From Prevotella sp. (GTDB taxonomy: Bacteria; Bacteroidota; Bacteroidia; Bacteroidales; Bacteroidaceae), in assembly GCA_017413085.1 (NCBI GenBank), contig JAFPVC010000037.1, positions 1 to 64,000 on the forward strand: a DNA stretch of 64,000 nt, given 5' to 3'. Every line of letters starts with the position of its first letter. Position 1 is the first letter of the stretch. Under the pieces are notes generated by a model. It had not been told where the DNA came from. It made no database searches and was given only the letters and a program-made list of their open reading frames with translations. Made by a program: the position numbers and the translations under genes. Below, in pieces: positions 1-64,000 of this stretch.

Positions 1-1611
1 GCCGCTTGCTGTTACGAGTGAACCGAATGATGCCCAGTCCCATCCAAGGAATCCTCCGAGCGTGGTGAAGATACCAACGCCAACGGTTACGATGCTGAGG
101 AATATGAGTGGGAATGTCATTGTCCATGGTGCCTCGTGTGGTGTGTGATGAGCGTGCAGTTCCTTGTTCTCTGTGCCCCAGAAGATGCCGTAGTACAGAC
201 GGAACATATAGAATGCCGTCATGGCAGCCACTGCTGTCATCCACCATCCGCAGATTGGTGAATAAGCAAAGCATGCAGAGATAATCTCGTCCTTAGAGCT
301 GAAGCCAGAGAAGAACGGAATACCTGCGATGGCAAGACACGAGATAAGGAATGTTGCGTGGGTTATAGGCATGTACTTGCGCAGACCACCCATCGTTGAC
401 ATCTCGTTAGAGTGAACAGCATGTATTATACAACCAGCACCGAGGAACAGACACGCCTTGAACATAGCGTGAGTGAAGAGGTGGAACATTGAAGCCATAT
501 AGCCCAGTGAACCGTGGTTGTCAATAATGCCATGCTCACCATGTCCTGGCAGACATACACCGAGGGCAACCATCATGAATGCAATCTGTGAGATGGTTGA
601 GAATGCAAGTACGCGCTTGATGTCGCTCTGTGCACAAGCCACTGCTGCTGCATAGAACGCAGTGAACGCACCAATCACAACAACGATAGACATGTGCTGT
701 GGTGCATATTCTATCCACAGAGGGAACATACGTGCTATCTGGAACACACCGGCAACGACCATCGTAGCAGCATGGATAAGTGCTGATACAGGTGTCGGGC
801 CTTCCATGGCATCAGGCAACCAGATGTGCAGTGGGAACATAGCTGACTTACCAGCACCACCGATGAACATCAGTACAAGTGCTGTTGGCAGAATCAGACC
901 GCCGGCAGCCCAAGCCTTGTCGGCATTACAGAGTGTAAATGTGTTAGCTGCGTCACCGATAATCTCAGTACCTGTGAATGAGAAGTTGAATGAGCCTGTG
1001 TAGTAACCGAAGATAAGTATGCCGACAAGGAAGAACATATCGGCAAAACGTGTTACTATGAATGCCTTCTTAGAAGCGTGGACAGCTGCCTGCAACGTAT
1101 AGTAGAAGCCGATGAGCAGGTATGAGCTGACACCCACAAGTTCCCAGAACATATACATCTGGAAAATGTTGGTGGCTACCACGAGACCGAGCATTGAGAA
1201 TGTAAACAGTGACAGGAAAGCGTAGTAGCGCTGGAAACCTTTCTCACCGTGCATATATCCGAAAGAATAGATGTGCACCATGAGTGACACCGTAGAGATG
1301 ACGATGAGCATCATCACTGCAATAGGGTCGAGCAGGATGCCGAGGTCAAAATGCAATGAACCAAGTGGCAGCCATGTGGTGTTGTAAGGCACTACTGTGG
1401 CAAATGTGCCGTCTGCCAGTCTGTCCATAGAGAAATACTGGAAAGCTGTAATGTAGCTCAGCACTGTCACTGCACCCAGTGAGCAGGTGCCAATAAGTCC
1501 GGCAGCCTTGTGCGACCAGCCTTTCTTTCCTCTGAAATAATCAGTCAGGCCGATTACCAGAAATGAAAGCAGAGGCAGAAGAAGTATACCAATTGTATAT
1601 CCGAATTCCAT
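1..1611 (-). CDS. nuoL: NADH-quinone oxidoreductase subunit L (partial, C-terminus beyond window)
   Basis: Membrane subunit of respiratory complex I, one of the antiporter-like subunits that pump protons. About 537 residues are present from an ATG at 1609-1611; the rest lies left of the window. The translation is a string of hydrophobic helices with the signatures of the family: FWELVGVSSYLLIGFYY near residue 135, GKSAMFPLHIWLPDAMEGPTPVSALIHAATMV around 250-280 (in pieces), and HLFTHAMFKACLFLGAG further on, with the conserved Lys and His of the proton channel. It lies 38 bases after nuoK in the same operon. The identity is secure; only the missing end is unseen. Confidence 0.96.
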   Translation of the reverse strand, partial: MEFGYTIGILLLPLLSFLVIGLTDYFRGKKGWSHKAAGLIGTCSLGAVTVLSYITAFQYFSMDRLADGTFATVVPYNTTWLPLGSLHFDLGILLDPIAVMMLIVISTVSLMVHIYSFGYMHGEKGFQRYYAFLSLFTFSMLGLVVATNIFQMYMFWELVGVSSYLLIGFYYTLQAAVHASKKAFIVTRFADMFFLVGILIFGYYTGSFNFSFTGTEIIGDAANTFTLCNADKAWAAGGLILPTALVLMFIGGAGKSAMFPLHIWLPDAMEGPTPVSALIHAATMVVAGVFQIARMFPLWIEYAPQHMSIVVVIGAFTAFYAAAVACAQSDIKRVLAFSTISQIAFMMVALGVCLPGHGEHGIIDNHGSLGYMASMFHLFTHAMFKACLFLGAGCIIHAVHSNEMSTMGGLRKYMPITHATFLISCLAIAGIPFFSGFSSKDEIISACFAYSPICGWWMTAVAAMTAFYMFRLYYGIFWGTENKELHAHHTPHEAPWTMTFPLIFLSIVTVGVGIFTTLGGFLGWDWASFGSLVTASG

Positions 1612-1649
1612 TTGTTTTCTTTTTTATTTGGTTAATGTGACTGATTATT

Positions 1650-1958
1650 TTATAGTTTCATATTCTGTATGCTTGACACGGAATCACTGTTGAAGTGACG
1701 GAAAGCATTGATGATGATTGCTATTGCAACTGCACTCTCTGCTGCACTGATACCGATGGAGAAAAGTGTGAAGAACATACCCTCCATTGCTTCAGGATAA
1801 AGCAGACGGTTGAATGCTGCAAAGTTGATGTCAACGGCATTGAGCACCAACTCAATGCTGACAAGCATGGCAATCATGTTGCGACGGGTTACGAAACCGA
1901 ATACGCCGATGAAGAACAGTATCGCGCTAAGCACGAAGAAACATTGTACTGGTACCAT
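1650..1958 (-). CDS. nuoK: NADH-quinone oxidoreductase subunit K
   Basis: Small membrane subunit of complex I (102 residues, the usual length), with three hydrophobic helices. The conserved Glu in the helix reading SIELVLNA and the second Glu in AAESAVAIAI are both present; these carry protons in the family. It sits between nuoJ (3 bases away) and nuoL in the usual order. The ATG start gives the normal N-terminus. Confidence 0.95.
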   Translation of the reverse strand: MVPVQCFFVLSAILFFIGVFGFVTRRNMIAMLVSIELVLNAVDINFAAFNRLLYPEAMEGMFFTLFSIGISAAESAVAIAIIINAFRHFNSDSVSSIQNMKL

Positions 1959-1961
1959 AAC

Positions 1962-2486
1962 TTATTTGTCCTCCTTTTGATTACGTGAAACAACGAGTCC
2001 TCCGATGATACATGCGAGGAGGAACAGCGATATGAACTCAAACGGCAACACATACTGGTACTTGTCGGCACCCATGAGCGTGTTGCCAATCTTTTCCATC
2101 GGAACCTCAACGTCATCAACAGAGCAGAACTTCTCAAAAAACTCTGACTTAAGCTGTGCTACAACGACCGTTACGAATCCTACCAAGGCTACCAATGCAG
2201 CCACGGTCATGCGCTTGAAGTCGATTTTCTCCTTCAGACCCTGCAGGCGACGCTTTGATATGAGCTGTATGGCGAAGATGTAAATCATCGTCATGCCGCC
2301 AGCGTAGATGCTCAACTGAGCCGTACCGAGGAATGTGTAGTCAAGCAGGAAATACAGACCTGCTATGGCAAAAAGCACAAACAGCAGTGCCGTAACAGCA
2401 CGCATGATGCTCTTTGTCATCACAGAGAAGATGGCTGAGCAGATTATCACTGCTGCCAATATAGCGAACATTATAATATTTGCCAT
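1962..2486 (-). CDS. nuoJ: NADH-quinone oxidoreductase subunit J
   Basis: Membrane subunit of complex I, 174 residues, with five predicted hydrophobic segments. The family pattern ALLFVLFAIAGLYFLL followed by GTAQLSIYAGGMTMIYIFAIQL is clear. The middle is a poorly conserved loop of charged residues (about 105-145), as in other NuoJ proteins. The gene is packed two bases after nuoI and three before nuoK, so translation is probably coupled. Confidence 0.94.
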   Translation of the reverse strand: MANIIMFAILAAVIICSAIFSVMTKSIMRAVTALLFVLFAIAGLYFLLDYTFLGTAQLSIYAGGMTMIYIFAIQLISKRRLQGLKEKIDFKRMTVAALVALVGFVTVVVAQLKSEFFEKFCSVDDVEVPMEKIGNTLMGADKYQYVLPFEFISLFLLACIIGGLVVSRNQKEDK

Positions 2487-2488
2487 GA

Positions 2489-3064
2489 TTATTTGCCCTC
2501 CTCCTTATTTGGTTTAACATTTGCATCGTCTGCCTTGGCTGCGGTCTTTGCTGCTTCAGCCGCCTTGGCTGCGGCAACCTTAGCATTCTCCTCGTACTGC
2601 TTCATCTCTTCCTCCGTTGGTGGAACATTAAGGTGCAATTCAAGAGCCTCGCGGCTGAATGTTGCATTCTCAAAGTCCTTGACGAAAGAGATGGCACCGA
2701 AGTTGCACGCATTGACACACAACTGACAGAACATGCAGTCGCCGAGATTATACTGATAATCGGTGAGCAGTTTCTTCTTCTTGCCATCTGCAGTGGTTAC
2801 CATCTGCGACAGAATCTTGATACTGCCATTAGGACATGCCTTCTCACACAGCGTGCATGCCGTACACTTGTTCTTGCCGTTCTCATCGTGTGGCATGACA
2901 AGTCTGCCACGATGACGCTCGGCAATATGCTGTGTCTTGCGGTTCTCGGGATATTGCTCCGTTATCTTCGGGGTAACGTATTCACCCATGGTGATATCCA
3001 TACCCGTCAACAGGGTCTTTATGCCCGATATGACACCGCCGAAATATGAATTGTTCTTAGCCAT
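2489..3064 (-). CDS. nuoI: NADH-quinone oxidoreductase subunit I (two 4Fe-4S clusters)
   Basis: Ferredoxin-like subunit of complex I that passes electrons towards NuoB. Two 4Fe-4S motifs are visible: Cys67-x2-Cys70-x2-Cys73-x3-Cys77 and Cys110-x2-Cys113-x2-Cys116-x3-Cys120. Residues 161-191 form an unusual Ala/Lys/Glu-rich tail without predicted structure that goes beyond the conserved core. It lies between nuoH (6 bases) and nuoJ. The assignment is secure; the role of the tail is unknown. Confidence 0.95.
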   Translation of the reverse strand: MAKNNSYFGGVISGIKTLLTGMDITMGEYVTPKITEQYPENRKTQHIAERHRGRLVMPHDENGKNKCTACTLCEKACPNGSIKILSQMVTTADGKKKKLLTDYQYNLGDCMFCQLCVNACNFGAISFVKDFENATFSREALELHLNVPPTEEEMKQYEENAKVAAAKAAEAAKTAAKADDANVKPNKEEGK

Positions 3065-3070
3065 TTCTTT

Positions 3071-4306
3071 TTACTTATCTTTTTTAACGGCGATGTCAAC
3101 GCCTACAAGTTTCTGTTCTTTAGCAAATGCCGCACGGAATTTCAGTGCGCGTACTGCAATGACGGCAAATATTACAGCGATAACTGCAGCCACTGCGATG
3201 CCAGAGTAGATTGAGCCAACTATGTCGAATGCTACACATACCGTCATAAGCACAAGATTGAGCAGTGCCAACGGCATGAGATATTTCCACTCAAGGTTCA
3301 GAATCTGGTCGATACGCAGACGTGGGAATGTCCACTTAATCCACATCAGCAGCCATACCATAGCGAATGCCTTTCCAAGGAACCATACGATACCGGGAAT
3401 GTAATCCATGACTGCATCAAAGCCTGCGATACCGATGTGTACAGGACACCAGCCACCGAGGAATACGAGTGTCGTCATACCTGCAACGATAAAGAGGTTC
3501 AGGAACTCTGCAAGATAATAGAAGCCGAAGCCCATACCTGAGTACTCAGTATGATAACCGGCAGTCAGTTCCGACTCAGCCTCTGCCAGGTCGAAAGGAC
3601 CACGGTTTGCCTCTGCATTTCCAGCAATAAGGAAGATGAGGAAGGCGATGATTGCAGGAACGTGTCCCTGGAATATCAGCCATCCGAAAGGACCTTGCTG
3701 AGCCTCAACGATACCTGACACCTGCATGGTGCCTGTAAGTATTGTAGCTGTGATAAGACACAGACCGAGCGACATCTCGTAAGAAATCATCTGCACGGCA
3801 CCACGCATGGCTGATACAACACCATACTTGTTGTTGGAAGACCAACCAGCAAGGAACACGCCGATTACACCGATAGCACTTAATGCTGTATAGAGGAATA
3901 TACCCACATTGAAGTCAAGCACAATAGCGCCCTTGTTCCATGGCAGGAATGCAAAAGCTCCGATAGAACCCATTATTACGAGTATAGGAGCGAGTGCATA
4001 GAGCAGTTTGTCAGCCTTGTCAACGAAGAATATCTCCTTGATAAGCATCTTCAACACGTCGGCAAACACCTGGAGCAATCCCCAGGGACCAACACGCATA
4101 GGGCCGAGGCGGCACTGGAAATAGGCGCACACCTTACGTTCCATGAATATCAGTGCGATGGCAAGCAGGGCATATCCCACGATGATGAGCAGTCCCACCA
4201 ACACGCACTCAATGGTAAGCACCAGCCACTCAGGCATCTCGAAGAATCCGAAGCCTGTCAGCAGCATCTCATGCAACCATGTTGTTACTATTGAAAAATC
4301 AAACAT
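3071..4306 (-). CDS. nuoH: NADH-quinone oxidoreductase subunit H
   Basis: Membrane subunit that anchors the peripheral arm of complex I and forms part of the quinone cavity. At 411 residues it is longer than the E. coli protein (about 325), with extra hydrophobic sequence at the C-terminus (roughly 340-395). Family motifs seen are ERKVCAYFQCRLGPMRVGP near residue 55 and NRGPFDLAEAESELTAGYHTEYSGM in the middle (given here in abbreviated sense as the conserved acidic loop). The 68-base gap to nuoCD is larger than the others in the operon but holds no clear signal. Confidence 0.94.
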   Translation of the reverse strand: MFDFSIVTTWLHEMLLTGFGFFEMPEWLVLTIECVLVGLLIIVGYALLAIALIFMERKVCAYFQCRLGPMRVGPWGLLQVFADVLKMLIKEIFFVDKADKLLYALAPILVIMGSIGAFAFLPWNKGAIVLDFNVGIFLYTALSAIGVIGVFLAGWSSNNKYGVVSAMRGAVQMISYEMSLGLCLITATILTGTMQVSGIVEAQQGPFGWLIFQGHVPAIIAFLIFLIAGNAEANRGPFDLAEAESELTAGYHTEYSGMGFGFYYLAEFLNLFIVAGMTTLVFLGGWCPVHIGIAGFDAVMDYIPGIVWFLGKAFAMVWLLMWIKWTFPRLRIDQILNLEWKYLMPLALLNLVLMTVCVAFDIVGSIYSGIAVAAVIAVIFAVIAVRALKFRAAFAKEQKLVGVDIAVKKDK

Positions 4307-4374
4307 TTGTTTTATTGATTAAGGATTATGGATTAAAGAATAAGCTTTATTCTGTATTCCTTACAACTTTATTC

Positions 4375-5937
4375 TTAACGGTCGATATCAGGAATGATGT
4401 AGTCAAGACCTGCACCGACAGCGATAAGGTCGGCCACCTTGGTACCGCGCAGCATTTCGTCGAGCGCACCTACCAATGACAGGGCCATTGGACGCAGTTT
4501 CATGCGGAATGGCGACTTATCACCACGCGAGTCAAGATATACACCAAACTCACCGCTTGTACCTTCTACAGCATAGTACCACTGACCTTCCGGACACTTG
4601 ATGATTGGCTTCTGCTTGATGTAGTATTCACCTTCAGGAATGTTGTCGATGAGTTGTTCAATAATCTTGATTGACTGTTCAATCTCCTTGATACGCATGT
4701 AGTAGCGATCCTGTGCATCACCATTCTCAAGAACAATCTGTTCCCATTCAACCTTGTCATACATGTCGTATGGATAGTTCTTACGCAGGTCGTTTGCCCA
4801 GTTAGAGGCACGGCCGTTAGAACCAGATACGCCGTAGTCTATGCACTGCTCCTTTGTGAATACACCCACACCCTCAAGTCGCTGGTGTGTTATGACGTTC
4901 TCGCCAAACACATTCATGTACTCGTCGAGTTTCGGCTTCAGGTATGCACAGAGTTTCTTCACATTCTCCTGGAAGTTCTCGTCGATGTCTGCCTGCAGAC
5001 CACCAATGCGGTAGTAGTTCTGAATGAGGCGTCCACCTGTTGTCTCCTCCATGGCATTCAGTACATACTCACGGTCACGCATACAGTACAGGAATGCAGT
5101 GAGTGCGCCCAGGTCCTGTGCATAACATCCGAGGAACAGCAGGTGACCGTCGATACGCTGAAGCTCATCCATGATAGTGCGGATGGTCTTGATGTGGTCG
5201 TTGAGTTCTATGCCAAGAGCCTCCTCTATGACACCACAGATAGCATGACGGTTCATCATTGCTGAAAGATAATTCAGACGGTCGGTCATGGCGAGAGTCT
5301 GCGGATATGTCATTTCCTCAAACATTTTCTCCACACCACGGTGAATGTATCCAAGATGAGGATAAATCTTCTTTACTGTCTCACCGTCGAGGATTGTCTC
5401 AAGTCGCAGCACACCGTGTGTTGATGGGTGCTGAGGACCAATGTTTATCACGAAGTCATCCTCTTTGAACAGAGGAACCTTCTTCTCAACCACGTTACCC
5501 TCAGCGTCAAGGCTGTACTGTGAAGTGCAGTCCACTTCCTTGTCGTCCTCAAGTGAATAGCCGTCCTTAGCTTGGAAATCCTTGCGGAAAGGATAGCCCT
5601 CAAAGTCGTTACGCAGGAAAAGACGACGCATGTCTGGGTGTCCGAGGAACTTTATTCCGTAGAAGTCAAATACCTCACGCTCCAGCAGGTCAGCTGTTTT
5701 CCAAAGATTAGTTACAGTATAGATAACATAATCCTCGCCTTTCTTCTCCGCCATGGTCTTCACTGATATACGCTCATGCGTATCAGTGTTCTCCATTATA
5801 TATATACAGCCCAGCTCGCCTTCGCCGAAGTCTTCGCCTATAATTGTAACGAGGTAATCGAAATGCTTCTCGTTGCGGAGCTTTGCCATCTCTGCGGCAA
5901 ACTCACCAAAAGAATATTCTATATTGTTAAGTTTCAT
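4375..5937 (-). CDS. nuoCD: NADH-quinone oxidoreductase fused subunits C and D
   Basis: Peripheral-arm subunit of complex I in which NuoC (about residues 1-145) and NuoD (about 160-520) are one chain. The C part ends with the conserved EREVFDFYGIKFLGHPDMRRL. The D part opens with the quinone-site loop INIGPQHPSTHGVLRL, which carries the conserved His, and ends in DYIIPDIDR. Fusion of C and D is known in enterobacteria and in Bacteroidetes, so it is not an artefact. It lies 15 bases after nuoB. Confidence 0.96.
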   Translation of the reverse strand: MKLNNIEYSFGEFAAEMAKLRNEKHFDYLVTIIGEDFGEGELGCIYIMENTDTHERISVKTMAEKKGEDYVIYTVTNLWKTADLLEREVFDFYGIKFLGHPDMRRLFLRNDFEGYPFRKDFQAKDGYSLEDDKEVDCTSQYSLDAEGNVVEKKVPLFKEDDFVINIGPQHPSTHGVLRLETILDGETVKKIYPHLGYIHRGVEKMFEEMTYPQTLAMTDRLNYLSAMMNRHAICGVIEEALGIELNDHIKTIRTIMDELQRIDGHLLFLGCYAQDLGALTAFLYCMRDREYVLNAMEETTGGRLIQNYYRIGGLQADIDENFQENVKKLCAYLKPKLDEYMNVFGENVITHQRLEGVGVFTKEQCIDYGVSGSNGRASNWANDLRKNYPYDMYDKVEWEQIVLENGDAQDRYYMRIKEIEQSIKIIEQLIDNIPEGEYYIKQKPIIKCPEGQWYYAVEGTSGEFGVYLDSRGDKSPFRMKLRPMALSLVGALDEMLRGTKVADLIAVGAGLDYIIPDIDR

Positions 5938-5952
5938 TCCGTATTACCCTCC

Positions 5953-6639
5953 TTATTTAAAAGTGTCATTAATTTCCTTTTTCACTGCTTTGACGCAAGT
6001 GTCGGCTACCGACTTCATCTCTGCAATGAATTTCTTAGGAATATCCTTTATCACGAGTGGATTAGGATTCTTCTGCTTTTTGTTCACACCGCCGAAGAAT
6101 TTCTCCACCTTCACCTTGCGCTGCAACTGCATCATACCATAAAGAATTGCTTCCGGACGTGGAGGGCAACCAGGGATGAATACGTCAACAGGCAGGAACT
6201 CGTCAATGCCTTTCACTACGTGGTAGCTGTTCTTGAATGGACCGCCAGATATAGCGCAACCGCCAACAGCGATGACGTATTTCGGCTCAGCCATTTCGTC
6301 ATACAGACGCTTCAGTACCGGTGCCATCTTGTGTGTAATTGTACCTGCACACATAATGAGGTCAGCCTGACGTGGTGAGTTACGTGTTACCTCGAAACCA
6401 AAACGAGCGAAGTCATATCGTGCACAACCGCACGCCATGAATTCAATACCGCAACATGATGTCGCGAACGTCAGCGACCACAGCGAGTTGCTGCGTCCCC
6501 AGTTAATCAAGGCGTCAAGGTTGCCGAGCACTACATTTACTCCGCCCTCGTTCAGTTCGTTGATGATTTTCTCTAAAGATTCGTTATCCTTCCATTCCTC
6601 GTATGGAATGTTCTTAATACTGGGCTTTCTTATTTCCAT
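5953..6639 (-). CDS. nuoB: NADH-quinone oxidoreductase subunit B
   Basis: Carries the terminal 4Fe-4S cluster N2 that reduces quinone. The tandem cysteines Cys62-Cys63 in TSCCGIEFMA are visible, as are the other two ligands in VGGCAISGG and IPGCPPRPEAI. At 228 residues it is of normal length, with a short charged tail. Its start overlaps the end of nuoA by 10 bases, which suggests translational coupling. Confidence 0.96.
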   Translation of the reverse strand: MEIRKPSIKNIPYEEWKDNESLEKIINELNEGGVNVVLGNLDALINWGRSNSLWSLTFATSCCGIEFMACGCARYDFARFGFEVTRNSPRQADLIMCAGTITHKMAPVLKRLYDEMAEPKYVIAVGGCAISGGPFKNSYHVVKGIDEFLPVDVFIPGCPPRPEAILYGMMQLQRKVKVEKFFGGVNKKQKNPNPLVIKDIPKKFIAEMKSVADTCVKAVKKEINDTFK

Positions 6640-6980
6640 TCCAAAGCCCCCTTTCTCCAGGCATAAGCCAGGCCAAATACCAGTACCAGCATGAAGAAGC
6701 CAATGCTGAACAATGCCATGGTACCAAACTGTTTAACTACTACTGCCCAAGGATAGAGGAATACAGTCTCCACATCGAACATAAGGAAGAGAATAGCGAA
6801 GAGGTAGTAACCCACATGCATAGGCAACCAAGACGTGCCACGCGTAGGGATACCGCACTCAAATGGCTCACCCTTCACCTTATTGTACGTACGCGGACCC
6901 AGCAACTTAGCGGTAATATAAGCCGCTACTACCAAGAAGGCAGCCGTAATAATAACGGTGATAAACAAAGTGAAATACAT
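6630..6980 (-). CDS. nuoA: NADH-quinone oxidoreductase subunit A
   Basis: First gene of the complex I operon, a 116-residue membrane subunit with three hydrophobic helices. The motif EPFECGIPTRGTS contains the conserved loop Cys; MFDVETVFLYPWA contains the conserved acidic residues of helix 2. The start lies about 47 bases after the -7 box of the promoter at 7028-7058. Confidence 0.95.
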   Translation of the reverse strand: MYFTLFITVIITAAFLVVAAYITAKLLGPRTYNKVKGEPFECGIPTRGTSWLPMHVGYYLFAILFLMFDVETVFLYPWAVVVKQFGTMALFSIGFFMLVLVFGLAYAWRKGALEWK

Positions 6981-7027
6981 AAAAAAAAAGTGTGTATTTT
7001 AATAATGAATTTTCGAAAATGCGACTG

Positions 7028-7058
7028 CAAAAGTACAAAAAAAACTTAAAACAGCAAA
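7028..7058 (-). promoter_or_regulatory. Promoter of the nuo operon
   Basis: On the minus strand the sequence reads TTTG (7058-7055), 19 bases, TACTTTTG (7035-7028). This is a full match to the Bacteroidetes sigma-ABfr consensus TTTG-N19-21-TAnnTTTG. It leaves a leader of about 40 bases before nuoA. Confidence 0.8.
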
Positions 7059-7261
7059 ACCAATCATAGCAAAATTAGGCGGCCTCTTGTATTTTCTTGT
7101 TTATTGCAAACTCCGTTTTACAAAACCACAAACACATCAACACACTACACATTTCAATACGTCCACCAAGAGAAAGAGCAAGAAACAACACGACACATGA
7201 CACTTACACATGACACATATTAAACACTTATTTCTAACAAGACAGTTTATTTATAGAAAAA
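7059..7261. other. Intergenic region between divergent nuo operon and acyl cassette
   Basis: The 345 bases between nuoA and the next gene hold two divergent promoters at the edges. Between them is AT-rich sequence in which I see no gene. A short direct repeat, ACACATGACAC, occurs twice around 7195-7217; no function is apparent. Confidence 0.5.
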
Positions 7262-7293
7262 CTTGCAGGTATGAAAATATTTTTGTAATTTTG
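7262..7293 (+). promoter_or_regulatory. Promoter of the acyl-assembly cassette
   Basis: The -7 box TAATTTTG is at 7286-7293. Twenty bases upstream is CTTG at 7262-7265, a one-base variant of the -33 TTTG element. The start codon of the first cassette gene is at 7326, leaving a leader of about 25-30 bases. Confidence 0.65.
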
Positions 7294-7325
7294 CACTCTA
7301 ATATCATTTAACAAACTTTTGCGGA

Positions 7326-8465
7326 ATGACCATACAAATAAGAAAAGCCGATACAAAAAAAGAGATGGATGACTTCGTCTCACTGCCTCGCCGCCTATAC
7401 AGAGATAGTAGGCAATACGTACCGGACATGGACAGTGATATCCGCAATTTTTTCAACCTGAAGAAGAACAGGAGCCTGCCTTTCGCCGACGTACAGCCTT
7501 TCGTGGCATACAAGGACAACAAGTGTGTAGGAAGAATCACAGCAATCATAAGCCACAAGTCAAATGAGACATGGAAAAAGAAGATTGTAAGATTCACACA
7601 CATTGAATTTATTGATGACCCTGAAGTCTCAGAAGCATTGCTTGATGCTGTAAGCAAATGGGGACAAAAGCGAGGCATGGACGAAATACAAGGTCCAATG
7701 GGCATCACTGACTTCGACAAAGAAGGAATGCTCATAGAGGACTTCCAACTTGACGGCTGTTTCATGGAGTTTTGGAACCCTCCATATTACCGCGAACACA
7801 TGGAGGCTCTCGGTTTCACAAAGGCCGCTGACTGGCTGCAGATACGCTTTCAGGTTCCGACAGAAGTACCAAAGCGCTTTCAACGTGTAGCAGACTACTC
7901 AAAACAAGAGTTTGGAATAAAAATCCTACAAAAGACAAAAAAAGAGGTATATGAAAGCTACGGGCAGAAAGTATTCGATCTGCTGAACGAAGCCTATACC
8001 CCACTCTATGGATTCGCTCCATTCTCGCCAGAGCAGGCCGACGACGTTCTCCACACGTTCCTGCCATTGGTTGACATGGACATGGTGCCGATTGCAGAAG
8101 ACAACCAAGGCCGTTTAGTAGGTGTAGCCGTAACGTGCCGCGACTTCTCTGATGGAATACGGAAGACAAAAGGAAAACTATTGCCTCTCGGCTGGTTCCA
8201 CATACTGAAAGCAATAAAATTTGGGCACCAAGACAAGGCACAGTTGATGATTATCGCTGTAAAACCAGAAATGCAAGGCATGGGGGTAAACGCAGCAATG
8301 TTTGCACACCTAATACCTATTTATAATAGGAGGGGCATCAAATGGTGTGAAACAAACCCACAACTCGACACGAACATAAGGGAACTGTCACAGTGGAAAC
8401 CACTGAACCCAAAGACTGTAAAGCGACGCAGGTGTTGGAGAAAAGAAATAAATAATAACGCATAA
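7326..8465 (+). CDS. GNAT-fold acyltransferase-like protein
   Basis: A 379-residue soluble protein, first in a five-gene acyl cassette. The pattern matches my memory of a GNAT-fold family in which the bacterial ceramide synthase of Caulobacter was placed: LPRRLYRDSRQYVPDM near residue 20, FVAYKDNKCVGRITAI near 60, a long middle with GPMGITDFDKEGMLI and NPPYYREHMEALGF, and a C-terminal acetyltransferase-like half with VKPEMQGMGVNAAM (the acyl-CoA loop region, Q-x-x-G-x-G/N). Which acyl donor and acceptor it uses cannot be read from the sequence. The neighbouring ketosynthase and acyl carrier protein suggest acyl transfer from ACP or CoA, but this is inference. Many databases would call it a hypothetical or N-acetyltransferase. 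Confidence 0.6.
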   Translation: MTIQIRKADTKKEMDDFVSLPRRLYRDSRQYVPDMDSDIRNFFNLKKNRSLPFADVQPFVAYKDNKCVGRITAIISHKSNETWKKKIVRFTHIEFIDDPEVSEALLDAVSKWGQKRGMDEIQGPMGITDFDKEGMLIEDFQLDGCFMEFWNPPYYREHMEALGFTKAADWLQIRFQVPTEVPKRFQRVADYSKQEFGIKILQKTKKEVYESYGQKVFDLLNEAYTPLYGFAPFSPEQADDVLHTFLPLVDMDMVPIAEDNQGRLVGVAVTCRDFSDGIRKTKGKLLPLGWFHILKAIKFGHQDKAQLMIIAVKPEMQGMGVNAAMFAHLIPIYNRRGIKWCETNPQLDTNIRELSQWKPLNPKTVKRRRCWRKEINNNA

Positions 8466-8494
8466 TTCACGATGCTAAACGCATAAATAGAAAT

Positions 8495-9712
8495 ATGAAC
8501 AGAGTAGTAATAACAGGAATGGGCATTTGGTCATGTCTTGGCCAGACACTTGACGATGTACGTCAGTCACTCTATGAAGGAAAGAGTGGCATAATATTCT
8601 CACAGGAGAGGAAAGATGCAGGGTTTCGCTCTGCTTTGTGCGCCAACGTACCTATGCCAAACCTGAAGCCCATGATTCCACGTAATCTGCGTCAGTTCAT
8701 GCCAGAAGAGGCGCAGTATGCCTACATGGCAACAAAAGACGCTCTTGAGGCGGCAAAAATAGATCAGGATTTCCTTGACACACACGAAGTAGGCATAATC
8801 TATGGCAATGATTCCGTTGCAGAAGCAACAATGAAGGCTCTCGACAAATTCCGCGAGTTCAAGGACACCAGTGCCTGCGGCTCTGGTGCAATATTCCAGT
8901 CAATGAACTCTACGGTAACGATGAATCTTGCCTGCTTGTTTAAGCTGCGCGGTATAAACCTCACATCATCAGCTGCCTGCGCTTCAAGTTCACTTGCAAT
9001 AGGCAACGCATACCTGCTTATACAAAACGGTCTGCAAGACTGCGTCATCTGCGGCGGTGCACAAGAAGCCAATATGTATTCCATTGCGTCATTCGACGGC
9101 ATACAGGCATTTTCGACACGTGAGGACGAACCCACAAAAGCCTCACGCCCATTCGACAAAAATAGAGACGGACTGATACCTGGTGGAGGTGCAGCAACAG
9201 TAATACTCGAGAGTTATGAGCACGCTGTAAAACGCGGTGCACCAATACTGGCCGAGGTCGTAGGATGGGGTTTCTCAGGCAATGGTGACCACATTTCCAC
9301 ACCAAACGTAGCAGGCCCGGCGCGTTCTCTTGAATTGGCCCTGAAAAACGGAGGCATAGATCCACGACAGATTGGATACATCAACGCACACGCCACATCA
9401 ACACATGCCGGAGACGGACGAGAAGCCATGGCAATTGCACAGGTATTTGGCGACTACAAAGTTCCTGTAACATCAACAAAATCACAGACTGGACACGAGA
9501 TGTGGGCAGCAGGTGCAGCTGAAACTATATACTCCATGCTGATGATGAAAAACGGATTCATTGCCGGCAACATCAATTTCAGCGAACCCGACGAGGAAAC
9601 CGCCTGCATCAACGTCATACCTGAAACAAAAACAGCAAACTTTGACATGTTCCTGACAAACTCTTTCGGCTTTGGAGGAACAAACTCCACATTAATAATA
9701 AAGAATCTATAA
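8495..9712 (+). CDS. Beta-ketoacyl-ACP synthase (FabF/FabB-like)
   Basis: Condensing enzyme of 405 residues that would extend an acyl chain by decarboxylative Claisen condensation. The full catalytic set is visible: Cys162 in SSAACASSS, His299 in NAHATSTHAGDG and His334 in KSQTGHEMWAAGA, with the closing FGFGGTNSTL. The Cys-His-His set predicts an active elongating ketosynthase rather than a chain-length factor. It lies 29 bases after the GNAT gene and 13 before the acyl carrier protein. Context suggests a dedicated secondary acyl chain (aryl polyene-, flexirubin- or lipid-type) rather than primary fatty acid synthesis, whose fab genes are not here. Confidence 0.85.
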   Translation: MNRVVITGMGIWSCLGQTLDDVRQSLYEGKSGIIFSQERKDAGFRSALCANVPMPNLKPMIPRNLRQFMPEEAQYAYMATKDALEAAKIDQDFLDTHEVGIIYGNDSVAEATMKALDKFREFKDTSACGSGAIFQSMNSTVTMNLACLFKLRGINLTSSAACASSSLAIGNAYLLIQNGLQDCVICGGAQEANMYSIASFDGIQAFSTREDEPTKASRPFDKNRDGLIPGGGAATVILESYEHAVKRGAPILAEVVGWGFSGNGDHISTPNVAGPARSLELALKNGGIDPRQIGYINAHATSTHAGDGREAMAIAQVFGDYKVPVTSTKSQTGHEMWAAGAAETIYSMLMMKNGFIAGNINFSEPDEETACINVIPETKTANFDMFLTNSFGFGGTNSTLIIKNL

Positions 9713-9725
9713 ACATACTATTATT

Positions 9726-9965
9726 ATGACACGCGAAGAAATTATTGAAAAAGTAAACTCAGTACTTGCTGAAGAATTTGAAGTAGAAGAAAGCACTCTG
9801 ACCCCTGATGCAAGCATCAAAAACACACTGGCTCTTGACAGTCTGTCACTTGTAGACCTCGTGGCTATCATACAGACAGAGTACAAAGTTAAGATACCAG
9901 CAGAGGATCTGCCAAAGATTCAGACTTTCAACGACCTGTACGATTATATCGAAGCACACGTTTAA
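9726..9965 (+). CDS. Acyl carrier protein
   Basis: A 79-residue acidic protein with the phosphopantetheine site LALDSLSLVDL; Ser39 is the expected attachment residue. Four short helices as in ACPs can be inferred. The motif reads DSLSLVDL rather than the DSLDTVEL/DSLDxVEL of primary fatty acid ACPs, which fits a pathway-specific carrier. It sits inside the acyl cassette, with the ketosynthase upstream and a hotdog protein 6 bases downstream. Confidence 0.88.
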   Translation: MTREEIIEKVNSVLAEEFEVEESTLTPDASIKNTLALDSLSLVDLVAIIQTEYKVKIPAEDLPKIQTFNDLYDYIEAHV

Positions 9966-9971
9966 TTTGAG

Positions 9972-10382
9972 ATGGACATAAAAAAACTTATACCGCAACG
10001 CTCGCCGATCATGATGGTCGACGAGCTGTTGTGCGTTAATGGAGATGAGGCAAAATGCCAACTCACCATACGCAACGACAACTATTTCATTGACGAAGAC
10101 GGGCTCTTGGCCGAGCCTGGGTTAATTGAACACATAGCACAGTCGGCATCCGCCTTTGCGGGATATCGCGCCATTAACTCTGGAGCGACAGAACCGCCTA
10201 TAGGTTACATTGGAGAGGTAAAAAACTTTCACCTGCACCGCCGCCCTGCTATAGAAGAAGTACTCACCACGACCATTACGATGGGAGCGGAAGTGGACGG
10301 CATCACCATAATCCGTGGCGAAACCTTCGTAGATGAAGAAATCATTGCCGACACGACAATGAAAATATTTGTAAAAGAATAA
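9972..10382 (+). CDS. Hotdog-fold dehydratase-like protein (ApeP-like)
   Basis: A 136-residue protein of the FabA/FabZ hotdog superfamily. It opens with LIPQRSPIMMVDEL, like the FabZ substrate-tunnel strand, and contains EPGLIEHIAQSASAFAGYRA, the central helix with Glu53. The FabZ motif GHFPG with the catalytic His is not found; the equivalent stretch reads NYFIDEDGLL. This pattern resembles the ApeP-type partner proteins of aryl polyene clusters. It may therefore act together with the next gene, or have another role such as binding acyl-ACP. Function is inferred from family resemblance only. Confidence 0.65.
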   Translation: MDIKKLIPQRSPIMMVDELLCVNGDEAKCQLTIRNDNYFIDEDGLLAEPGLIEHIAQSASAFAGYRAINSGATEPPIGYIGEVKNFHLHRRPAIEEVLTTTITMGAEVDGITIIRGETFVDEEIIADTTMKIFVKE

Positions 10383-10388
10383 GATACA

Positions 10389-10757
10389 ATGCTATTAAAA
10401 GATAAATTCTACAAAGTTGTCAACGCAAACACTGACGACAACAACGGGACATTCACACTGAGCATACTTCCTGACTGCGATGTATATGAAGGGCATTTCC
10501 CAGGTGACCCAGTATGCCCAGGGGTGTGCAACATAGAAACCATAAAGGAGTGTACCATGATGCTCCTTAACAAGGAGCTGCGCATCAAGGCCATAAAATT
10601 ATGCAGACTGACAGCCTTAGCCTCTCCTACCATCTGCCCAGAAGTAAAAGTATCTATAAATGCCACCGACAACGGTGACGGCACGTATCTCATAGTTGCA
10701 AGCATTGCCGATGACAAGCAGCAATATATGAGTTTTAAAGGCACTCTATCTATCTGA
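10389..10757 (+). CDS. FabZ-like 3-hydroxyacyl-ACP dehydratase
   Basis: A 122-residue hotdog protein, last of the cassette. It has the canonical active-site loop VYEGHFPGDPVCPGV with His36, and Glu50 on the central helix (VCNIETIKE), so it should dehydrate 3-hydroxyacyl-ACP. It starts 6 bases after the previous gene. It resembles the ApeI-type dehydratase of aryl polyene clusters, but no ketoreductase or adenylation gene is beside it, so those steps would have to be supplied from elsewhere. Confidence 0.72.
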   Translation: MLLKDKFYKVVNANTDDNNGTFTLSILPDCDVYEGHFPGDPVCPGVCNIETIKECTMMLLNKELRIKAIKLCRLTALASPTICPEVKVSINATDNGDGTYLIVASIADDKQQYMSFKGTLSI

Positions 10758-10792
10758 CGAGAGCTTGCGACTATCTGACGAGAGGTTGTGAA
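10751..10792. repeat. 21-bp tandem duplication across two convergent stop codons
   Basis: Two adjacent 21-base copies begin at 10751 and 10772; both start TATCTGACGAGAG and differ at three of 21 positions. The first copy holds the stop codon of the FabZ-like gene (plus strand). Each copy could supply the stop of the convergent DUF4296 gene (minus strand), which uses the one at 10771-10773. Confidence 0.85.
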
Positions 10793-11670
10793 TTACCTGT
10801 CATGCCAGATTTAGTCCGCATAGAATCAACACGAAGGGAATCCTTGCGCAAACTGTCAGCAGGCATCGTTTCTTTCGGTTTTACAGGTGGTTCCGTATGC
10901 GTATGAAGCAACTTGACATTACGCACGGCGGCCAACCTCAAATGCTGCATCACACTGTTGTTTGAAGAGTCAGAACCAAGACTATGGCACAACATAAAAT
11001 ATCCCTTAATTAACTTGACATGACGCCGCGACATTTCGTCAGATATAGTAACGATGCCATGCCCGTCGCTACTCACATGAGTAGTATTAGTTGCCACACT
11101 GTCACCCTCATATACGACCACTAAGTATGCCGTAAGGTCACGGAAGCCGTCTTGAAAGATAAACTGTGCATCAAACTGCAATGCTATCCTATCCCCGTCC
11201 TCAAACGTGGAGTCTGGTTCAATAACGAATGACAATGAATTATAAGGAGCCTGTTGCATAAGTACAAACGAAGACTCTGTATTCCACACATTTGCAGTAT
11301 CAGCATCCTCACCCTGCACGCCATCGACCTTGCCACCCAAAGCAATAACGTTGCTTTGAATGCGCTCATTCAACCTGACATATATATTATGCAGCACGTC
11401 GGCATTACGACAATAATAATTAAAAGAGGAATCCCATTCTGCTTGTGTAATATCATACTTTCGAAGCACACTGGCTCTTATGCTCAACAAGTCCGCATCT
11501 GTATTGTGACCATCGCCCATTGCCTGCGCCACATGCATATCATAGAGGACGTCCTCCATATCGCCCTCTGACAACACGCCAGACGGACGCGATGGCGAAC
11601 ACGCGACAGACAGCATTGCAAAAAAGACTACTGACACAAGAAAATATAGTGATAAACGATGTCTATTCAT
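10771..11670 (-). CDS. DUF4296-containing lipoprotein
   Basis: A secreted lipoprotein of 299 residues from the preferred start. The N-terminus is a signal sequence with a lipobox around Cys24 (AMLSVACSPS). The region LSEGDMEDVLYDMHVAQAMGDG, followed by the helical segment to about residue 110, matches DUF4296, a Bacteroidetes-only domain of unknown function. The rest has mixed strands, then a Pro/Lys/Ser-rich tail. An upstream ATG at 11680-11682 overlaps the -7 promoter box, so the ATG at 11668-11670 is chosen. It is convergent with the acyl cassette, with only 13 bases between the stops. Confidence 0.75.
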   Translation of the reverse strand: MNRHRLSLYFLVSVVFFAMLSVACSPSRPSGVLSEGDMEDVLYDMHVAQAMGDGHNTDADLLSIRASVLRKYDITQAEWDSSFNYYCRNADVLHNIYVRLNERIQSNVIALGGKVDGVQGEDADTANVWNTESSFVLMQQAPYNSLSFVIEPDSTFEDGDRIALQFDAQFIFQDGFRDLTAYLVVVYEGDSVATNTTHVSSDGHGIVTISDEMSRRHVKLIKGYFMLCHSLGSDSSNNSVMQHLRLAAVRNVKLLHTHTEPPVKPKETMPADSLRKDSLRVDSMRTKSGMTGNSQPLVR

Positions 11671-11679
11671 AACCGCGTG

Positions 11680-11709
11680 CAAAGTTAATACTTTTTTTTA
11701 AAATACAAA
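11680..11709 (-). promoter_or_regulatory. Promoter of the DUF4296 gene
   Basis: On the minus strand TAACTTTG lies at 11687-11680, with TTTG 18 bases upstream at 11709-11706. The start codon follows nine bases after the box, so the leader is very short. The box decides the start codon, because the earlier ATG falls inside it. Confidence 0.65.
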
Positions 11710-11805
11710 AATAATACTATTTCTTTTTATTGAAATAATTTATTGCTTTTTTCATACAATTTATAAAACAAAATTTCAATAAAAATAAAAAATATAATGT
11801 TCAGT

Positions 11806-11836
11806 TTTGCTATTACGGAAAAAAATAGTAATTTTG
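11806..11836 (+). promoter_or_regulatory. Promoter of the aminotransferase gene
   Basis: TTTG at 11806-11809, 19 bases, TAATTTTG at 11829-11836: an exact match to the Bacteroidetes consensus. The ATG at 11844 is only seven bases beyond the box, which predicts an mRNA with almost no leader. Confidence 0.8.
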
Positions 11837-11843
11837 CACTTAT

Positions 11844-13160
11844 ATGAAAACACCACTAGATTATAACATTGTCACCAATGCCATCAATGAAATGGGACTC
11901 GGTGATTTTTCACAGGCCACGATACGTGACCTGCAAGGACTGTCACAAACACTTGAGAAGAAGACTGGGCAGCAGATTATACACCTTGAGATGGGTGTGC
12001 CAGGACTGAAGCCGTCCGAGATAGCATTAAAGGCTGAACAAGAGGCTCTGGCCAATGGTTGCGCTACCATGTACCCTCCAAACGGCGGCATACCACGAAT
12101 TAAAAAAGCTGCATCAGAATTTGTAAAAGCATTCATCGGAGTAGAAATAGACCCTCTATGTTGCATACCTACCACAGGCTCGATGCAGGGGACATTCGCC
12201 ACATTCATGGCCATACGCCATGCAATGGACGGCACAAGCAAAGACACCGTGTTGCTGATACAACCAGGATTCCCCGTACAGGCCACACAGTGCGACGTTA
12301 TCGGGTTGAAACACACAGGGCTTGACATTCACGGTTACAGAGGCCAGGCATTAATATCAAAATTAGATGAAATGCTCGCTGCAGGAAACATCTGCTCCAT
12401 TGTTTACTCCAACCCTAACAATCCTTCATGGGTATGTTTCACAGAGGAAGAGTTGAAAGGCATAGGTGAGTTGGCTACAAAATATGATGTCCTGATACTT
12501 GAGGATTTAGCATATTTTGCCATGGACTTCCGACGCGACCTCTCCCACCCTTACCAAGCACCATACCAAACCACAGTGGCACAATACACAGACAACTATG
12601 TATTATGGATTTCTGGCTCAAAGGCTTTCTCGTATGCAGGCCAACGTATCGGTGTGACATGTATCTCAAACAAACTGTATCACCGCATATACGAACCATT
12701 AAAACAAAACTTCGGCGTAGGCGAATTTGGAAATTTCCTGTGCAACCGCCTTATGTACACACTGTCGAGCGGTACAACACACAGCGTGCAACATGCAATG
12801 GCGGCACTGATGGAAGCTGCCTGCGAAGGACGATACAATTTCCTTGATGACGTCAAGGAGTATGGCAGACGCGCCAAGTTCATGAAGGAGGTATTGCTGG
12901 CAAACGATTTCTATCTTGTATATGACAACGACATGGGTGCCCCTCTTGCTGACGGATTCTATTTCACTGTTCAATATCCGGGAATGAACGATCTCGAACT
13001 GACCCGCGAACTGATGTACTACGGCATAGCCGTATTCCCGCTTGACACGATGGGGTCTACGCAACAAGGTGTGCGTATCTGCACATCATTCTTCCAGAAA
13101 GAACAAGAGCCCCTGTTCAAAGAGCGTATAGAACTGTTCAAGGAGATGCACAAGGCATAA
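11844..13160 (+). CDS. Class I/II PLP-dependent aminotransferase
   Basis: A 438-residue fold-type I aminotransferase. Seen are the Asn of YSNPNNPSW (about residue 190), the Asp of ILEDLAYFA (221), the PLP lysine 260 in WISGSKAFSYAGQRIG, and the C-terminal Arg in VRICTSFF that binds the substrate carboxylate. The substrate cannot be read directly. The next gene, 31 bases away, is a nitrilase-family amidase; such pairs often form the glutamine (or asparagine) transaminase/omega-amidase route, which pulls transamination of keto acids forward. The start is supported by a conserved-looking N-terminus, although the promoter is very close. Confidence 0.85.
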   Translation: MKTPLDYNIVTNAINEMGLGDFSQATIRDLQGLSQTLEKKTGQQIIHLEMGVPGLKPSEIALKAEQEALANGCATMYPPNGGIPRIKKAASEFVKAFIGVEIDPLCCIPTTGSMQGTFATFMAIRHAMDGTSKDTVLLIQPGFPVQATQCDVIGLKHTGLDIHGYRGQALISKLDEMLAAGNICSIVYSNPNNPSWVCFTEEELKGIGELATKYDVLILEDLAYFAMDFRRDLSHPYQAPYQTTVAQYTDNYVLWISGSKAFSYAGQRIGVTCISNKLYHRIYEPLKQNFGVGEFGNFLCNRLMYTLSSGTTHSVQHAMAALMEAACEGRYNFLDDVKEYGRRAKFMKEVLLANDFYLVYDNDMGAPLADGFYFTVQYPGMNDLELTRELMYYGIAVFPLDTMGSTQQGVRICTSFFQKEQEPLFKERIELFKEMHKA

Positions 13161-13191
13161 GGACAATTCACGATAAAAAGCAACCCATTAA

Positions 13192-13968
13192 ATGAGAGTC
13201 TCTTTGCTTCAAACAAACATAGTATGGTCTGACCCTATTGCTAACTTCCACACGGCAGAATGTCTTGTAGAACGAGCAAAAGGGTCAGACCTTTACATTC
13301 TACCAGAAATGTGGACCACAGGTTTCGTTACCGAACGTAATGATATAGTGGAAGAAAGTGACGAACACGGACTATGCAACACATTTCAGTGGATGCGAGA
13401 TATGGCACATAAATATAATGCCGCTTTCACAGGTTCGGTTGCGTTGCGCCTTCCCGATGGAACTTGCCGCAATCGAATGTACTTCATATCGCCTGATGGA
13501 GGCGAGATATATGACAAACGGCATCTGTTCACATACGGAACCGAGGACAAAACATTCACTCCCGGTAACAAACGTGTGATAGTTCATTGGCGCGGAGTGC
13601 GTTTTCTAATGCAGGTATGCTATGACCTGCGTTTCCCTGTTTTCTCACGTAACAAAGGTGACTATGACGCTGCCATCTATGTGGCCAACTGGCCTGACAG
13701 CCGTCGAACAGTATGGGACACCTTGCTTAAAGCGCGCGCCATAGAAAACCAATGCTACGTGATAGGCGTAAACCGCGTAGGAGACGATAAGCAATGTCAC
13801 TACAATGGTGGCTCAGCCGTAATAGATGCCTACGGAAGAACAGCAGTAATGGCAAACGATGACGAAGAACAAGTGGTGACGACAACGCTCGACATGGAGA
13901 AGTTACGCAAGTTCAGAGATAAATTCCCTGTTCTAAATGACAGGGACAATTACAGTATACATTCATAA
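13192..13968 (+). CDS. Nitrilase-family amidase (likely omega-amidase, YafV/Nit2 type)
   Basis: A 258-residue carbon-nitrogen hydrolase. The catalytic triad is visible: Glu39 in ILPEMWTTGF, Lys109 in YDKRHLF and Cys143 in MQVCYDLRFPVF. The family includes omega-amidases that hydrolyse alpha-ketoglutaramate or alpha-ketosuccinamate. Its position just after an aminotransferase supports that role, but the substrate is inferred. The length is normal for the group. Confidence 0.83.
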   Translation: MRVSLLQTNIVWSDPIANFHTAECLVERAKGSDLYILPEMWTTGFVTERNDIVEESDEHGLCNTFQWMRDMAHKYNAAFTGSVALRLPDGTCRNRMYFISPDGGEIYDKRHLFTYGTEDKTFTPGNKRVIVHWRGVRFLMQVCYDLRFPVFSRNKGDYDAAIYVANWPDSRRTVWDTLLKARAIENQCYVIGVNRVGDDKQCHYNGGSAVIDAYGRTAVMANDDEEQVVTTTLDMEKLRKFRDKFPVLNDRDNYSIHS

Positions 13969-14035
13969 ATTAGAACAATCCAAATAACAACAAATCATAT
14001 AATTATTACATTAACAAACAATTCGATACAATCAC

Positions 14036-15304
14036 ATGAAAAAAATTCTAACCATTACAATATTCACAGCAATACTTACAAGTTGTTCCACTGCTATTTT
14101 TGACACAGAAGAAGACAACAACGATAAGCATCTGCTTACACTTACAACATACAGTGGCAGTAATGCTATCACCTACCCTATCGACTTGTATGCATACTCT
14201 GGTGGAAACGAAATTGAACACATTACGGTAACATCATCAGAGGAAAAGCCTGTAATGGAGCTTAGCACTGGCAATTATTCCATATATGCAGTGAGCGGAA
14301 GCCGAGACTTTACTGATAAAGGATACTCTACAACGCCACTAATGATTGGCAGCACAATAGTCACATTAGGAAAAACAGACAAAGAAACTGCGATAACAAT
14401 GCAGTATGCGGTTGCAAAAGTTTCAGTAGCACTGTCTGACGTTCCTGACAACATAACAGCTGTGCAAGTAAAAATAGGGCAGCAATATAACTATATCAAC
14501 GAATTAGGAGAACTAAGCGGTAGCAAAGAAATCAAACTAACCTGCAAAAAGTCAGACACAACATGGGTAAGTGACACCATCTACGTTTTACCCGGCTGTG
14601 GCGCAAGCACATCTATTGAAATAGGATGCAAGACAGATGAAGACAACGTTACTGTAAAACAATACTCCTACGAATATCCGCAACCGCTACAGGCTGGATG
14701 TCCATATAATTTCAAAGGCTCGTATGACTCTGGCATAACATATTCAAAGATTTCATTCTCACTTGAAGCCTCCGGCTGGAGTGAAACAGTAGAACACTCG
14801 TTTACCTTCGGAGAAGGAGCCAACGAAAACCAAGATGTTATCCCTACAGATGCCTCTACATTCAATGTTGACGAATTGCCAACTCCATGCTCAGCATGGA
14901 ACGGACATGTGGTGGCGACTATAGACGAAGAAGGCAATGCGTTGTTACTAAGTTTAAGGGAATGGAGCGAAGTTTCCTCCGCAGATGAAGGAGCATCAAA
15001 TCCCACACAAGCACAGGAAACCGCAACAAACTATATTGAAAACGAACTTCTGTCTTGGTCAATCCCTACAGAAGAACAAATGAAAACGATAGGAAATGCC
15101 TTAAAAAAGAAATACCAAAAAGGATCTATCACATTGATTCCAGAAGCTGACGAACTACAATTTAACGAAAGCTATTACTATCTATGTGATGATGCCACAT
15201 ATAAATTTTGCTTCTACAATAGTGGCACAAGGTCTGGAACAAACAAAAAAGACAAATATTACCTCCGTCTCGTCAAACCAGTAAAATTCATAACAAATCA
15301 GTAA
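14036..15304 (+). CDS. Fimbrillin-like lipoprotein (FimB/Mfa2-like)
   Basis: A 422-residue exported lipoprotein; the signal sequence ends in TAILTSCST, giving Cys17 as the lipidated residue. The body is rich in Thr, Ser and beta strands, with YAVAKVSVALSDVP in the first half, a pattern I associate with Bacteroidales fimbrial (FimB/Mfa2) and related surface proteins. The C-terminal third (EWSEVSS... YYLRLVKPV) resembles fimbrial-tip style domains, but I cannot assign it firmly. It stands alone: no other fimbrial gene is adjacent. A strong terminator follows at once. Confidence 0.5.
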   Translation: MKKILTITIFTAILTSCSTAIFDTEEDNNDKHLLTLTTYSGSNAITYPIDLYAYSGGNEIEHITVTSSEEKPVMELSTGNYSIYAVSGSRDFTDKGYSTTPLMIGSTIVTLGKTDKETAITMQYAVAKVSVALSDVPDNITAVQVKIGQQYNYINELGELSGSKEIKLTCKKSDTTWVSDTIYVLPGCGASTSIEIGCKTDEDNVTVKQYSYEYPQPLQAGCPYNFKGSYDSGITYSKISFSLEASGWSETVEHSFTFGEGANENQDVIPTDASTFNVDELPTPCSAWNGHVVATIDEEGNALLLSLREWSEVSSADEGASNPTQAQETATNYIENELLSWSIPTEEQMKTIGNALKKKYQKGSITLIPEADELQFNESYYYLCDDATYKFCFYNSGTRSGTNKKDKYYLRLVKPVKFITNQ

Positions 15305-15317
15305 ACAATTCAAAAGC

Positions 15318-15355
15318 AGTTCCGCCCTTGGTAATGTGTTACCAAGGGCGGAACT
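15318..15355. terminator. Bidirectional terminator
   Basis: A perfect 17-bp stem (15318-15334 with 15339-15355) around a four-base loop, flanked by A-rich sequence on the left and a T-rich run on the right. It sits between the convergent fimbrillin-like and response-regulator genes and can serve both strands. Confidence 0.88.
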
Positions 15356-15359
15356 ACTT

Positions 15360-16082
15360 TTATTCCTTATCCTCCTCTAAAGTCTCTGGATTAAGAATAT
15401 GAAGTTGGAATGCACGTGTGACAAGCCTCAGAGCATTCACACTTTTCGCATGACCATCAGGAAACAATTTCTGAACGAGGTCAGCCTGGCGTTTCTCTAA
15501 ACTCTTCACACCGAACGGCATACCTTTCAGTGCAGTAATCTGCTCCTTTGTATAACCAAGAGCCAGATGACGCAGGAAACGCTCGTCATACTCGTCAATA
15601 TCATATCCAATAGCAGCCTCACGGCTCATAATCTCACCCGAAATGCTACTGCGGAAACGTTCTATGATGGCATTCATGACAGGTTCGTTGAATACATAAC
15701 GTCTGCCTTGCATCACGCTTACGATATTGTCGCGTGTAAGCATCTCGCCAGACTTCAATATTATTCCATCTGCACCTGCATCAAGCACATCAACCCACAG
15801 TTTCTCATTTAGTATCTCACCTGTAAACACAAGGATTTTTACACCACGGTGTTCAGCCTTGGTGTTTCTACACATCTCCACACCTATGGTGGTATTACCC
15901 TGCAAGCCGAGATCAAGAAGCACCAAATCAGGTGTCACGGTTCTCATTAATTTAAGATACTCAGCCTCGTTTTGCGCCGTACCAACAATTTCAGCCTCCG
16001 GCACCTCTGAATGTAACAGTCCTTCAGTGCCTTTCAGTTCCAGTGGAACATCTTCCACAATAACGACTTTAAATTTTTCCAT
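15360..16082 (-). CDS. Response regulator (receiver domain plus helix-turn-helix-like region)
   Basis: A 240-residue regulator. The receiver domain (about 1-125) has Glu10-Asp11, the phosphoacceptor Asp57 in LVLLDLGL, Thr87 in LVFTGE and Lys110 in IILKSGE. The C-terminal part (about 160-230) has a LuxR-like layout, with ALGYTKEQITAL and VKSLEKRQADLVQKLF, so DNA binding is likely. No histidine kinase gene is nearby, so it is an orphan here. It follows the terminator of the ribosomal protein set with hardly any space for its own promoter. Confidence 0.75.
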   Translation of the reverse strand: MEKFKVVIVEDVPLELKGTEGLLHSEVPEAEIVGTAQNEAEYLKLMRTVTPDLVLLDLGLQGNTTIGVEMCRNTKAEHRGVKILVFTGEILNEKLWVDVLDAGADGIILKSGEMLTRDNIVSVMQGRRYVFNEPVMNAIIERFRSSISGEIMSREAAIGYDIDEYDERFLRHLALGYTKEQITALKGMPFGVKSLEKRQADLVQKLFPDGHAKSVNALRLVTRAFQLHILNPETLEEDKE

Positions 16083-16106
16083 AGTGTTCCTACATTATGA
16101 TGTGAT

Positions 16107-16155
16107 AGAAAAAGAGGTTACACACGTTCAGTATATGAATCGAATGTAACCTCTT
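16107..16155 (-). terminator. Terminator of the rpmB-rpmG-DUF4295 set
   Basis: An 11-bp perfect stem (16112-16122 with 16145-16155) which on the minus strand is followed by five T residues. It lies between DUF4295 and the response regulator, and could act as full terminator or as attenuator for the latter. Confidence 0.7.
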
Positions 16156-16189
16156 GATATCTTGTATTAATGTAATACTCAGTTATTAC

Positions 16190-16345
16190 TTATTTGAAGA
16201 ATGCCTGAACGTCCTCGTTACGAACCATCTGCTCATCAAAGATGTAAGCACCAGTCTTAGGACTCTTGACCATCTTAATTACCTTTGAATATGCGCGACC
16301 ATCCGTAGAACCTTCATGGAGGGTAGCGACCGCTTTCTTTGCCAT
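16190..16345 (-). CDS. DUF4295 small ribosome-associated protein
   Basis: A 51-residue basic protein, starting MAKKAVATLHEG and containing KVIKMVKSPKTGAYIFDE, which matches DUF4295, a family confined to Bacteroidetes and always found after rpmB and rpmG. From memory, a protein of this kind was seen in the Flavobacterium johnsoniae large ribosomal subunit and named bL38; I cannot check that here. The gene is 29 bases after rpmG, and is followed by a terminator rather than by ftsY, which I recall as the common next gene in the phylum. Confidence 0.85.
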   Translation of the reverse strand: MAKKAVATLHEGSTDGRAYSKVIKMVKSPKTGAYIFDEQMVRNEDVQAFFK

Positions 16346-16374
16346 AGTGCTTTATTAGTGTTAAGTGTAATTAA

Positions 16375-16563
16375 TTACTTAATCTCCTTGTGGAGCGTCA
16401 TTTTCTTGAGGATTGGGTTATACTTCATCAACTCAAGACGCTCTGGAGTGTTCTTACGATTCTTAGTAGTGATATAGCGGCTTGTACCTGGCATACCGCT
16501 GTTCTTTATCTCTGTGCACTCAAGAATCACCTGCACACGATTTCCTTTTGCTTTCTTTGCCAT
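16375..16563 (-). CDS. rpmG: 50S ribosomal protein L33
   Basis: A 62-residue basic protein of the large ribosomal subunit. The pattern [13 protein letters not shown] followed by [24 protein letters not shown] is characteristic of bL33. The zinc-binding cysteine pairs of some L33 forms are missing (only one Cys), so it is the zinc-free form. It is five bases after rpmB. Confidence 0.95.
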
Positions 16564-16568
16564 AGTAC

Positions 16569-16832
16569 TTACTCCCCTATTACTTTAATATCTTTCCAAT
16601 CTACATAACCCTTTGCTACAGCCTGCTTCAGCGCAGCATCAAGTCCAACCTTGTTAATCATGCGCAGACCAGCAGCAGAAATCTTAAGGCTAATCCAGCA
16701 ATCCTCTTCTACATAGAAGAATTTCTTTGCGAAAAGATTCACATCAAAAGAACGCTTTGTGCGGTGCTTTGAATGTGATACGTTGTTACCGATCATTGCT
16801 TTCTTACCGGTAATTTGACAAATTTTAGACAT
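16569..16832 (-). CDS. rpmB: 50S ribosomal protein L28
   Basis: An 87-residue large-subunit protein. [21 protein letters not shown] is the characteristic L28 N-terminus, followed by [16 protein letters not shown]. It is first of the set rpmB-rpmG-DUF4295 and is driven by the promoter at 16885-16916. Confidence 0.95.
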
Positions 16833-16884
16833 TACTATCTTTTCTTTTTAATATCGTTAAATGATACTTATTCCAAACAGTGTG

Positions 16885-16916
16885 CAAAATTACTACTTTT
16901 TTTTCTAATAAACAAA
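16885..16916 (-). promoter_or_regulatory. Promoter of the rpmB operon
   Basis: On the minus strand: TTTG (16916-16913), 20 bases, TAATTTTG (16892-16885), a full consensus match. The leader to rpmB is about 45-50 bases. Confidence 0.8.
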
Positions 16917-17003
16917 AAAACAGTTAAAAAGCTCTGTATTATTAATTTTTTTTAAGAAAGACAGGCTGCTGATATTAATTTTTTGAATATTTTCTCTTGT
17001 TTA

Positions 17004-17035
17004 TTTGCAAGTTTCAATTTTTCTTTGTACCTTTG
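17004..17035 (+). promoter_or_regulatory. Promoter of the tRNA-Thr/tRNA-Gly pair
   Basis: TTTG at 17004-17007, 20 bases, TACCTTTG at 17028-17035. The first tRNA begins 20 bases after the box, so the transcript would have a short 5' extension removed by RNase P. Confidence 0.82.
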
Positions 17036-17055
17036 CACTCGCAAATTTAGGGATT

Positions 17056-17128
<73 letters not shown>

Positions 17129-17189
17129 CACAAGGTAAGAGAGATTGTTATAATACAATAATGTATATGGCATTCTCTCTTTCCTATTT

Positions 17190-17262
17190 GCGGTAATAGC
17201 TCAGTTGGTAGAGCAGCGGCTTCCCAAGCCGCAGGTCACGGGTTCGAGCCCCGCTTACCGCT
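17190..17262 (+). tRNA. tRNA-Gly (anticodon CCC)
   Basis: A 73-base cloverleaf with acceptor arms GCGGTAA and TTACCGC. The anticodon stem GCGGC/GCCGC encloses TTCCCAA, giving anticodon CCC, which reads GGG. CCA is not encoded. It lies 61 bases after tRNA-Thr and shares its promoter. Confidence 0.96.
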
Positions 17263-17280
17263 CCGGCAAAATGGAAACGC

Positions 17281-17323
17281 AAAAACGGCAATCATTCGAA
17301 GTGTTCGATTGATTGTCGTTTTT
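17281..17323. terminator. Terminator between tRNA-Gly and uvrA
   Basis: Arms 17286-17294 and 17310-17318 pair (nine bases with one G-U), with five A before and five T after. Both strands therefore see a hairpin and a T run, suiting the convergent tRNA and uvrA transcripts. Confidence 0.82.
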
Positions 17324-17329
17324 GTTTTG

Positions 17330-19900
17330 TTACTTCAGATATGGTTTGAGGAAACTCGCAGTCAAGCTATTCTTTTTCTTTATGATTTCCTCCGGAGTAC
17401 CAGTGGCAAGAATGGTTCCACCCTTACGTCCACCTTCTGGACCGATATCAATTATATGGTCAGCAAGCTTAATCACATCAAGGTTATGCTCTATCACTAT
17501 AACGGTGTTTCCCCGATCTACAAGACGCTGCAATATATCCATCAGCACCCTAATATCCTCAAAGTGCAAGCCTGTAGTTGGCTCATCAAGTATATAAAGA
17601 GTCTTGCCAGTGTCACGCTTTGACAGTTCGGTAGCTAATTTTACACGCTGACTCTCACCGCCTGACAACGTAGTTGAAGACTGTCCTAACTTTATATAGC
17701 CAAGCCCGACCTGCTGCATTGCTTTTATCTTTTGCAGAATGGAAGGAACCGCCTCAAAAAATTCCACAGCCTGATTAATCGTCATATCCAGAACATCGGC
17801 AATGGACTTACCCTTATACTTCACCTCAAGCGTCTCACGATTATAGCGCTTACCCAGACACACCTCACACGGAACAAACACATCCGGCAGGAAATTCATC
17901 TCAATAGTCTTATATCCATTGCCACCGCATGTCTCACACCTACCTCCTTTAACATTAAAAGAGAAACGTCCAGGCTTATAGCCACGGATTTTTGCTTCCG
18001 GCAATTCAATAAAAAGCTTACGTATATCTGAAAACACACCAGTATATGTCGCCGGCGTGCTTCGCGGTGTACGACCAATTGGCGATTGGTTTACATTAAC
18101 CACCTTGTCGATATTCTCCAACCCCTCTATGTTTTCATAAGGTAGTGGAGTAAGCTTTGAGCGGTAGAAATGTTGCGACAAAATTGGATACAACGTTTCA
18201 TTAATCAGTGTAGACTTGCCTGAACCACTTACGCCTGTCACCACTATTAGTTTACCCAAAGGAAACTCTACTGTCACATTTTTAAGATTGTTACCACTTG
18301 CGCCTATCAGTTTTATACTAAGAGGATTATTCTTCTTGTCCACCTTACCTGCTCTACGCTCTTTCGGAACTTCAATCTTCCTCGTTCCATTAAGGTAGTC
18401 AGCGGTAACAGTGCTTTTCTTGAGCATGTCACCGACAGTACCTTGAAACACAATGTTCCCTCCCTTGCGTCCTGCAGCTGGCCCTACGTCAATAATATAA
18501 TCCGATGCGAGCATCATGTCCTTGTCATGTTCAACAACTATTATTGTATTACCTGTATCACGCAGTTGCTTAAGAGAGTTTATCAGCCGTTCATTGTCAC
18601 GCTGGTGCAATCCTATTGACGGTTCATCAAGTATGTAAAGCACATTGACAAGCTGCGAACCAATCTGCGTTGCCAGTCGAATACGCTGGCTCTCGCCCCC
18701 CGACAATGACATAGACTGACGAGCGAGCGACAGATAATCAAGCCCCACATCAAGCATGAACTTCAGTCTGGTTCTAATCTCTTTTAGTATTTCTGCTGCA
18801 ATCACAGCCTGTCTTTCCTTAATATGCGAGGGAACTTCCTCCAACCAATCATATAGTTGGTCTATATCCATGGCAGCGAGTTCAGCAATATTCTTGTCCC
18901 ACAATCGGTATGACAGGGCCTCCTGATTAAGCCGCGCGCCATTACAAGCCGGACAAGTCACAACAGCCGTTTCTCCTTCTTCATCATCACTTATCTCAAT
19001 CTCAGCCAATGGATCGTCTGCATTAACCACTCCCAAGCCCTTACAATAAGGACATGCACCTTCCATAGAATTAAACGAGAAGATATTAGGGGCAGGATCT
19101 TTATATGCCATACCAGTAGTTGGACACATCAGCCTTTTTGAATAGAAACGTGTTTCTCCTGTTTCTTTATCAGCAACCATAATCAGGCCGTCGCCCTGTC
19201 TCATTGCCGTCTCTATACTGCCCCGAAGCCTGTCTTCGCTATCGCTACCGACCTTCAGTTTATCAACAACCACTTCAATGTTATGATTCTTATAGCGGTC
19301 AAGTTTCATTCCAGGAAGCAGTTCCTGTATTTCTTCGTCAACACGCACCTGCAAGAACCCCTTCTTGCGCATCTGTTCAAACAGTTCACGGTAATGTCCT
19401 TTTCTGTTTCTAATCAATGGAGCCAATACATAGATGCGTTTACCAGCATAACGCGCAAGTATCATTTCCGTAACCTGTTCCTCTGTATATTTCACCATTT
19501 CCTCGCCTGTAGCCCAGCTATACGCTGTGGCCGCACGAGCGAACAAAAGACGTAAATAATCATAAACTTCTGTCGTTGTCCCTACTGTAGAACGTGGATT
19601 CTTACTTGTGGTCTTCTGCTCTATTGAAATCACCGGCGAGAGCCCCGTTATTTTATCCACATCGGGTCTCTCTGTCGTGCCAAGAAAATTTCTTGCATAA
19701 GCAGAAAACGTCTCGATATAACGCCGCTGTCCTTCCGCAAATATCGTGTCGAATGCCAGCGAAGACTTACCAGAACCAGACAACCCAGTAATAACCGTCA
19801 GGCTGCCTCGCGGTATGCTCACGTCCACATTCTTCAGATTATGCACACGAGCGCCCCATACATTAATATATTTATCTTCTGACAATTCCTCTGACATCAC
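17330..19900 (-). CDS. uvrA: Excinuclease ABC subunit A family protein (compact form)
   Basis: DNA damage-recognition ATPase of nucleotide excision repair, or a close paralogue. Two ABC domains are seen: Walker A in [12 protein letters not shown] (39-50) and [13 protein letters not shown], signatures [13 protein letters not shown] and [13 protein letters not shown], and the C-terminal zinc module [10 protein letters not shown] ... CEVC. At 856 residues it is about 80 shorter than E. coli UvrA; the cut falls in the insertion domain, where only 29 residues separate Cys286 from Cys316. In the first zinc site the second ligand is Thr262 (CPTTG instead of CPxCG). It may be a second UvrA rather than the main one. 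It lies two bases after the PorT-like gene. Confidence 0.85.
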
Positions 19901-19902
19901 GC

Positions 19903-20649
19903 TTACCTGTTTAAATCAAACATATACGTTAGTTTGACATAGATGGTTGAGTGGTTTGACGTTCCGAAATAATCGCGTTTCGAATCTCCAAAAATATTTC
20001 CCAATCCATAATAGTAACGTCCCTCAAGTGCAAAACGCCCTATTCCCTGCCTATGGTATTCTACTCCCGCGCCGGCAGTGATGCCATAATCAAACGTATT
20101 CTCTATCGGCATAGACTCCTGTACTGATACAACATTCACCCTGCCAGGGGTATCATCACCTCCGAAGTATGGCGTATCATAAGTTTTATGAGTGCCCTCT
20201 GACAAACTAAAACCAAATTGCGGCCCAAGATTCAAGAAGCCACACACTCCGTTTTGTTCCTTGCCCCATGCTAAATGGGCAAGCAGGGGAATCTGTACAT
20301 AGTTCTGGTCACGGCTGTACTCTTCCTTCACGCCTGTTGCGGGATTAACCACATCCTTTCCTTCTATGGTCTTTATATCCTGTTTCCAACCCAACTGAGC
20401 ATAGTTTACCTCCATCTGTACCGCACAGATTGTGGAAAAATACTTCTCACAAGTATAACGCAAAGCTATGCCGCCTGTTATCCCACCGTGCATCGTTTGC
20501 GTTACAGTCGGTTGAAACGTCACTGTATTCAAGGCATATCCACCTCCTATGCCAAGGCTGAACACATTGCGGTATTCTCCCACCTGAGCCTCGGCACACA
20601 CTACGGAGCACACTAACACCAACGTGTATATTATTCTGCGTATCATCAT
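19903..20649 (-). CDS. PorT-like outer-membrane beta-barrel protein
   Basis: A 248-residue exported protein with a signal peptide (cleavage near VCAEAQ) and alternating hydrophobic strands that end in [12 protein letters not shown], the aromatic C-terminus of outer-membrane barrels. The layout (glycine-rich opening strands, [11 protein letters not shown], then [13 protein letters not shown]) is that of the PorT family, one member of which is needed for type IX secretion. Whether this one is that PorT is not shown. It is transcribed with the upstream periplasmic-binding-protein gene (3 bases apart) and uvrA. Confidence 0.7.
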
Positions 20650-20652
20650 GTC

Positions 20653-21738
20653 TTAGTATGTAATGGCATCAATGCCTCCGTTTGTTTTATAGTGTATCAG
20701 CATATAAGCCTTGTTTCTGTATCCGCCCTTCGGTGTCTTGACGAAATTCAGCGGAGTCTGCACCCACTGTCTGTTGGATGCAAGGAAATACATAGCGTGA
20801 TCATATCCAGTCAAGGCAAACCGTGGCTGTGCTGTCATCAAATCCTGATGGAAACGCCAGCGATACTTCTGTTCAAACTCTTGAGTGGAAGTTGAGACTG
20901 GATTATAATAGAAATGACTCGGAATGAAAGTATCATACTTTGCAAAACGCTCCTTATTCATTTGAGTGTAAAGCAACCATTCTGTATAACCGAACAAGGC
21001 AATCTGCACGCCTTGGTTGTTTGCAGTTAACACGTCAAGCTTATTCAATGCCGCAGTCAATTCTGGAGACCGACCAGTATTAAGTATTACAATATTTGGC
21101 TGTGACAACGAGAAAGAACGGGCGAACACATCATCTGCCGACCTTAAACTCGTAATATTGTATTGCACACCCTTTTGTTGCATGACACTACGCAGTGCCA
21201 TCGTAAAACTTCCTTTATTCGACGTAGAATCATTGCAGTCAATAAAAACCGGGTGGCAATTGGCAAAATGGTTTGTTATCTGCTCTATCGTAGCCTGATT
21301 GAATTGGTCAGGCGACTGATAAACCTGATATATCATCGGATTCTCATCCACCTCATTACCATTAATGGAGAAAGGTATCACCATCTTTATGTTATACGCA
21401 CGGCAGAAGTTGCCAAGATCCTTTACCTGCTTTGTATAGAGCGGGCCAAATATAATGTTACACTTGTTAGCTCCATCCTGCAAGAGGGTAGTTCTGATGT
21501 CGGCATCTTCTGGCACGTTCCAAGCATGAACATTAACGCTATGCCCTTCGCTTTTCAGTTTCTCCACCGCCATCAGAAAACCACGGTAATATTCTGTCAT
21601 ACGCCTGCCGTCACCGTTAATATTATGCAAAGGCAGCATAATTCCCACATTAATTACTTGTGAAGACTGTGCATTTGCCATATCAATGACACATGCCTGC
21701 AAGAAAAATATTAAGAACAGAAGTTTCTTCAGTTTCAT
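20653..21738 (-). CDS. Type 1 periplasmic-binding fold lipid-free exported protein
   Basis: An exported protein of 361 residues from the preferred ATG. A signal peptide (LLFLIFFLQACVIDMANAQ) is followed by a Leu/Ile/Val-binding-like fold: NVGIMLPLHNINGDGRRMTEYYRGFLMA, then NIIFGPLYTKQV, then MVIPFSINGNEV. No permease or ABC ATPase is near, so transport is not implied; in Bacteroidetes such proteins often carry LysM or stand alone with unknown role. A 14-codon upstream extension exists, but the signal peptide begins at the later start. Despite the Cys in the signal, it lacks a clear lipobox. Confidence 0.7.
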   Translation of the reverse strand: MKLKKLLFLIFFLQACVIDMANAQSSQVINVGIMLPLHNINGDGRRMTEYYRGFLMAVEKLKSEGHSVNVHAWNVPEDADIRTTLLQDGANKCNIIFGPLYTKQVKDLGNFCRAYNIKMVIPFSINGNEVDENPMIYQVYQSPDQFNQATIEQITNHFANCHPVFIDCNDSTSNKGSFTMALRSVMQQKGVQYNITSLRSADDVFARSFSLSQPNIVILNTGRSPELTAALNKLDVLTANNQGVQIALFGYTEWLLYTQMNKERFAKYDTFIPSHFYYNPVSTSTQEFEQKYRWRFHQDLMTAQPRFALTGYDHAMYFLASNRQWVQTPLNFVKTPKGGYRNKAYMLIHYKTNGGIDAITY

Positions 21739-21777
21739 ATTGCAATCTGTTTTACGTTTGCATTTTGATTTGATTTG

Positions 21778-21809
21778 CAAAAATAGAAAAAAAATATTGA
21801 AAAATCAAG
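21778..21809 (-). promoter_or_regulatory. Promoter of the PBP1-porT-uvrA operon
   Basis: On the minus strand TATTTTTG is at 21785-21778, with CTTG (one base off TTTG) 20 bases upstream at 21809-21806. The start codon follows after about 39 bases. Confidence 0.62.
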
Positions 21810-21829
21810 GATAATACAAATAATTTGAG

Positions 21830-21837
21830 TAATTTTG
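21830..21837 (+). promoter_or_regulatory. Probable -7 box of the sorting-domain gene
   Basis: TAATTTTG matches the -7 consensus and is 17 bases before the ATG at 21855. No TTTG is seen at the right distance upstream, so it is only half a promoter. Confidence 0.45.
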
Positions 21838-21854
21838 CAAAAAATATTGATTTT

Positions 21855-22604
21855 ATGTACAGAGTACCACTTTTTATATTACTGTCTTTTTTTATAACGA
21901 CAAATATCTTTGCAGACAATGACAATCCATCTGTTTCAATAACATTTGATGCTGTTTCATCTGATGAGCAGACGGTTGAAAAGCAATCCACTTTTGAAGG
22001 TTCGGCACCTATTGAGGTTACCTTCAACATGGAATTGTTTGACAGCGATGGTTGGACGTATGAATATGAGTGGCGATTCTGCCATGAAGGCGGCAACCTT
22101 GACGAACCGTATATGATAAGATACGAGGAGTCACCTGTTGTAACATTCACACAGGCTGGCACAGACAGCATAGCCTTGTATATAACATTCACACGCGGTG
22201 AGGAAGTTCGCAAGATGACACGTATGTATTGGTCAGAGAACACACCGCTGACAATCAAAGCCAGCGAGAGCAACCTTGTCTTCCCCAACGCATTCTCTCC
22301 CAACGGCGATGGTGACAACGACACATACATGCCGAAGACTTTTCAATCTATCGTTGAGTTCAAGGCAATAATATACAACCGATGGGGACAGAAAATATAC
22401 GAATGGGACGATGTGAGCAGCAAGGGTTGGAATGGTAAATTCCATGGTTCCGACGTCAAACAGGGTACGTATTTCGTATATGTAAGGGCACGCGGAGCCG
22501 ACGGACGTCAATTTACGATAAAGAAAGACGTGAACCTGCTCAGGGACTACAATATATACGACACAGGCACTTCCTCTGCCTCTTCGTCAACAACAACCCC
22601 TTAA
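21855..22604 (+). CDS. Small protein with type IX secretion (type B/CHU_C-like) C-terminal domain
   Basis: A 249-residue exported protein. It has a signal peptide (cleavage near NIFADND), a PKD-like beta domain (about 25-130), and a C-terminal module VFPNAFSPNGDGDNDTYMP ... YNRWGQKIYEWDD ... KGWNGKFHGSDVKQGTYFVYV, which is the gliding-motility/CHU_C sorting domain that directs cargo through type IX secretion. The cargo part is very small, so it may be a structural or adaptor protein. The ATG at 21855 is preferred to a TTG 30 bases earlier, because the signal peptide starts there. It is divergent from the PBP1-porT operon. Confidence 0.8.
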   Translation: MYRVPLFILLSFFITTNIFADNDNPSVSITFDAVSSDEQTVEKQSTFEGSAPIEVTFNMELFDSDGWTYEYEWRFCHEGGNLDEPYMIRYEESPVVTFTQAGTDSIALYITFTRGEEVRKMTRMYWSENTPLTIKASESNLVFPNAFSPNGDGDNDTYMPKTFQSIVEFKAIIYNRWGQKIYEWDDVSSKGWNGKFHGSDVKQGTYFVYVRARGADGRQFTIKKDVNLLRDYNIYDTGTSSASSSTTTP

Positions 22605-22608
22605 GCAA

Positions 22609-25600
22609 CTACTTTCCAAATTCCTTTTTAAACATAATGCCCACTCCTTGCGTATTCAAAGAGTTACGCGTAAAGTAGCGGTCGTTTGACTGATTGTACA
22701 TTTTTACAGAGATATTACCATTCGGAACGAGCAGGTACTGTATGCTGAAGTCTCCTATAAAGCTCTGCGAGTTCTTAACTATATTGTCGCGATAACCAAA
22801 CTGTCCGTTAAACAGCAGACGGTTATTGAACATTCTGCCACTCAGCAGGCCCTCATATTCCGCATTGCTCAACCCGTCAGTTCCGGTTGCTATGTTTGCA
22901 CCGAACGTCCAATTATCATTGTTTGTCAGGCTATTCAGCACCTGATTGAGTTGCTGTGAGAAAGTTCCGCTCAGGAAACTTTGCATAGCCAATGCTGTCT
23001 GTCCCGTGTATTCCCCCTCCATATTCGTATTGTTCGCCGTGGAATAGAAACGTCCGATTGCAAGCAGATACAACACCTGTTGGTTCATTGACTCTTCACT
23101 GTTAATCAAAGCGTGAACCATCTGTTTAGCATCAGTGTCAAGCGTTGGCAAATCCAAGTCGAAATCCACCTTCGGCTGTCCCGCAATGCCTGTGATATTC
23201 ATCAAGCAATTAACAGGCACATTATTAGTCTTGAAGGAAGTACCAATGTTCAGGTCCGCCAATGACACGCTGTTAAGCTTATATGCAGCCTTCATCGCTA
23301 ACGTAGCCTCAAACGGGTCTCCGCCGAAAGATATCACGCTACCGTTTTGGAAGACGAAATCACGTCTGAGCACATTCTGTATGGTCATTCTGTAATCTCC
23401 TCTGTCTACATTATAATTCCCGAATATCTGCAATGAGCCTTTGTTATAATACGATATCTGCAGTTCTCCGTTACCATACAAATCTATGTAGTCACCAGTC
23501 ACAGCATCCATCAGAAGGTTCAACCTTGCATCAGGTGTCACGCTGACGTTAAACCTCATTCTAATATTTGTACGGTCATTGCCTGCGTTTACAATCTGCT
23601 CATCTGACACTAACGCCACTTCTGTCGTGTCATTCTCTCTCTCATTCATGCTTCCCCATGTTATAAATTCCTTAGTGGCTATAGCATCAGGCGATGCTGT
23701 GTTGTACGTTATGTATGACCCCGGCAATGTTTTTGCACGAGCTGTTATCAACAGTTCGTTACCTTTGCCGTTTATGCTTACGTCTCCGCCAATCATAGCC
23801 TTGCCACAGAATGTAGAGTTATCCAGACTATTGATATCGTATGCAAGCATTTTGTCCGTCTCTACATTAACATCGTATGACATACGACCAAGGTGGCTGT
23901 GATGTATACCGCCACTTACATACGCCTCATTGCCATATTTGTCCTTAATCATGGCACGGTTGAACTGTATATCGTCAGGCACGAGCCTTACAGTGTCCGA
24001 CACCAGTTCATAACGACATTGTGTTGATGTCACCGTAGCATATCCATTTGCAACAATCTCACCCGTCAACTCCAATGCGCTGAACGGCCCATACAGTCTC
24101 ACCTCACCGTCACCGTGCAAATCGATGTCATTAAGAAATGAACCGCAGAAGCTTCGCATAAAATCAAGTCGCGTGTTTTCTGCTTCTATATTCAAGTCAA
24201 TGCTGTTCTTTCCTGGTGAGATATAACCTGTTATCAATGTCAAGCCCTTGGCTTCCTTATCGTCTGCCATTGCCTCTAAATCTATCTGTTGCGTAGTACT
24301 GCTGTATGACGCGTCAACATAGAGCGTACCCATATCTCCTCCCTCAAACTTAAAATCCGCCACCTGCAAGTTAGCGTTTGCATCAAGTTCCCGCATAACA
24401 CTGCACGCCGTAACCTTACCTGTTGCATTACCACTAAATTCCACTGAATGGAAATTCACCAAATCAAGTATGTAGCTCACATCTATGTCCTTTAATGCAA
24501 CCGCAAGAGTGTCATTTTCTGATTTTGAAGCAATGCCATTAATATACACATGCTGGTTATTATTGCCAATGCTCAGATTGTCAATTGTCAAGCGATTGCC
24601 TGCATAATTTATGTCATTAGCACTGATATTCCATATAGTGTCACCTATCTCAAAATCAGAGTATGGTATGCTGACATTGAACATGCTTGAGCCGTCAACC
24701 GAATGATAAAAGCGAGTTTCCGTATTAATCTTTCCCCTGAACACATTCTCTCTTTGATTGTTCCAAGCAACAGAACCTATCAATTTGTTGTCAGAAGCCT
24801 TGCAGTCAATAGTCAGGTTAACCGGACTGTCGCTGGTTTCAAGTTGTGTTGTCAATGCAGCCAACAAACTTTTGTTTGGCGTGAATAGATGCAAATGGGT
24901 GTTTTTCAGATTCTTCTCAAATATACCTAAGCCTGGTGCAAACACTTCCATGTCGATGAACCGTTCGTCATCCTTTACCCTTCCCGCAATAGTAATGGGC
25001 TGCGACAACTCCAACGGCATGTCTGATATTTTCTTCAGAAAATCCAGGTTATGCACCTTTGCCTCAATCCTGTAGTCATTGTCCGTTACAGTATGCTTTT
25101 GTTGTGAAACGGCATACGGCAGATAATGTGTCAGCAGGTGAGTAAACGACTGTGGCAGTGACGACAGCGTGATCTTACCCTGCAACGTGATATTGGCAAA
25201 GTCGGTATTCAGGTCATATCGTCTTTCGGCACCGTCAGAAGCGGCCGACAATGTTATATTGTTAACTCCTATGCCATACTGTGCGACATAAAGGTCGTTA
25301 ATATCTATCTGTCCCTCCAGGTTATCGATACTTCTGTTTTTCATTTTTGCATCGATATCCGTTTCAAATCTCAGCAATGAATTGTTTACAGATACCTTGC
25401 CAACAATAGCCTCGCCAATATATTTTCCATCTATACTGATATTCTCGTAAACCTGATTGTCAACTGTTATCTGTGCAACATCCCCCTTTAGCTTCACATT
25501 CGAAGGTATCATATCTTTACTCAACTCCCCACTCACGGCAATGTGTCCCTTAACATTTCCAATAATGCCATTGCCTACTATGTGCGTTAAATCCATGCCG

Positions 25601-26865
25601 TCCGTCCTCACGTCGGCATCAACAAGCTTTTTCCCACCTACCTCGTTATAATTCAGTTGCAATGCCACATCTCCTGCTTTCTGCGTTTTTACCGTTGTGT
25701 TTACATCGTAATGCGCAGTTCCATGCATAACGATGTCGGCATCTGCATCTATTGTTCCCAGTCCAAGCAGCTGGCTAGGAACATCACATATCTCTGTCAA
25801 CTGCTTCACAAAATTCTCTGAGACATGCAGTTTGTTCACGGAAACTCCACCCGTAACATTAGTGAATATATTATTTCCCCTCAACACCAAATCCGCCACT
25901 AAATCCTTGCTGTCTTTACTCTCAATCAAAACCCCAGACTTCAATTTGGCATCTTTGATGTTTAAGGAGGTTTTCAAACGCAGTTTAGGCAGTTTATCTA
26001 CGTTTCGCAATTTAAGCAACGGTGCAAAATCTTTGGCAGATATAGCATCAGCCATCAAATCTGTGGACAATATGAGAGAGTTCTTGTCTATCCCTTTCTC
26101 ATCAGAAATGAATGACAAGGTGGTTTCCGTACTTTTTATGTCAGTATCAGGCATGACGAGGTTAAAGTTCCTCACTCTGACACTCTGCCTTCCATCATGC
26201 TTGTCTAAGTTCAGTTCACAAGCCAGATTGCGACAGTTCAACCCTGATGCTTCCCTGAACGACAGCCGCCCAACTTCCGCTACGACATCATCACCGACGA
26301 ACTTGTCAATGGAAATATTTGCACGAAGTTGACTTATATCCACATGATTGGTTGAAAACACACCACTTACCTTTGGAATATCCAACCTGTCATACTTCAG
26401 CGAGCAGTTTCTTATTATTAATGACGAGATGTGCAAATCAAGCGCAGACGGCTCATTATCCTTTGATGACAAGGAGTCGACCGCAAACTGACAATTGAGC
26501 GGAGCGTCGGCATTTTCTTGATAGAGATATATGCCCGCACCGAACAACTGTGCGGATGACAATGACACCTTTCCATCCAACAACTGCAATAGATTGACAG
26601 CAGCAGAAACCCTGGATGCCCTGAGCATTGTTTTTCCTTTCTGGTCACAGATTTCCACATCATCCACCACGACGCGGTTTGGCAACCGCACATCGACGCT
26701 GCCCACATGCACTCTACTACCAATCTTTTCCGACAGTGCCTTCTCTATATTATGTGCAATAAAGGTTTGTGCTGCTGGTGTTCTCAGTAGCACAAACCCT
26801 GTCAGATACAATATTACTGCTGTCAGTAATACGCCGTAGATAATATGTTTAAGCGTGTTCTTCAA
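22609..26865 (-). CDS. tamB: TamB-domain translocation/assembly protein
   Basis: A 1418-residue inner-membrane-anchored protein that would span the periplasm. The N-terminus is one membrane helix (HIIYGVLLTAVILYLTGFVLL); the bulk is long repeated beta strands of the AsmA/TamB type; the C-terminal DUF490 block includes NVDRGDYRMTIQNVLRRDFVFQNGS and closes with a barrel-like end, GIMFKKEFGK. It begins with TTG, which overlaps the TGA stop of yggS in the four bases TTGA, so translation is probably coupled. The stop is only four bases from the convergent sorting-domain gene. Family role: lipid transport or outer-membrane protein assembly; the exact role here is open. Confidence 0.88.
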   Translation of the reverse strand: MKNTLKHIIYGVLLTAVILYLTGFVLLRTPAAQTFIAHNIEKALSEKIGSRVHVGSVDVRLPNRVVVDDVEICDQKGKTMLRASRVSAAVNLLQLLDGKVSLSSAQLFGAGIYLYQENADAPLNCQFAVDSLSSKDNEPSALDLHISSLIIRNCSLKYDRLDIPKVSGVFSTNHVDISQLRANISIDKFVGDDVVAEVGRLSFREASGLNCRNLACELNLDKHDGRQSVRVRNFNLVMPDTDIKSTETTLSFISDEKGIDKNSLILSTDLMADAISAKDFAPLLKLRNVDKLPKLRLKTSLNIKDAKLKSGVLIESKDSKDLVADLVLRGNNIFTNVTGGVSVNKLHVSENFVKQLTEICDVPSQLLGLGTIDADADIVMHGTAHYDVNTTVKTQKAGDVALQLNYNEVGGKKLVDADVRTDGMDLTHIVGNGIIGNVKGHIAVSGELSKDMIPSNVKLKGDVAQITVDNQVYENISIDGKYIGEAIVGKVSVNNSLLRFETDIDAKMKNRSIDNLEGQIDINDLYVAQYGIGVNNITLSAASDGAERRYDLNTDFANITLQGKITLSSLPQSFTHLLTHYLPYAVSQQKHTVTDNDYRIEAKVHNLDFLKKISDMPLELSQPITIAGRVKDDERFIDMEVFAPGLGIFEKNLKNTHLHLFTPNKSLLAALTTQLETSDSPVNLTIDCKASDNKLIGSVAWNNQRENVFRGKINTETRFYHSVDGSSMFNVSIPYSDFEIGDTIWNISANDINYAGNRLTIDNLSIGNNNQHVYINGIASKSENDTLAVALKDIDVSYILDLVNFHSVEFSGNATGKVTACSVMRELDANANLQVADFKFEGGDMGTLYVDASYSSTTQQIDLEAMADDKEAKGLTLITGYISPGKNSIDLNIEAENTRLDFMRSFCGSFLNDIDLHGDGEVRLYGPFSALELTGEIVANGYATVTSTQCRYELVSDTVRLVPDDIQFNRAMIKDKYGNEAYVSGGIHHSHLGRMSYDVNVETDKMLAYDINSLDNSTFCGKAMIGGDVSINGKGNELLITARAKTLPGSYITYNTASPDAIATKEFITWGSMNERENDTTEVALVSDEQIVNAGNDRTNIRMRFNVSVTPDARLNLLMDAVTGDYIDLYGNGELQISYYNKGSLQIFGNYNVDRGDYRMTIQNVLRRDFVFQNGSVISFGGDPFEATLAMKAAYKLNSVSLADLNIGTSFKTNNVPVNCLMNITGIAGQPKVDFDLDLPTLDTDAKQMVHALINSEESMNQQVLYLLAIGRFYSTANNTNMEGEYTGQTALAMQSFLSGTFSQQLNQVLNSLTNNDNWTFGANIATGTDGLSNAEYEGLLSGRMFNNRLLFNGQFGYRDNIVKNSQSFIGDFSIQYLLVPNGNISVKMYNQSNDRYFTRNSLNTQGVGIMFKKEFGK

Positions 26866-27515
26866 GAAAAGATCCTCGACCCTACCCTTACGTGGTTAGA
26901 GCCACACTCCTGGGCAAGCATATAGTCATGGCTCATTCCGTATGACTTTACGGTGAAGGCCTCTTCGCCTGCAAAATAGCTTTCCTTGAATTCTGCAAAC
27001 AATTTATCAGCCTCTGTAAACTCTCGCTTTACCACAGACATGTCATCAGTATTGCTTGCCATCATCATAATGCCGCATATACGAACATGCTGGCAGTCGC
27101 GCCATTCGCCATTATCAAGCATCTCACGACACTCCTGCGGAGTCATACCACTTTTTGTTTCCTCCTGAGCCAGATGCAACTCCAACAGTATGTCAATAAC
27201 CCGGCAGTTCTTTTCTGCCTGACGGTCTATTTCTTTCATGAGCTTCAGGGAGTCAACTGCCTCAATCATATCTATATATGGAGCAATGTACTTCACCTTA
27301 TTTGTCTGCAAATGACCGATGAAGTGCCATTTAATATCCTTAGGCAACGCCTCATACTTGACACGCAGTTCCTGCTCACGACTTTCGCCAAACACCCGCT
27401 GTCCCTCTGCGTATGCCTCTTCCACCGCAGATATGGGGTGATACTTGCTCACGGCAACCAGTTCCACTCCCTCGGCAAGAGACTCTCTTACCTCCTTCAG
27501 ATTATCCTTTATCAT
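26862..27515 (-). CDS. yggS: YggS-family PLP homeostasis protein
   Basis: A 217-residue single-domain protein with a PLP barrel. Lys24 in LVAVSKYHP is the expected PLP lysine; WHFIGHLQTNKVK and CGSNHVRVGSRIF match the family's ligand loops (normally GSTMVRIG). Members balance free pyridoxal phosphate and affect amino-acid metabolism but have no known enzymatic reaction. It lies 12 bases after DUF4494 and overlaps tamB by four. Confidence 0.92.
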   Translation of the reverse strand: MIKDNLKEVRESLAEGVELVAVSKYHPISAVEEAYAEGQRVFGESREQELRVKYEALPKDIKWHFIGHLQTNKVKYIAPYIDMIEAVDSLKLMKEIDRQAEKNCRVIDILLELHLAQEETKSGMTPQECREMLDNGEWRDCQHVRICGIMMMASNTDDMSVVKREFTEADKLFAEFKESYFAGEEAFTVKSYGMSHDYMLAQECGSNHVRVGSRIFS

Positions 27516-27527
27516 CTGTCCGCTATT

Positions 27528-28073
27528 CTAAGCCTCTTCGGCATTTTCCTGTGATTGTTGCAACTCCGCATTTAGCGCATCCTCATATTCCGGACGGTCA
27601 TCCGGCTCCTGCATTGGTTTCTTCTTCGTTCCGTCATGCTCAAACACATCCATGAATGATGTCTCGACTATTGAAGAAAGCCTCCAGTCCTGCATACCGG
27701 TGTTCATTACCTCTTCTACATTCTTCACTGCATTCTGCAGAGTATTTCCCTGCACAAGATAATTCACTGCCGACAGTTTTTCCTTTCCGCTCTTCTCGTC
27801 AAGTATGATAAACTGCAGTTTCACCTTATACCACCTGTCGTCACCAGGATTGTCGGTAAAGAATATCTCACTGTATGGTGCTTTTTTTATATCTGTAATT
27901 TTATAGTCACCAGTGATGTAGGCGCTCATTTCCTCCGTAATGGACTCTTCGGCCTCTGTGAACGACAAGGCATCTACCACGTATGCCTCAGACACTTTCT
28001 TCTGTGTGCCGTCCTCCATCATCTTCTCATATCTAACTTTGGTTTCAAACCATTCTGCGGATCTTGATCTCAT
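27528..28073 (-). CDS. DUF4494 protein
   Basis: A 181-residue soluble protein. RSAEWFETKVRYEKMMEDG, SFTEAEESITEEM and WYKVKLQFIILDEKSGKEK match DUF4494, a family of unknown function found almost only in Bacteroidales. The C-terminus is acidic and Gln-rich without predicted structure. No signal peptide is seen, so it is probably cytoplasmic. It stands in an operon-like run between purN and yggS. Confidence 0.82.
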   Translation of the reverse strand: MRSRSAEWFETKVRYEKMMEDGTQKKVSEAYVVDALSFTEAEESITEEMSAYITGDYKITDIKKAPYSEIFFTDNPGDDRWYKVKLQFIILDEKSGKEKLSAVNYLVQGNTLQNAVKNVEEVMNTGMQDWRLSSIVETSFMDVFEHDGTKKKPMQEPDDRPEYEDALNAELQQSQENAEEA

Positions 28074-28111
28074 TTTTTAATTTCAAAAATATATAATTCA
28101 AAAAAATTCTA

Positions 28112-28675
28112 TTACCCTAATACTCTCTCTATAACTTGCGGAAAGTTTTCCTGTTCCAGCACGTGTATCTTCTGTTCTATGTCCTCAATTGTGTCATTAG
28201 GTGTCAGCTGAGTCTTAAACTGCTCTATAATCTGACCACCGTCAATCACATTGTTCACATAATGAACTGTGATGCCTGTTTCGGTCTCCCCGGCTGCTTT
28301 TACAGCCTCATGCACGTGATGTCCATACATTCCCTTGCCGCCATATTTTGGCAACAATGCCGGATGCAGGTTGATAATCCTGTTCGGATATGCCTCTATC
28401 AAGTAATCAGGCACTTTCAGCAGGAATCCTGCCAGAATGATGTAGTCGCAATCCTTAACCTGCTTAAGCACATACTGCGGCTCATCATTAAACTGCTGAC
28501 GCGTAATGACCATGTTCTTTACACCGAGATTCTCTGCACGCGTCAGAGCATACGCATCAGCACGATTGCTTATAACCACGCCAATATTGACATCGTCATT
28601 ATTCTTAAAATAGCGTATTATGTTCTCACAGTTAGTGCCGCTCCCACTAACGAATATTGCTAAATTATGCTTCAT
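28112..28675 (-). CDS. purN: Phosphoribosylglycinamide formyltransferase
   Basis: Third step of purine synthesis: transfers formyl from 10-formyltetrahydrofolate to GAR. All three catalytic residues are visible: Asn102 and His104 in INLHPALLPKYGG, and Asp145 in NNVIDGGQII. The phosphate loop FVSGSGTNCENI is at the N-terminus. At 187 residues it is a little shorter than E. coli PurN (212). It lies three bases after aroC; purM of the same pathway is at 32715 on the other strand. Confidence 0.95.
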   Translation of the reverse strand: MKHNLAIFVSGSGTNCENIIRYFKNNDDVNIGVVISNRADAYALTRAENLGVKNMVITRQQFNDEPQYVLKQVKDCDYIILAGFLLKVPDYLIEAYPNRIINLHPALLPKYGGKGMYGHHVHEAVKAAGETETGITVHYVNNVIDGGQIIEQFKTQLTPNDTIEDIEQKIHVLEQENFPQVIERVLG

Positions 28676-28678
28676 GAA

Positions 28679-29773
28679 CTATGAATTGAAATTATGATTT
28701 TTACTTTCAGAATTACGCATCAAAACTGCGTCAAGTATTGTTATCGCCGCCATGGCTTCCACTATCGGCACCGCTCTTGGCAACACACATGGGTCATGCC
28801 GGCCGCGTGCTTTCAATATTGTCGGATTTCCATCCATATCGATGGTGGGCTGTTCGCGTAACTGCGTTGCTACTGGCTTGAATGCCACGCGGAAATAGAT
28901 GTCCTCTCCGTTTGATATGCCACCTTGTATACCACCGCTGTTGTTTGTCAGCGTCTTTCCCTTACGCTCTGCAGTTACATCATACAAGTCATTCTGCTCG
29001 CTACCGCGTTTTTCCAGTCCGCTGAATCCCAAGCCATATTCAAAGCCCTTTGCCGCATTAATCGAGAGCATCGCGCTGCCAAGAAGCTGATGCAACTTGC
29101 CAAACTCTGGTTCACCCAATCCTACGGGACAGCCCTTCACTACTCCCGTAACGGTACCGCCGATGGTATCCCCAGCGGCCTTAACATCTCTTATGAGTGC
29201 CTCCATCTCCGAAGCCTTAACCATGTCTGGGCATCGCACAGCATTTGTCTCAATCAACGCCGGGTCATATTTCTTGTAATCTGTATCAAGGGCTATTCCG
29301 CCAACCTGTGAGGTATAGGCGTAAACCTCTATGCCCATTTGCCTGAGCACCAGTTTTGCAAACGCACCAGCCACACAGCGACTTATGGTAATGCGTGCCG
29401 ATGTGCGGCCGCCTCCACGGTAATCACGTATGCCATACTTCTGCTGATAGGTAAAGTCTGCATGTGACGGGCGAAAAAGGCAACGCATATTCTCGTAGTC
29501 CTGCGAATGTTGGTTGGTATTGCGTACAAGAAATCCTATGGGGCAACCTGTTGTCTTACCCTCAAACACGCCAGAGAGTATTTCAACCTTGTCAGCCTCT
29601 TTTCTGCCTGTAGTAATGTCGCTCTGGCCAGGACGGCGGCGATTCAGTTCTGCCTGTATGAAGTCCATGTCAACAGCCACGCCTGCCGGCATACCGTCAA
29701 TCACACCACCGATTCCCTCACCGTGGCTCTCGCCAAACGTCGTTATTCTGTATATTCTGCCGAATGTGTTCAT
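28679..29773 (-). CDS. aroC: Chorismate synthase
   Basis: Last common step of aromatic amino-acid synthesis, a flavin-dependent phosphate elimination from EPSP. The 364-residue chain begins [19 protein letters not shown], the family signature with the active-site His, and contains [24 protein letters not shown] and [14 protein letters not shown]. Length is normal. It is 15 bases after slyD. Confidence 0.97.
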
Positions 29774-29788
29774 CTTCCATCAAAATTA

Positions 29789-30397
29789 TCAATGGCAACC
29801 GCCACATCCGCCACCATTGCAATGTCCTTCTCCCTCACCATGACAGCCACCTTTTTCTTCTCCGTGGCAACCACCGTGACAGCCTCCGCCGCCACAACCA
29901 TGACAGCCACCACCAGACAGACTGTTCACCATCTGCTGAATCTCTTCATTTGTGGCTTCATGGCAGTCAATCACTTTGCCCTGAAACTGCAAGTCACAGC
30001 CTGCCAGGGGGTGGTTCAGGTCAACAGTAACCTTTGTATCGCCAACTTCTGTCACCTTTCCCATGAAGTTATTGCCGTCAGCATTCTGCAAAGGAATGAT
30101 GGCACCTTCGTATATCATCTCTGCAGCAAACTTGCCGTCAATGTTGAATATCTGCTTGTCAAGTTCAACCACGCGCTCCTTTACATACTCACCAAAAGCA
30201 TTTGCCTGCTGAACAGTGAAATCAAAGTCATCATCCTTGCCCAGTTTCTCTATCTGCAACTGAAACTCGGGTATCGTTGTACCAAATCCCGTTATGAACG
30301 TAAAGGGCTCCTGCGCCGTTACTTCCTCACTAAGCGTACGCTCACCATCTTTTATTGTATACAGCTTATATTCTACTGCATAAAAATTGTTTGTCAT
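29789..30397 (-). CDS. slyD: SlyD-like FKBP peptidyl-prolyl isomerase with metal-binding tail
   Basis: A 202-residue cytoplasmic isomerase/chaperone. The FKBP half has FITGFGTTIPEFQLQIEKLG and the inserted flap domain (about 70-125), then VDLNHPLAGCDLQFQGKV, as in SlyD. The last 45 residues or so are Gly/His/Cys only, with repeated CHG and GGC units, which in SlyD bind nickel, zinc or copper. The tail is built from near-identical short DNA repeats. It has no aspartate-rich substrate binding loss that I can see. Confidence 0.92.
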   Translation of the reverse strand: MTNNFYAVEYKLYTIKDGERTLSEEVTAQEPFTFITGFGTTIPEFQLQIEKLGKDDDFDFTVQQANAFGEYVKERVVELDKQIFNIDGKFAAEMIYEGAIIPLQNADGNNFMGKVTEVGDTKVTVDLNHPLAGCDLQFQGKVIDCHEATNEEIQQMVNSLSGGGCHGCGGGGCHGGCHGEEKGGCHGEGEGHCNGGGCGGCH

Positions 30398-30431
30398 TTC
30401 TTTTATAAACTTTTTTCTGCTTTATTAGTAT

Positions 30432-30508
30432 AGGTGGGTTCTAAAAATTCCCACAATTTAAATTAGCAAATTATTCGAATATCATTATGTCATATTTAGA
30501 ACCCACCT
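30432..30508. repeat. 14-bp inverted repeat, 77 bases end to end
   Basis: AGGTGGGTTCTAAA at 30432-30445 is matched by its exact reverse complement at 30495-30508, with 49 AT-rich bases between. It fills the space between the YARHG gene and slyD. No T run follows either arm, so it is not a typical terminator; it looks like a small MITE-like element or an RNA switch. Confidence 0.7.
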
Positions 30509-31693
30509 TTAGTCAAATCCTTGGCCAATCTTATGATTCATCACATCCTTGTCGGCCTTGGTGAAACCGCTCATGTCATCCTTGTATGAGGGGTCGGGCA
30601 TATACCAGAACAGGCTCTCAAAATATTTCTTCAGCTTGGCATCCTTGAACACATGCCCACGGTGGGCAAACGGCAGGTTACGGCATATACGCTGACGGAA
30701 AGCCTTGTCGGCCGGCACTACTGTATGATCACCGGCCACATCCGCCATATAAACATAAGTTGGACTTGACCTGTCATAGAATGCGCCATAATGGAATTCC
30801 CCGTCAACCGAGCCATAACAATAGTACTCGTCAGCTGAAGAAAAATGAAGTTCATGCTCCGCATCTGGTCTGAAATTAGCAACATGCATCTGTATCGCGC
30901 CATTGCGCATCGCTATTTCCCAACGTCCTTCCCCGAAGTTATCTCTTGACGGAAGGGTGCGCATCTTCATCAAACCGCTCTTCTTGACGAAACTGTTCCC
31001 TGCGCCAAAAATACCCTTGTCCATTATAAAGTGCTTGGCAGTGTTCTCTGCCTTTATGACCAACGTAAAGTCATCTATACGCTTATTAGCCCATCGGGCG
31101 GCAGGAGACAATTTGTAACTCAAAGCCCACGTCGTTCCTACGATAACCGACAGGCAATAAGAATACGTATGATGCACTACATTCATGCCTGGCTTGAAAC
31201 GGGCATTAAAATAATAGACATAATCGAACGACTTCTCCTCGCCCGTAGTCTTGTTGGTCAACGACATGCCCATACCATTGTCTACGTCGAAATTCCATTC
31301 GTTCACATTGATAATCTGCGGCAGTTCATTGTCGTTCGACACTGCCACAGCATTGCGGTGGCTTATCTTCTCACCGTTCATCTCCACACTGAAATTGTTT
31401 ATATAGGGATGCACGCCGCTTGGATAAAATTCATACGCGTCGTTATAAGGCGGTTCCGCCTCGAAACCCATCAACACTTCTCTGGCCACCTGCCCAGGGT
31501 TATAGAACTCATAATAGACATCGACATCCGCATAGCCATTATCACGCAACGAAATCGTAAGCACCTCTTTCTTCACGCTAATCTGCGTTTCCTGAAGGGG
31601 TACCAACTGATTACCAGAGGTGAAATACGTCCCATCGTTGGCCACTGCTGTCAGTGTGACCAAAAGCAGCAAACTAATTAATAAGTGTCTCAT
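30509..31693 (-). CDS. Exported protein with C-terminal YARHG domain
   Basis: A 394-residue exported protein from the preferred ATG at 31691-31693, which starts a good signal peptide (HLLISLLLLVTLTAVAND). The body (about 20-300) is beta-rich with no family I can name. It resembles DUF4424-type exported proteins: VYYEFYNPGQVAREVLMGFEAEPPYND. Residues about 335-380 (FRQRICRNLPFAHRGHVF, KKYFESLFWYMPDPSY) match the YARHG domain, an extracellular module of unknown function; here the usual YARHG reads FAHRGH. A 13-codon upstream extension is possible. Confidence 0.6.
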   Translation of the reverse strand: MRHLLISLLLLVTLTAVANDGTYFTSGNQLVPLQETQISVKKEVLTISLRDNGYADVDVYYEFYNPGQVAREVLMGFEAEPPYNDAYEFYPSGVHPYINNFSVEMNGEKISHRNAVAVSNDNELPQIINVNEWNFDVDNGMGMSLTNKTTGEEKSFDYVYYFNARFKPGMNVVHHTYSYCLSVIVGTTWALSYKLSPAARWANKRIDDFTLVIKAENTAKHFIMDKGIFGAGNSFVKKSGLMKMRTLPSRDNFGEGRWEIAMRNGAIQMHVANFRPDAEHELHFSSADEYYCYGSVDGEFHYGAFYDRSSPTYVYMADVAGDHTVVPADKAFRQRICRNLPFAHRGHVFKDAKLKKYFESLFWYMPDPSYKDDMSGFTKADKDVMNHKIGQGFD

Positions 31694-31743
31694 ATTCTCA
31701 GCAATTTCATTTCTACAGTTTTTACTTGGCACTTAACCAACTG

Positions 31744-31751
31744 CAAAGGTA
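31744..31751 (-). promoter_or_regulatory. Probable -7 box of the YARHG gene
   Basis: TACCTTTG on the minus strand matches the -7 consensus and lies about 50 bases before the start codon. The -33 region reads TTGC rather than TTTG, so the match is partial. Confidence 0.5.
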
Positions 31752-31776
31752 CTTATATTTTTTTATATATGCAATT

Positions 31777-31839
31777 TTGACAAGCGTCAATTAACAAGTT
31801 TTGACACTTGTCAAGAAAACTGTGTGCGCACACAGTTTT
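31777..31839. repeat. Pair of palindromes
   Basis: TTGACAAG (31777-31784) and CTTGTCAA (31807-31814) form an inverted repeat with 22 bases between. Directly after it, 31816-31839 is a perfect 24-base palindrome (AAAACTGTGTGC and its complement). The second could be a factorless terminator or a protein binding site between divergent promoters. Confidence 0.75.
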
Positions 31840-31851
31840 TTGTAGAAATGC

Positions 31852-31882
31852 TTTGCGAAGTAAAGAGAAAGCAGTAATTTTG
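31852..31882 (+). promoter_or_regulatory. Promoter in the large intergenic region
   Basis: TTTG at 31852-31855, 19 bases, TAATTTTG at 31875-31882: a full consensus promoter. No protein gene follows for over 800 bases; a strong terminator follows at 32013-32069. Confidence 0.78.
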
Positions 31883-31884
31883 CA

Positions 31885-32069
31885 CTTGCAAACTCGCAGG
31901 AGCGACCGTGGGCCAGCTTACGCAGATACTCACTGTTTGCTTCATGCGAAAAAGCACTCGCAAACTCGCATAAGAAAAGTTTATAAAAGGAGATTATTTT
32001 TTAAGGTGGGTGGTCCGCTTCGGTTCTTATTGACAGCTTTATGTTGTTAGTAATGCCAAGCGGACTTTT
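31885..32069 (+). ncRNA. Candidate small RNA, about 185 nt, family unknown
   Basis: Defined by the promoter at 31852-31882 and the terminator hairpin at 32013-32069. Inside, GCAAAC (31888) can pair with GTTTGC (31935), TCGC/GCGA form a short hairpin at about 31895, and a 17-base element GCACTYGCAAACTCGCA occurs twice (31882 and 31954) with one difference. The only small reading frame with a good look is nine residues (31944-31973, MRKSTRKLA). It does not show the features of tmRNA, RNase P RNA, 4.5S RNA or 6S RNA. The exact start is not known. Confidence 0.5.
32013..32069 (+). terminator. Long-hairpin terminator of the candidate small RNA
   Basis: GTCCGCTT (32013-32020) pairs with AAGCGGAC (32058-32065); GG pairs with CC; then 32027-32037 pairs with 32043-32053 over 11 bases including three G-U pairs, closing on a five-base loop. 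TTTT follows. The double-length stem is longer than a typical terminator and may be part of the functional RNA. Confidence 0.72.
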
Positions 32070-32625
32070 CCATTGATACAACTTTACATTTTGTCACAAT
32101 AATCGCCAATCCTCTTACAATTTGATTTTTACAACCCACGAAATACGCGCTTATTTGAAAACTTTTTTCAAACGATTATGTACAGGCGCAAATATCGCGA
32201 TTTCGCCAACACGCTAACAAATAAGGACTTACACTTCCACCCATTAGACAGGCATTGCAATCAGCACCTGATTACATTGCAATCGAGACTTGATTACATT
32301 GCAATCGGGACTTGATTACGATGTAATCAGGCCCAAATCAGAAGGCAAAAGCACGCTAATTACGATGCAATATGGTACAAATTCCAGCAAAGAACAGATT
32401 TGAAGCATAAAAAAACACTATACAGTCACCACAAAAAGCCTCAAATTCACATTAGAGTTCTCTAAAAGCCCATCCAAACACGAGAGTACTAAAAATGACA
32501 CTCTGTAAACCAAACAAGTAGTTTTGCTTACACTTTGCTCAATACAGGCTCAAACCTAATGGTGCAGAACAATATAAACAAATAAACGCTAAATGAGCAA
32601 GGTGAGTAAAAATGTTGCAAAGAAA
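32070..32625. other. Intergenic stretch without recognised gene
   Basis: About 550 bases with no convincing reading frame on either strand. It holds a 23-base imperfect palindrome at 32185-32207 (GGCG...CGCC around TCGCGA), the 22-bp tandem repeat at 32254-32319, and plain AT-rich sequence after that. I see no promoter until 32626. Confidence 0.6.
32254..32319. repeat. Three tandem 22-bp repeats
   Basis: Units begin at 32254, 32276 and 32298 and share ATTGCAATC and TGATTAC, with differences only in the four or five bases between. Degenerate half-copies continue at 32320 (GATGTAATC) and 32359 (ATTACGATGCAAT). Across each junction GATTACATTGCAATC is an imperfect palindrome, so the array could bind a dimeric protein every two helical turns. 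Confidence 0.85.
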
Positions 32626-32657
32626 TTTGCTCGTTACACGAAAATTTATTAACTTTG
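32626..32657 (+). promoter_or_regulatory. Promoter of the purM operon
   Basis: TTTG at 32626-32629, 20 bases, TAACTTTG at 32650-32657, an exact consensus match. purM starts 57 bases further on. Confidence 0.8.
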
Positions 32658-32714
32658 CACTTAATATACATATTTAATACGAAAGAAAAACCCGTCAACT
32701 GATACATTCCAACT

Positions 32715-33878
32715 ATGGACAACAGATACATGATGCGTGGCGTAAGCGCTGCCAAAGAAGATGTACACAACGCTATCAAGAACATTGACAAGGGTATATT
32801 CCCACAGGCTTTCTGCAAGATTATACCTGACATTCTTGGTGGCAATCCCGATTATTGCAACATCATGCATGCCGATGGTGCCGGTACGAAATCAAGCCTT
32901 GCCTATATGTATTGGAAGGAAACCGGCGACTTGTCTGTATGGAAGGGCATTGCACAGGATGCCCTCATCATGAACACCGACGACCTGCTATGCGTTGGTG
33001 CCGTAGACAATATTCTCGTCAGCTCAACGATAGGCCGCAACAAGATGCTGGTGCCAGGCGAGGTTATCTCCGCCATCATCAACGGCACTGACGAACTGCT
33101 TGCAGAAATGCGCGAGATGGGCGTTGGCATATACGCTACTGGCGGTGAGACAGCCGACGTGGGCGATTTGACACGCACAATCATCGTAGACTCTACAGTG
33201 ACATGCCGCATGAAGCGCAGTGACGTCATTGACAATGCCAACATTCGTCCTGGCGATGTCATCGTTGGCTTGGCAAGTTTCGGACAGGCTACATACGAAA
33301 AGGAATATAACGGCGGCATGGGCAGCAACGGACTGACATCTGCACGCCATGACGTATTCTCAAAATACTATGCAGAGAAATATCCGGAAAGCTATGACCA
33401 CGCTGTACCAGAGGAGCTCGTTTACTCTGGCGGTTGCCGTTTTGAGGACAAAGTGGAAGGCGCACCTGTGAATGCAGGAAAACTGGTACTCTCACCCACC
33501 CGAACATACGCACCGGTTATCAAACGTATACTTGATGAGATGCGCACTGAAATTCATGGTATGGTGCATTGCACGGGTGGTGCACAGACTAAGGTGCTGC
33601 ATTTTGTCAGCGACAACTGTCGCGTGATAAAAGATAATATGTTCCCTGTGCCACCACTGTTCAAGTTGATACACGAGCAGAGCGGAACAGACTGGAAGGA
33701 GATGTACAAGGTCTTCAACATGGGACACCGCATGGAAATCTATGTTGACAAGAGTCAGGCACAGAAGGTTATCGAGATAAGCAAGAGTTTCAATATTGAT
33801 GCACAGATAGTCGGCCACATCGAGGAAGGCGCGAAATCTCTGACCATCAAGAGCGAGTATGGAGAGTTCAACTACTAA
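32715..33878 (+). CDS. purM: Phosphoribosylformylglycinamidine cyclo-ligase (AIR synthase)
   Basis: Fifth step of purine synthesis: ATP-dependent closure of FGAM to AIR. The 387-residue chain has the AIRS fold: HADGAGTKSSLAYMYW with the nucleotide-binding Asp and Lys, DDLLCVGA, and GIYATGGETADVGDLTRT with the Gly-rich turn. It is longer than E. coli PurM (345) and of the Bacteroidetes type, with an extension in the C-terminal half. It starts a ten-gene co-directional run. Confidence 0.9.
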   Translation: MDNRYMMRGVSAAKEDVHNAIKNIDKGIFPQAFCKIIPDILGGNPDYCNIMHADGAGTKSSLAYMYWKETGDLSVWKGIAQDALIMNTDDLLCVGAVDNILVSSTIGRNKMLVPGEVISAIINGTDELLAEMREMGVGIYATGGETADVGDLTRTIIVDSTVTCRMKRSDVIDNANIRPGDVIVGLASFGQATYEKEYNGGMGSNGLTSARHDVFSKYYAEKYPESYDHAVPEELVYSGGCRFEDKVEGAPVNAGKLVLSPTRTYAPVIKRILDEMRTEIHGMVHCTGGAQTKVLHFVSDNCRVIKDNMFPVPPLFKLIHEQSGTDWKEMYKVFNMGHRMEIYVDKSQAQKVIEISKSFNIDAQIVGHIEEGAKSLTIKSEYGEFNY

Positions 33879-33886
33879 AAAACGAC

Positions 33887-34996
33887 ATGGACAATAACAG
33901 CATACTACAGAAACTCGACGGACTTGAAGCAAGATACGAGGAGGTGACAACACTGATCACCGACCCGTCGGTAATAGCCGACCAGCAGCGTTTCGTGAAA
34001 CTCACTAGAGAACACAAAGACCTTGGTGACATCATGAACATACGCAAACGCTACATCAATTGCCTTGAGGCTATAAGCGAGGCTAAGGACATCATAATGA
34101 ACGAGGCTGACCCTGAGATGAAGGAGATGGCCCGCGAACAACTCAGTGAAAACGAGGCTGCGCTGCCTGCACTGGAAGAAGAGGTCAAGGTGGCTCTTGT
34201 GCCGAAAGACCCAGAGGACGCCAAGAACGTACAGATGGAGATTCGCGCAGGAACGGGGGGTGATGAGGCTTGTCTCTTTGCCGGCGACCTGTTCAACATG
34301 TATAAGCGTTTCTGCGATTCCAAAGGTTGGAACCTCAGCGTCACCGATGCCAATGAAGGTGCTGTGGGTGGCTTCAAGGAAATAGACTTTGCCATCAGTG
34401 GTGACAACGTGTATGGAACGTTGAAATATGAATCGGGCGTGCACCGCGTGCAGCGCGTTCCCGTAACGGAAAGCAACGGACGCATGCAGACATCTGCCGC
34501 TACCGTAGCAGTACTGCCAGAGGCAGAGCCATTCGACGTGCAGATAAACGAAGGCGAGATAAAATGGGATACATTCCGTTCATCAGGTGCCGGCGGCCAG
34601 AATGTGAACAAGGTGGAGTCTGGAGTACGAGCACGATATATGTGGAAAAATCCAAATACGGGTGAGGTGGAGGAAATTCTCATAGAGTGTACGGAAACGC
34701 GTGACCAGCCAAAAAACAAGGAACGCGCACTATCGCGCCTGCGTACGTATATATATGACCGCGAGCATCAGAAATACATGGATGACATCGCAAACCGACG
34801 CAAGACTCTCGTGTCAACAGGCGACCGCTCTGCGAAGATACGAACATACAATTTCCCACAGGGACGTGTGACCGATCACCGCATCGGCTTCACCACACAT
34901 GACCTTAACGGGTTCCTCGGAGGCGACATACAACAGATGATTGACGCACTGACCGTTGCCGAAAATGCAGAACGCATGAAAGAGGCGGAACTGTAG
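33887..34996 (+). CDS. prfA: Peptide chain release factor 1
   Basis: Ends translation at UAA and UAG. The stop-codon reading tripeptide Pro192-Val-Thr194 lies in HRVQRVPVTESNGR, and the peptidyl hydrolysis motif Gly236-Gly-Gln238 in SSGAGGQNVNKVESG. With PVT rather than SPF it is RF1, not RF2. Length (369) is normal. It begins eight bases after purM. Confidence 0.97.
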   Translation: MDNNSILQKLDGLEARYEEVTTLITDPSVIADQQRFVKLTREHKDLGDIMNIRKRYINCLEAISEAKDIIMNEADPEMKEMAREQLSENEAALPALEEEVKVALVPKDPEDAKNVQMEIRAGTGGDEACLFAGDLFNMYKRFCDSKGWNLSVTDANEGAVGGFKEIDFAISGDNVYGTLKYESGVHRVQRVPVTESNGRMQTSAATVAVLPEAEPFDVQINEGEIKWDTFRSSGAGGQNVNKVESGVRARYMWKNPNTGEVEEILIECTETRDQPKNKERALSRLRTYIYDREHQKYMDDIANRRKTLVSTGDRSAKIRTYNFPQGRVTDHRIGFTTHDLNGFLGGDIQQMIDALTVAENAERMKEAEL

Positions 34997-35064
34997 GAAA
35001 ATGAAAGAATGGAAGAATGGATAAATTAAAGAATGGAGAAATGGAAGTTCCAACTGAACAGAAC

Positions 35065-35139
35065 TTCAATTCTTAAATTCTTCAATTTTTCAACTCTTCA
35101 ACTCTTCAATTTTTCAATTCTTAAATTTTTAAATTCTAA
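35065..35139. repeat. Pyrimidine-rich low-complexity repeat
   Basis: A run of TTCAAYTCTTCAA- and AATTCTTAAATT-like units fills the space before the 50-residue protein. Just upstream (34999-35045) is a purine-rich complement-like stretch built of GAATGG and AAGAATGG units. The two could pair loosely in RNA. Confidence 0.7.
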
Positions 35140-35143
35140 AAAA

Positions 35144-35296
35144 ATGGGAGTATTCACAAGTATCAAGAGAAAAGAAGACAAGGAGGATGAGCGCACAGTG
35201 CCAGCCTCTGAGTTCATAGAGCGCATAACCAAGATGCAGCAGGAGAAAAACCAACTGAAGGATATTCCCAACACTGAAATGCCCAAGGACAATTAA
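35144..35296 (+). CDS. Small hypothetical protein (50 aa)
   Basis: A 50-residue, highly charged protein starting [19 protein letters not shown] and ending in EMPKDN. It probably forms one helix at residues 18-37 ([19 protein letters not shown]). I do not recognise it. A longer frame to 35033 exists, but that part is translated low-complexity sequence, so the ATG at 35144 is preferred. It lies four bases before pyrF, which argues that it is really translated. Confidence 0.55.
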
Positions 35297-35300
35297 AATC

Positions 35301-36131
35301 ATGACAAGACAAGAACTTATACAGAACATATTCAAGAAGAAGTCCTTCCTTTGCGTAGGACTGGATGTTGACCTTGCAAAAGTGCCACAGCACCTGCTTG
35401 TAGAAGATGACCCGATATTCGAATTCAACAAGCAGATAATAGATGCTACCGCACCTTACTGCGTAGCATATAAGCCAAACCTGGCATTCTATGAGGCATA
35501 CGGTGTGAAGGGCTTGATATCATTTGAAAAGACTGTGGCATACTTGCAGAAGAACTATCCAGAGCAGTTCATCATTGCAGATGCAAAACGCGGCGACATA
35601 GGCAACACTTCAAAGATGTATGCCAAGACCTTCTTCGGTGAATACAGGGTGGATGCCCTTACCGTGGCTCCATATATGGGTGAAGACAGCGTTGTGCCGT
35701 TCCTTGAGTATGAAGCAGAGAAAAAGCCTTGGGTCATATTGCTCGCCCTGACGTCAAACAAGGGTTCTTTCGACTTTCAGCAGACTACCGACACAGAGGG
35801 AACACGCCTGTTTGAGAAAGTGATTAAGAAAAGTCAGGAATGGGGAACGCCAGACAACCTTATGTACGTTGTTGGCGCAACACGCGGAGAAATGTTCAAG
35901 GACATACGCTGCGTCGCTCCAGAGCATTTCCTTCTCGTACCGGGTGTAGGTGCACAGGGTGGCTCTCTTGAGGAAGTTTGCAAATATGGCATGACAAAGG
36001 AATGTGGATTGCTCGTTAATTCAAGCCGTGGCATCATCTTTGCAGACAACACCGAGAACTTTGCATCTGTAGCAGCAGAGAAAGCCAAGGAACTGCAGCA
36101 GCAGATGGAGGCAGAACTTGCAAAAATATAA
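35301..36131 (+). CDS. pyrF: Orotidine 5'-phosphate decarboxylase
   Basis: Last step of UMP synthesis. The 276-residue chain belongs to the longer OMP decarboxylase type: [12 protein letters not shown] at the start, [11 protein letters not shown], and the active-site motif [18 protein letters not shown] with the Lys and two Asp. [13 protein letters not shown] and [11 protein letters not shown] form the phosphate site. Confidence 0.96.
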
Positions 36132-36162
36132 AAAATTATTTCCACCTTATTATATATAACAA

Positions 36163-37203
36163 ATGGAATTCACAGCCGAACAAATAGCACAACTGATACA
36201 AGGAACTATTGAGGGAGATCCACAGGCAAAAGTCAACTCTTTCACAAAGATTGAAGAAGGCAAGCCTGGGGCTATCTCATTCCTCGGCAACCAGAAGTAT
36301 CTAAACTTCATCTACGACACGAAATCAAGTGTCGTATTGATTGACGAGGGCATCAAACTGGAGCATCCTGTAAAAGCAACACTCATACGCGTCAAGAGCG
36401 CATACGAGGCTGTTGCCAAACTTATGCAGATGTATGCCTCAATGAAACCTAAGAAGAAAGGCATCGACTCTCTGGCTTTCATTGACCCTACTGCAAAGGT
36501 AGGCAAGGACTGTTATATCGGTCCTTTCGTGGCTATCGGCCCCGGCGTGACCATTGGCGACGGCTGTGTGTTGCATCCACACGTTACTATAGGTGAGAAC
36601 GCAACCGTTGGCAACAATACAAAGATATACAGCAATGCCGTAATATACCACGACTGCAAGGTGGGTTCCAACTGCATCCTGCATGCTGGATGCGTGGTAG
36701 GAGCTGACGGTTTCGGCTTCGCTCCAACAGAACACGGATACGACAAGATTCCACAACTCGGCATCGTAGTGATAGAGGATGACGTAGAGATTGGTGCGAA
36801 CACTTGTATCGACCGTTCTACCATGGGCTGCACGTGTGTGCACAAGGGAGTCAAGCTTGACAACCTCGTACAGATTGCCCACAATACCGTCATCGGCGCT
36901 AACACCGTGATGTCTTCTCAGGTGGGCATTGCCGGCTCCACAAAAGTTGGCGAATGGTGCATGTTTGGCGGACAGGTAGGCATTGCCGGCCACATAACTA
37001 TCGGCGACCATGTGCAACTCGGTGCTCAGTCAGGCGTGCCAAGCAGTCTGAAGCCCAACCAAAGCCTTATCGGCACTCCTCCTTTGACGATGACCAACTA
37101 CTTCCGCTCACAGGCCATATTTAAACGTCTGCCTGAGATGTATCGTCAAATGAACGAGATGCAGAAGACTATAGACGAACTGAAAAAACAACTTGAAAAA
37201 TAA
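36163..37203 (+). CDS. lpxD: UDP-3-O-acylglucosamine N-acyltransferase
   Basis: Third step of lipid A synthesis. The N-terminal uridine-binding domain (about 1-100) is followed by hexapeptide repeats of a left-handed beta-helix (about 105-300) and a C-terminal helix ([20 protein letters not shown]). The active-site His is in the region [15 protein letters not shown]. It starts the lpxD-lpxC/fabZ-lpxA run. Confidence 0.96.
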
Positions 37204-37239
37204 AAAGAAATAATTAACTAATTATTAACTACAATAGAA

Positions 37240-38628
37240 GTGTATAAGCAGAACACCATAAAAGGCAGTTTCTCACTCTGTGGAAAGGGACTGCACACTG
37301 GTCTGAACCTGACAGTGACCTTCAATCCCGCAGCGGAGAACACAGGATACAAAATACAGCGCATTGACCTTGAGGGTATGCCCGTAATTGACGCAGTTGC
37401 CGAGAAAGTGGTTGACACGCAGCGTGGTACTGTGCTTGGAAAGGGTGACAACATCCGCGTAAGCACTGTAGAGCATGCCATGTCAGCCCTCTATGCCATG
37501 GGCATTGACAACTGTCTGATACAAGTCAACGGTCCTGAGTTCCCAATTCTTGACGGTTCTGCCATACAGTATGTGCAGAAAATAAGAGAAGTGGGCATAC
37601 AAGAACAGAATGCCCCAAAGGACTACTATATCATACGCAAGAAAATCGAGGTAAAGGACGAAGAGACTGGTTCATGCATCACGATATTACCTGATGAGGA
37701 CTTCTCCATCACTGCGATGTGCTCGTTTGAGTCGAAATTCATCAACTCTCAGTTTGCGACCATAGAGAACATGGAGCAGTTCCCCGAAGAAATAGCCTCT
37801 GCACGCACTTTCGTATTCGTACGCGACATCGTTCCCTTGCTGCAGGCCGGCCTTATCAAGGGCGGCGACATGGATAACGCTATCGTTATCTATGAAAACG
37901 AGCAGTCTCAGGAGAACATTGACAAGCTATGCGACTACCTCGGCGTACCACACATGGATGCCACCAAACTGGGATACCTGCAGCACAAGCCGCTGTCATG
38001 GGAGAATGAGTGTACGCGACATAAGCTACTTGACATAATCGGCGACATGGCTCTCATCGGCAAACCACTGAAAGGACGCATCATCGCCACACGCCCGGGA
38101 CATACCATAAACAACAAGTTTGCCCGCCTGATGCGTCAGGAAATCCGCAAGCATGAGATACAGGCTCCTATTTATGACCCAAACCAAGAACCAGTACTTG
38201 ACGTGAACCGCATACGCGAAGTACTGCCACACCGTTACCCCATGCAGCTTGTCGACAAGGTTATCAGCATCAGCGGTACTACAATCGTGGGTGTGAAGAA
38301 CGTCACAAGCAACGAGCCTTTCTTCCAGGGACACTTCCCAGAGGAGCCAGTTATGCCGGGCGTATTGATGATTGAGGCTATGTCGCAGTGCGGTGGCTTA
38401 CTGGTATTAAATACGCTTGACGACCCAGAGAAATATTCAACGTACTTCTTGAAAATAGACAACGTAAAATACAGAAAGAAAGTTGTACCCGGAGACACTC
38501 TGATTTTCAAAGTCGAGCTACTTGCACCTGTACGTCATGGCATATCATCAATGCAGGGCTATATTTTCGTAGGTGACACACTTGTAGCAGAAGCAACATT
38601 TACTGGGCAAATTATAAAGAACAAATAA
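37240..38628 (+). CDS. lpxC/fabZ: Bifunctional UDP-3-O-acyl-GlcNAc deacetylase / 3-hydroxyacyl-ACP dehydratase
   Basis: A fusion of two lipid enzymes, typical of Bacteroidetes. LpxC (about 1-300) commits sugar to lipid A; the zinc ligands are seen in STVEHAMSALYAMG and RHKLLDIIGDMA, and the general-base His in RPGHTINNKFA. FabZ (about 320-462) dehydrates 3-hydroxyacyl-ACP; seen are LPHRYPMQLVDKV, GHFPEEPVMPGVLMIEAMSQ with the catalytic His and Glu. The start is GTG at 37240, as no ATG fits the conserved N-terminus. Fusing them joins the two enzymes that compete for hydroxyacyl-ACP. Confidence 0.95.
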   Translation: MYKQNTIKGSFSLCGKGLHTGLNLTVTFNPAAENTGYKIQRIDLEGMPVIDAVAEKVVDTQRGTVLGKGDNIRVSTVEHAMSALYAMGIDNCLIQVNGPEFPILDGSAIQYVQKIREVGIQEQNAPKDYYIIRKKIEVKDEETGSCITILPDEDFSITAMCSFESKFINSQFATIENMEQFPEEIASARTFVFVRDIVPLLQAGLIKGGDMDNAIVIYENEQSQENIDKLCDYLGVPHMDATKLGYLQHKPLSWENECTRHKLLDIIGDMALIGKPLKGRIIATRPGHTINNKFARLMRQEIRKHEIQAPIYDPNQEPVLDVNRIREVLPHRYPMQLVDKVISISGTTIVGVKNVTSNEPFFQGHFPEEPVMPGVLMIEAMSQCGGLLVLNTLDDPEKYSTYFLKIDNVKYRKKVVPGDTLIFKVELLAPVRHGISSMQGYIFVGDTLVAEATFTGQIIKNK

Positions 38629-38644
38629 TAAAGCTTTTAGGAAA

Positions 38645-39418
38645 ATGGCAAACCAGATAAGTCCGTTGGCATACGTACATCCCGATGCGAAACTCGGTGA
38701 TGGAAACGTGATAGGGCCGTTCTGCTACATCGACAACGATGTGGAGATTGGCGACAACAACATTATGCAGAACAGTGTAACTCTGCACAAAGGTCTGCGC
38801 ATGGGCTCGAACAACGAGATAATGCCTGGAGCAAGTCTGAGCACCAAACCACAAGACCTGAAGTTTCACGGAGAGATTACAACCTGCGAAATTGGCGACA
38901 ACAACTCTATCCGCGAGAATGTAACTATCAGCCGTGGAACATTCTCTAAGGGAAAGACGATAGTAGGCTCAAACAACCTGCTGATGGAAAGCATGCACAT
39001 CGCTCACGACTGCGTCATCGGCAACAACTGCATCATCGGCAACTCCACGAAATTCGCAGGTGAGGTGACTGTTGACGACTGTGCCATCATCTCTGCCAGC
39101 GTGCTGGTTCATCAGTTTGTTCACATTGGCGGATATGTCATGGTGCAGGGTGGATGCCGTACCTCACAGGACATTCCACCGTATATCATAGCAGGCAAAG
39201 AACCTATACGCTTTGCAGGATTGAACTTGATTGGACTGCGACGCCGTGGATTTGCCAACGAAACTATACTGGCACTGCGCGAAGCTTATAACACCATATA
39301 TTCAAAGGGAATAATAAAAGAAGGCTTGGATGAAGTGCGCAATACCATGGAACTGACTCCTGAGATAAAATATGTGCTTGACTTCATCGAAAAGGCTGAA
39401 CGCGGAATAATCAGGTAA
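38645..39418 (+). CDS. lpxA: Acyl-ACP--UDP-N-acetylglucosamine O-acyltransferase
   Basis: First step of lipid A synthesis. Hexapeptide repeats (for example IGPFCYIDNDVEIGDNNIM) span about residues 5-190, followed by a helical C-terminus. The catalytic His lies in MHIAHDCVIGNNC. Length (257) is normal. It lies 16 bases after lpxC/fabZ and three before miaA. Confidence 0.96.
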   Translation: MANQISPLAYVHPDAKLGDGNVIGPFCYIDNDVEIGDNNIMQNSVTLHKGLRMGSNNEIMPGASLSTKPQDLKFHGEITTCEIGDNNSIRENVTISRGTFSKGKTIVGSNNLLMESMHIAHDCVIGNNCIIGNSTKFAGEVTVDDCAIISASVLVHQFVHIGGYVMVQGGCRTSQDIPPYIIAGKEPIRFAGLNLIGLRRRGFANETILALREAYNTIYSKGIIKEGLDEVRNTMELTPEIKYVLDFIEKAERGIIR

Positions 39419-39421
39419 CGG

Positions 39422-40351
39422 ATGAAAACACTGGTTGTCATTACGGGACCGACGGGGGTCGGCAAGACGGAACTGTGTTTGTCTCTGGCAGAGCAATACG
39501 GCATTGACATAATCAATGCTGACTCAAGACAAATATACCAGGAGATACCCATAGGAACAGCCGCTCCAACGCCAGAACAGCAAAAGAGAGTAAAACACCA
39601 CTTCGTTGGAACAAAGAGTCTGACCGAATATTACTCTGCTGCCATGTACGAACAGGATGTCATGCAACTATTAGAAGATACTAATGCTGAAGTTGCACTG
39701 ATGACGGGCGGTTCCATGATGTATATTGATGCTGTATGCAACGGCATAGATGATATACCGACGGTAAGCGATGAAATACGAGTTGAAATGAAGCATAGGC
39801 TTGAGACTGAAGGGCTGGACAGTCTGGTGGAGGAACTACACAGACTGGATCCCAAACACTGGGAGACAGTCGACAGAAGGAATCCTCGACGCATCGTTCA
39901 CGCTTTAGAAATCTGTCACCAGACGGGGCACCCCTACTCTACCCTGCTGACTGGCAATAAGAAGAAAAGACCTTTTAATATAATAAAAATTGGACTTACA
40001 CGTGACAAGATAGCAAAGATAAAACGTGGGCAAATCATATACGACCACAGTGAACTGTATGAACACATAAACTTACGAGTGGAAAACATGATACGCTGCG
40101 GTTTGATTGAAGAAGCCAAAAGCGTTGAAAAACACAGAAATGAGAATGCACTAAACACTGTTGGCTACAAGGAACTGTTTAAATACTTTGACGGAGAAAT
40201 CGACCTCAAAGAGGCTGTAAGGCAAATCCAAAGTCACACACGTGAATATGCACGCAAGCAATTAACATGGTATAAGAAAGACACAGGGATGACATGGTTT
40301 CACCCTGAACAATTGAACGATATAAAACAACTTATAGAAACTAATCTATGA
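39422..40351 (+). CDS. miaA: tRNA dimethylallyltransferase
   Basis: Adds a dimethylallyl group to A37 of tRNAs that read codons starting with U. P-loop GPTGVGKTEL is at the start; INADSRQIYQEIPIGTAAPT is the family's substrate loop. The rest is helical, with RHNPRRIVHALEI-like RNA-binding sequence. Length (309) is normal. The stop overlaps the start of the next gene by four bases (ATGA). Confidence 0.96.
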   Translation: MKTLVVITGPTGVGKTELCLSLAEQYGIDIINADSRQIYQEIPIGTAAPTPEQQKRVKHHFVGTKSLTEYYSAAMYEQDVMQLLEDTNAEVALMTGGSMMYIDAVCNGIDDIPTVSDEIRVEMKHRLETEGLDSLVEELHRLDPKHWETVDRRNPRRIVHALEICHQTGHPYSTLLTGNKKKRPFNIIKIGLTRDKIAKIKRGQIIYDHSELYEHINLRVENMIRCGLIEEAKSVEKHRNENALNTVGYKELFKYFDGEIDLKEAVRQIQSHTREYARKQLTWYKKDTGMTWFHPEQLNDIKQLIETNL

Positions 40352-42843
40352 AAAAACTCTGGAACATCATCAAAGCCACAGGACGATTATTCACCCGCAC
40401 ATGGCAGTTATACAAAGCATGCTTCAAAGGCAGACCTTGGTATATAAAGATTCTCTCAACAATAGCAACATTATTAATACTGTTTCTTCTGTATCTCGGT
40501 GCGGTAGACCTCAACCTGTTCTGGCTGTTCGGTAAATCTCCTGGATGGGCAGAAATCAGCGAGCACAAGACAAGCCAAGCTTCAGAATTGTATTCTGCAG
40601 ACGGAGTTCTGCTCGGTAAGTATTTCAATGAGAACCGCACGCCTGTAGAATATAAGGACGTAAACCCAATGTTCTGGAAAGCACTTATCGACACCGAAGA
40701 CGAACGCTTCTATGACCATTGGGGCATAGACCCACTCGGTTTGCTTGGCGCAGCCAAGGATGCAGCCACTGGTGCAGGTGCACGCGGTGCTTCCACTATC
40801 ACCCAGCAACTTGCAAAGAACATGTTCCGTACACGAACACAATACAGTACGGGCTTGCTCGGCAAGATTCCTGGTGTGAAGATGCTGATAATGAAGACTA
40901 AGGAGTGGATTACAGCCATCAAACTGGAACTGTATTTCGCAGCAACGAAGGGAAGGGAAGAAGGCAAGAACGAAATACTGGTGCAATATGCCAACACCGT
41001 TGACTTCGGACACAATGCCTTCGGCATCAAGACCGCAGCAAAGACTTACTTCAACTGCTCACCCAAAGAACTGACAGTAGAGCAGGCTGCCGTACTGGTG
41101 GGTATGCTAAAGGCAACAACATACTACAATCCTATATCACACCCAGAGAACTCTCTGGCACGCAGAAACGTAGTGCTTGAGAATATGCGCAACCACGGCG
41201 ACCTGAACGCCGAGGAATACGTGAAAGCGAAAAACACAGGTATTGACGTGTCTGAATTTAACGTAGAAGACAACTACGACGGAAAAGCCAAATACTTCCG
41301 CGAGGCGATAGCAAAGCATATCAAGCAGCTGAGCAAGGAAGACGAGAGACTTGAAGGATTGGATTTATATAGCGACGGTCTGAAGATTTATACTACTCTT
41401 GATACGAAAATGCAAGAGTATGCAGAGCGGGCTGCAATCAAACACATGAAGACGATACAGCAGCGCTTCAACCAGCACTGGAAGGGAATGGAGCCTTGGC
41501 AGGATGAAAACCATCAGGTTATAAAAAACTTCATCGAAGACATAGCGAAGCAACAGCCTGTATATCAATATCTGTCAAATAAGTATAAGGACAACAAGGA
41601 TTCCATCGACTACTATCTGAATAAGCCTCACATGGTGAAAGTATTCGACTATGAGAAAGGCGAGGTAGAGAAAGAAATGTCGACAATGGATTCCATACGC
41701 TATATGGTCAGCTTCATGCACTGCGCCTTTGTGGCAATGGAACCACAGACTGGATATGTAAAGGCATGGGTAGGCGACATTGACTTTGAACACTGGAAGT
41801 ATGACAAAGTAACTGCAATGCGCCAACCAGGCTCTACATTTAAACTATTCGTATATACCGAAGCCATGGAACAGGGACTTACTCCATGCGACCGTAGGCG
41901 TGACGAATATTTCCAAATGGAAGTATGGGACAAGAAAGAGAAGAAAAACGTCATCTGGCGCCCAACAAACTCCGACGGACGTTTCTCGGGCGACTCCATG
42001 CCTCTTAGGGCTGCCTTTGCCCGAAGCGTAAACTCTGTTGCCGTGCGACTGGGACAACAGATGGGAATTAAGAACATTATAGAGACCGCCCACGACATGG
42101 GCATCAAGAGCAAACTGGAAGAGGAGCCATCACTTGCCCTCGGTGCCAGTGATGTCAGCCTGCTCGAACTGGCAAATGCCTACAGTTGTATTGCCAACAA
42201 CGGCAAGGCTCACGAGCGAGCTATTATGATAACAAAAATCACGAATCGCAAAGGCGAAGTCATATACGAGGCACCTACTGAAACAAAACAGGCTGTAACG
42301 ACACGCTCTGCTTATCTGGTGCAGCAGATGCTGCATGCAGGCATAATAGAAGCTGGCGGAACGTCACAACCCCTGTGGACATGGGTGGGAAAATATTCTG
42401 ACACGGATTTTGGAGGAAAGACAGGAACGTCAAACAACCACTCCGACGCATGGTTCGTAGCTACATCGCCAAATCTTGTCTGCGCCACATGGGTAGGTGG
42501 AGAATACAGGTGCATACACTTCAGAACTGGCGCACTTGGACAAGGTTCAAGAGCTGCACTGCCACTATGCGGATACTTCTTCGAGTATTTACTCGCTGAC
42601 CCGAACTTTGCAAGGTATCACGGTAAATATGGACAGATTAACGATGCAAGCATAAAACGCTCAGACTATGAATGTTATTACCGCAGCAGCCTGCGTAATG
42701 ACTCGCTCAGCGGCGATTCGCTTGGCACCAGCGGAGTAATGCTTGATGACGAGGGCAATCCGATTGCCCCGGAGAATTCTGGTACTCCACAGCAGGCACC
42801 AGAAGCTACATCTGCAACAGAAAAGACGTCAGAAGAAATTTAA
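40348..42843 (+). CDS. Class A penicillin-binding protein (PBP1A-like)
   Basis: A bifunctional murein synthase of 831 residues. A cytoplasmic tail and one membrane helix (about 32-52) come first. The glycosyltransferase domain shows EDERFYDHWGID and RGASTITQQLAKNMF; the transpeptidase domain has the acyl-serine motif STFK in RQPGSTFKLFVYTE, SVN and KTG in GGKTGTSNNHSDAWF. The C-terminus is a low-complexity tail of Ser, Glu, Ala and Pro. It is coupled to miaA. Confidence 0.95.
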   Translation: MKKLWNIIKATGRLFTRTWQLYKACFKGRPWYIKILSTIATLLILFLLYLGAVDLNLFWLFGKSPGWAEISEHKTSQASELYSADGVLLGKYFNENRTPVEYKDVNPMFWKALIDTEDERFYDHWGIDPLGLLGAAKDAATGAGARGASTITQQLAKNMFRTRTQYSTGLLGKIPGVKMLIMKTKEWITAIKLELYFAATKGREEGKNEILVQYANTVDFGHNAFGIKTAAKTYFNCSPKELTVEQAAVLVGMLKATTYYNPISHPENSLARRNVVLENMRNHGDLNAEEYVKAKNTGIDVSEFNVEDNYDGKAKYFREAIAKHIKQLSKEDERLEGLDLYSDGLKIYTTLDTKMQEYAERAAIKHMKTIQQRFNQHWKGMEPWQDENHQVIKNFIEDIAKQQPVYQYLSNKYKDNKDSIDYYLNKPHMVKVFDYEKGEVEKEMSTMDSIRYMVSFMHCAFVAMEPQTGYVKAWVGDIDFEHWKYDKVTAMRQPGSTFKLFVYTEAMEQGLTPCDRRRDEYFQMEVWDKKEKKNVIWRPTNSDGRFSGDSMPLRAAFARSVNSVAVRLGQQMGIKNIIETAHDMGIKSKLEEEPSLALGASDVSLLELANAYSCIANNGKAHERAIMITKITNRKGEVIYEAPTETKQAVTTRSAYLVQQMLHAGIIEAGGTSQPLWTWVGKYSDTDFGGKTGTSNNHSDAWFVATSPNLVCATWVGGEYRCIHFRTGALGQGSRAALPLCGYFFEYLLADPNFARYHGKYGQINDASIKRSDYECYYRSSLRNDSLSGDSLGTSGVMLDDEGNPIAPENSGTPQQAPEATSATEKTSEEI

Positions 42844-42861
42844 AAACTGTTCAGCACAACT

Positions 42862-44412
42862 ATGAATAAATATAATTCCTGCAAACATACACTTTTTATC
42901 TTCGCATTACTACTGATAATGCTGTCACCGCAACCATTGTTTACAAATTTAGGATGCGAAGTTTCAATAAAGATGTGTGCCGCAGGAAAAAGAGAATTCA
43001 GAGGTGCATGGATACAATGCGTGAACGGACAGTTTGAGAGCATTGGCACTGAAAAGATGCAGCAGACGCTGACTTATCAGTTGAATGAACTGCAAAAGGA
43101 TGGCGTTAATGCGATAATCTTTCAAGTCAGGCCTGAATGTGATGCGCTTTATGAGAGTAGATATGAACCTTGGAGCCGTTTCCTAACGGGAAAGCAGGGT
43201 ACACAGCCGCAACCCTATTGGGATCCACTGCAATGGATGATAACGGAATGTCATAAACGCGGAATGGAACTGCATGCTTGGATTAACCCTTTCCGTGCCA
43301 AGACGAAAGTTACAAAAGAACTCTCACGCACACACATAGCAATGAGAAGACCAGACTTGGTCTTCCCCTATGACGGCTTATACATTCTGAACCCGGCAAA
43401 AGCTGAAAACCGTGAATACATCTGCAATGTTACCGCAGACATACTACGCAGATACGACGTTGACGGCCTTCACATGGATGATTATTTCTACCCTTATCCT
43501 GCCGCAGGCTGCACAATACCCGACAACGATGACTTTATAAAAAATCCGAGAGGCTTCATAAACATTGAAGACTGGAGGCGCGACAACGTAAACCAATTCA
43601 TCAAGCAACTGCACGACACTATTAGAAGTGTTAAGCCCTGGGTAAAGTTTGGTGTATCACCTTTTGGTATATACCGCAATCAAAAAAGCGATCCCGAACG
43701 TGGTTCTGCAACAAACGGTCTGCAAAACTATGACCAATTATATGCAGATGTCATTCTCTGGGTAAACGAAGGATGGATTGACTATTGCGTGCCACAGCTA
43801 TACTGGGAAATCGGTCATAAAGCAGCAGACTATGATACACTGATTCGCTGGTGGAGCCAGTATGCGTCTAACCGTCCGCTATTCATTGGAGAAGACGTGG
43901 AGCGTACGGTAAAATATGCTGACCTTAACAATCCACAGCAACACCAGATGGCTGCAAAATACTATCTGCATGACTTGCTGCCAAACATAAACGGAACGGT
44001 ACTTTGGTATGCGAAGGCTGCTGTTGACAATATTGGAAACTATGGTACAATGCTGCGCACCAAGTATTGGCGCACACCAGCCTTACAGCCATTGATGCCA
44101 TTCATAGATGACACCACCCCCGGAATGGTTACAAAGATAAAACCTGTATGGACGGAAGATGGTTACATGTTGTTTTGGCAGGAGCCAAAGTTCACATCAT
44201 GGCGTGACAAAGCCGTGAAATACGTGGTTTATCAGTTTGACAAGAAAGAGGAAATCAACATCGACGACGTATCACATATCATTGGAACAACAACCGACCC
44301 ATGGTTTAAACTGCCATACAACAACGGCAAGACAAAATACATGTATGTAGTAACAGCGCTCAACCGTCTGAGCAATGAAGGTGCGCCAGCGAAGAAAAAA
44401 ATAAAGCTGTAG
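42862..44412 (+). CDS. GHL10-type (DUF187) glycoside hydrolase-like lipoprotein or exported protein
   Basis: An exported 516-residue protein. After a signal peptide (about 1-35), REFRGAWIQCVNGQFES begins a TIM-barrel like that of the glycosyl-hydrolase-like 10 family; DGLHMDDYFYPYP carries the conserved Asp pair, and YGTMLRTKYWRTPAL follows. A C-terminal fibronectin-like part (about 420-516) ends in NRLSNEGAPAKKKIKL. Family members are thought to act on cell-wall or surface glycans, in line with its place after the penicillin-binding protein; the substrate is unknown. Confidence 0.85.
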   Translation: MNKYNSCKHTLFIFALLLIMLSPQPLFTNLGCEVSIKMCAAGKREFRGAWIQCVNGQFESIGTEKMQQTLTYQLNELQKDGVNAIIFQVRPECDALYESRYEPWSRFLTGKQGTQPQPYWDPLQWMITECHKRGMELHAWINPFRAKTKVTKELSRTHIAMRRPDLVFPYDGLYILNPAKAENREYICNVTADILRRYDVDGLHMDDYFYPYPAAGCTIPDNDDFIKNPRGFINIEDWRRDNVNQFIKQLHDTIRSVKPWVKFGVSPFGIYRNQKSDPERGSATNGLQNYDQLYADVILWVNEGWIDYCVPQLYWEIGHKAADYDTLIRWWSQYASNRPLFIGEDVERTVKYADLNNPQQHQMAAKYYLHDLLPNINGTVLWYAKAAVDNIGNYGTMLRTKYWRTPALQPLMPFIDDTTPGMVTKIKPVWTEDGYMLFWQEPKFTSWRDKAVKYVVYQFDKKEEINIDDVSHIIGTTTDPWFKLPYNNGKTKYMYVVTALNRLSNEGAPAKKKIKL

Positions 44413-44564
44413 CATACATACATCATTCAAACCACTGAACACTGAAAAATTTCATTCGTTAATACCATTAATACTTTATCCTAAGATTATTAATGACATT
44501 AATGGTCTACATTAACGACATTAACGATATAAAATATTAATTTCGTCGAATTCACGTTAAGTTA

Positions 44565-44607
44565 AAAAGGAAAAGGGAACCCTATGGATGGATTCCCTTT
44601 TCCTTTT
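44565..44607 (+). terminator. Terminator of the purM-to-GHL10 run
   Basis: A perfect 15-bp stem (44565-44579 with 44593-44607) around a 13-base loop, beginning with A residues and ending in a TTTT run. It lies 150 bases after the GHL10 stop; the bases between contain ATTAAYGACATTAAYG units. Confidence 0.85.
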
Positions 44608-44648
44608 AATCAGTTCAGCCTTTAAATTATTCAAGCCTATACCATTGA

Positions 44649-44711
44649 CTTCCCCCTCCCCCCACGGGGGTTGCTCTCCCCCGCGAAACGGGGGAGTCTG
44701 GAGGGGGTGAA
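44649..44711. repeat. GC-rich nested palindromic repeat
   Basis: C-runs and G-runs alternate: an outer arm (TTCCCCCTCC with GGAGGGGGT) encloses an inner hairpin CTCCCCCGCGAAACGGGGGAG. The composition is far richer in GC than the surrounding DNA. It looks like a dispersed intergenic (REP-like) element, although other copies cannot be sought here. Confidence 0.75.
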
Positions 44712-44733
44712 AAGACTATTGAATAGGTGGGGG

Positions 44734-45186
44734 CTATTTTCCACCTCCCAGGAACATGTTCACTATCTGGTTTGCATCGGCCATGGTAATGCCACCGTCA
44801 CCGTTCACGTCGGCACTCTCCACATCGAAGTCTTCTGGCTTATCTGTAGCAAGGTAATAGTTCACCACTGCGTTTGCATCTGCCATGGTGACACTCTCAT
44901 CTCCATTTACATCTCCCAATACTGCCAGTATGGCTTCAATATGTGTGAAATCCATCCAATATGCTGCATTTTTGTATGTTTCTATGCTGTTCTTGTGAAC
45001 TTGTAATATACATTCTTCCTTGTTGACGTTTATAAAAGCCCTGGAGCCTATTTGTGGTGGAACGTCGGCTTTGCATCTGAACATCCTGAGTGCTTTACTA
45101 GTAAAAGCCTGTGGGGCAATTTGTTCCAACAGGGTGCCACAAGCGAAATATTCCAGATTGGGACAATTCTGGAAAACAGAAGAAAA
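44734..45186 (-). pseudogene. 5'-truncated BspA-like leucine-rich-repeat/dockerin protein
   Basis: The minus-strand frame is open from the TAA at 45187-45189 but has no ATG at its beginning; only a TTG at 45127-45129 could start it, and no signal peptide follows. The reading begins in a BspA-like leucine-rich repeat (FQNCPNLEYFACGTLLEQIAPQAF), runs through a C-terminal LRR cap (VHKNSIETYKNAAYWMDFTHIEAI) and ends with two dockerin type I repeats (GDVNGDESVTMADANAVVNYY and ADVNGDGGITMADANQIVNMF, each with Asp-x-Asn-x-Asp calcium loops). The upstream part of the gene is absent, so this is probably a remnant of a surface protein. Confidence 0.75.
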
Positions 45187-45238
45187 TTAAGAATTATGAA
45201 TTAGGAAGTAAGATTTTCGCAAAAATACAACCAACAAT

Positions 45239-45270
45239 AAATCCCTGACACATCACTGCATCAGGGATTT
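45239..45270. terminator. Terminator of the nusB-queF run
   Basis: Ten-base perfect stem AAATCCCTGA/TCAGGGATTT around a 12-base loop, 11 bases after the queF stop on the minus strand. A-rich and T-rich flanks make it usable on either strand. Confidence 0.8.
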
Positions 45271-45280
45271 AGTCTATTTC

Positions 45281-45742
45281 TTATTTCGTCTGATAGTTTT
45301 CTAAACGATACTGAGCCATTTGCTCGTACTTCGTTCCCGGCCGACCATAGTTGGCAAACGGATAAATGGAAATGCCACCACGAGGCATGAAAATACCCGT
45401 CACCTCAATATACTTGGGATTCATCAAGCGTATAAGGTCTTTCATTATTATATTGACACAGTCTTCATGAAAATCGCCGTGGTTACGGAACGAAAAGAGA
45501 TAAAGCTTCAAACTTTTACTCTCCACCATACGCTTGTCAGGCAAATACATTATCTTTATCTCAGCGAAGTCGGGCTGTCCAGTTATCGGACACAATGACG
45601 TAAACTCGGGACAATTGAACTGTACCCAGTAATCATTCTCCGGGTGCTGGTTTTCAAATGTCTCCAAGACCTCCGGGGCATAATCGCTACAGTATTGCGT
45701 TTCACTGCCGAGGAGTTTCAGTCCTTCATCACTACGCTTCAT
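45281..45742 (-). CDS. queF: NADPH-dependent 7-cyano-7-deazaguanine reductase
   Basis: Reduces preQ0 to preQ1 in queuosine synthesis. From the ATG at 45740-45742 it has 153 residues, the type I (single-domain) size. Cys51 in [13 protein letters not shown] is the thioimide-forming residue and Asp58 the proton donor; [20 protein letters not shown] is the NADPH/substrate signature. A frame of 11 more codons upstream runs deep into the previous gene, so the internal ATG is preferred; it overlaps that gene by 11 bases. No other queuosine genes are here. Confidence 0.93.
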
Positions 45743-46184
45743 TCTCTGCCTCACTATCTTCTTCGTTGTCAGCATTGGCAGACTTCAGCGTTTCCTCAAA
45801 ATCCGTAATCTCTGCCTTAACCAATATGTCGTACCACTGCAGGAGTTTCTTAATATCACTGGCATGAACACGATCACGGTCGAAGTTAGGCAGGAACTGT
45901 GAGAAATACTCCTGCAACTCTGAGTTTGAAGCCTTACGCCAATTTATGCTCACACACTTTCCTTTTTCCATATCACGCAATGCAGCCATAATCTCTCCGA
46001 GAGGCTTATCCTCCTCGTCTGTATACATAGCGATATCAGCCAATGATGTGACACGGTCTGTAGCAAAAGCGGTAGAACGCTTATTAGTACCGTCAAGAGC
46101 CTCAACTATAAGTCCGTTCTTAGAACGTGACACAAGACTGTAAAGTCCTGGTTTGCCACTAATGGCAAGAATTGTCTTTTTCAT
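45732..46184 (-). CDS. DUF5606 protein
   Basis: A 150-residue protein with a conserved N-terminal block ([29 protein letters not shown]) followed by [20 protein letters not shown], which matches DUF5606, a Bacteroidetes family of unknown function. The C-terminus (about 130-150) is acidic and unstructured. No signal peptide. It is between coaE and queF, overlapping the latter. Confidence 0.8.
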
Positions 46185-46238
46185 CTTTGTAATTAAAATT
46201 CAACTATCAATTTTATAATACTTCTATTTATTTCTTAT

Positions 46239-46811
46239 CTATCGTCTAAAACCGAGTTCTGTCATAATATGCTCAATCTGCGGTTCCAAAGGGCTTGCGC
46301 CATCATTAACAATAATGTGGTCAGCCCTGACAGCTACCTCATCCTGTGGAATCTGTGCTTCTATCCACTCCAAGGCTTTTTCCCTGCATATTCCATCCCT
46401 CTGCATAATCCTCTGTAACCTAACCTCCAACGGAGCCGTCACAGCTATTACCCCATCAACAGTATTTTCCAAATGAGCATCATACAGTATGGCACTCTCC
46501 ATCCAAGCAAGTCCCGACTTTTTGAAGTCATCAATCACTACAGGATGAACTACAGCATTAACTGCCTGCTTATTAGCATCCGACCTTAACAGAAATTCTG
46601 CAACAACCGGCTTATTCAAAGAACCATCAAGGCGATACGCATCACAGCCTATCAATGACTTTAAACCACGAATAATCTGAGATGAACAGACCATTAACCT
46701 TTTGGCTTCTCTGTCGCAATCATACACCTCAAGTTGATACATCATGTTCAACAGCCTACATACGTATGACTTGCCCGTTCCTATACCACCTGTTATACAA
46801 TAATGTCTCAC
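46239..46811 (-). CDS. coaE: Dephospho-CoA kinase
   Basis: Last step of coenzyme A synthesis. P-loop GGIGTGKSYVCRLL is at residues 8-20; the DCDREAKRLM and ESAILYDAHLENTVDGVIAVTAP stretches match the family's Asp and lid. The start is GTG, overlapping the ybbR stop on the four bases GTGA. At 190 residues it is a normal length. Confidence 0.94.
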   Translation of the reverse strand: MRHYCITGGIGTGKSYVCRLLNMMYQLEVYDCDREAKRLMVCSSQIIRGLKSLIGCDAYRLDGSLNKPVVAEFLLRSDANKQAVNAVVHPVVIDDFKKSGLAWMESAILYDAHLENTVDGVIAVTAPLEVRLQRIMQRDGICREKALEWIEAQIPQDEVAVRADHIIVNDGASPLEPQIEHIMTELGFRR

Positions 46812-47788
46812 TGCGCAAGATGTTCAATAATGTAATCGACTTCAGATGACTTTAAATAAGCTCTGACAATCCCCTTGGGATGCGACATCAGCTTCAATGG
46901 AAAACGATCATGAGAATTTACAGGCATATCATTGTAATCTGCAACGACAACGAACAAATCCGGTCGTACCACTTTAACATTTGACACGCCTACAGACACT
47001 CTCACATCCATACGCGCCGGAAACGTCTTAAGCAAAACATTCTCAGGTACGTTAACTGTCTTCACCGGTACGCTAACCGTCACCTCTGTTAATCTGTCGA
47101 CAATAGCAGTTAATCTGGCAGGACGCGGCAGAACCACCTTTGTTCCATATACATGCTGCGGCTGCACATTTCTCGACACAGAAGAAACCAGTTCTTCCAT
47201 TTCAACAGGTTCTGTATATATAGCACTAATTGTGTCAAATGCCTCATGCGATGCGTATACATCAACGCTGTCAGGAGTCAGCGTCGTACGCAGCACATAA
47301 TAATCGGCAGCAGCCTTCAGCTTCGCATTCAGGATGAAAGGCAGACGATGCTTCTCACCATACGTATAAAAGAAGTCCCAGTGTTCAGCTTTTACATTTG
47401 TAATAGCAGTAGACTCTGACAACTGTTGCTTCATCAGTTTCTGCACGTCAGAAGGAGTAACAACCCCCTTGCCGCTTTTGGTAGCATAGCGTTGAAAGGA
47501 TACAGAAAGAGGCTGCGGACTACCAAGCAATGTATAACGCAATAGATTAAAACCCTTGTCACGGATAGATACACGTATTGTATCCGGCAGATCATCAGTT
47601 ACGATCACCTTAGCGGGTACGCCATCAAGATTCAGTGGCACCCTAACCTCCATCTCATACGTTTCATTAAGCGTAGACAAAAGCCAGAAGACAGCACTGA
47701 CTACAAGAAAGAAAAAAAACACCAAAACGTCCCTGCTTCTTAACTGAAGCAAGGACTTTCTGATGTCTCTATAGCCTATCCGTAGCAT
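46808..47788 (-). CDS. YbbR-domain protein
   Basis: A membrane-anchored protein of 326 residues, starting at ATG 47786-47788 (a GTG two codons earlier is possible). One N-terminal helix (VLVFFFFLVVSAVFWLLSTL) is followed by YbbR-like beta domains (about 50-320). In Firmicutes YbbR (CdaR) regulates the c-di-AMP synthase CdaA, but no cdaA gene is here. The order nusB-yajC-ybbR-coaE is familiar in Bacteroidales. Confidence 0.85.
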   Translation of the reverse strand: MLRIGYRDIRKSLLQLRSRDVLVFFFFLVVSAVFWLLSTLNETYEMEVRVPLNLDGVPAKVIVTDDLPDTIRVSIRDKGFNLLRYTLLGSPQPLSVSFQRYATKSGKGVVTPSDVQKLMKQQLSESTAITNVKAEHWDFFYTYGEKHRLPFILNAKLKAAADYYVLRTTLTPDSVDVYASHEAFDTISAIYTEPVEMEELVSSVSRNVQPQHVYGTKVVLPRPARLTAIVDRLTEVTVSVPVKTVNVPENVLLKTFPARMDVRVSVGVSNVKVVRPDLFVVVADYNDMPVNSHDRFPLKLMSHPKGIVRAYLKSSEVDYIIEHLAQ

Positions 47789-47808
47789 AAGCACCGTCTT
47801 TCCTATAC

Positions 47809-48087
47809 TTACTTCTGTTGCTGTGAAGCTGCATCGGCAAACACATAACCGCGATCAACGGAAACGACAACGCCGCGTGCCACCTCTACCTCTACGGTAT
47901 TATTCTCAAGGTTTACACGCTTGACCGTGCCATACATACCGCCAGCAGTAATCACCTTGGTTCCTTCCTGCAATGAATTCTGGAACTCACGAATCTTCTT
48001 TTGCTTCTTTTGCTGAGGAAGAATCATAAAGAAGTACATGATGGCAAATATAAGCACCATCATCAACAGCATTGAATAATCTTGCAT
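47809..48087 (-). CDS. yajC: Preprotein translocase subunit YajC
   Basis: A 92-residue inner-membrane protein that joins SecDF in protein export. It has a single N-terminal helix (SMLLMMVLIFAIMYFFMILP), then the basic QKKQKKIREFQNSLQEGTKVITAGGMYGTVKRV, characteristic of YajC. Confidence 0.95.
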   Translation of the reverse strand: MQDYSMLLMMVLIFAIMYFFMILPQQKKQKKIREFQNSLQEGTKVITAGGMYGTVKRVNLENNTVEVEVARGVVVSVDRGYVFADAASQQQK

Positions 48088-48157
48088 CTTTTTTTCTCAA
48101 TTATAAATTATTATTATTGCTCTATTACTATTAACCTCACATGCTAATGACATGCAT

Positions 48158-49090
48158 CTATGACGGCATAACCTTCATCAGTCTTTTTGTCTTTATCAAG
48201 TGGCGAGCTATAGTATCGAGCATTCCATTAATATAACCTGCCGAGCGCGGCGTTGAATATATCTTTGCCAAGTTTATATATTCATTAATTGTTACATTTA
48301 TAGGTATTCCCGGGAATGTAACCATCTCTGCTATCGCCAACTGCATGATAACCACATCCATGTATGCGAGACGCGAGAAGTCCCAATTCCTACTTGCCTC
48401 CGCCATGTATCGCTGGTACTGCTCAGCATTCATTATGGTTGCGCGGAACAATTTACGTGCATACTCTTTGTCTTCTGCATCATCATATTCAGGAAGCAAC
48501 TGCTGCTCTTTTTTATTCGCCGGATCAAAACGCTTGATAGTTTTTATAACGAAACTGTCAACTACCTCCTTGTCATCATTCCAATACAAACTTATTTCCT
48601 CAAGGAGTTCATCAAGATCAGGATTCCCCTGCACAAACTGCTTATACAACCTACGCCACAGTTCGCGATGCGCCTCATAACTGTCATCAGACGACTCCAT
48701 AAATTCCTTATAGGTTTCACTCATCTCTATCTGAATGAAGAGATTCTTGACAAACTCAACCTTGTCCTCCCATATATTGTGCTGCTCTTCAGAAAAAGCC
48801 AGAAGTTCCTGATTTTCTTCCAACTGAACAGCAAACTTATTGTAAACGAACCTGTCAGAAGGCATATCAAGGCCCTCACGCTCAGCCTTCGACACAGCCA
48901 CGTCATAACGTTTGCGTGCCGCACGAGTTACGGCAACTATTAATAATAATAAAACATTATATAAATGGTAAGCCTTAGAAAGCGAAAACAACAATTCTTT
49001 CTCAGCATTGTCTATATTGTGATTACCATTCTGAAAATAGGCATAGGTTAACTGCACTGCCTTAATACGTATCAATTCTCTGTTTATCAT
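48158..49090 (-). CDS. nusB: Transcription antitermination protein NusB (long form)
   Basis: At 310 residues it is about twice the size of E. coli NusB. The N-terminus (NRELIRIKAVQLTYAYFQNGN) and the C-terminal NusB core (about 200-310, with RLAYMDVVIMQLAIAEMVTFPGIPINVTINEYINLAKIYSTPRSAGYINGMLD) are clear; the helical middle is an insertion usual in Bacteroidetes. NusB with NusE prevents early termination in rRNA operons. It heads its operon. Confidence 0.93.
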   Translation of the reverse strand: MINRELIRIKAVQLTYAYFQNGNHNIDNAEKELLFSLSKAYHLYNVLLLLIVAVTRAARKRYDVAVSKAEREGLDMPSDRFVYNKFAVQLEENQELLAFSEEQHNIWEDKVEFVKNLFIQIEMSETYKEFMESSDDSYEAHRELWRRLYKQFVQGNPDLDELLEEISLYWNDDKEVVDSFVIKTIKRFDPANKKEQQLLPEYDDAEDKEYARKLFRATIMNAEQYQRYMAEASRNWDFSRLAYMDVVIMQLAIAEMVTFPGIPINVTINEYINLAKIYSTPRSAGYINGMLDTIARHLIKTKRLMKVMPS

Positions 49091-49163
49091 ACTATGTGTG
49101 AGCTAATAAAATGTAGAACGCTATTCTTACGTTATGTGTTATTTCAAAGTGTAATTTCGACCA

Positions 49164-49194
49164 CAAAGTTACAGAAAAAAGATGAGCGGACAAA
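49164..49194 (-). promoter_or_regulatory. Promoter of the nusB operon
   Basis: On the minus strand: TTTG (49194-49191), 19 bases, TAACTTTG (49171-49164), a full match. It leaves a leader of about 65-70 bases to nusB. Confidence 0.8.
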
Positions 49195-49242
49195 GTTTTA
49201 ATCAAGTTTTTTGCTATACAACGAACTATTTTCATACAATTC

Positions 49243-49274
49243 TTTGCGTATGTCAAAAAAAAACAGTAATTTCG
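49243..49274 (+). promoter_or_regulatory. Promoter of rplY
   Basis: TTTG at 49243-49246, 20 bases, TAATTTCG at 49267-49274 (one base from consensus). It is divergent from the nusB promoter, 48 bases away, and leaves about 85 leader bases before rplY. Confidence 0.65.
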
Positions 49275-49363
49275 CAGTCGCTTTTACAAAAGCATCCGTG
49301 TGATGGTGAGTTAAGCATTAGTCAATTTAATTAATTAACAACTTAATTTTAGAGTAACACAAA

Positions 49364-49966
49364 ATGTTAGAAATTAATCTTTCAGGCAAGAAGCGCACCG
49401 ACATTGGCAAGAAGGCTTCTAAAATGATGCGTAAAGAGGGACTTATCCCATGTAACCTCTATGGTGAAAAGAAGGGCGAGAATGGTCTGCCAGAGGCAAT
49501 GGCTTTCTCTATTCCTTTCTCTGAACTGCGCAAGGCTGTGTACACACCAAACATCTACGTTATCAATCTTGACATCGATGGTGAGGCACACATTGCTATC
49601 ATGAAGGAAATTCAGTTCCATCCAGTAACTGACGCCATCCTGCACGTTGACTTCTTCGAGATTACACCAGAGAAGCCTATCACCGTAGGTATCCCTGTAA
49701 ACCTTGTAGGTCTTGCAGCTGGTGTACGCCTTGGTGGTCGCATGAGCCTGTCTATTCGTCAGATTAAAGTCAAAGCTCCTTACAAGCAGATTCCTGAGAA
49801 ACTCGACATCGACGTTACCGCACTTGAAATTGGCAAGAGCATCAAGGTCGGCAGTCTCTCATTTGATGGACTCGAAATCGCTACTCCAGCAGAGGTGGTT
49901 GTATGCTCTGTCAAGATGACACGTGCAGCTCAGGCTGCCGCAGCAGCTGCCGAAGCAGAGAAATAA
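49364..49966 (+). CDS. rplY: 50S ribosomal protein L25/general stress protein Ctc
   Basis: A 200-residue 5S rRNA-binding protein of the long CTC type. N-terminal L25 domain to about residue 95 (LSGKKRTDIGKKASKMMRKEGLIPCNLYG) and a beta-rich C-terminal TL5 domain (ITPEKPITVGIPVNLVGLAAGVRLGG). It ends in an alanine-rich tail. Like its relatives, it is followed by pth. Confidence 0.95.
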   Translation: MLEINLSGKKRTDIGKKASKMMRKEGLIPCNLYGEKKGENGLPEAMAFSIPFSELRKAVYTPNIYVINLDIDGEAHIAIMKEIQFHPVTDAILHVDFFEITPEKPITVGIPVNLVGLAAGVRLGGRMSLSIRQIKVKAPYKQIPEKLDIDVTALEIGKSIKVGSLSFDGLEIATPAEVVVCSVKMTRAAQAAAAAAEAEK

Positions 49967-49992
49967 AACTTTAGAAAGGCAAAAGGACAAAG

Positions 49993-50073
49993 AGGTAATA
50001 AAGTAAAGAGAACATTCCGGCTGATATTCTTGAATATAACACGGAGATTTCTCTTTACTTTCTTACCTTTTTA
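49993..50073 (+). terminator. Terminator between rplY and pth
   Basis: Arms 49993-50012 and 50049-50068 pair over 20 positions with one mismatch, followed by TTTTTAT. The 36-base loop contains a second hairpin (ATATTC/GAATAT). Whether it terminates fully or allows some read-through into pth is open. Confidence 0.78.
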
Positions 50074-50088
50074 TATTTTCTATCTCAC

Positions 50089-50652
50089 ATGGACAAATTT
50101 CTAATAGTTGGCTTGGGCAATCCCGGCCCCGAGTATCACAATACGAGACACAATGCTGGTTGGATGGTTCTTGATGACTTTGCAAAAGAGCAAGCAGTGA
50201 ACTTCGAGGACCGCCGATATGGCTACATAGCTGAAACGAGTTTGAAAGGCAGGAAACTATTCCTGCTCAAACCTACCACTTTTATGAACCTAAGCGGGAA
50301 TGCCGTTCGTTATTGGCTGGAAAAAGAAAACATCCCTAACGAACGCTTACTGGTTGTAGTAGACGACTTAGCCTTACCATTAGGAAAAATGAGGCTGAAA
50401 GCCAATGGTTCAAACGGAGGGCATAACGGATTAGGACACATACAGCAACTTATCGGCCAGAAATATGCACGACTCCGTATAGGAATCGGTGCTGATTTTC
50501 AACATGGCGGTCAAATAGATTGGGTACTCGGGAAATTCACTGATGAAGAAATAGAAACACTCGCGCCAATACTCAACACCTCCCGTGAGATAATAAAAAG
50601 TTTTTGTCTGGCAGGAGTAGACATAACAATGAATCAATACAACAAAAAATGA
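50089..50652 (+). CDS. pth: Peptidyl-tRNA hydrolase
   Basis: Frees tRNA from dropped-off peptidyl-tRNA. The 187-residue chain shows [19 protein letters not shown] with the catalytic His at 22-ish and the conserved Asn, then [13 protein letters not shown] and [26 protein letters not shown]. Length is normal. Its stop overlaps the start of the next gene (ATGA). Confidence 0.96.
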
Positions 50653-51125
50653 CACTCAAGCTACAAGAAACTGCACGTCTTGACAAATGGCTTTGGGCAT
50701 CAAGGATTTTCAAGACGAGAACCATTGCCGCTGATGCTTGCAAAAACGGCAGAGTGACCGTTTCTGACAACAAGCCCGTAGCCAACGGTCAAGTAGGTGG
50801 AAGCATGGGAGCAAAACCTTCACGCACAGTCAAAATAGGAGACACCATACACGTAAGGAAGCCCCCCATTACATATTCGTTCAAGATACTGAACGCCATC
50901 GAAACACGTGTTGGAGCGAAGTTCATACCAGAAGTTTATGAGAATGTCACAGACGCCAAGCAGTATGAGTTACTTGAAATGTCACGAATAAGTGGTTTCG
51001 TTGACAGAGCCAAAGGAACAGGACGACCAACGAAGAAGGACAGACGAGCAATGGAATCTTTTGTCGAACCAGCCCTGTTTGGATGGGAAGAAGATGACGA
51101 AATGTTTGACTTATACGATGAATAG
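50649..51125 (+). CDS. S4-domain RNA-binding protein (Hsp15/RqcP-like)
   Basis: A 158-residue protein whose N-terminal S4 domain ([32 protein letters not shown]) is typical of Hsp15 (HslR), which binds stalled 50S subunits. The C-terminal part (about 110-158) is basic, then acidic. The ATG at 50649 is preferred to a longer upstream frame because it gives the usual N-terminus and a four-base overlap with pth. The pairing of pth with an S4 protein suggests a role in rescuing stalled peptidyl-tRNA. Confidence 0.85.
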
Positions 51126-51150
51126 ATATCACACATAAAAACAATTTGTT

Positions 51151-52167
51151 ATGAAAACACTTATAACATATATAGTCACCGTCATTGCAACAATGCATGT
51201 TCTGACTGTCACGGCACAAAAAAACCCCATTTTACCCGATTTCCATGCAGATCCAGAAATACTCTATGCAGAGCAAACAAAAAACTACTACATTTACAGT
51301 ACAACCGACGGTTATCCTGGATGGGGTGGCTGGACATTCAACGTATTCTCATCTAAAAACTTGAAGAAATGGAAGAACTGTGGCACAATTTTAGACGTCA
51401 AAAGCGACCAAGTGCCATGGGCAAATGGTTATGCGTGGGCTCCCTGCATAATAGAACGGAAACAAAGCGACGATACTTATAAATACTATTTGTATTTCTC
51501 CGCAAACAATCCCGTCACCAAACGCAAAGAAATCAGCTGTGCAATCGCCAATCATCCAGAAGGGCCATTTAAAGCATTAGATCATCCCATCATAACTGAC
51601 AAGGACAGACCATCCGAATTTAAAGGAGGCCAAGCTATTGACGTTGACGTATTTCAAGACCCAACATCAGGCAAATACTACCTTTACTGGGGCAATGGAT
51701 TTATGGCTGGAGCCGAACTAAATGATGATATGACAAGCATAAAGGAAGACACAAAGGTCAATCTTACGCCAGAAGGCGGCTCCCTTGACACATGGAGATA
51801 CCGCGAGGGTGCATACGTATTCTACAGAAAAGGCAAATACTATTTCCTATGGTCTGTGGATGACACAGGTTCACCCAACTATCACGTATGCTATGCAACA
51901 TCAAAATCGCCACTCGGACCACTGGAAATAGACCCAGACAACTACCTTGTCATTCGACAGTTACCCGAAAAGAAAATATATGGTACTGCCCATAATTCAA
52001 TCCTGCAATTACCAAACAAGGACAAATGGTACATAGTATACCACCGCATCAACGAATACTACATTGACGGAGGCAAAGGCATACCAGGCACGCACCGCGA
52101 AGTGTGCATAGACCGCATGACTTTTGACAAACAAGGGAATATCAAAACCGTGATGCCAACAAAGTAA
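51151..52167 (+). CDS. Glycoside hydrolase family 43-like protein
   Basis: An exported 338-residue enzyme with a signal peptide (cleavage near TVTAQK). The five-bladed propeller is shown by PILPDFHADPEILY (the catalytic Asp), VDVFQDPTSGKYYLYW (the pKa-modulating Asp) and RYREGAYVFYRKGKYYFLWS (the catalytic Glu). GH43 enzymes cut arabinan, xylan or galactan side chains. It stands alone without a SusC/SusD pair, so the polysaccharide target is unknown. Confidence 0.88.
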   Translation: MKTLITYIVTVIATMHVLTVTAQKNPILPDFHADPEILYAEQTKNYYIYSTTDGYPGWGGWTFNVFSSKNLKKWKNCGTILDVKSDQVPWANGYAWAPCIIERKQSDDTYKYYLYFSANNPVTKRKEISCAIANHPEGPFKALDHPIITDKDRPSEFKGGQAIDVDVFQDPTSGKYYLYWGNGFMAGAELNDDMTSIKEDTKVNLTPEGGSLDTWRYREGAYVFYRKGKYYFLWSVDDTGSPNYHVCYATSKSPLGPLEIDPDNYLVIRQLPEKKIYGTAHNSILQLPNKDKWYIVYHRINEYYIDGGKGIPGTHREVCIDRMTFDKQGNIKTVMPTK

Positions 52168-52282
52168 ACTACATGGTGCTAATTACAGTGCTACAGAACA
52201 CAAAACCACTTTTTTGCAACCTAATTAGGTTAAATTTCCGTAAACTATTAGCATAAATGCCATTAGTTTGCGGATTTTTTTG

Positions 52283-52290
52283 TAACTTTG
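52283..52290 (+). promoter_or_regulatory. Probable -7 box before the starch-synthase-like gene
   Basis: TAACTTTG matches the consensus, and is 55 bases before the ATG. The nearest TTTG upstream (52267-52270) is only 12 bases away instead of 19, so the -33 element is uncertain. Confidence 0.5.
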
Positions 52291-52345
52291 CATCTGATTT
52301 ACGCACTTTGGCAACACAACCGCCATCGAACACAATAATTATACA

Positions 52346-53140
52346 ATGAAGAGAATACTTTTCGTCAATCAAGACATCACACCTTACGTTGAAGAAACGG
52401 AACTGTCACGTATGGGGAAACTCGCGCCACACAAGATACAGGGAAGCGGTGCTGAGATTCGCACTTTTATGCCCAGCTGGGGAAATATAAACAAACGCAG
52501 AGGCCAGTTGCATGAAGTAATCCGACTGTCTGGTCAAAACATCCCAGTAGACGACACAGATCATCCATTGATAATAAAAGTAGCGAGCATAACCGGCACA
52601 AAAGTCCAAGTATACTTCATTGACAACGAAGAACTGTTTGCGAGGAAGGGACAGATGACCGACGCAGACGGCAACTATTATACTGACAATGGTGAAAGAA
52701 TGGCCTTTTTCGCACGCGGTGTAATCGAAACCATAAAGAAACTACGCTGGGTGCCAGACATCATACACTGTCAGGGGCAGATGGCCTCACTCATTCCTCT
52801 TTACGTCAAGAAAGCATACAACAACGATCCTGCAATAAAAGACGCAAAAGTAATAACTTCATTGTTCAGCGAAATGCAGGACACCCTGTTTGAGAAGAAT
52901 TTCAAGCAATGTATGCTTTTCAACGACATAACATTGGAAGATCTTGAAAAATACAATAACGACATTGACAGTAAAGAACTTGCTAAAATAGCAATAGACT
53001 TCTCAGACGGTCTCATCATTGCATCCAACGACATGGATGACGACATCATTTCATACGCAAAGGGCAGCGGAATAAAAACGCTGTCAAGCATGGATGAAGA
53101 CTTTGCAAACAACTACATCGATTTCTATGAATCTCTTTAA
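52346..53140 (+). CDS. Glycogen/starch synthase N-terminal-domain protein
   Basis: A 264-residue protein resembling only the N-terminal (GT5) half of glycogen synthase: MKRILFVNQDITPYVEETELSRMG, KIQGSGAEIRTFMPSWGNIN, and IIHCQGQMASLIPLYVK. The C-terminal domain that binds ADP-glucose phosphates is missing, and the usual KxGGL motif reads KLAPHK. It is therefore unlikely to be a full synthase. The family is recurrent in Bacteroidales, upstream of DUF4270. Its role is not known. It overlaps the next gene by 14 bases. Confidence 0.75.
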   Translation: MKRILFVNQDITPYVEETELSRMGKLAPHKIQGSGAEIRTFMPSWGNINKRRGQLHEVIRLSGQNIPVDDTDHPLIIKVASITGTKVQVYFIDNEELFARKGQMTDADGNYYTDNGERMAFFARGVIETIKKLRWVPDIIHCQGQMASLIPLYVKKAYNNDPAIKDAKVITSLFSEMQDTLFEKNFKQCMLFNDITLEDLEKYNNDIDSKELAKIAIDFSDGLIIASNDMDDDIISYAKGSGIKTLSSMDEDFANNYIDFYESL

Positions 53141-54623
53141 ATCCAAACACATATACATCTTTAGCATATTGCTTAACACACTTGTGTTGATTTCGTGTGA
53201 TGACACCACTGACACAATCGGTACATCACTACTCGCCGGCACAGATATAGTCAATACAAGTGCTGAGGAATTTAACATTATATCACGCTCCGTTCCTGCC
53301 GGCAACGTTGTGTCAAGGACGGCTGGCGGATACATCGGCAAAATAAAAGATAACGAAACCGGCGACTATATTACATGCAGCTATATGACCCAGTTCCGCA
53401 TTATGGATAGTCACCAGTTCCCAAGCGCAGACACTGTATACATCGAAGAAAGCAAATATGACCCATTAAAAAGCCGGGGCAGCCAAGTAGAGGCAGACTC
53501 ATGCTCGTTAGTACTCTACATAGCAGGAGCCACAGGCGACTCACTGGCACTGATGAAGGTGACGGCAAACGAAATGCAAGAACCTTATGAGGAAAGCGAA
53601 ACGTACACAACCGATTTCAATCCAGAGACTGAAGGTATGATACGCGAAAAAAGTGGCAGCATGCATTCTCAAATGTCATACACAATATCAAACCGAAATT
53701 ATTCTGACACTCAGCGCAACTCCAGCTCTTACGTGAACAAAATCAACATATCGCTGAATGCTCCATATACAGACAGGGAAGGTAACACCTACAACAACTA
53801 TGGCACCTACCTGATGCGCAAATATTTTGATCCAGCCCACGCGAAGAGTTACCAAAACTCCTATACTTTCGCACATGACATCTGTCCTGGATTCTACATC
53901 AAGAACACTGGTGGAATCGGTAGCATAGCCTATATCGACCGTGCACAAATAATCGTAAACTTCCGAGGCGTGATTAATGGAGACTCCGTTGTTAAATTCA
54001 GCAGTTCATTCGCAGGAACGGAAGAGGTAATGCAAAGGTCTTACATCAAGAAAGACAACAGCAAATACGAAGAACTAACAAACGATGCAGAGGCAACATA
54101 TCTAAAGACCCCTGCCGGACTATTCACAGAACTCACGCTCCCCGTTGAAGAAATCATGTCAGCACACACTGGCGATACTATAAACGCTGCGCACTTGTTC
54201 ATTCCAAGAATCAATAATGACAGCAGCAACGATTACTCTTTCTCCATACCGCAAACCTTATTGTTAATTCCGACAGACAGCGTAGAGACATTCTTCAAGA
54301 ATAAGCAGATAGCGGATTACCGAACAACATATCTTACCAACTATTCATCACAGACAAACGGATATACATTCGGTAATATCTCATTACTTATTTCTAAACT
54401 GAACAGCATAAAAGAACAGAGAAAAGGTGAAGCACTTTCGGAAAACTGGAACAAAGTGATGCTGATACCAGTTTCAGCCACATATACAACAGTATCATCA
54501 TCCACATCAATACTGACAAAAGTAACGCATGACATGTCGTTCACAAGTACTAAGCTGAAAAAAGGCACTGATGGAACAGACAATATAAAACTAAGCGTTA
54601 TATATTCTAAATTCAACAAATAA
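53127..54623 (+). CDS. DUF4270 lipoprotein
   Basis: A 498-residue exported lipoprotein from the preferred ATG; the lipobox is VLISCDD near residue 24. The beta-rich body, with SADTVYIEESKYDP, SCSLVLYIAGATGDS and RAQIIVNFRG, matches DUF4270, a Bacteroidetes family of unknown function. The frame runs 11 codons further upstream, but the signal peptide starts at 53127. It is translated with overlaps on both sides. Confidence 0.82.
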   Translation: MNLFKSKHIYIFSILLNTLVLISCDDTTDTIGTSLLAGTDIVNTSAEEFNIISRSVPAGNVVSRTAGGYIGKIKDNETGDYITCSYMTQFRIMDSHQFPSADTVYIEESKYDPLKSRGSQVEADSCSLVLYIAGATGDSLALMKVTANEMQEPYEESETYTTDFNPETEGMIREKSGSMHSQMSYTISNRNYSDTQRNSSSYVNKINISLNAPYTDREGNTYNNYGTYLMRKYFDPAHAKSYQNSYTFAHDICPGFYIKNTGGIGSIAYIDRAQIIVNFRGVINGDSVVKFSSSFAGTEEVMQRSYIKKDNSKYEELTNDAEATYLKTPAGLFTELTLPVEEIMSAHTGDTINAAHLFIPRINNDSSNDYSFSIPQTLLLIPTDSVETFFKNKQIADYRTTYLTNYSSQTNGYTFGNISLLISKLNSIKEQRKGEALSENWNKVMLIPVSATYTTVSSSTSILTKVTHDMSFTSTKLKKGTDGTDNIKLSVIYSKFNK

Positions 54624-54751
54624 TGGCCGACAACTTTCTGGAGTACCACCGCGAGGAGTATGAAAAGCGCAAAGCCAAATGGCTCGCGAAGAAAAGACAC
54701 ACCGCAGTTGTAAAGACAAACATACAGAAACCCGAAGACGAGGCTTTATAA
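54623..54751 (+). CDS. Small basic protein (42 aa)
   Basis: Begins with ATG at 54623-54625, which shares one base with the DUF4270 stop (TAATG), and ends at 54751. The sequence MADNFLEYHREEYEKRK followed by AKWLAKKRH is strongly helical and basic. I recall proteins like it, starting MADxFLE and rich in Lys, in other Bacteroidales, but they have no defined function. The gene is too short for simple ORF calling. It lies 36 bases before thrS. Confidence 0.7.
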   Translation: MADNFLEYHREEYEKRKAKWLAKKRHTAVVKTNIQKPEDEAL

Positions 54752-54787
54752 GAAAACAAACACACATTATATTATATAATAAGAAAC

Positions 54788-56758
54788 ATGGTAAAGATAA
54801 CCTTTCCCGATGGTAGCATCCGCGAATATGAGAACGGTGTTACTGGTCTGCAGATAGCAGAGAGCATATCACCTGCACTGGCACGCAATGTTGTGGCATG
54901 TGGCGTGAATGGTGAAACGACGGAATTGAACCGCCCCATAGATACTGATGCGAAAATTGCACTGTACCGTTTTGACGACGAAGAAGGTAAGCACGCATTC
55001 TGGCACACATCAGCACACTTGCTGGCTGAAGCACTTCAAGAACTCTATCCCGGCATACAGTTCGGATTCGGCCCTGCCGTAGAGGCAGGTTTCTTCTATG
55101 ACGTACTTCTGCCTGACGGAGAGATGATTAAAGAGGGAGACTTCAAGAAAATAGAGGACAAGATGCTTGAACTGGCTCGCAAGGACGAAGCAGTCGTACG
55201 CAAGGAAGTCAGCAAAGCCGATGCCGTAGCACAATTCTCTGCAGCAGGCCAAACATATAAAGTGGAACATATAGAACAGGATCTTGAAGATGGCTCAATA
55301 ACCACATACACACAAGGCAACTTCACCGATTTGTGTAAGGGTCCACACATTGTCAGCACAGGTATAATCAAAGCCGTGAAACTGACCAGCATAGCAGGAG
55401 CATTCTGGAGAGGCGATGCCTCAAAGGCGCAGTTGCAGCGTCTTTACGGTATCACATTCCCAAAGAAAAAGATGCTTGACGAATACCTCGTTATGCTTGA
55501 GGAGGCCAAGAAACGCGACCACCGCAAGATAGGCAAGGAAATGGAACTCTTCATGTTCTCAGAACGTGTCGGCAAAGGTCTGCCAATATGGTTGCCAAAG
55601 GGTACCGACCTGCGTCTGCGCCTGCAGGAGATGCTGCGCACCATACAGAAACGCTTCGGCTATCAAGAGGTTATCACACCTCATATCGGTTCAAAGAACC
55701 TTTATGTCACTTCTGGTCACTGGGCACATTATGGCAAGGACTCTTTCCAACCGATTCATACACCCGAAGAAGACGAGGAGTATATGCTGAAGCCAATGAA
55801 CTGCCCTCACCACTGTGAGGTATTTGCTTCCAAGCCACGCTCATACCGTGAATTGCCATTCCGCTGCGCAGAGTTCGGTACGGTTTATCGTTATGAGCAG
55901 TCAGGTGAACTTCACGGACTAACACGTGTACGCTCATTCACACAGGATGACGCACATATCTTCTGTCGTCCTGACCAAGTAAAGCAAGAGTTCCTGCGCG
56001 TACTCGACATTATTCAGGCCGTATTCTCAATCTTCGGTTTCAAGGACGACCAGGTGGAGTTCCAAATCTCACTGCGCGATCCTGACGATAAAGAGAAATA
56101 CATTGGCACCGACGAAATGTGGGCTTCTGCTGAGCAGGCTATTATCGATGCTTGTGCTGACCGCGGTCTTAACGCACGCACCGAGACTGGCGAGGCAGCA
56201 TTCTACGGCCCAAAGCTCGATTGTATGGTGAAAGACGCCATTGGTCGCCGCTGGCAGCTGGGCACCATTCAGGTAGACTATAACCTGCCTCAGCGTTTCG
56301 AGTTGGAGTACACCGCCGAAGATAACACAAAACAGCGTCCTGTGATGATTCACCGCGCACCATTCGGTTCGATGGAACGTTTTACCGCTGTGCTTATCGA
56401 ACATACAGCCGGGCACTTCCCATTGTGGCTGACACCAGAGCAGGTTGCTATTCTGCCTATATCAGAGAAATATAATGATTACGCAGAGAAAGTACAGGAC
56501 TACCTGTCTACTGTAGGTGTTCGCGCAGTTGTAGACAACCGCAACGAGAAAATTGGACGTAAAGTTCGTGACAATGAGATTAAACGCATCCCTTACATGG
56601 TTATCGTTGGCGAAAAGGAGGCAGCCGACGGCAATGTTGCCATGCGCCAGCAGGGCGGTGGTGAGCAGGCTGTTATGTCTATGCAGGACTTCGGTAAGCG
56701 AATCAACGACGAAGTAGCAGAGCAACTGCAAGCCATGAACATACGTCCACGCGATTAA
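54788..56758 (+). CDS. thrS: Threonyl-tRNA synthetase
   Basis: A 656-residue class II synthetase with an N-terminal TGS domain (about 1-60), an editing domain (about 65-225) and the catalytic core. The zinc ligands appear as Cys in [10 protein letters not shown], His in DDAHIFC, and His in [12 protein letters not shown]. The C-terminal anticodon domain ([17 protein letters not shown]) is complete. The tRNA-Thr at 17056 is one substrate. Confidence 0.97.
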
Positions 56759-56815
56759 AATAATTATCAGACAAGAATACTACAGGATAATAATAACAAA
56801 ATAACAATAAAGAAA

Positions 56816-58096
56816 ATGGAAAGAGACCAGAAAATCTTCGATCTCATTGAGAACGAACACCAGCGTCAGCTTAAAGGCATTGAGCTTATCGCTTCAGAGA
56901 ACTTCGTAAGTGACCAGGTAATGGAGGCCATGGGGTCTTACTGCACCAACAAATATGCTGAGGGATATCCCGGCCACCGCTATTACGGCGGATGTCAAGT
57001 AGTTGACCAGATTGAGCAGTTGGCTATTGACCGTGCTTGTCAGCTCTTCGGTGCTGAATATGCTAATGTACAGCCGCACTCAGGCGCACAAGCAAACGCC
57101 GCCGTACTTCTAGCAGTACTGAAGCCCGGCGACTGCTTCATGGGTCTCAACCTTGACCACGGCGGTCACCTCTCACATGGCTCACTCGTCAATACTTCTG
57201 GTATTCTCTACCGTCCTATCGGCTACAATATCAATAAGGAAACAGGCCGTGTCGACTATGACGAGATGGAGAAGCTTGCCAAGGAGAACAAGCCAAAACT
57301 CATCATCGGCGGCGGCTCTGCATACAGCCGCGAATGGGATTATGCCCGTATGCGCAAGATTGCTGACGAAGTCGGTGCGCTCTTGATGATTGACATGGCA
57401 CACCCTGCCGGACTCATCGCAGCCGGACTGCTTGAGAACCCTGTGAAATATGCACATATCGTAACTACAACAACCCACAAGACACTTCGTGGTCCACGTG
57501 GTGGACTTATCCTTTTGGGTAAGGACTTTGACAACCCATGGGGATATACCACTCCAAAGGGTGTTGTGAAAAAGATGTCGCAGTTACTTAACTCAGCAGT
57601 ATTCCCTGGTCAGCAGGGTGGTCCGCTTGAGCATGTAATCGCAGCCAAGGCCGTTGCCTTCGGCGAGGCTTTGAAGCCGGAATTCAAGGAGTATGCCATG
57701 CAGGTTAAGAAGAATGCAGCCGTATTGGCAGAGGAACTCACAAAGCGTGGCTTCGCCATCGTATCTGGCGGAACAGATAACCACTCAATGCTCGTTGACC
57801 TGCGTACCAAGTACCCAGACCTGACTGGTAAGGTTGCAGAGAACGCACTCGTAGCAGCAGACATCACCATAAACAAAAACATGGTGCCATTCGACACTCG
57901 CTCAGCATTCCAGACTTCTGGTTTCCGTCTCGGCACACCAGCCATAACAACACGTGGTGCCAAGGAAGACCTGATGATCAAGATTGCTGCTTGGATTGAG
58001 GAAGTCCTCAACGATCCTGAAAACGAGGCTGTAATAGCCAAAGTTCGTGGTGAGGTGAACGAGGAGATGAAAAAGTATCCTCTCTTTGCTTGGTGA
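56816..58096 (+). CDS. glyA: Serine hydroxymethyltransferase
   Basis: Interconverts serine and glycine, feeding the one-carbon pool used by purN. The 426-residue chain shows [18 protein letters not shown], then the PLP lysine in [14 protein letters not shown], near residue 226. Length is normal. It is 57 bases after thrS. Confidence 0.97.
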
Positions 58097-58117
58097 TTTA
58101 GTCATTTAGGAAATTAA

Positions 58118-58170
58118 TCGTTTAGTCGTTTAGGGATAGGTAACACACTCATCCCCTGACGGCTAAGCGA
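58118..58170. other. Stem-loop between glyA and map
   Basis: TCGTTTAG (58118-58125) pairs with CTAAGCGA (58163-58170) and GGGAT (58133-58137) pairs with ATCCC (58151-58155). TTTAGTC and TCGTTTAG repeats lie just before. No T run follows, so it may be an attenuator or mRNA-stability element rather than a terminator. Confidence 0.55.
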
Positions 58171-58190
58171 TTATACAACATAACAGAGTA

Positions 58191-59054
58191 ATGGCACAAA
58201 AAAAGAAAAGGCGTTGGCACTGTCTGCCAGGTGTTCCCCCGACAGAGATGGACAAGAAAATAATGTATTGGGAGAGCAAAAACAAATTAGTGCCTACACG
58301 CGACTTAATAAAAACACCGGAACAAATTGAAGGCATACGTCGCGCCGGCGTAATCAACACGGGAGTGTTGGATGCCGTTGCTGCCGCAATACGTCCGGGC
58401 ATGAGTACCCAGGAGATTGACGACATCTGCATGAAATACTGCGAAGAGAATGACGCAACACCGGCATGTTTAAACTATGAAGGCTTTCCGAAAAGTGTAT
58501 GCACTTCCATCAATGAAGTGGTATGTCACGGCATACCAAAAGAGGAAGACATTCTACAAGAAGGTGATATCATCAATGTCGACTTCACAACAATAAAAGA
58601 CGGCTACTATGCCGATGCTTCACGTATGTTCATCATAGGCAAGACCACTCCAGAAAAGGAACAGCTTGTCCGCGTAGCAAAGGAATGCCTTGAGATTGGC
58701 ATGGAAGCAGCAAAGCCATACGGCTTTGTCGGCGACATAGGACATGCAATTGAGAAGCACTGCAAGAAATATCATTACGGTGTAGTACGTGATTTGGCTG
58801 GCCACGGCGTAGGACTGAAGTTTCATGAAGAACCAGACGTAAACCACTACGGACACCGTGGTGAAGGTATGTTGCTTGTGCCAGGCATGGTCTTCACCAT
58901 AGAACCAATGATTAACATGGGTTCCTACAAGGTTTTCATCGATGCCGACGACCCGTATGAATGGGAAGTAATATCCGAAGACGAACTCCCTTCCGCACAA
59001 TGGGAGCACACACTGCTCATGACTGAGCACGGCGTGGAAATACTGACATACTAA
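58191..59054 (+). CDS. map: Methionine aminopeptidase, type I (with N-terminal extension)
   Basis: Removes N-terminal methionine. The 287-residue chain has the five metal ligands: Asp in INVDFTTIKDGYYADAS (two), His in AGHGVGLKFHEEP, Glu in FTIEPMIN and Glu in AQWEHTLLM. It starts with a 40-residue basic extension (AQKKKRRWHCLPGVPPTEMDK) as in forms with an N-terminal SEC-C-like zinc motif, but the zinc cysteines are mostly missing here. Its stop and the tsaD start share one base (TAATG). Confidence 0.93.
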   Translation: MAQKKKRRWHCLPGVPPTEMDKKIMYWESKNKLVPTRDLIKTPEQIEGIRRAGVINTGVLDAVAAAIRPGMSTQEIDDICMKYCEENDATPACLNYEGFPKSVCTSINEVVCHGIPKEEDILQEGDIINVDFTTIKDGYYADASRMFIIGKTTPEKEQLVRVAKECLEIGMEAAKPYGFVGDIGHAIEKHCKKYHYGVVRDLAGHGVGLKFHEEPDVNHYGHRGEGMLLVPGMVFTIEPMINMGSYKVFIDADDPYEWEVISEDELPSAQWEHTLLMTEHGVEILTY

Positions 59055-60103
59055 TGGAAGGAAAGTATATATTAGCAATAGAGTCATCATGTGACGACAC
59101 TTCAGCAGCAGTTATGCGCGACACTGTGTTGCTCAGCAATGTCACTGCCTCACAAGACGTGCACAAGGCATACGGAGGTGTCGTTCCTGAACTGGCATCC
59201 CGCGCGCACCAGCAAAACATTCTGCCTGTCGTCGATCAGGCCCTGAAACGAGCAGGCATATCAAAAGAGCAACTGGCTGCAATTGCATTTACACGTGGAC
59301 CGGGACTCATGGGGTCTCTACTCGTAGGAGTGAATTTTGCAAAGGGATTTGCACAAGCACTTGGAATACCACTAATTGATGTGAACCACCTACAAGGACA
59401 CGTCATGGCACATTTCATCGACGAACCATTGGCGGACAATCCCGACATGGTAAACCCTGAAACGAAACATCCTCCCCTACCCTTTTTGTGCCTGCTGGTG
59501 TCTGGAGGCAACTCGCAGATAGTAAAAGTAAATGCCTATAACGACATGGAGGTATTAGGCCAGACCATAGACGATGCAGCCGGTGAGGCAATCGACAAAT
59601 GCTCCAAGGTAATGGGACTCGGATATCCTGGCGGCCCGATTATCGACAAACTGGCACGAAAGGGAAATCCAAAAGCATACACATTCTCTGAGCCTCACAT
59701 CCCAGGACTGGACTACAGTTTCTCTGGCTTAAAGACATCATTTCTCTATAGTCTGCAAAAATGGGTGCAGGATGACGCAGATTTCATAGAACACCACAAA
59801 GAAGATATTGCCGCAAGCCTTGAATGGACGATAGTCGACATTCTTATGAAGAAACTGAAACTTGCAGTAAAACAAACAGGAATAAAGCATGTGGCAGTTG
59901 CTGGAGGCGTATCAGCCAATAACGGATTGCGCAACGCATTCCATGATTATGCGAAACGGTACGGCTGGACTGTATACATACCGAAATTCTCATACACAAC
60001 TGACAATGCGGCAATGATTGGCTGTGTGGCATCTTACAAACTCAAGGACAAGGATTTTTGCCATGTAGATGCACCAGCTTTCTCAAAAGTGACTTTCCAA
60101 TAG
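59054..60103 (+). CDS. tsaD: tRNA N6-adenosine threonylcarbamoyltransferase
   Basis: Makes t6A37 in tRNAs that read ANN codons. The 349-residue chain has the ASKHA fold with IESSCDDTSAAVM at the N-terminus, metal-binding HLQGHVMAH, and LLVSGGNSQIV. Length is normal. It is translationally coupled to map. Confidence 0.96.
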   Translation: MEGKYILAIESSCDDTSAAVMRDTVLLSNVTASQDVHKAYGGVVPELASRAHQQNILPVVDQALKRAGISKEQLAAIAFTRGPGLMGSLLVGVNFAKGFAQALGIPLIDVNHLQGHVMAHFIDEPLADNPDMVNPETKHPPLPFLCLLVSGGNSQIVKVNAYNDMEVLGQTIDDAAGEAIDKCSKVMGLGYPGGPIIDKLARKGNPKAYTFSEPHIPGLDYSFSGLKTSFLYSLQKWVQDDADFIEHHKEDIAASLEWTIVDILMKKLKLAVKQTGIKHVAVAGGVSANNGLRNAFHDYAKRYGWTVYIPKFSYTTDNAAMIGCVASYKLKDKDFCHVDAPAFSKVTFQ

Positions 60104-60179
60104 CACTTGCCGCCAAGCATACGCTATCCACTTAACGACAGAACGTTTTTATTATTAATTCCTTAATTATATTACCAAG

Positions 60180-60713
60180 ATGGAATTTAAAAACAAAATA
60201 CTCAGCAAAGAGATTCTTTATAAACTCTATGAGAAGGGGAAAACGATAAGCACCGCAGAATCATGCACAAGTGGCCGTTTGGGCGAGGTCATTACCTCTG
60301 TGCCAGGTGCTTCCGCATATTACAAAGGTGGCACTATCTGCTATTCTGATGAAGCAAAAGCAAAGGTTTTGAGTATAGATGTCGAACTCATTGCAGAGAA
60401 GAATGCCGTTAGCGAAGAAGTTGCCATCGAAATGGTTAAGGGCGTCACAAAACTGCTTGAGACTGACTATGCAATCGCCACAACGGGATTTGCCGGCCCT
60501 GGTGCTGACGAAGGGATTCCCGTGGGTACAATATGGATAGCATGCGGTTCGGCTGACGACATACGCACCATGAAACTTGAAGGCGATGAAGGTCGCGAGG
60601 AGAACCTAAAGAATGCCACGCACCGTGCGCTACAATTTTTCGTAAACTACCTCAACGACTTGTATCCTGAGCCGTCTGACATGGATCAGGTACCAAAACC
60701 CGAAGCAAAATAA
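60180..60713 (+). CDS. pncC: Nicotinamide-nucleotide amidase (CinA C-terminal family)
   Basis: Deamidates nicotinamide mononucleotide for NAD recycling. The 177-residue protein has STAESCTSGRLGEVITSVPGAS (with the catalytic Ser) and TTGFAGPGADEGIPVGTIWIA. It lacks the N-terminal MoCF-like domain of full-length CinA, so it is the free-standing form, as is common. It is 76 bases after tsaD. Confidence 0.93.
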   Translation: MEFKNKILSKEILYKLYEKGKTISTAESCTSGRLGEVITSVPGASAYYKGGTICYSDEAKAKVLSIDVELIAEKNAVSEEVAIEMVKGVTKLLETDYAIATTGFAGPGADEGIPVGTIWIACGSADDIRTMKLEGDEGREENLKNATHRALQFFVNYLNDLYPEPSDMDQVPKPEAK

Positions 60714-60750
60714 AAGAGAAGAAAAGAATAACTAAATACAAAAACACATT

Positions 60751-62553
60751 ATGAAGAACAAACTCCGCAGTTCGGTCTGCACAGAAGGTCGTCGTATGGC
60801 AGGAGCACGCGCTCTGTGGGTAGCCAACGGCATGAAAAGAGAACAGTTTGGGAAACCAATTATCGCTATAGTAAACTCATTCACTCAGTTTGTGCCTGGT
60901 CACACCCATCTGCATGAGATAGGACAGATTGTCAAGGCTGAGATTGAAAAACTTGGCTGCTACGCTGCTGAATTCAACACTATAGCCGTTGACGACGGCA
61001 TAGCAATGGGACATGACGGCATGCTTTACTCTCTGCCGTCACGTGACGTAATTGCTGACTCTGTGGAGTATATGATTAACGCCCACAAGGCCGATGCTAT
61101 GGTATGCATATCTAATTGCGACAAGGTTACACCAGGTATGCTTATGGCAGCCATGCGTCTGAACATCCCTGCGGTGTTCGTAAGCGGTGGTCCTATGGAG
61201 GCAGGAAAGGTAAACGGTGAGAATGCCGACCTTATCACTGCCATGATTAAGGGTGGTGACCCAACTGTAAGCGATGAGGAACTGGATATCGTAGAACACT
61301 CAGCTTGTCCAGGCTGCGGTGCTTGCTCTGGCATGTTCACTGCAAACTCAATGAACTCATTGACCGAGGCAATCGGTCTTTCATTGCCTGGCAATGGTTC
61401 TATCCTTGCCACTCACGTGAACCGCATACAACTTTTCAAAGATGCTGCTAAACTTATCGTAAAGAACGCAATGGCATACTATGAGGACGGCGACGACTCC
61501 GTTCTGCCACGCTCTATCGCAACACGTCAGGCTTTCCTTAATGCAATGACACTCGACATTGCCATGGGTGCTTCTACCAACACCGTACTTCACCTGCTTG
61601 CAGTAGCACAGGAGGCTGAGGTTGATTTCAAGATGTCAGATATCGACGCACTGAGCCGCAAGGTTCCGTTCCTCTGCAAACTTGCTCCTAACTGGCAGAA
61701 ATACAGCATACAGGAAGAGAATCGTGCCGGTGGTATCCTCGGTATTCTCGGTGAGTTGGCAAAAGGCAACCTGCTCGACCTTTCATGCAAACGCGTCAAC
61801 GGCGCCACACTTGGCGAAGACATAGAAAAGTATTCTATACTCAAAGACAATATAGATCCTGAAGCAGACCGCATTTACCATTCTGCTCCTGGTGGCAAAT
61901 TCTCCACGAAGATGGGTTCACAGGACACACGTTGGGAGTCGCTTGACACCGACCGTGAAAACGGCTGCATCCGCGACATTGAGCATGCTTACACCAAGGA
62001 TGGCGGTATGGCTGTGCTCTTCGGCAACATCGCACAGGATGGCTGCGTAGTGAAGACAGCCGGCGTAGCACCTGAATTGTGGCACTTTGAAGGTCCAGCC
62101 GTTGTCTTCGACTCACAGGAAGACGCTTGCGAGGGCATACTTGGCGGCAAGGTCAAGAAAGGCGACTGCGTGGTAATCACACATGAAGGTCCTAAGGGAG
62201 GTCCTGGTATGCAGGAGATGCTCTACCCCACCTCGTACATCAAGTCAATGCACATGGGTAAAGAATGTGCTCTGATTACTGACGGACGTTTCTCTGGTGG
62301 TACGTCAGGACTGTCCATTGGCCATATCTCACCAGAGGCTGCATCAGGCGGCAATATCGGTAAAATAAAGGATGGCGACATCATCGTCATCGACATACCA
62401 AGCCGTTCAATCAACGTTAAACTCTCTGACGAAGAATTGGCTGCTCGTCCACAACAGCCATTGAAGCGCAAGCGTGTCGTCAGCAAGGCTCTGCGTGCAT
62501 ACGCTCAGAGCGTGGCTTCTGCAGATAAAGGTGGAGTAAGAATTATTGACTAA
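60751..62553 (+). CDS. ilvD: Dihydroxy-acid dehydratase
   Basis: Third step of isoleucine/valine synthesis. The 600-residue chain has the iron-sulfur/metal site cysteines in [10 protein letters not shown] and [17 protein letters not shown], and the ends SGGPMEAG and [20 protein letters not shown]. Length is normal. It is followed by ilvB. Confidence 0.97.
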
Positions 62554-62560
62554 AGCATAA

Positions 62561-62593
62561 TGCATAATTAATAATGCATAGTGCATAATTAAT
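62561..62593. repeat. AT-rich direct repeat before ilvB
   Basis: TGCATAATTAAT occurs at 62561-62572 and again at 62582-62593 (21-base period), followed by GAATTTTGAATT-like units. No T-box or leader peptide rich in branched-chain codons was seen. Confidence 0.7.
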
Positions 62594-62640
62594 CCAGAAA
62601 GAGTCAGTCTGTTAGAATTTTGAATTTTGAATTCTAAATT

Positions 62641-64000
62641 ATGAATTGTAATATTACCGGTGCTGAAGCACTGATGCTCTCACTCAAGGCTGAGGGAGTT
62701 GAAACCATATTCGGTTACCCTGGTGGTGCTATCATGCCCACCTACGATGCATTATACGATTACACACGTGGCGAAAAGAAAGCCTTTGAGCACATTCTTG
62801 TGCGCCATGAGCAGGCGGCAGCACATGCAGCGGAAGGATATGCACGCATAAGCGGTAAGGTAGGTGTTACACTTGTAACATCTGGTCCTGGCGTGACAAA
62901 CACGCTCACAGGCGTGGCAGACGCCATGATGGATTCCACACCTATCATCGTCATTGCCGGACAGGTGGCTACAAGCGTTTTGGGTTCAGATGCTTTTCAG
63001 GAGGTTGACCTCGTTGACGTGGCTCAGCCTATCACAAAGTGGGCATACCAAATCCGTTCTGCAAAAGACATTGCATGGGCTGTAAGCCGTGCATTCTACA
63101 TTGCAAGGAACGGACGTCCCGGTCCTGTCGTTCTCGACTTTACCAAGAATGCACAGGTCGAGAAAATTGATTACGAACCAGCAAAAGTTGAGTTCATACG
63201 CAGTTATGTTCCCTACCCTGAACCTAAGCAGGAAAAGATACAGGCTGCCGCAGAACTCATCAACAATGCAAAGAAGCCCCTGGCACTCGTAGGTCAGGGT
63301 GTGGAACTGGGCAATGCGCAATCAGAGTTAAGAGATTTCCTTGAAAAAGCCGACATTCCTGCCGGCCGCACGCTCATGGGTCTCTCTGCCCTCCCCTCCG
63401 ACCATCCTCTAAACATGGGTATGCTCGGCATGCACGGCAACTATGCCGTAAACCTCAAAGAGCAAGAAGCTGATGTAATCATCGCCATTGGCATGCGTTT
63501 CTCTGACCGTGTAACGGGCGACCTCAAGCGATATGCCAAGCAGGCAAAAGTGATACACCTTGATATTGACCGCTCAGAGATAGACAAGTGTGTGAAGACT
63601 ACTGTCGCTGTGGTGGGCGACTGCAAGGTAACACTGCCGGCACTCACCTCCCTCGTAAACAAAAACGACCATACAGAGTGGAAAGACTCTTTCAAGCCTC
63701 TGCACGACAAAGAGAAAGAAAGTGTCATCATTCCAGCCACCATGCCTAAGGACGGACCGTTGCTTATGGGCGAGGTAGCCCACAAAGTTGCCGAACTCAG
63801 TGCCGACGATGCTTTCCTCGTTACCGACGTGGGACAAAATCAGCTGATGTCTGCACGCTACTTCAAATATCTGAAGAACCGTTCCATCGCGACCTCAGGC
63901 GGTATGGGAACCATGGGTTATGGTTTGCCGGCAGCCATGGGTGCTACATACGGTGCACCTGGGCGCACTGTCTGCTGCTTCATGGGCGACGGTGGTCTGC
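62641..64000 (+). CDS. ilvB: Acetolactate synthase large subunit (partial, C-terminus beyond window)
   Basis: First step of valine/isoleucine synthesis, thiamine-diphosphate dependent. About 453 residues are present from ATG 62641. The catalytic Glu is in RHEQAAAHAAEGYAR; GYPGGAIMPTYDALY precedes it; TSGGMGTMGYGLPAAMGATYG and CCFMGDGGL, the beginning of the cofactor motif (GDGG), are at the very end. It continues beyond the window, probably followed by ilvN. Confidence 0.97.
   Translation, partial: MNCNITGAEALMLSLKAEGVETIFGYPGGAIMPTYDALYDYTRGEKKAFEHILVRHEQAAAHAAEGYARISGKVGVTLVTSGPGVTNTLTGVADAMMDSTPIIVIAGQVATSVLGSDAFQEVDLVDVAQPITKWAYQIRSAKDIAWAVSRAFYIARNGRPGPVVLDFTKNAQVEKIDYEPAKVEFIRSYVPYPEPKQEKIQAAAELINNAKKPLALVGQGVELGNAQSELRDFLEKADIPAGRTLMGLSALPSDHPLNMGMLGMHGNYAVNLKEQEADVIIAIGMRFSDRVTGDLKRYAKQAKVIHLDIDRSEIDKCVKTTVAVVGDCKVTLPALTSLVNKNDHTEWKDSFKPLHDKEKESVIIPATMPKDGPLLMGEVAHKVAELSADDAFLVTDVGQNQLMSARYFKYLKNRSIATSGGMGTMGYGLPAAMGATYGAPGRTVCCFMGDGGL

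Follow-up and report, generated by a model that had tools for sequence, protein, structure and literature searches.

What product could be made by a run of five genes that joins an acyltransferase to a ketosynthase and its carrier protein in the genome of a gut Prevotella? The run lies in the 64,000-nucleotide stretch of DNA that was analysed (the window), which comes from a MAG that is 79% complete. An ORF check found five co-directional ORFs, all intact and separated, from 5' to 3', by gaps of 29, 13, 6 and 6 bases; the tight five-gene run of the original prediction is thus borne out, as are its residue calls in the ketosynthase and the carrier protein. The features are the following.

7262 to 7293, forward strand: candidate Bacteroidota-type promoter, CTTG at 7262 and TAATTTTG at 7286-7293.
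7326 to 8465, forward strand: tandem-GNAT acyltransferase, 379 aa, two GNAT domains, Pfam GNAT above cut-off.
8495 to 9712, forward strand: ApeR-type ketosynthase (KS), 405 aa, Cys162, His299 and His334, both Pfam KS domains.
9726 to 9965, forward strand: acyl carrier protein (ACP), 79 aa, Ser39, Pfam PP-binding above cut-off.
9972 to 10382, forward strand: HD1, ApeP-like hotdog protein, 136 aa, Glu53, with Phe39 replacing the FabZ His.
10389 to 10757, forward strand: HD2, ApeI-like hotdog protein, 122 aa, His36, plus Glu50 in the window copy.

The candidate promoter ends 32 bases 5' of the first ATG, with CTTG 20 bases before TAATTTTG, which we take to fit the Bacteroidota -7 box. TAnnTTTG sites number 67 in the window, against a mean of 48 in shuffles (0 of 100 reaching 67), and 24 of the 67 have at least a 3/4 match to TTTG at the scanned spacings. 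Since such box pairs are common in the window, the candidate is weak evidence. A sigma-70 and terminator scan, which does not cover Bacteroidota promoters, found no promoter on the same strand 5' of the cassette. What was predicted as a near-consensus promoter therefore comes down to plausible Bacteroidota-type boxes.

Could the cassette simply serve primary fatty-acid synthesis? Primary fatty-acid genes had been thought absent here, and this is contradicted by an LpxC-FabZ fusion at 37240-38628 of the window (695 versus a cut-off of 465 bits). A FabF above the FabF cut-off lies on another contig (C32) of the same genome, so that the cassette KS and dehydratases are not the only copies of the primary enzymes. 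The window KS itself scores below the curated cut-offs for both FabF (346.6 versus 493.75) and FabB (371.7 versus 630), and we rejected a primary role on these grounds.

The kinship of the KS lies with pigment genes. It matches E. coli ApeR at 36% over 405 aa (E 5e-72), and in a KS tree it falls among the KSs of flexirubin-type clusters, not with FabF; SH-aLRT support is 83 for ApeR plus the Bacteroidota group and 100 for the Bacteroidota group, the ApeR branch being flagged as long. The window ACP likewise matches ApeF (E 4e-9). According to excerpts of PMC8358021, ApeR yields polyenes with up to four double bonds, and its Tyr135 is reported to stack the aryl ring. In our alignment the window KS has Ile at this position, and Tyr is also missing from both flexirubin-type KSs aligned (that of contig C15 of the same genome and that of Flavobacterium columnare, L162); the position therefore cannot separate aryl from non-aryl enzymes.

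The two hotdog ORFs, originally taken for two dehydratases, match ApeP (HD1, E 9e-8) and ApeI (HD2, E 3e-6). At E<=0.01 nothing in Pfam matched HD1, for which NCBIfam returned FabZ with weak scores only; HD2 is narrowly above the Pfam FabA-like cut-off (24.0 versus 23). In relatives, the catalytic His occurs in 0 of 51 HD1 motif hits, and an acid at +14 is retained in 16 of 32 HD2 motif hits. As HD1 is without the catalytic His, the two are better read as one pair: the sequence matches and the residue pattern of the window HD2 and HD1 are those of an ApeI/ApeP-type dehydratase pair, a predicted heterodimer, and from these residues HD1 and HD2 look like one composite dehydratase with Glu supplied by HD1 and His by HD2.

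A conserved Bacteroidota operon has these five genes as its 5' half. Among related bacteria it usually extends further, to genes for an MMPL exporter and for a CrtI-like flavoenzyme (FADox); a ketoreductase (KR), LolA, a 4HBT thioesterase and DUF5686 occur there variably. Our genus set comprises 32 loci, 29 with at least 1.3 kb upstream and 21 with at least 8 kb downstream; the latter contain ACP (21), HD1 (18), HD2 (4), MMPL (19), FADox (20), KR (13) and LolA (18). A named set comprises 71 loci with a KS of at least 65%. In the 55 of these with at least 8 kb downstream, we counted ACP 54 times, HD1 42, HD2 31, KR 33, MMPL 37, FADox 51, LolA 30, 4HBT 28 and DUF5686 25. The window locus has no KR, MMPL exporter or LolA. 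The earlier statement that ketoreductase and transporter are lacking is thus right for the window copy and wrong for the system, since the same operon in relatives mostly has them. Among the encoded proteins, the LolA of L071 matches NCBIfam LolA2_flexi below cut-off (E 3e-11), and in a sequence search of solved structures FADox had phytoene dehydrogenase on top, along with many other flavin oxidases.

The KS is widespread: a copy at least 73% identical is found in 35 of 120 sampled genus genomes, its own included, and one of at least 65% in 16 of 294 further genomes sampled across the order, a count of the KS irrespective of operon context. Among the named carriers are Prevotella, Bacteroides and numerous MAGs from ruminants; Bacteroides sp. 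ET71 and An322 each have GNAT, KS, ACP, HD1, HD2, FADox and KR.

The question arises as to whether the window cassette is a remnant of this operon, decaying in its host and making nothing. No exporter is present at the window locus, and in a close relative, L093, the MMPL exporter is reduced to a 134-aa stub. Two further relatives, G007 and L090, keep the exporter and have no FADox beside it, FADox has no match in the window genome, and the KSs of G006 and of Bacteroides timonensis (L153) are split. Against decay, the five ORFs are intact and their divergence looks purifying: pN is 0.045-0.28 and pS 0.59-0.84 against seven loci of relatives (effectively six, L063 and L089 being one contig), with synonymous sites mostly saturated, so that firm dN/dS values are not obtainable. 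Moreover, the missing half may sit in the missing part of the MAG, since the MAG gave no AtpD match, while the FADox and 4HBT genes of G007 adjoin atp genes at a contig end. We regard decay as distinctly unlikely. A stepwise loss of the exporter via L090, G007 and L093 was considered and dropped: the KS tree pairs the window KS with those of L091 and L088, both of which keep exporter and FADox.

What, then, does the acyltransferase do? The protein of the first gene carries its two GNAT domains in one chain, and its fold matches tandem N-acetyltransferases; a sequence search of solved structures returned nothing useful for it. A GNAT gene stands immediately 5' of the KS in 27 of the 29 genus loci with sufficient upstream sequence. 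In the 67 named loci with sufficient upstream sequence, the KS-adjacent slot holds a GNAT (50) or a PlsC-like acyltransferase (9), and never both (0 of 67). In every one of the 50 named GNAT loci the gap between GNAT and KS lies between -76 and 146 bases, and the PlsC-like genes are likewise KS-adjacent. Linkage of the GNAT gene, on which the original prediction depended, is therefore confirmed. Bacterial ceramide synthase (bCerS) genes, according to excerpts of PMC11334938, do not lie near one another in Bacteroidota. The GNAT may transfer the chain, putatively a long acyl group, to an amine, and the occupation of its slot by a PlsC-like acyltransferase in some relatives implies that the acceptor may differ.

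CurA-type loading GNATs act as starter enzymes, and the GNAT could similarly load or decarboxylate a starter on the ACP instead of finishing the chain. Its gene opens the run, and neither an adenylation enzyme nor a KSIII is found among the cassette proteins. This role is nevertheless very unlikely, because the class of PlsC-like acyltransferases that fills the slot in relatives is known for finishing transfers, and because the fold is that of tandem N-acetyltransferases.

Alternatively, the cassette may remodel ordinary membrane lipids: KS, ACP and the hotdog pair would lengthen or unsaturate primary chains, which the acyltransferase would install in lipid A, glycine/serine lipids or phospholipids, so that no new lipid class would arise. 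The exchange of GNAT for a PlsC-like protein that weakly matches AGP_acyltrn (two members scanned) is consistent with this, as are the variable presence of KR and dehydratases, as though primary enzymes filled in, and the resemblance of MMPL, at scores below cut-off, to HpnN and BstA, transporters of hopanoids and sterols. However, the linked exporter (37 of 55), LolA (30 of 55) and outer-membrane-type DUF5686 (25 of 55) point to a special cargo, and the KS groups with flexirubin-type enzymes, not with FabF. On balance we find lipid remodelling unlikely, less so than decay.

The best explanation, and one that we hold to be just on the probable side, is a reduced, non-aryl, flexirubin-derived pathway leading to an outer-membrane acyl conjugate. 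The operon, which descends from pigment genes and recurs in many related bacteria, probably makes an unusual fatty chain and couples it to an acceptor bound for the outer membrane. The single ApeR-type KS would extend an acyl, not aryl, starter that sits on the dedicated ACP. A FabG-type reductase, encoded elsewhere in the window genome, would reduce the chain; one possible candidate there, a FabG-type KR at G000:C56, resembles the cassette KR at 59%, and both G121 and G007 have counterparts of it (60-61%) outside their cassettes. Dehydration by the HD1-HD2 heterodimer, with its Glu and His, would give a short chain with one to few conjugated double bonds, which the CrtI-like flavoenzyme of fuller operons would then alter. 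The tandem GNAT would transfer the ACP-bound chain to an acceptor with an amine, the PlsC-like enzyme taking over in some relatives, presumably to a hydroxyl, and MMPL and LolA would bring the conjugate to its place in the outer membrane. The window organism has no exporter at its locus; there the remaining steps would have to be provided in trans, or else the product would stay inside.

A wider proposal, possible and rather doubtful, is that gut Bacteroidota furnish their outer membrane with polyunsaturated, non-aryl N-acyl conjugates of a class not described before, through an operon evolved from flexirubin genes by losing the aryl starter and the KS-CLF and by capturing exchangeable PlsC-like or GNAT acyltransferases, the assembly line being retargeted between acceptors. 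Literature searches covering open-licence PMC papers listed none whose title or opening lines of the abstract describe the operon. Surveys, in the excerpts available, report many product-less 'aryl polyene' clusters in rumen or gut Bacteroidota or their neighbours (PMC8241843, PMC12940132). Some of these may be the non-aryl variant, and if so the label misleads. The operon is common, and a defined gene set with a clear knock-out target makes its chemistry testable in cultured carriers.

How does the cassette compare with known systems? In the ape cluster of E. coli CFT073, KS corresponds to ApeR, HD1 to ApeP, HD2 to ApeI and the ACP to ApeF, and the relatives' operon adds KR (ApeQ), MMPL (ApeM) and 4HBT (ApeK), with a similar RND-plus-Lol transport logic (excerpts of PMC8253772); the operon LolA has no blastp match to ApeL. 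In contrast, the ApeO-ApeC KS-CLF, the ApeH aryl ligase and the ApeB methyltransferase were not found for the cassette, whereas the tandem GNAT or PlsC-like protein and the CrtI-like flavoenzyme are foreign to ape. Flexirubin (flx) clusters have a KS of the same lineage and share KR, ACP, HD1 and 4HBT types, while their ammonia-lyase, coumarate ligase, FlxJ methyltransferase and KSa/KSb pair are missing from the window locus.

Could it be a plain aryl polyene or flexirubin cluster after all? The shared ape parts and the KS kinship would fit, but the eight ORFs scanned at 7326-13968 contain no second KS, KS-CLF pair, methyltransferase, AMP-ligase or lyase, and apeKSa, apeKSb and apeMT have no match in the 71 loci with a KS of at least 65%. 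Where the KS is at 59-64% (nine loci), they match in 7, 4 and 5, respectively. The apeAL query matched 0 of 80 named loci, flexirubin-type ones included, and thus says nothing on an aryl ligase in relatives. A separate flexirubin-type cluster also exists on C15 of the same genome (FlxJ methyltransferase, 575 versus a cut-off of 560), and we consider a plain cluster extremely unlikely; the ape matches, the KS tree and the missing KS-CLF and aryl genes instead support the reduced aryl polyene/flexirubin module originally proposed.

Ishigamide contains an amide link, and we know of no GNAT partner for ishigamide-type PKSs. These highly reducing type II PKSs of Actinomycetes, named in excerpts of PMC8358021, have a KS-CLF pair, whereas the cassette has a single KS; if the proposed reading is right, both use stand-alone enzymes to build a short polyene chain. 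The GlsB/GlsA glycine-lipid pathway of Bacteroides, compared by description only, is a two-gene locus for which excerpts of PMC12746155 describe no KS, ACP or exporter; it nevertheless offers, within the same phylum, a case of N-acyl transfer by a so-called N-acetyltransferase.

The cassette comprises five ORFs on the + strand (7326-10757), separated by intergenic gaps of 6 to 29 bases. Pfam and NCBIfam models identify the GNAT acyltransferase, the ketosynthase (KS) and the acyl carrier protein (ACP), while the last two genes, encoding the hotdog proteins HD1 (136 aa) and HD2 (122 aa), match FabZ/FabA-like models weakly. The active-site residues named in the original prediction are present in the cassette sequences. 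The next gene is convergent and lies only 13 bases past the cassette end, so that there is no room for further operon genes there:

10771-11682, convergent to the cassette: DUF4296 gene

This gene adjoins an lspA-like gene (label by eye) in the relatives G121 and G007, and the cassette in the window, a sign of local rearrangement. Beyond it, at 11844-13968, a class I/II aminotransferase lies beside a carbon-nitrogen hydrolase that scores above the PRK10438 amidohydrolase cut-off (261.9 versus 249); we take these to be possibly a transaminase/omega-amidase pair. An LpxC-FabZ fusion at 37240-38628 exceeds its NCBIfam cut-off and places the primary dehydratase inside the same window.

The cassette makes up the 5' half of a longer operon. 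A KS at least 73% identical is found in 35 of 120 sampled genomes of the genus, its own included. Relative loci were taken from 32 of the 34 other genomes (G079 and G091 were left out), and all 32 passed the filter. Their gene order is (AraC)-GNAT-KS-ACP-HD1-(HD2)-MMPL-FADox-(KR)-LolA-(DUF5686), where MMPL is an exporter, FADox a CrtI-like flavoenzyme and KR a ketoreductase. GNAT lies directly upstream of KS in 27 of the 29 genus loci with at least 1.3 kb of upstream sequence, and the 21 genus loci with at least 8 kb downstream contain ACP (21), HD1 (18), HD2 (4), MMPL (19), FADox (20), KR (13) and LolA (18). The scan of named genomes covered the best 80 of 588 loci, from Prevotella, Bacteroides, Bacteroidales MAGs, Alistipes, Flavobacterium and others; 71 of these 80 have a KS at least 65% identical, and the 55 of those with 8 kb downstream contain ACP (54), HD1 (42), HD2 (31), MMPL (37), FADox (51), KR (33), LolA (30), the thioesterase 4HBT (28) and DUF5686 (25). 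One genome, G063, carries an operon GNAT-ACP-MMPL-FADox-LolA-DUF5686 without KS (contig C38, L173) and, apart from it, a cassette-type KS with ACP (C7, L078); in L137, the named locus matching L078, a PlsC-like gene precedes the cassette-type KS.

The operon is truncated at the window locus, where no MMPL is found. Among close relatives, both MMPL and FADox are retained at L088, L089 (G121), L091 and L092, but MMPL without FADox at the loci of G007 and L090, and in L093 MMPL has shrunk to a 134-aa stub (12311-12709) directly after HD2. A graded series of exporter loss through these relatives is not supported by the KS tree, in which the window KS pairs with L091, then L088, and L090 and L093 pair together. 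The exporter may have been lost more than once. The locus flanks, labelled by eye, differ: nuoA in the window, nuoN in G121, and in G007 a TPR gene together with small ORFs. The locus has therefore moved. The sole MMPL found in the window genome is 29% identical and belongs to another cluster. FADox was not found in this 79% complete genome at E<=1e-20; since FADox and 4HBT of G007 lie at a contig end adjoining atp genes, and AtpD, the beta subunit of ATP synthase, taken from a close relative and searched without positive control, had no match in the window genome, this absence may be a gap. Absences in such a MAG are to be read with care.

Sixty KSs were placed in a quick maximum-likelihood tree, in which the long branches of ApeR, ApeO and FabF are flagged. 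The window KS falls in a group of 24 (SH-aLRT 100) that contains the GNAT-operon sequences as well as L137, which has a PlsC-like gene, and L141 and L142, which lack an upstream acyltransferase. PlsC-type and similar sequences, which are not one clade, join next (99), then Alistipes KSs (95); the outermost, weaker joins (88, 81, 89) bring in Flavobacteriaceae, Chitinophagaceae and a KS from contig C15 of the window genome. Of the nine named loci among the best 80 of 588 with KS 59-64% identical (L158-L164, L166, L167), 7 match the KS-pair query apeKSa, 4 apeKSb and 5 the methyltransferase query apeMT, as full flexirubin-type clusters would. The window genome has a flexirubin-type cluster, unlinked to the cassette and with FlxJ above its cut-off:

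C15, 45001-78533: flexirubin-type cluster (L047, L048) with FlxJ methyltransferase, KSs, ACP, LPLAT, MMPL and AMP-ligase

A KS in the 50-60% band is present and intact in 17 of the 35 genomes with the cassette, some of them incomplete, so the cassette is seemingly independent of it. C15 also carries a further small gene set (L193, 5934-10484): a KASIII-like protein, two ACP-like proteins, an AMP-ligase-like protein and two SDRs beside glycan genes (labels mostly by eye).

HD1 keeps the FabZ Glu as E53 (required by the search motif); at the FabZ His position, 46 of 51 motif matches have Phe and not one has His. In HD2 the His is retained (required by the search pattern), with H36 invariant across 11 aligned sequences, but an acid stands at +14 in only 16 of 32 pattern matches. 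In FabZ, the catalytic His and Glu are contributed by different subunits, so that an HD1-HD2 heterodimer would hold one complete site and act as a composite dehydratase. This does not account for the 11 of 55 named loci (best 80 of 588) with HD1 and no HD2. E. coli ApeP likewise lacks the His, and ApeI has the His and an Asp at +14.

Gene content, linkage, kinship and residues are observed, whereas every chemical step is inferred. We lean slightly towards a pathway in which the dedicated ACP would carry the assembly of a short acyl chain that is non-aryl and has conjugated double bonds, and the transferase encoded by the first gene would attach this chain to an acceptor. Where exporter genes are kept, the joined product would reach the outer membrane. 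Our confidence is slightly lowered by the failed exporter-loss series and by the operon LolA, which has no blastp match to ApeL at E<=10 and matches NCBIfam flexirubin LolA2 below cut-off. Published work describes ApeR-type KS products with up to four double bonds (PMC8358021), transport roles in the E. coli ape system (PMC8253772) and flexirubin gene roles (PMC3992019).

No published description of the cassette operon was found in titles and abstract openings of the open-licence PMC literature. Surveys report 2,800 'aryl polyene' clusters counted in 8,160 rumen genomes (PMC8241843), and an arylpolyene-type cluster syntenic with flexirubin in Bacteroides xylanisolvens (PMC12940132). By blastp against the ape (aryl-polyene) cluster of E. 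coli CFT073, GNAT and FADox gave nothing better than E 0.6. The window KS is 36% identical to ApeR over 405 aa (E 5e-72), and ACP matches ApeF (4e-9), HD1 ApeP (9e-8) and HD2 ApeI (3e-6); among the relatives' operon proteins, MMPL matches ApeM (3e-12), 4HBT ApeK (8e-11) and KR, at 48% identity, ApeQ (4e-71).
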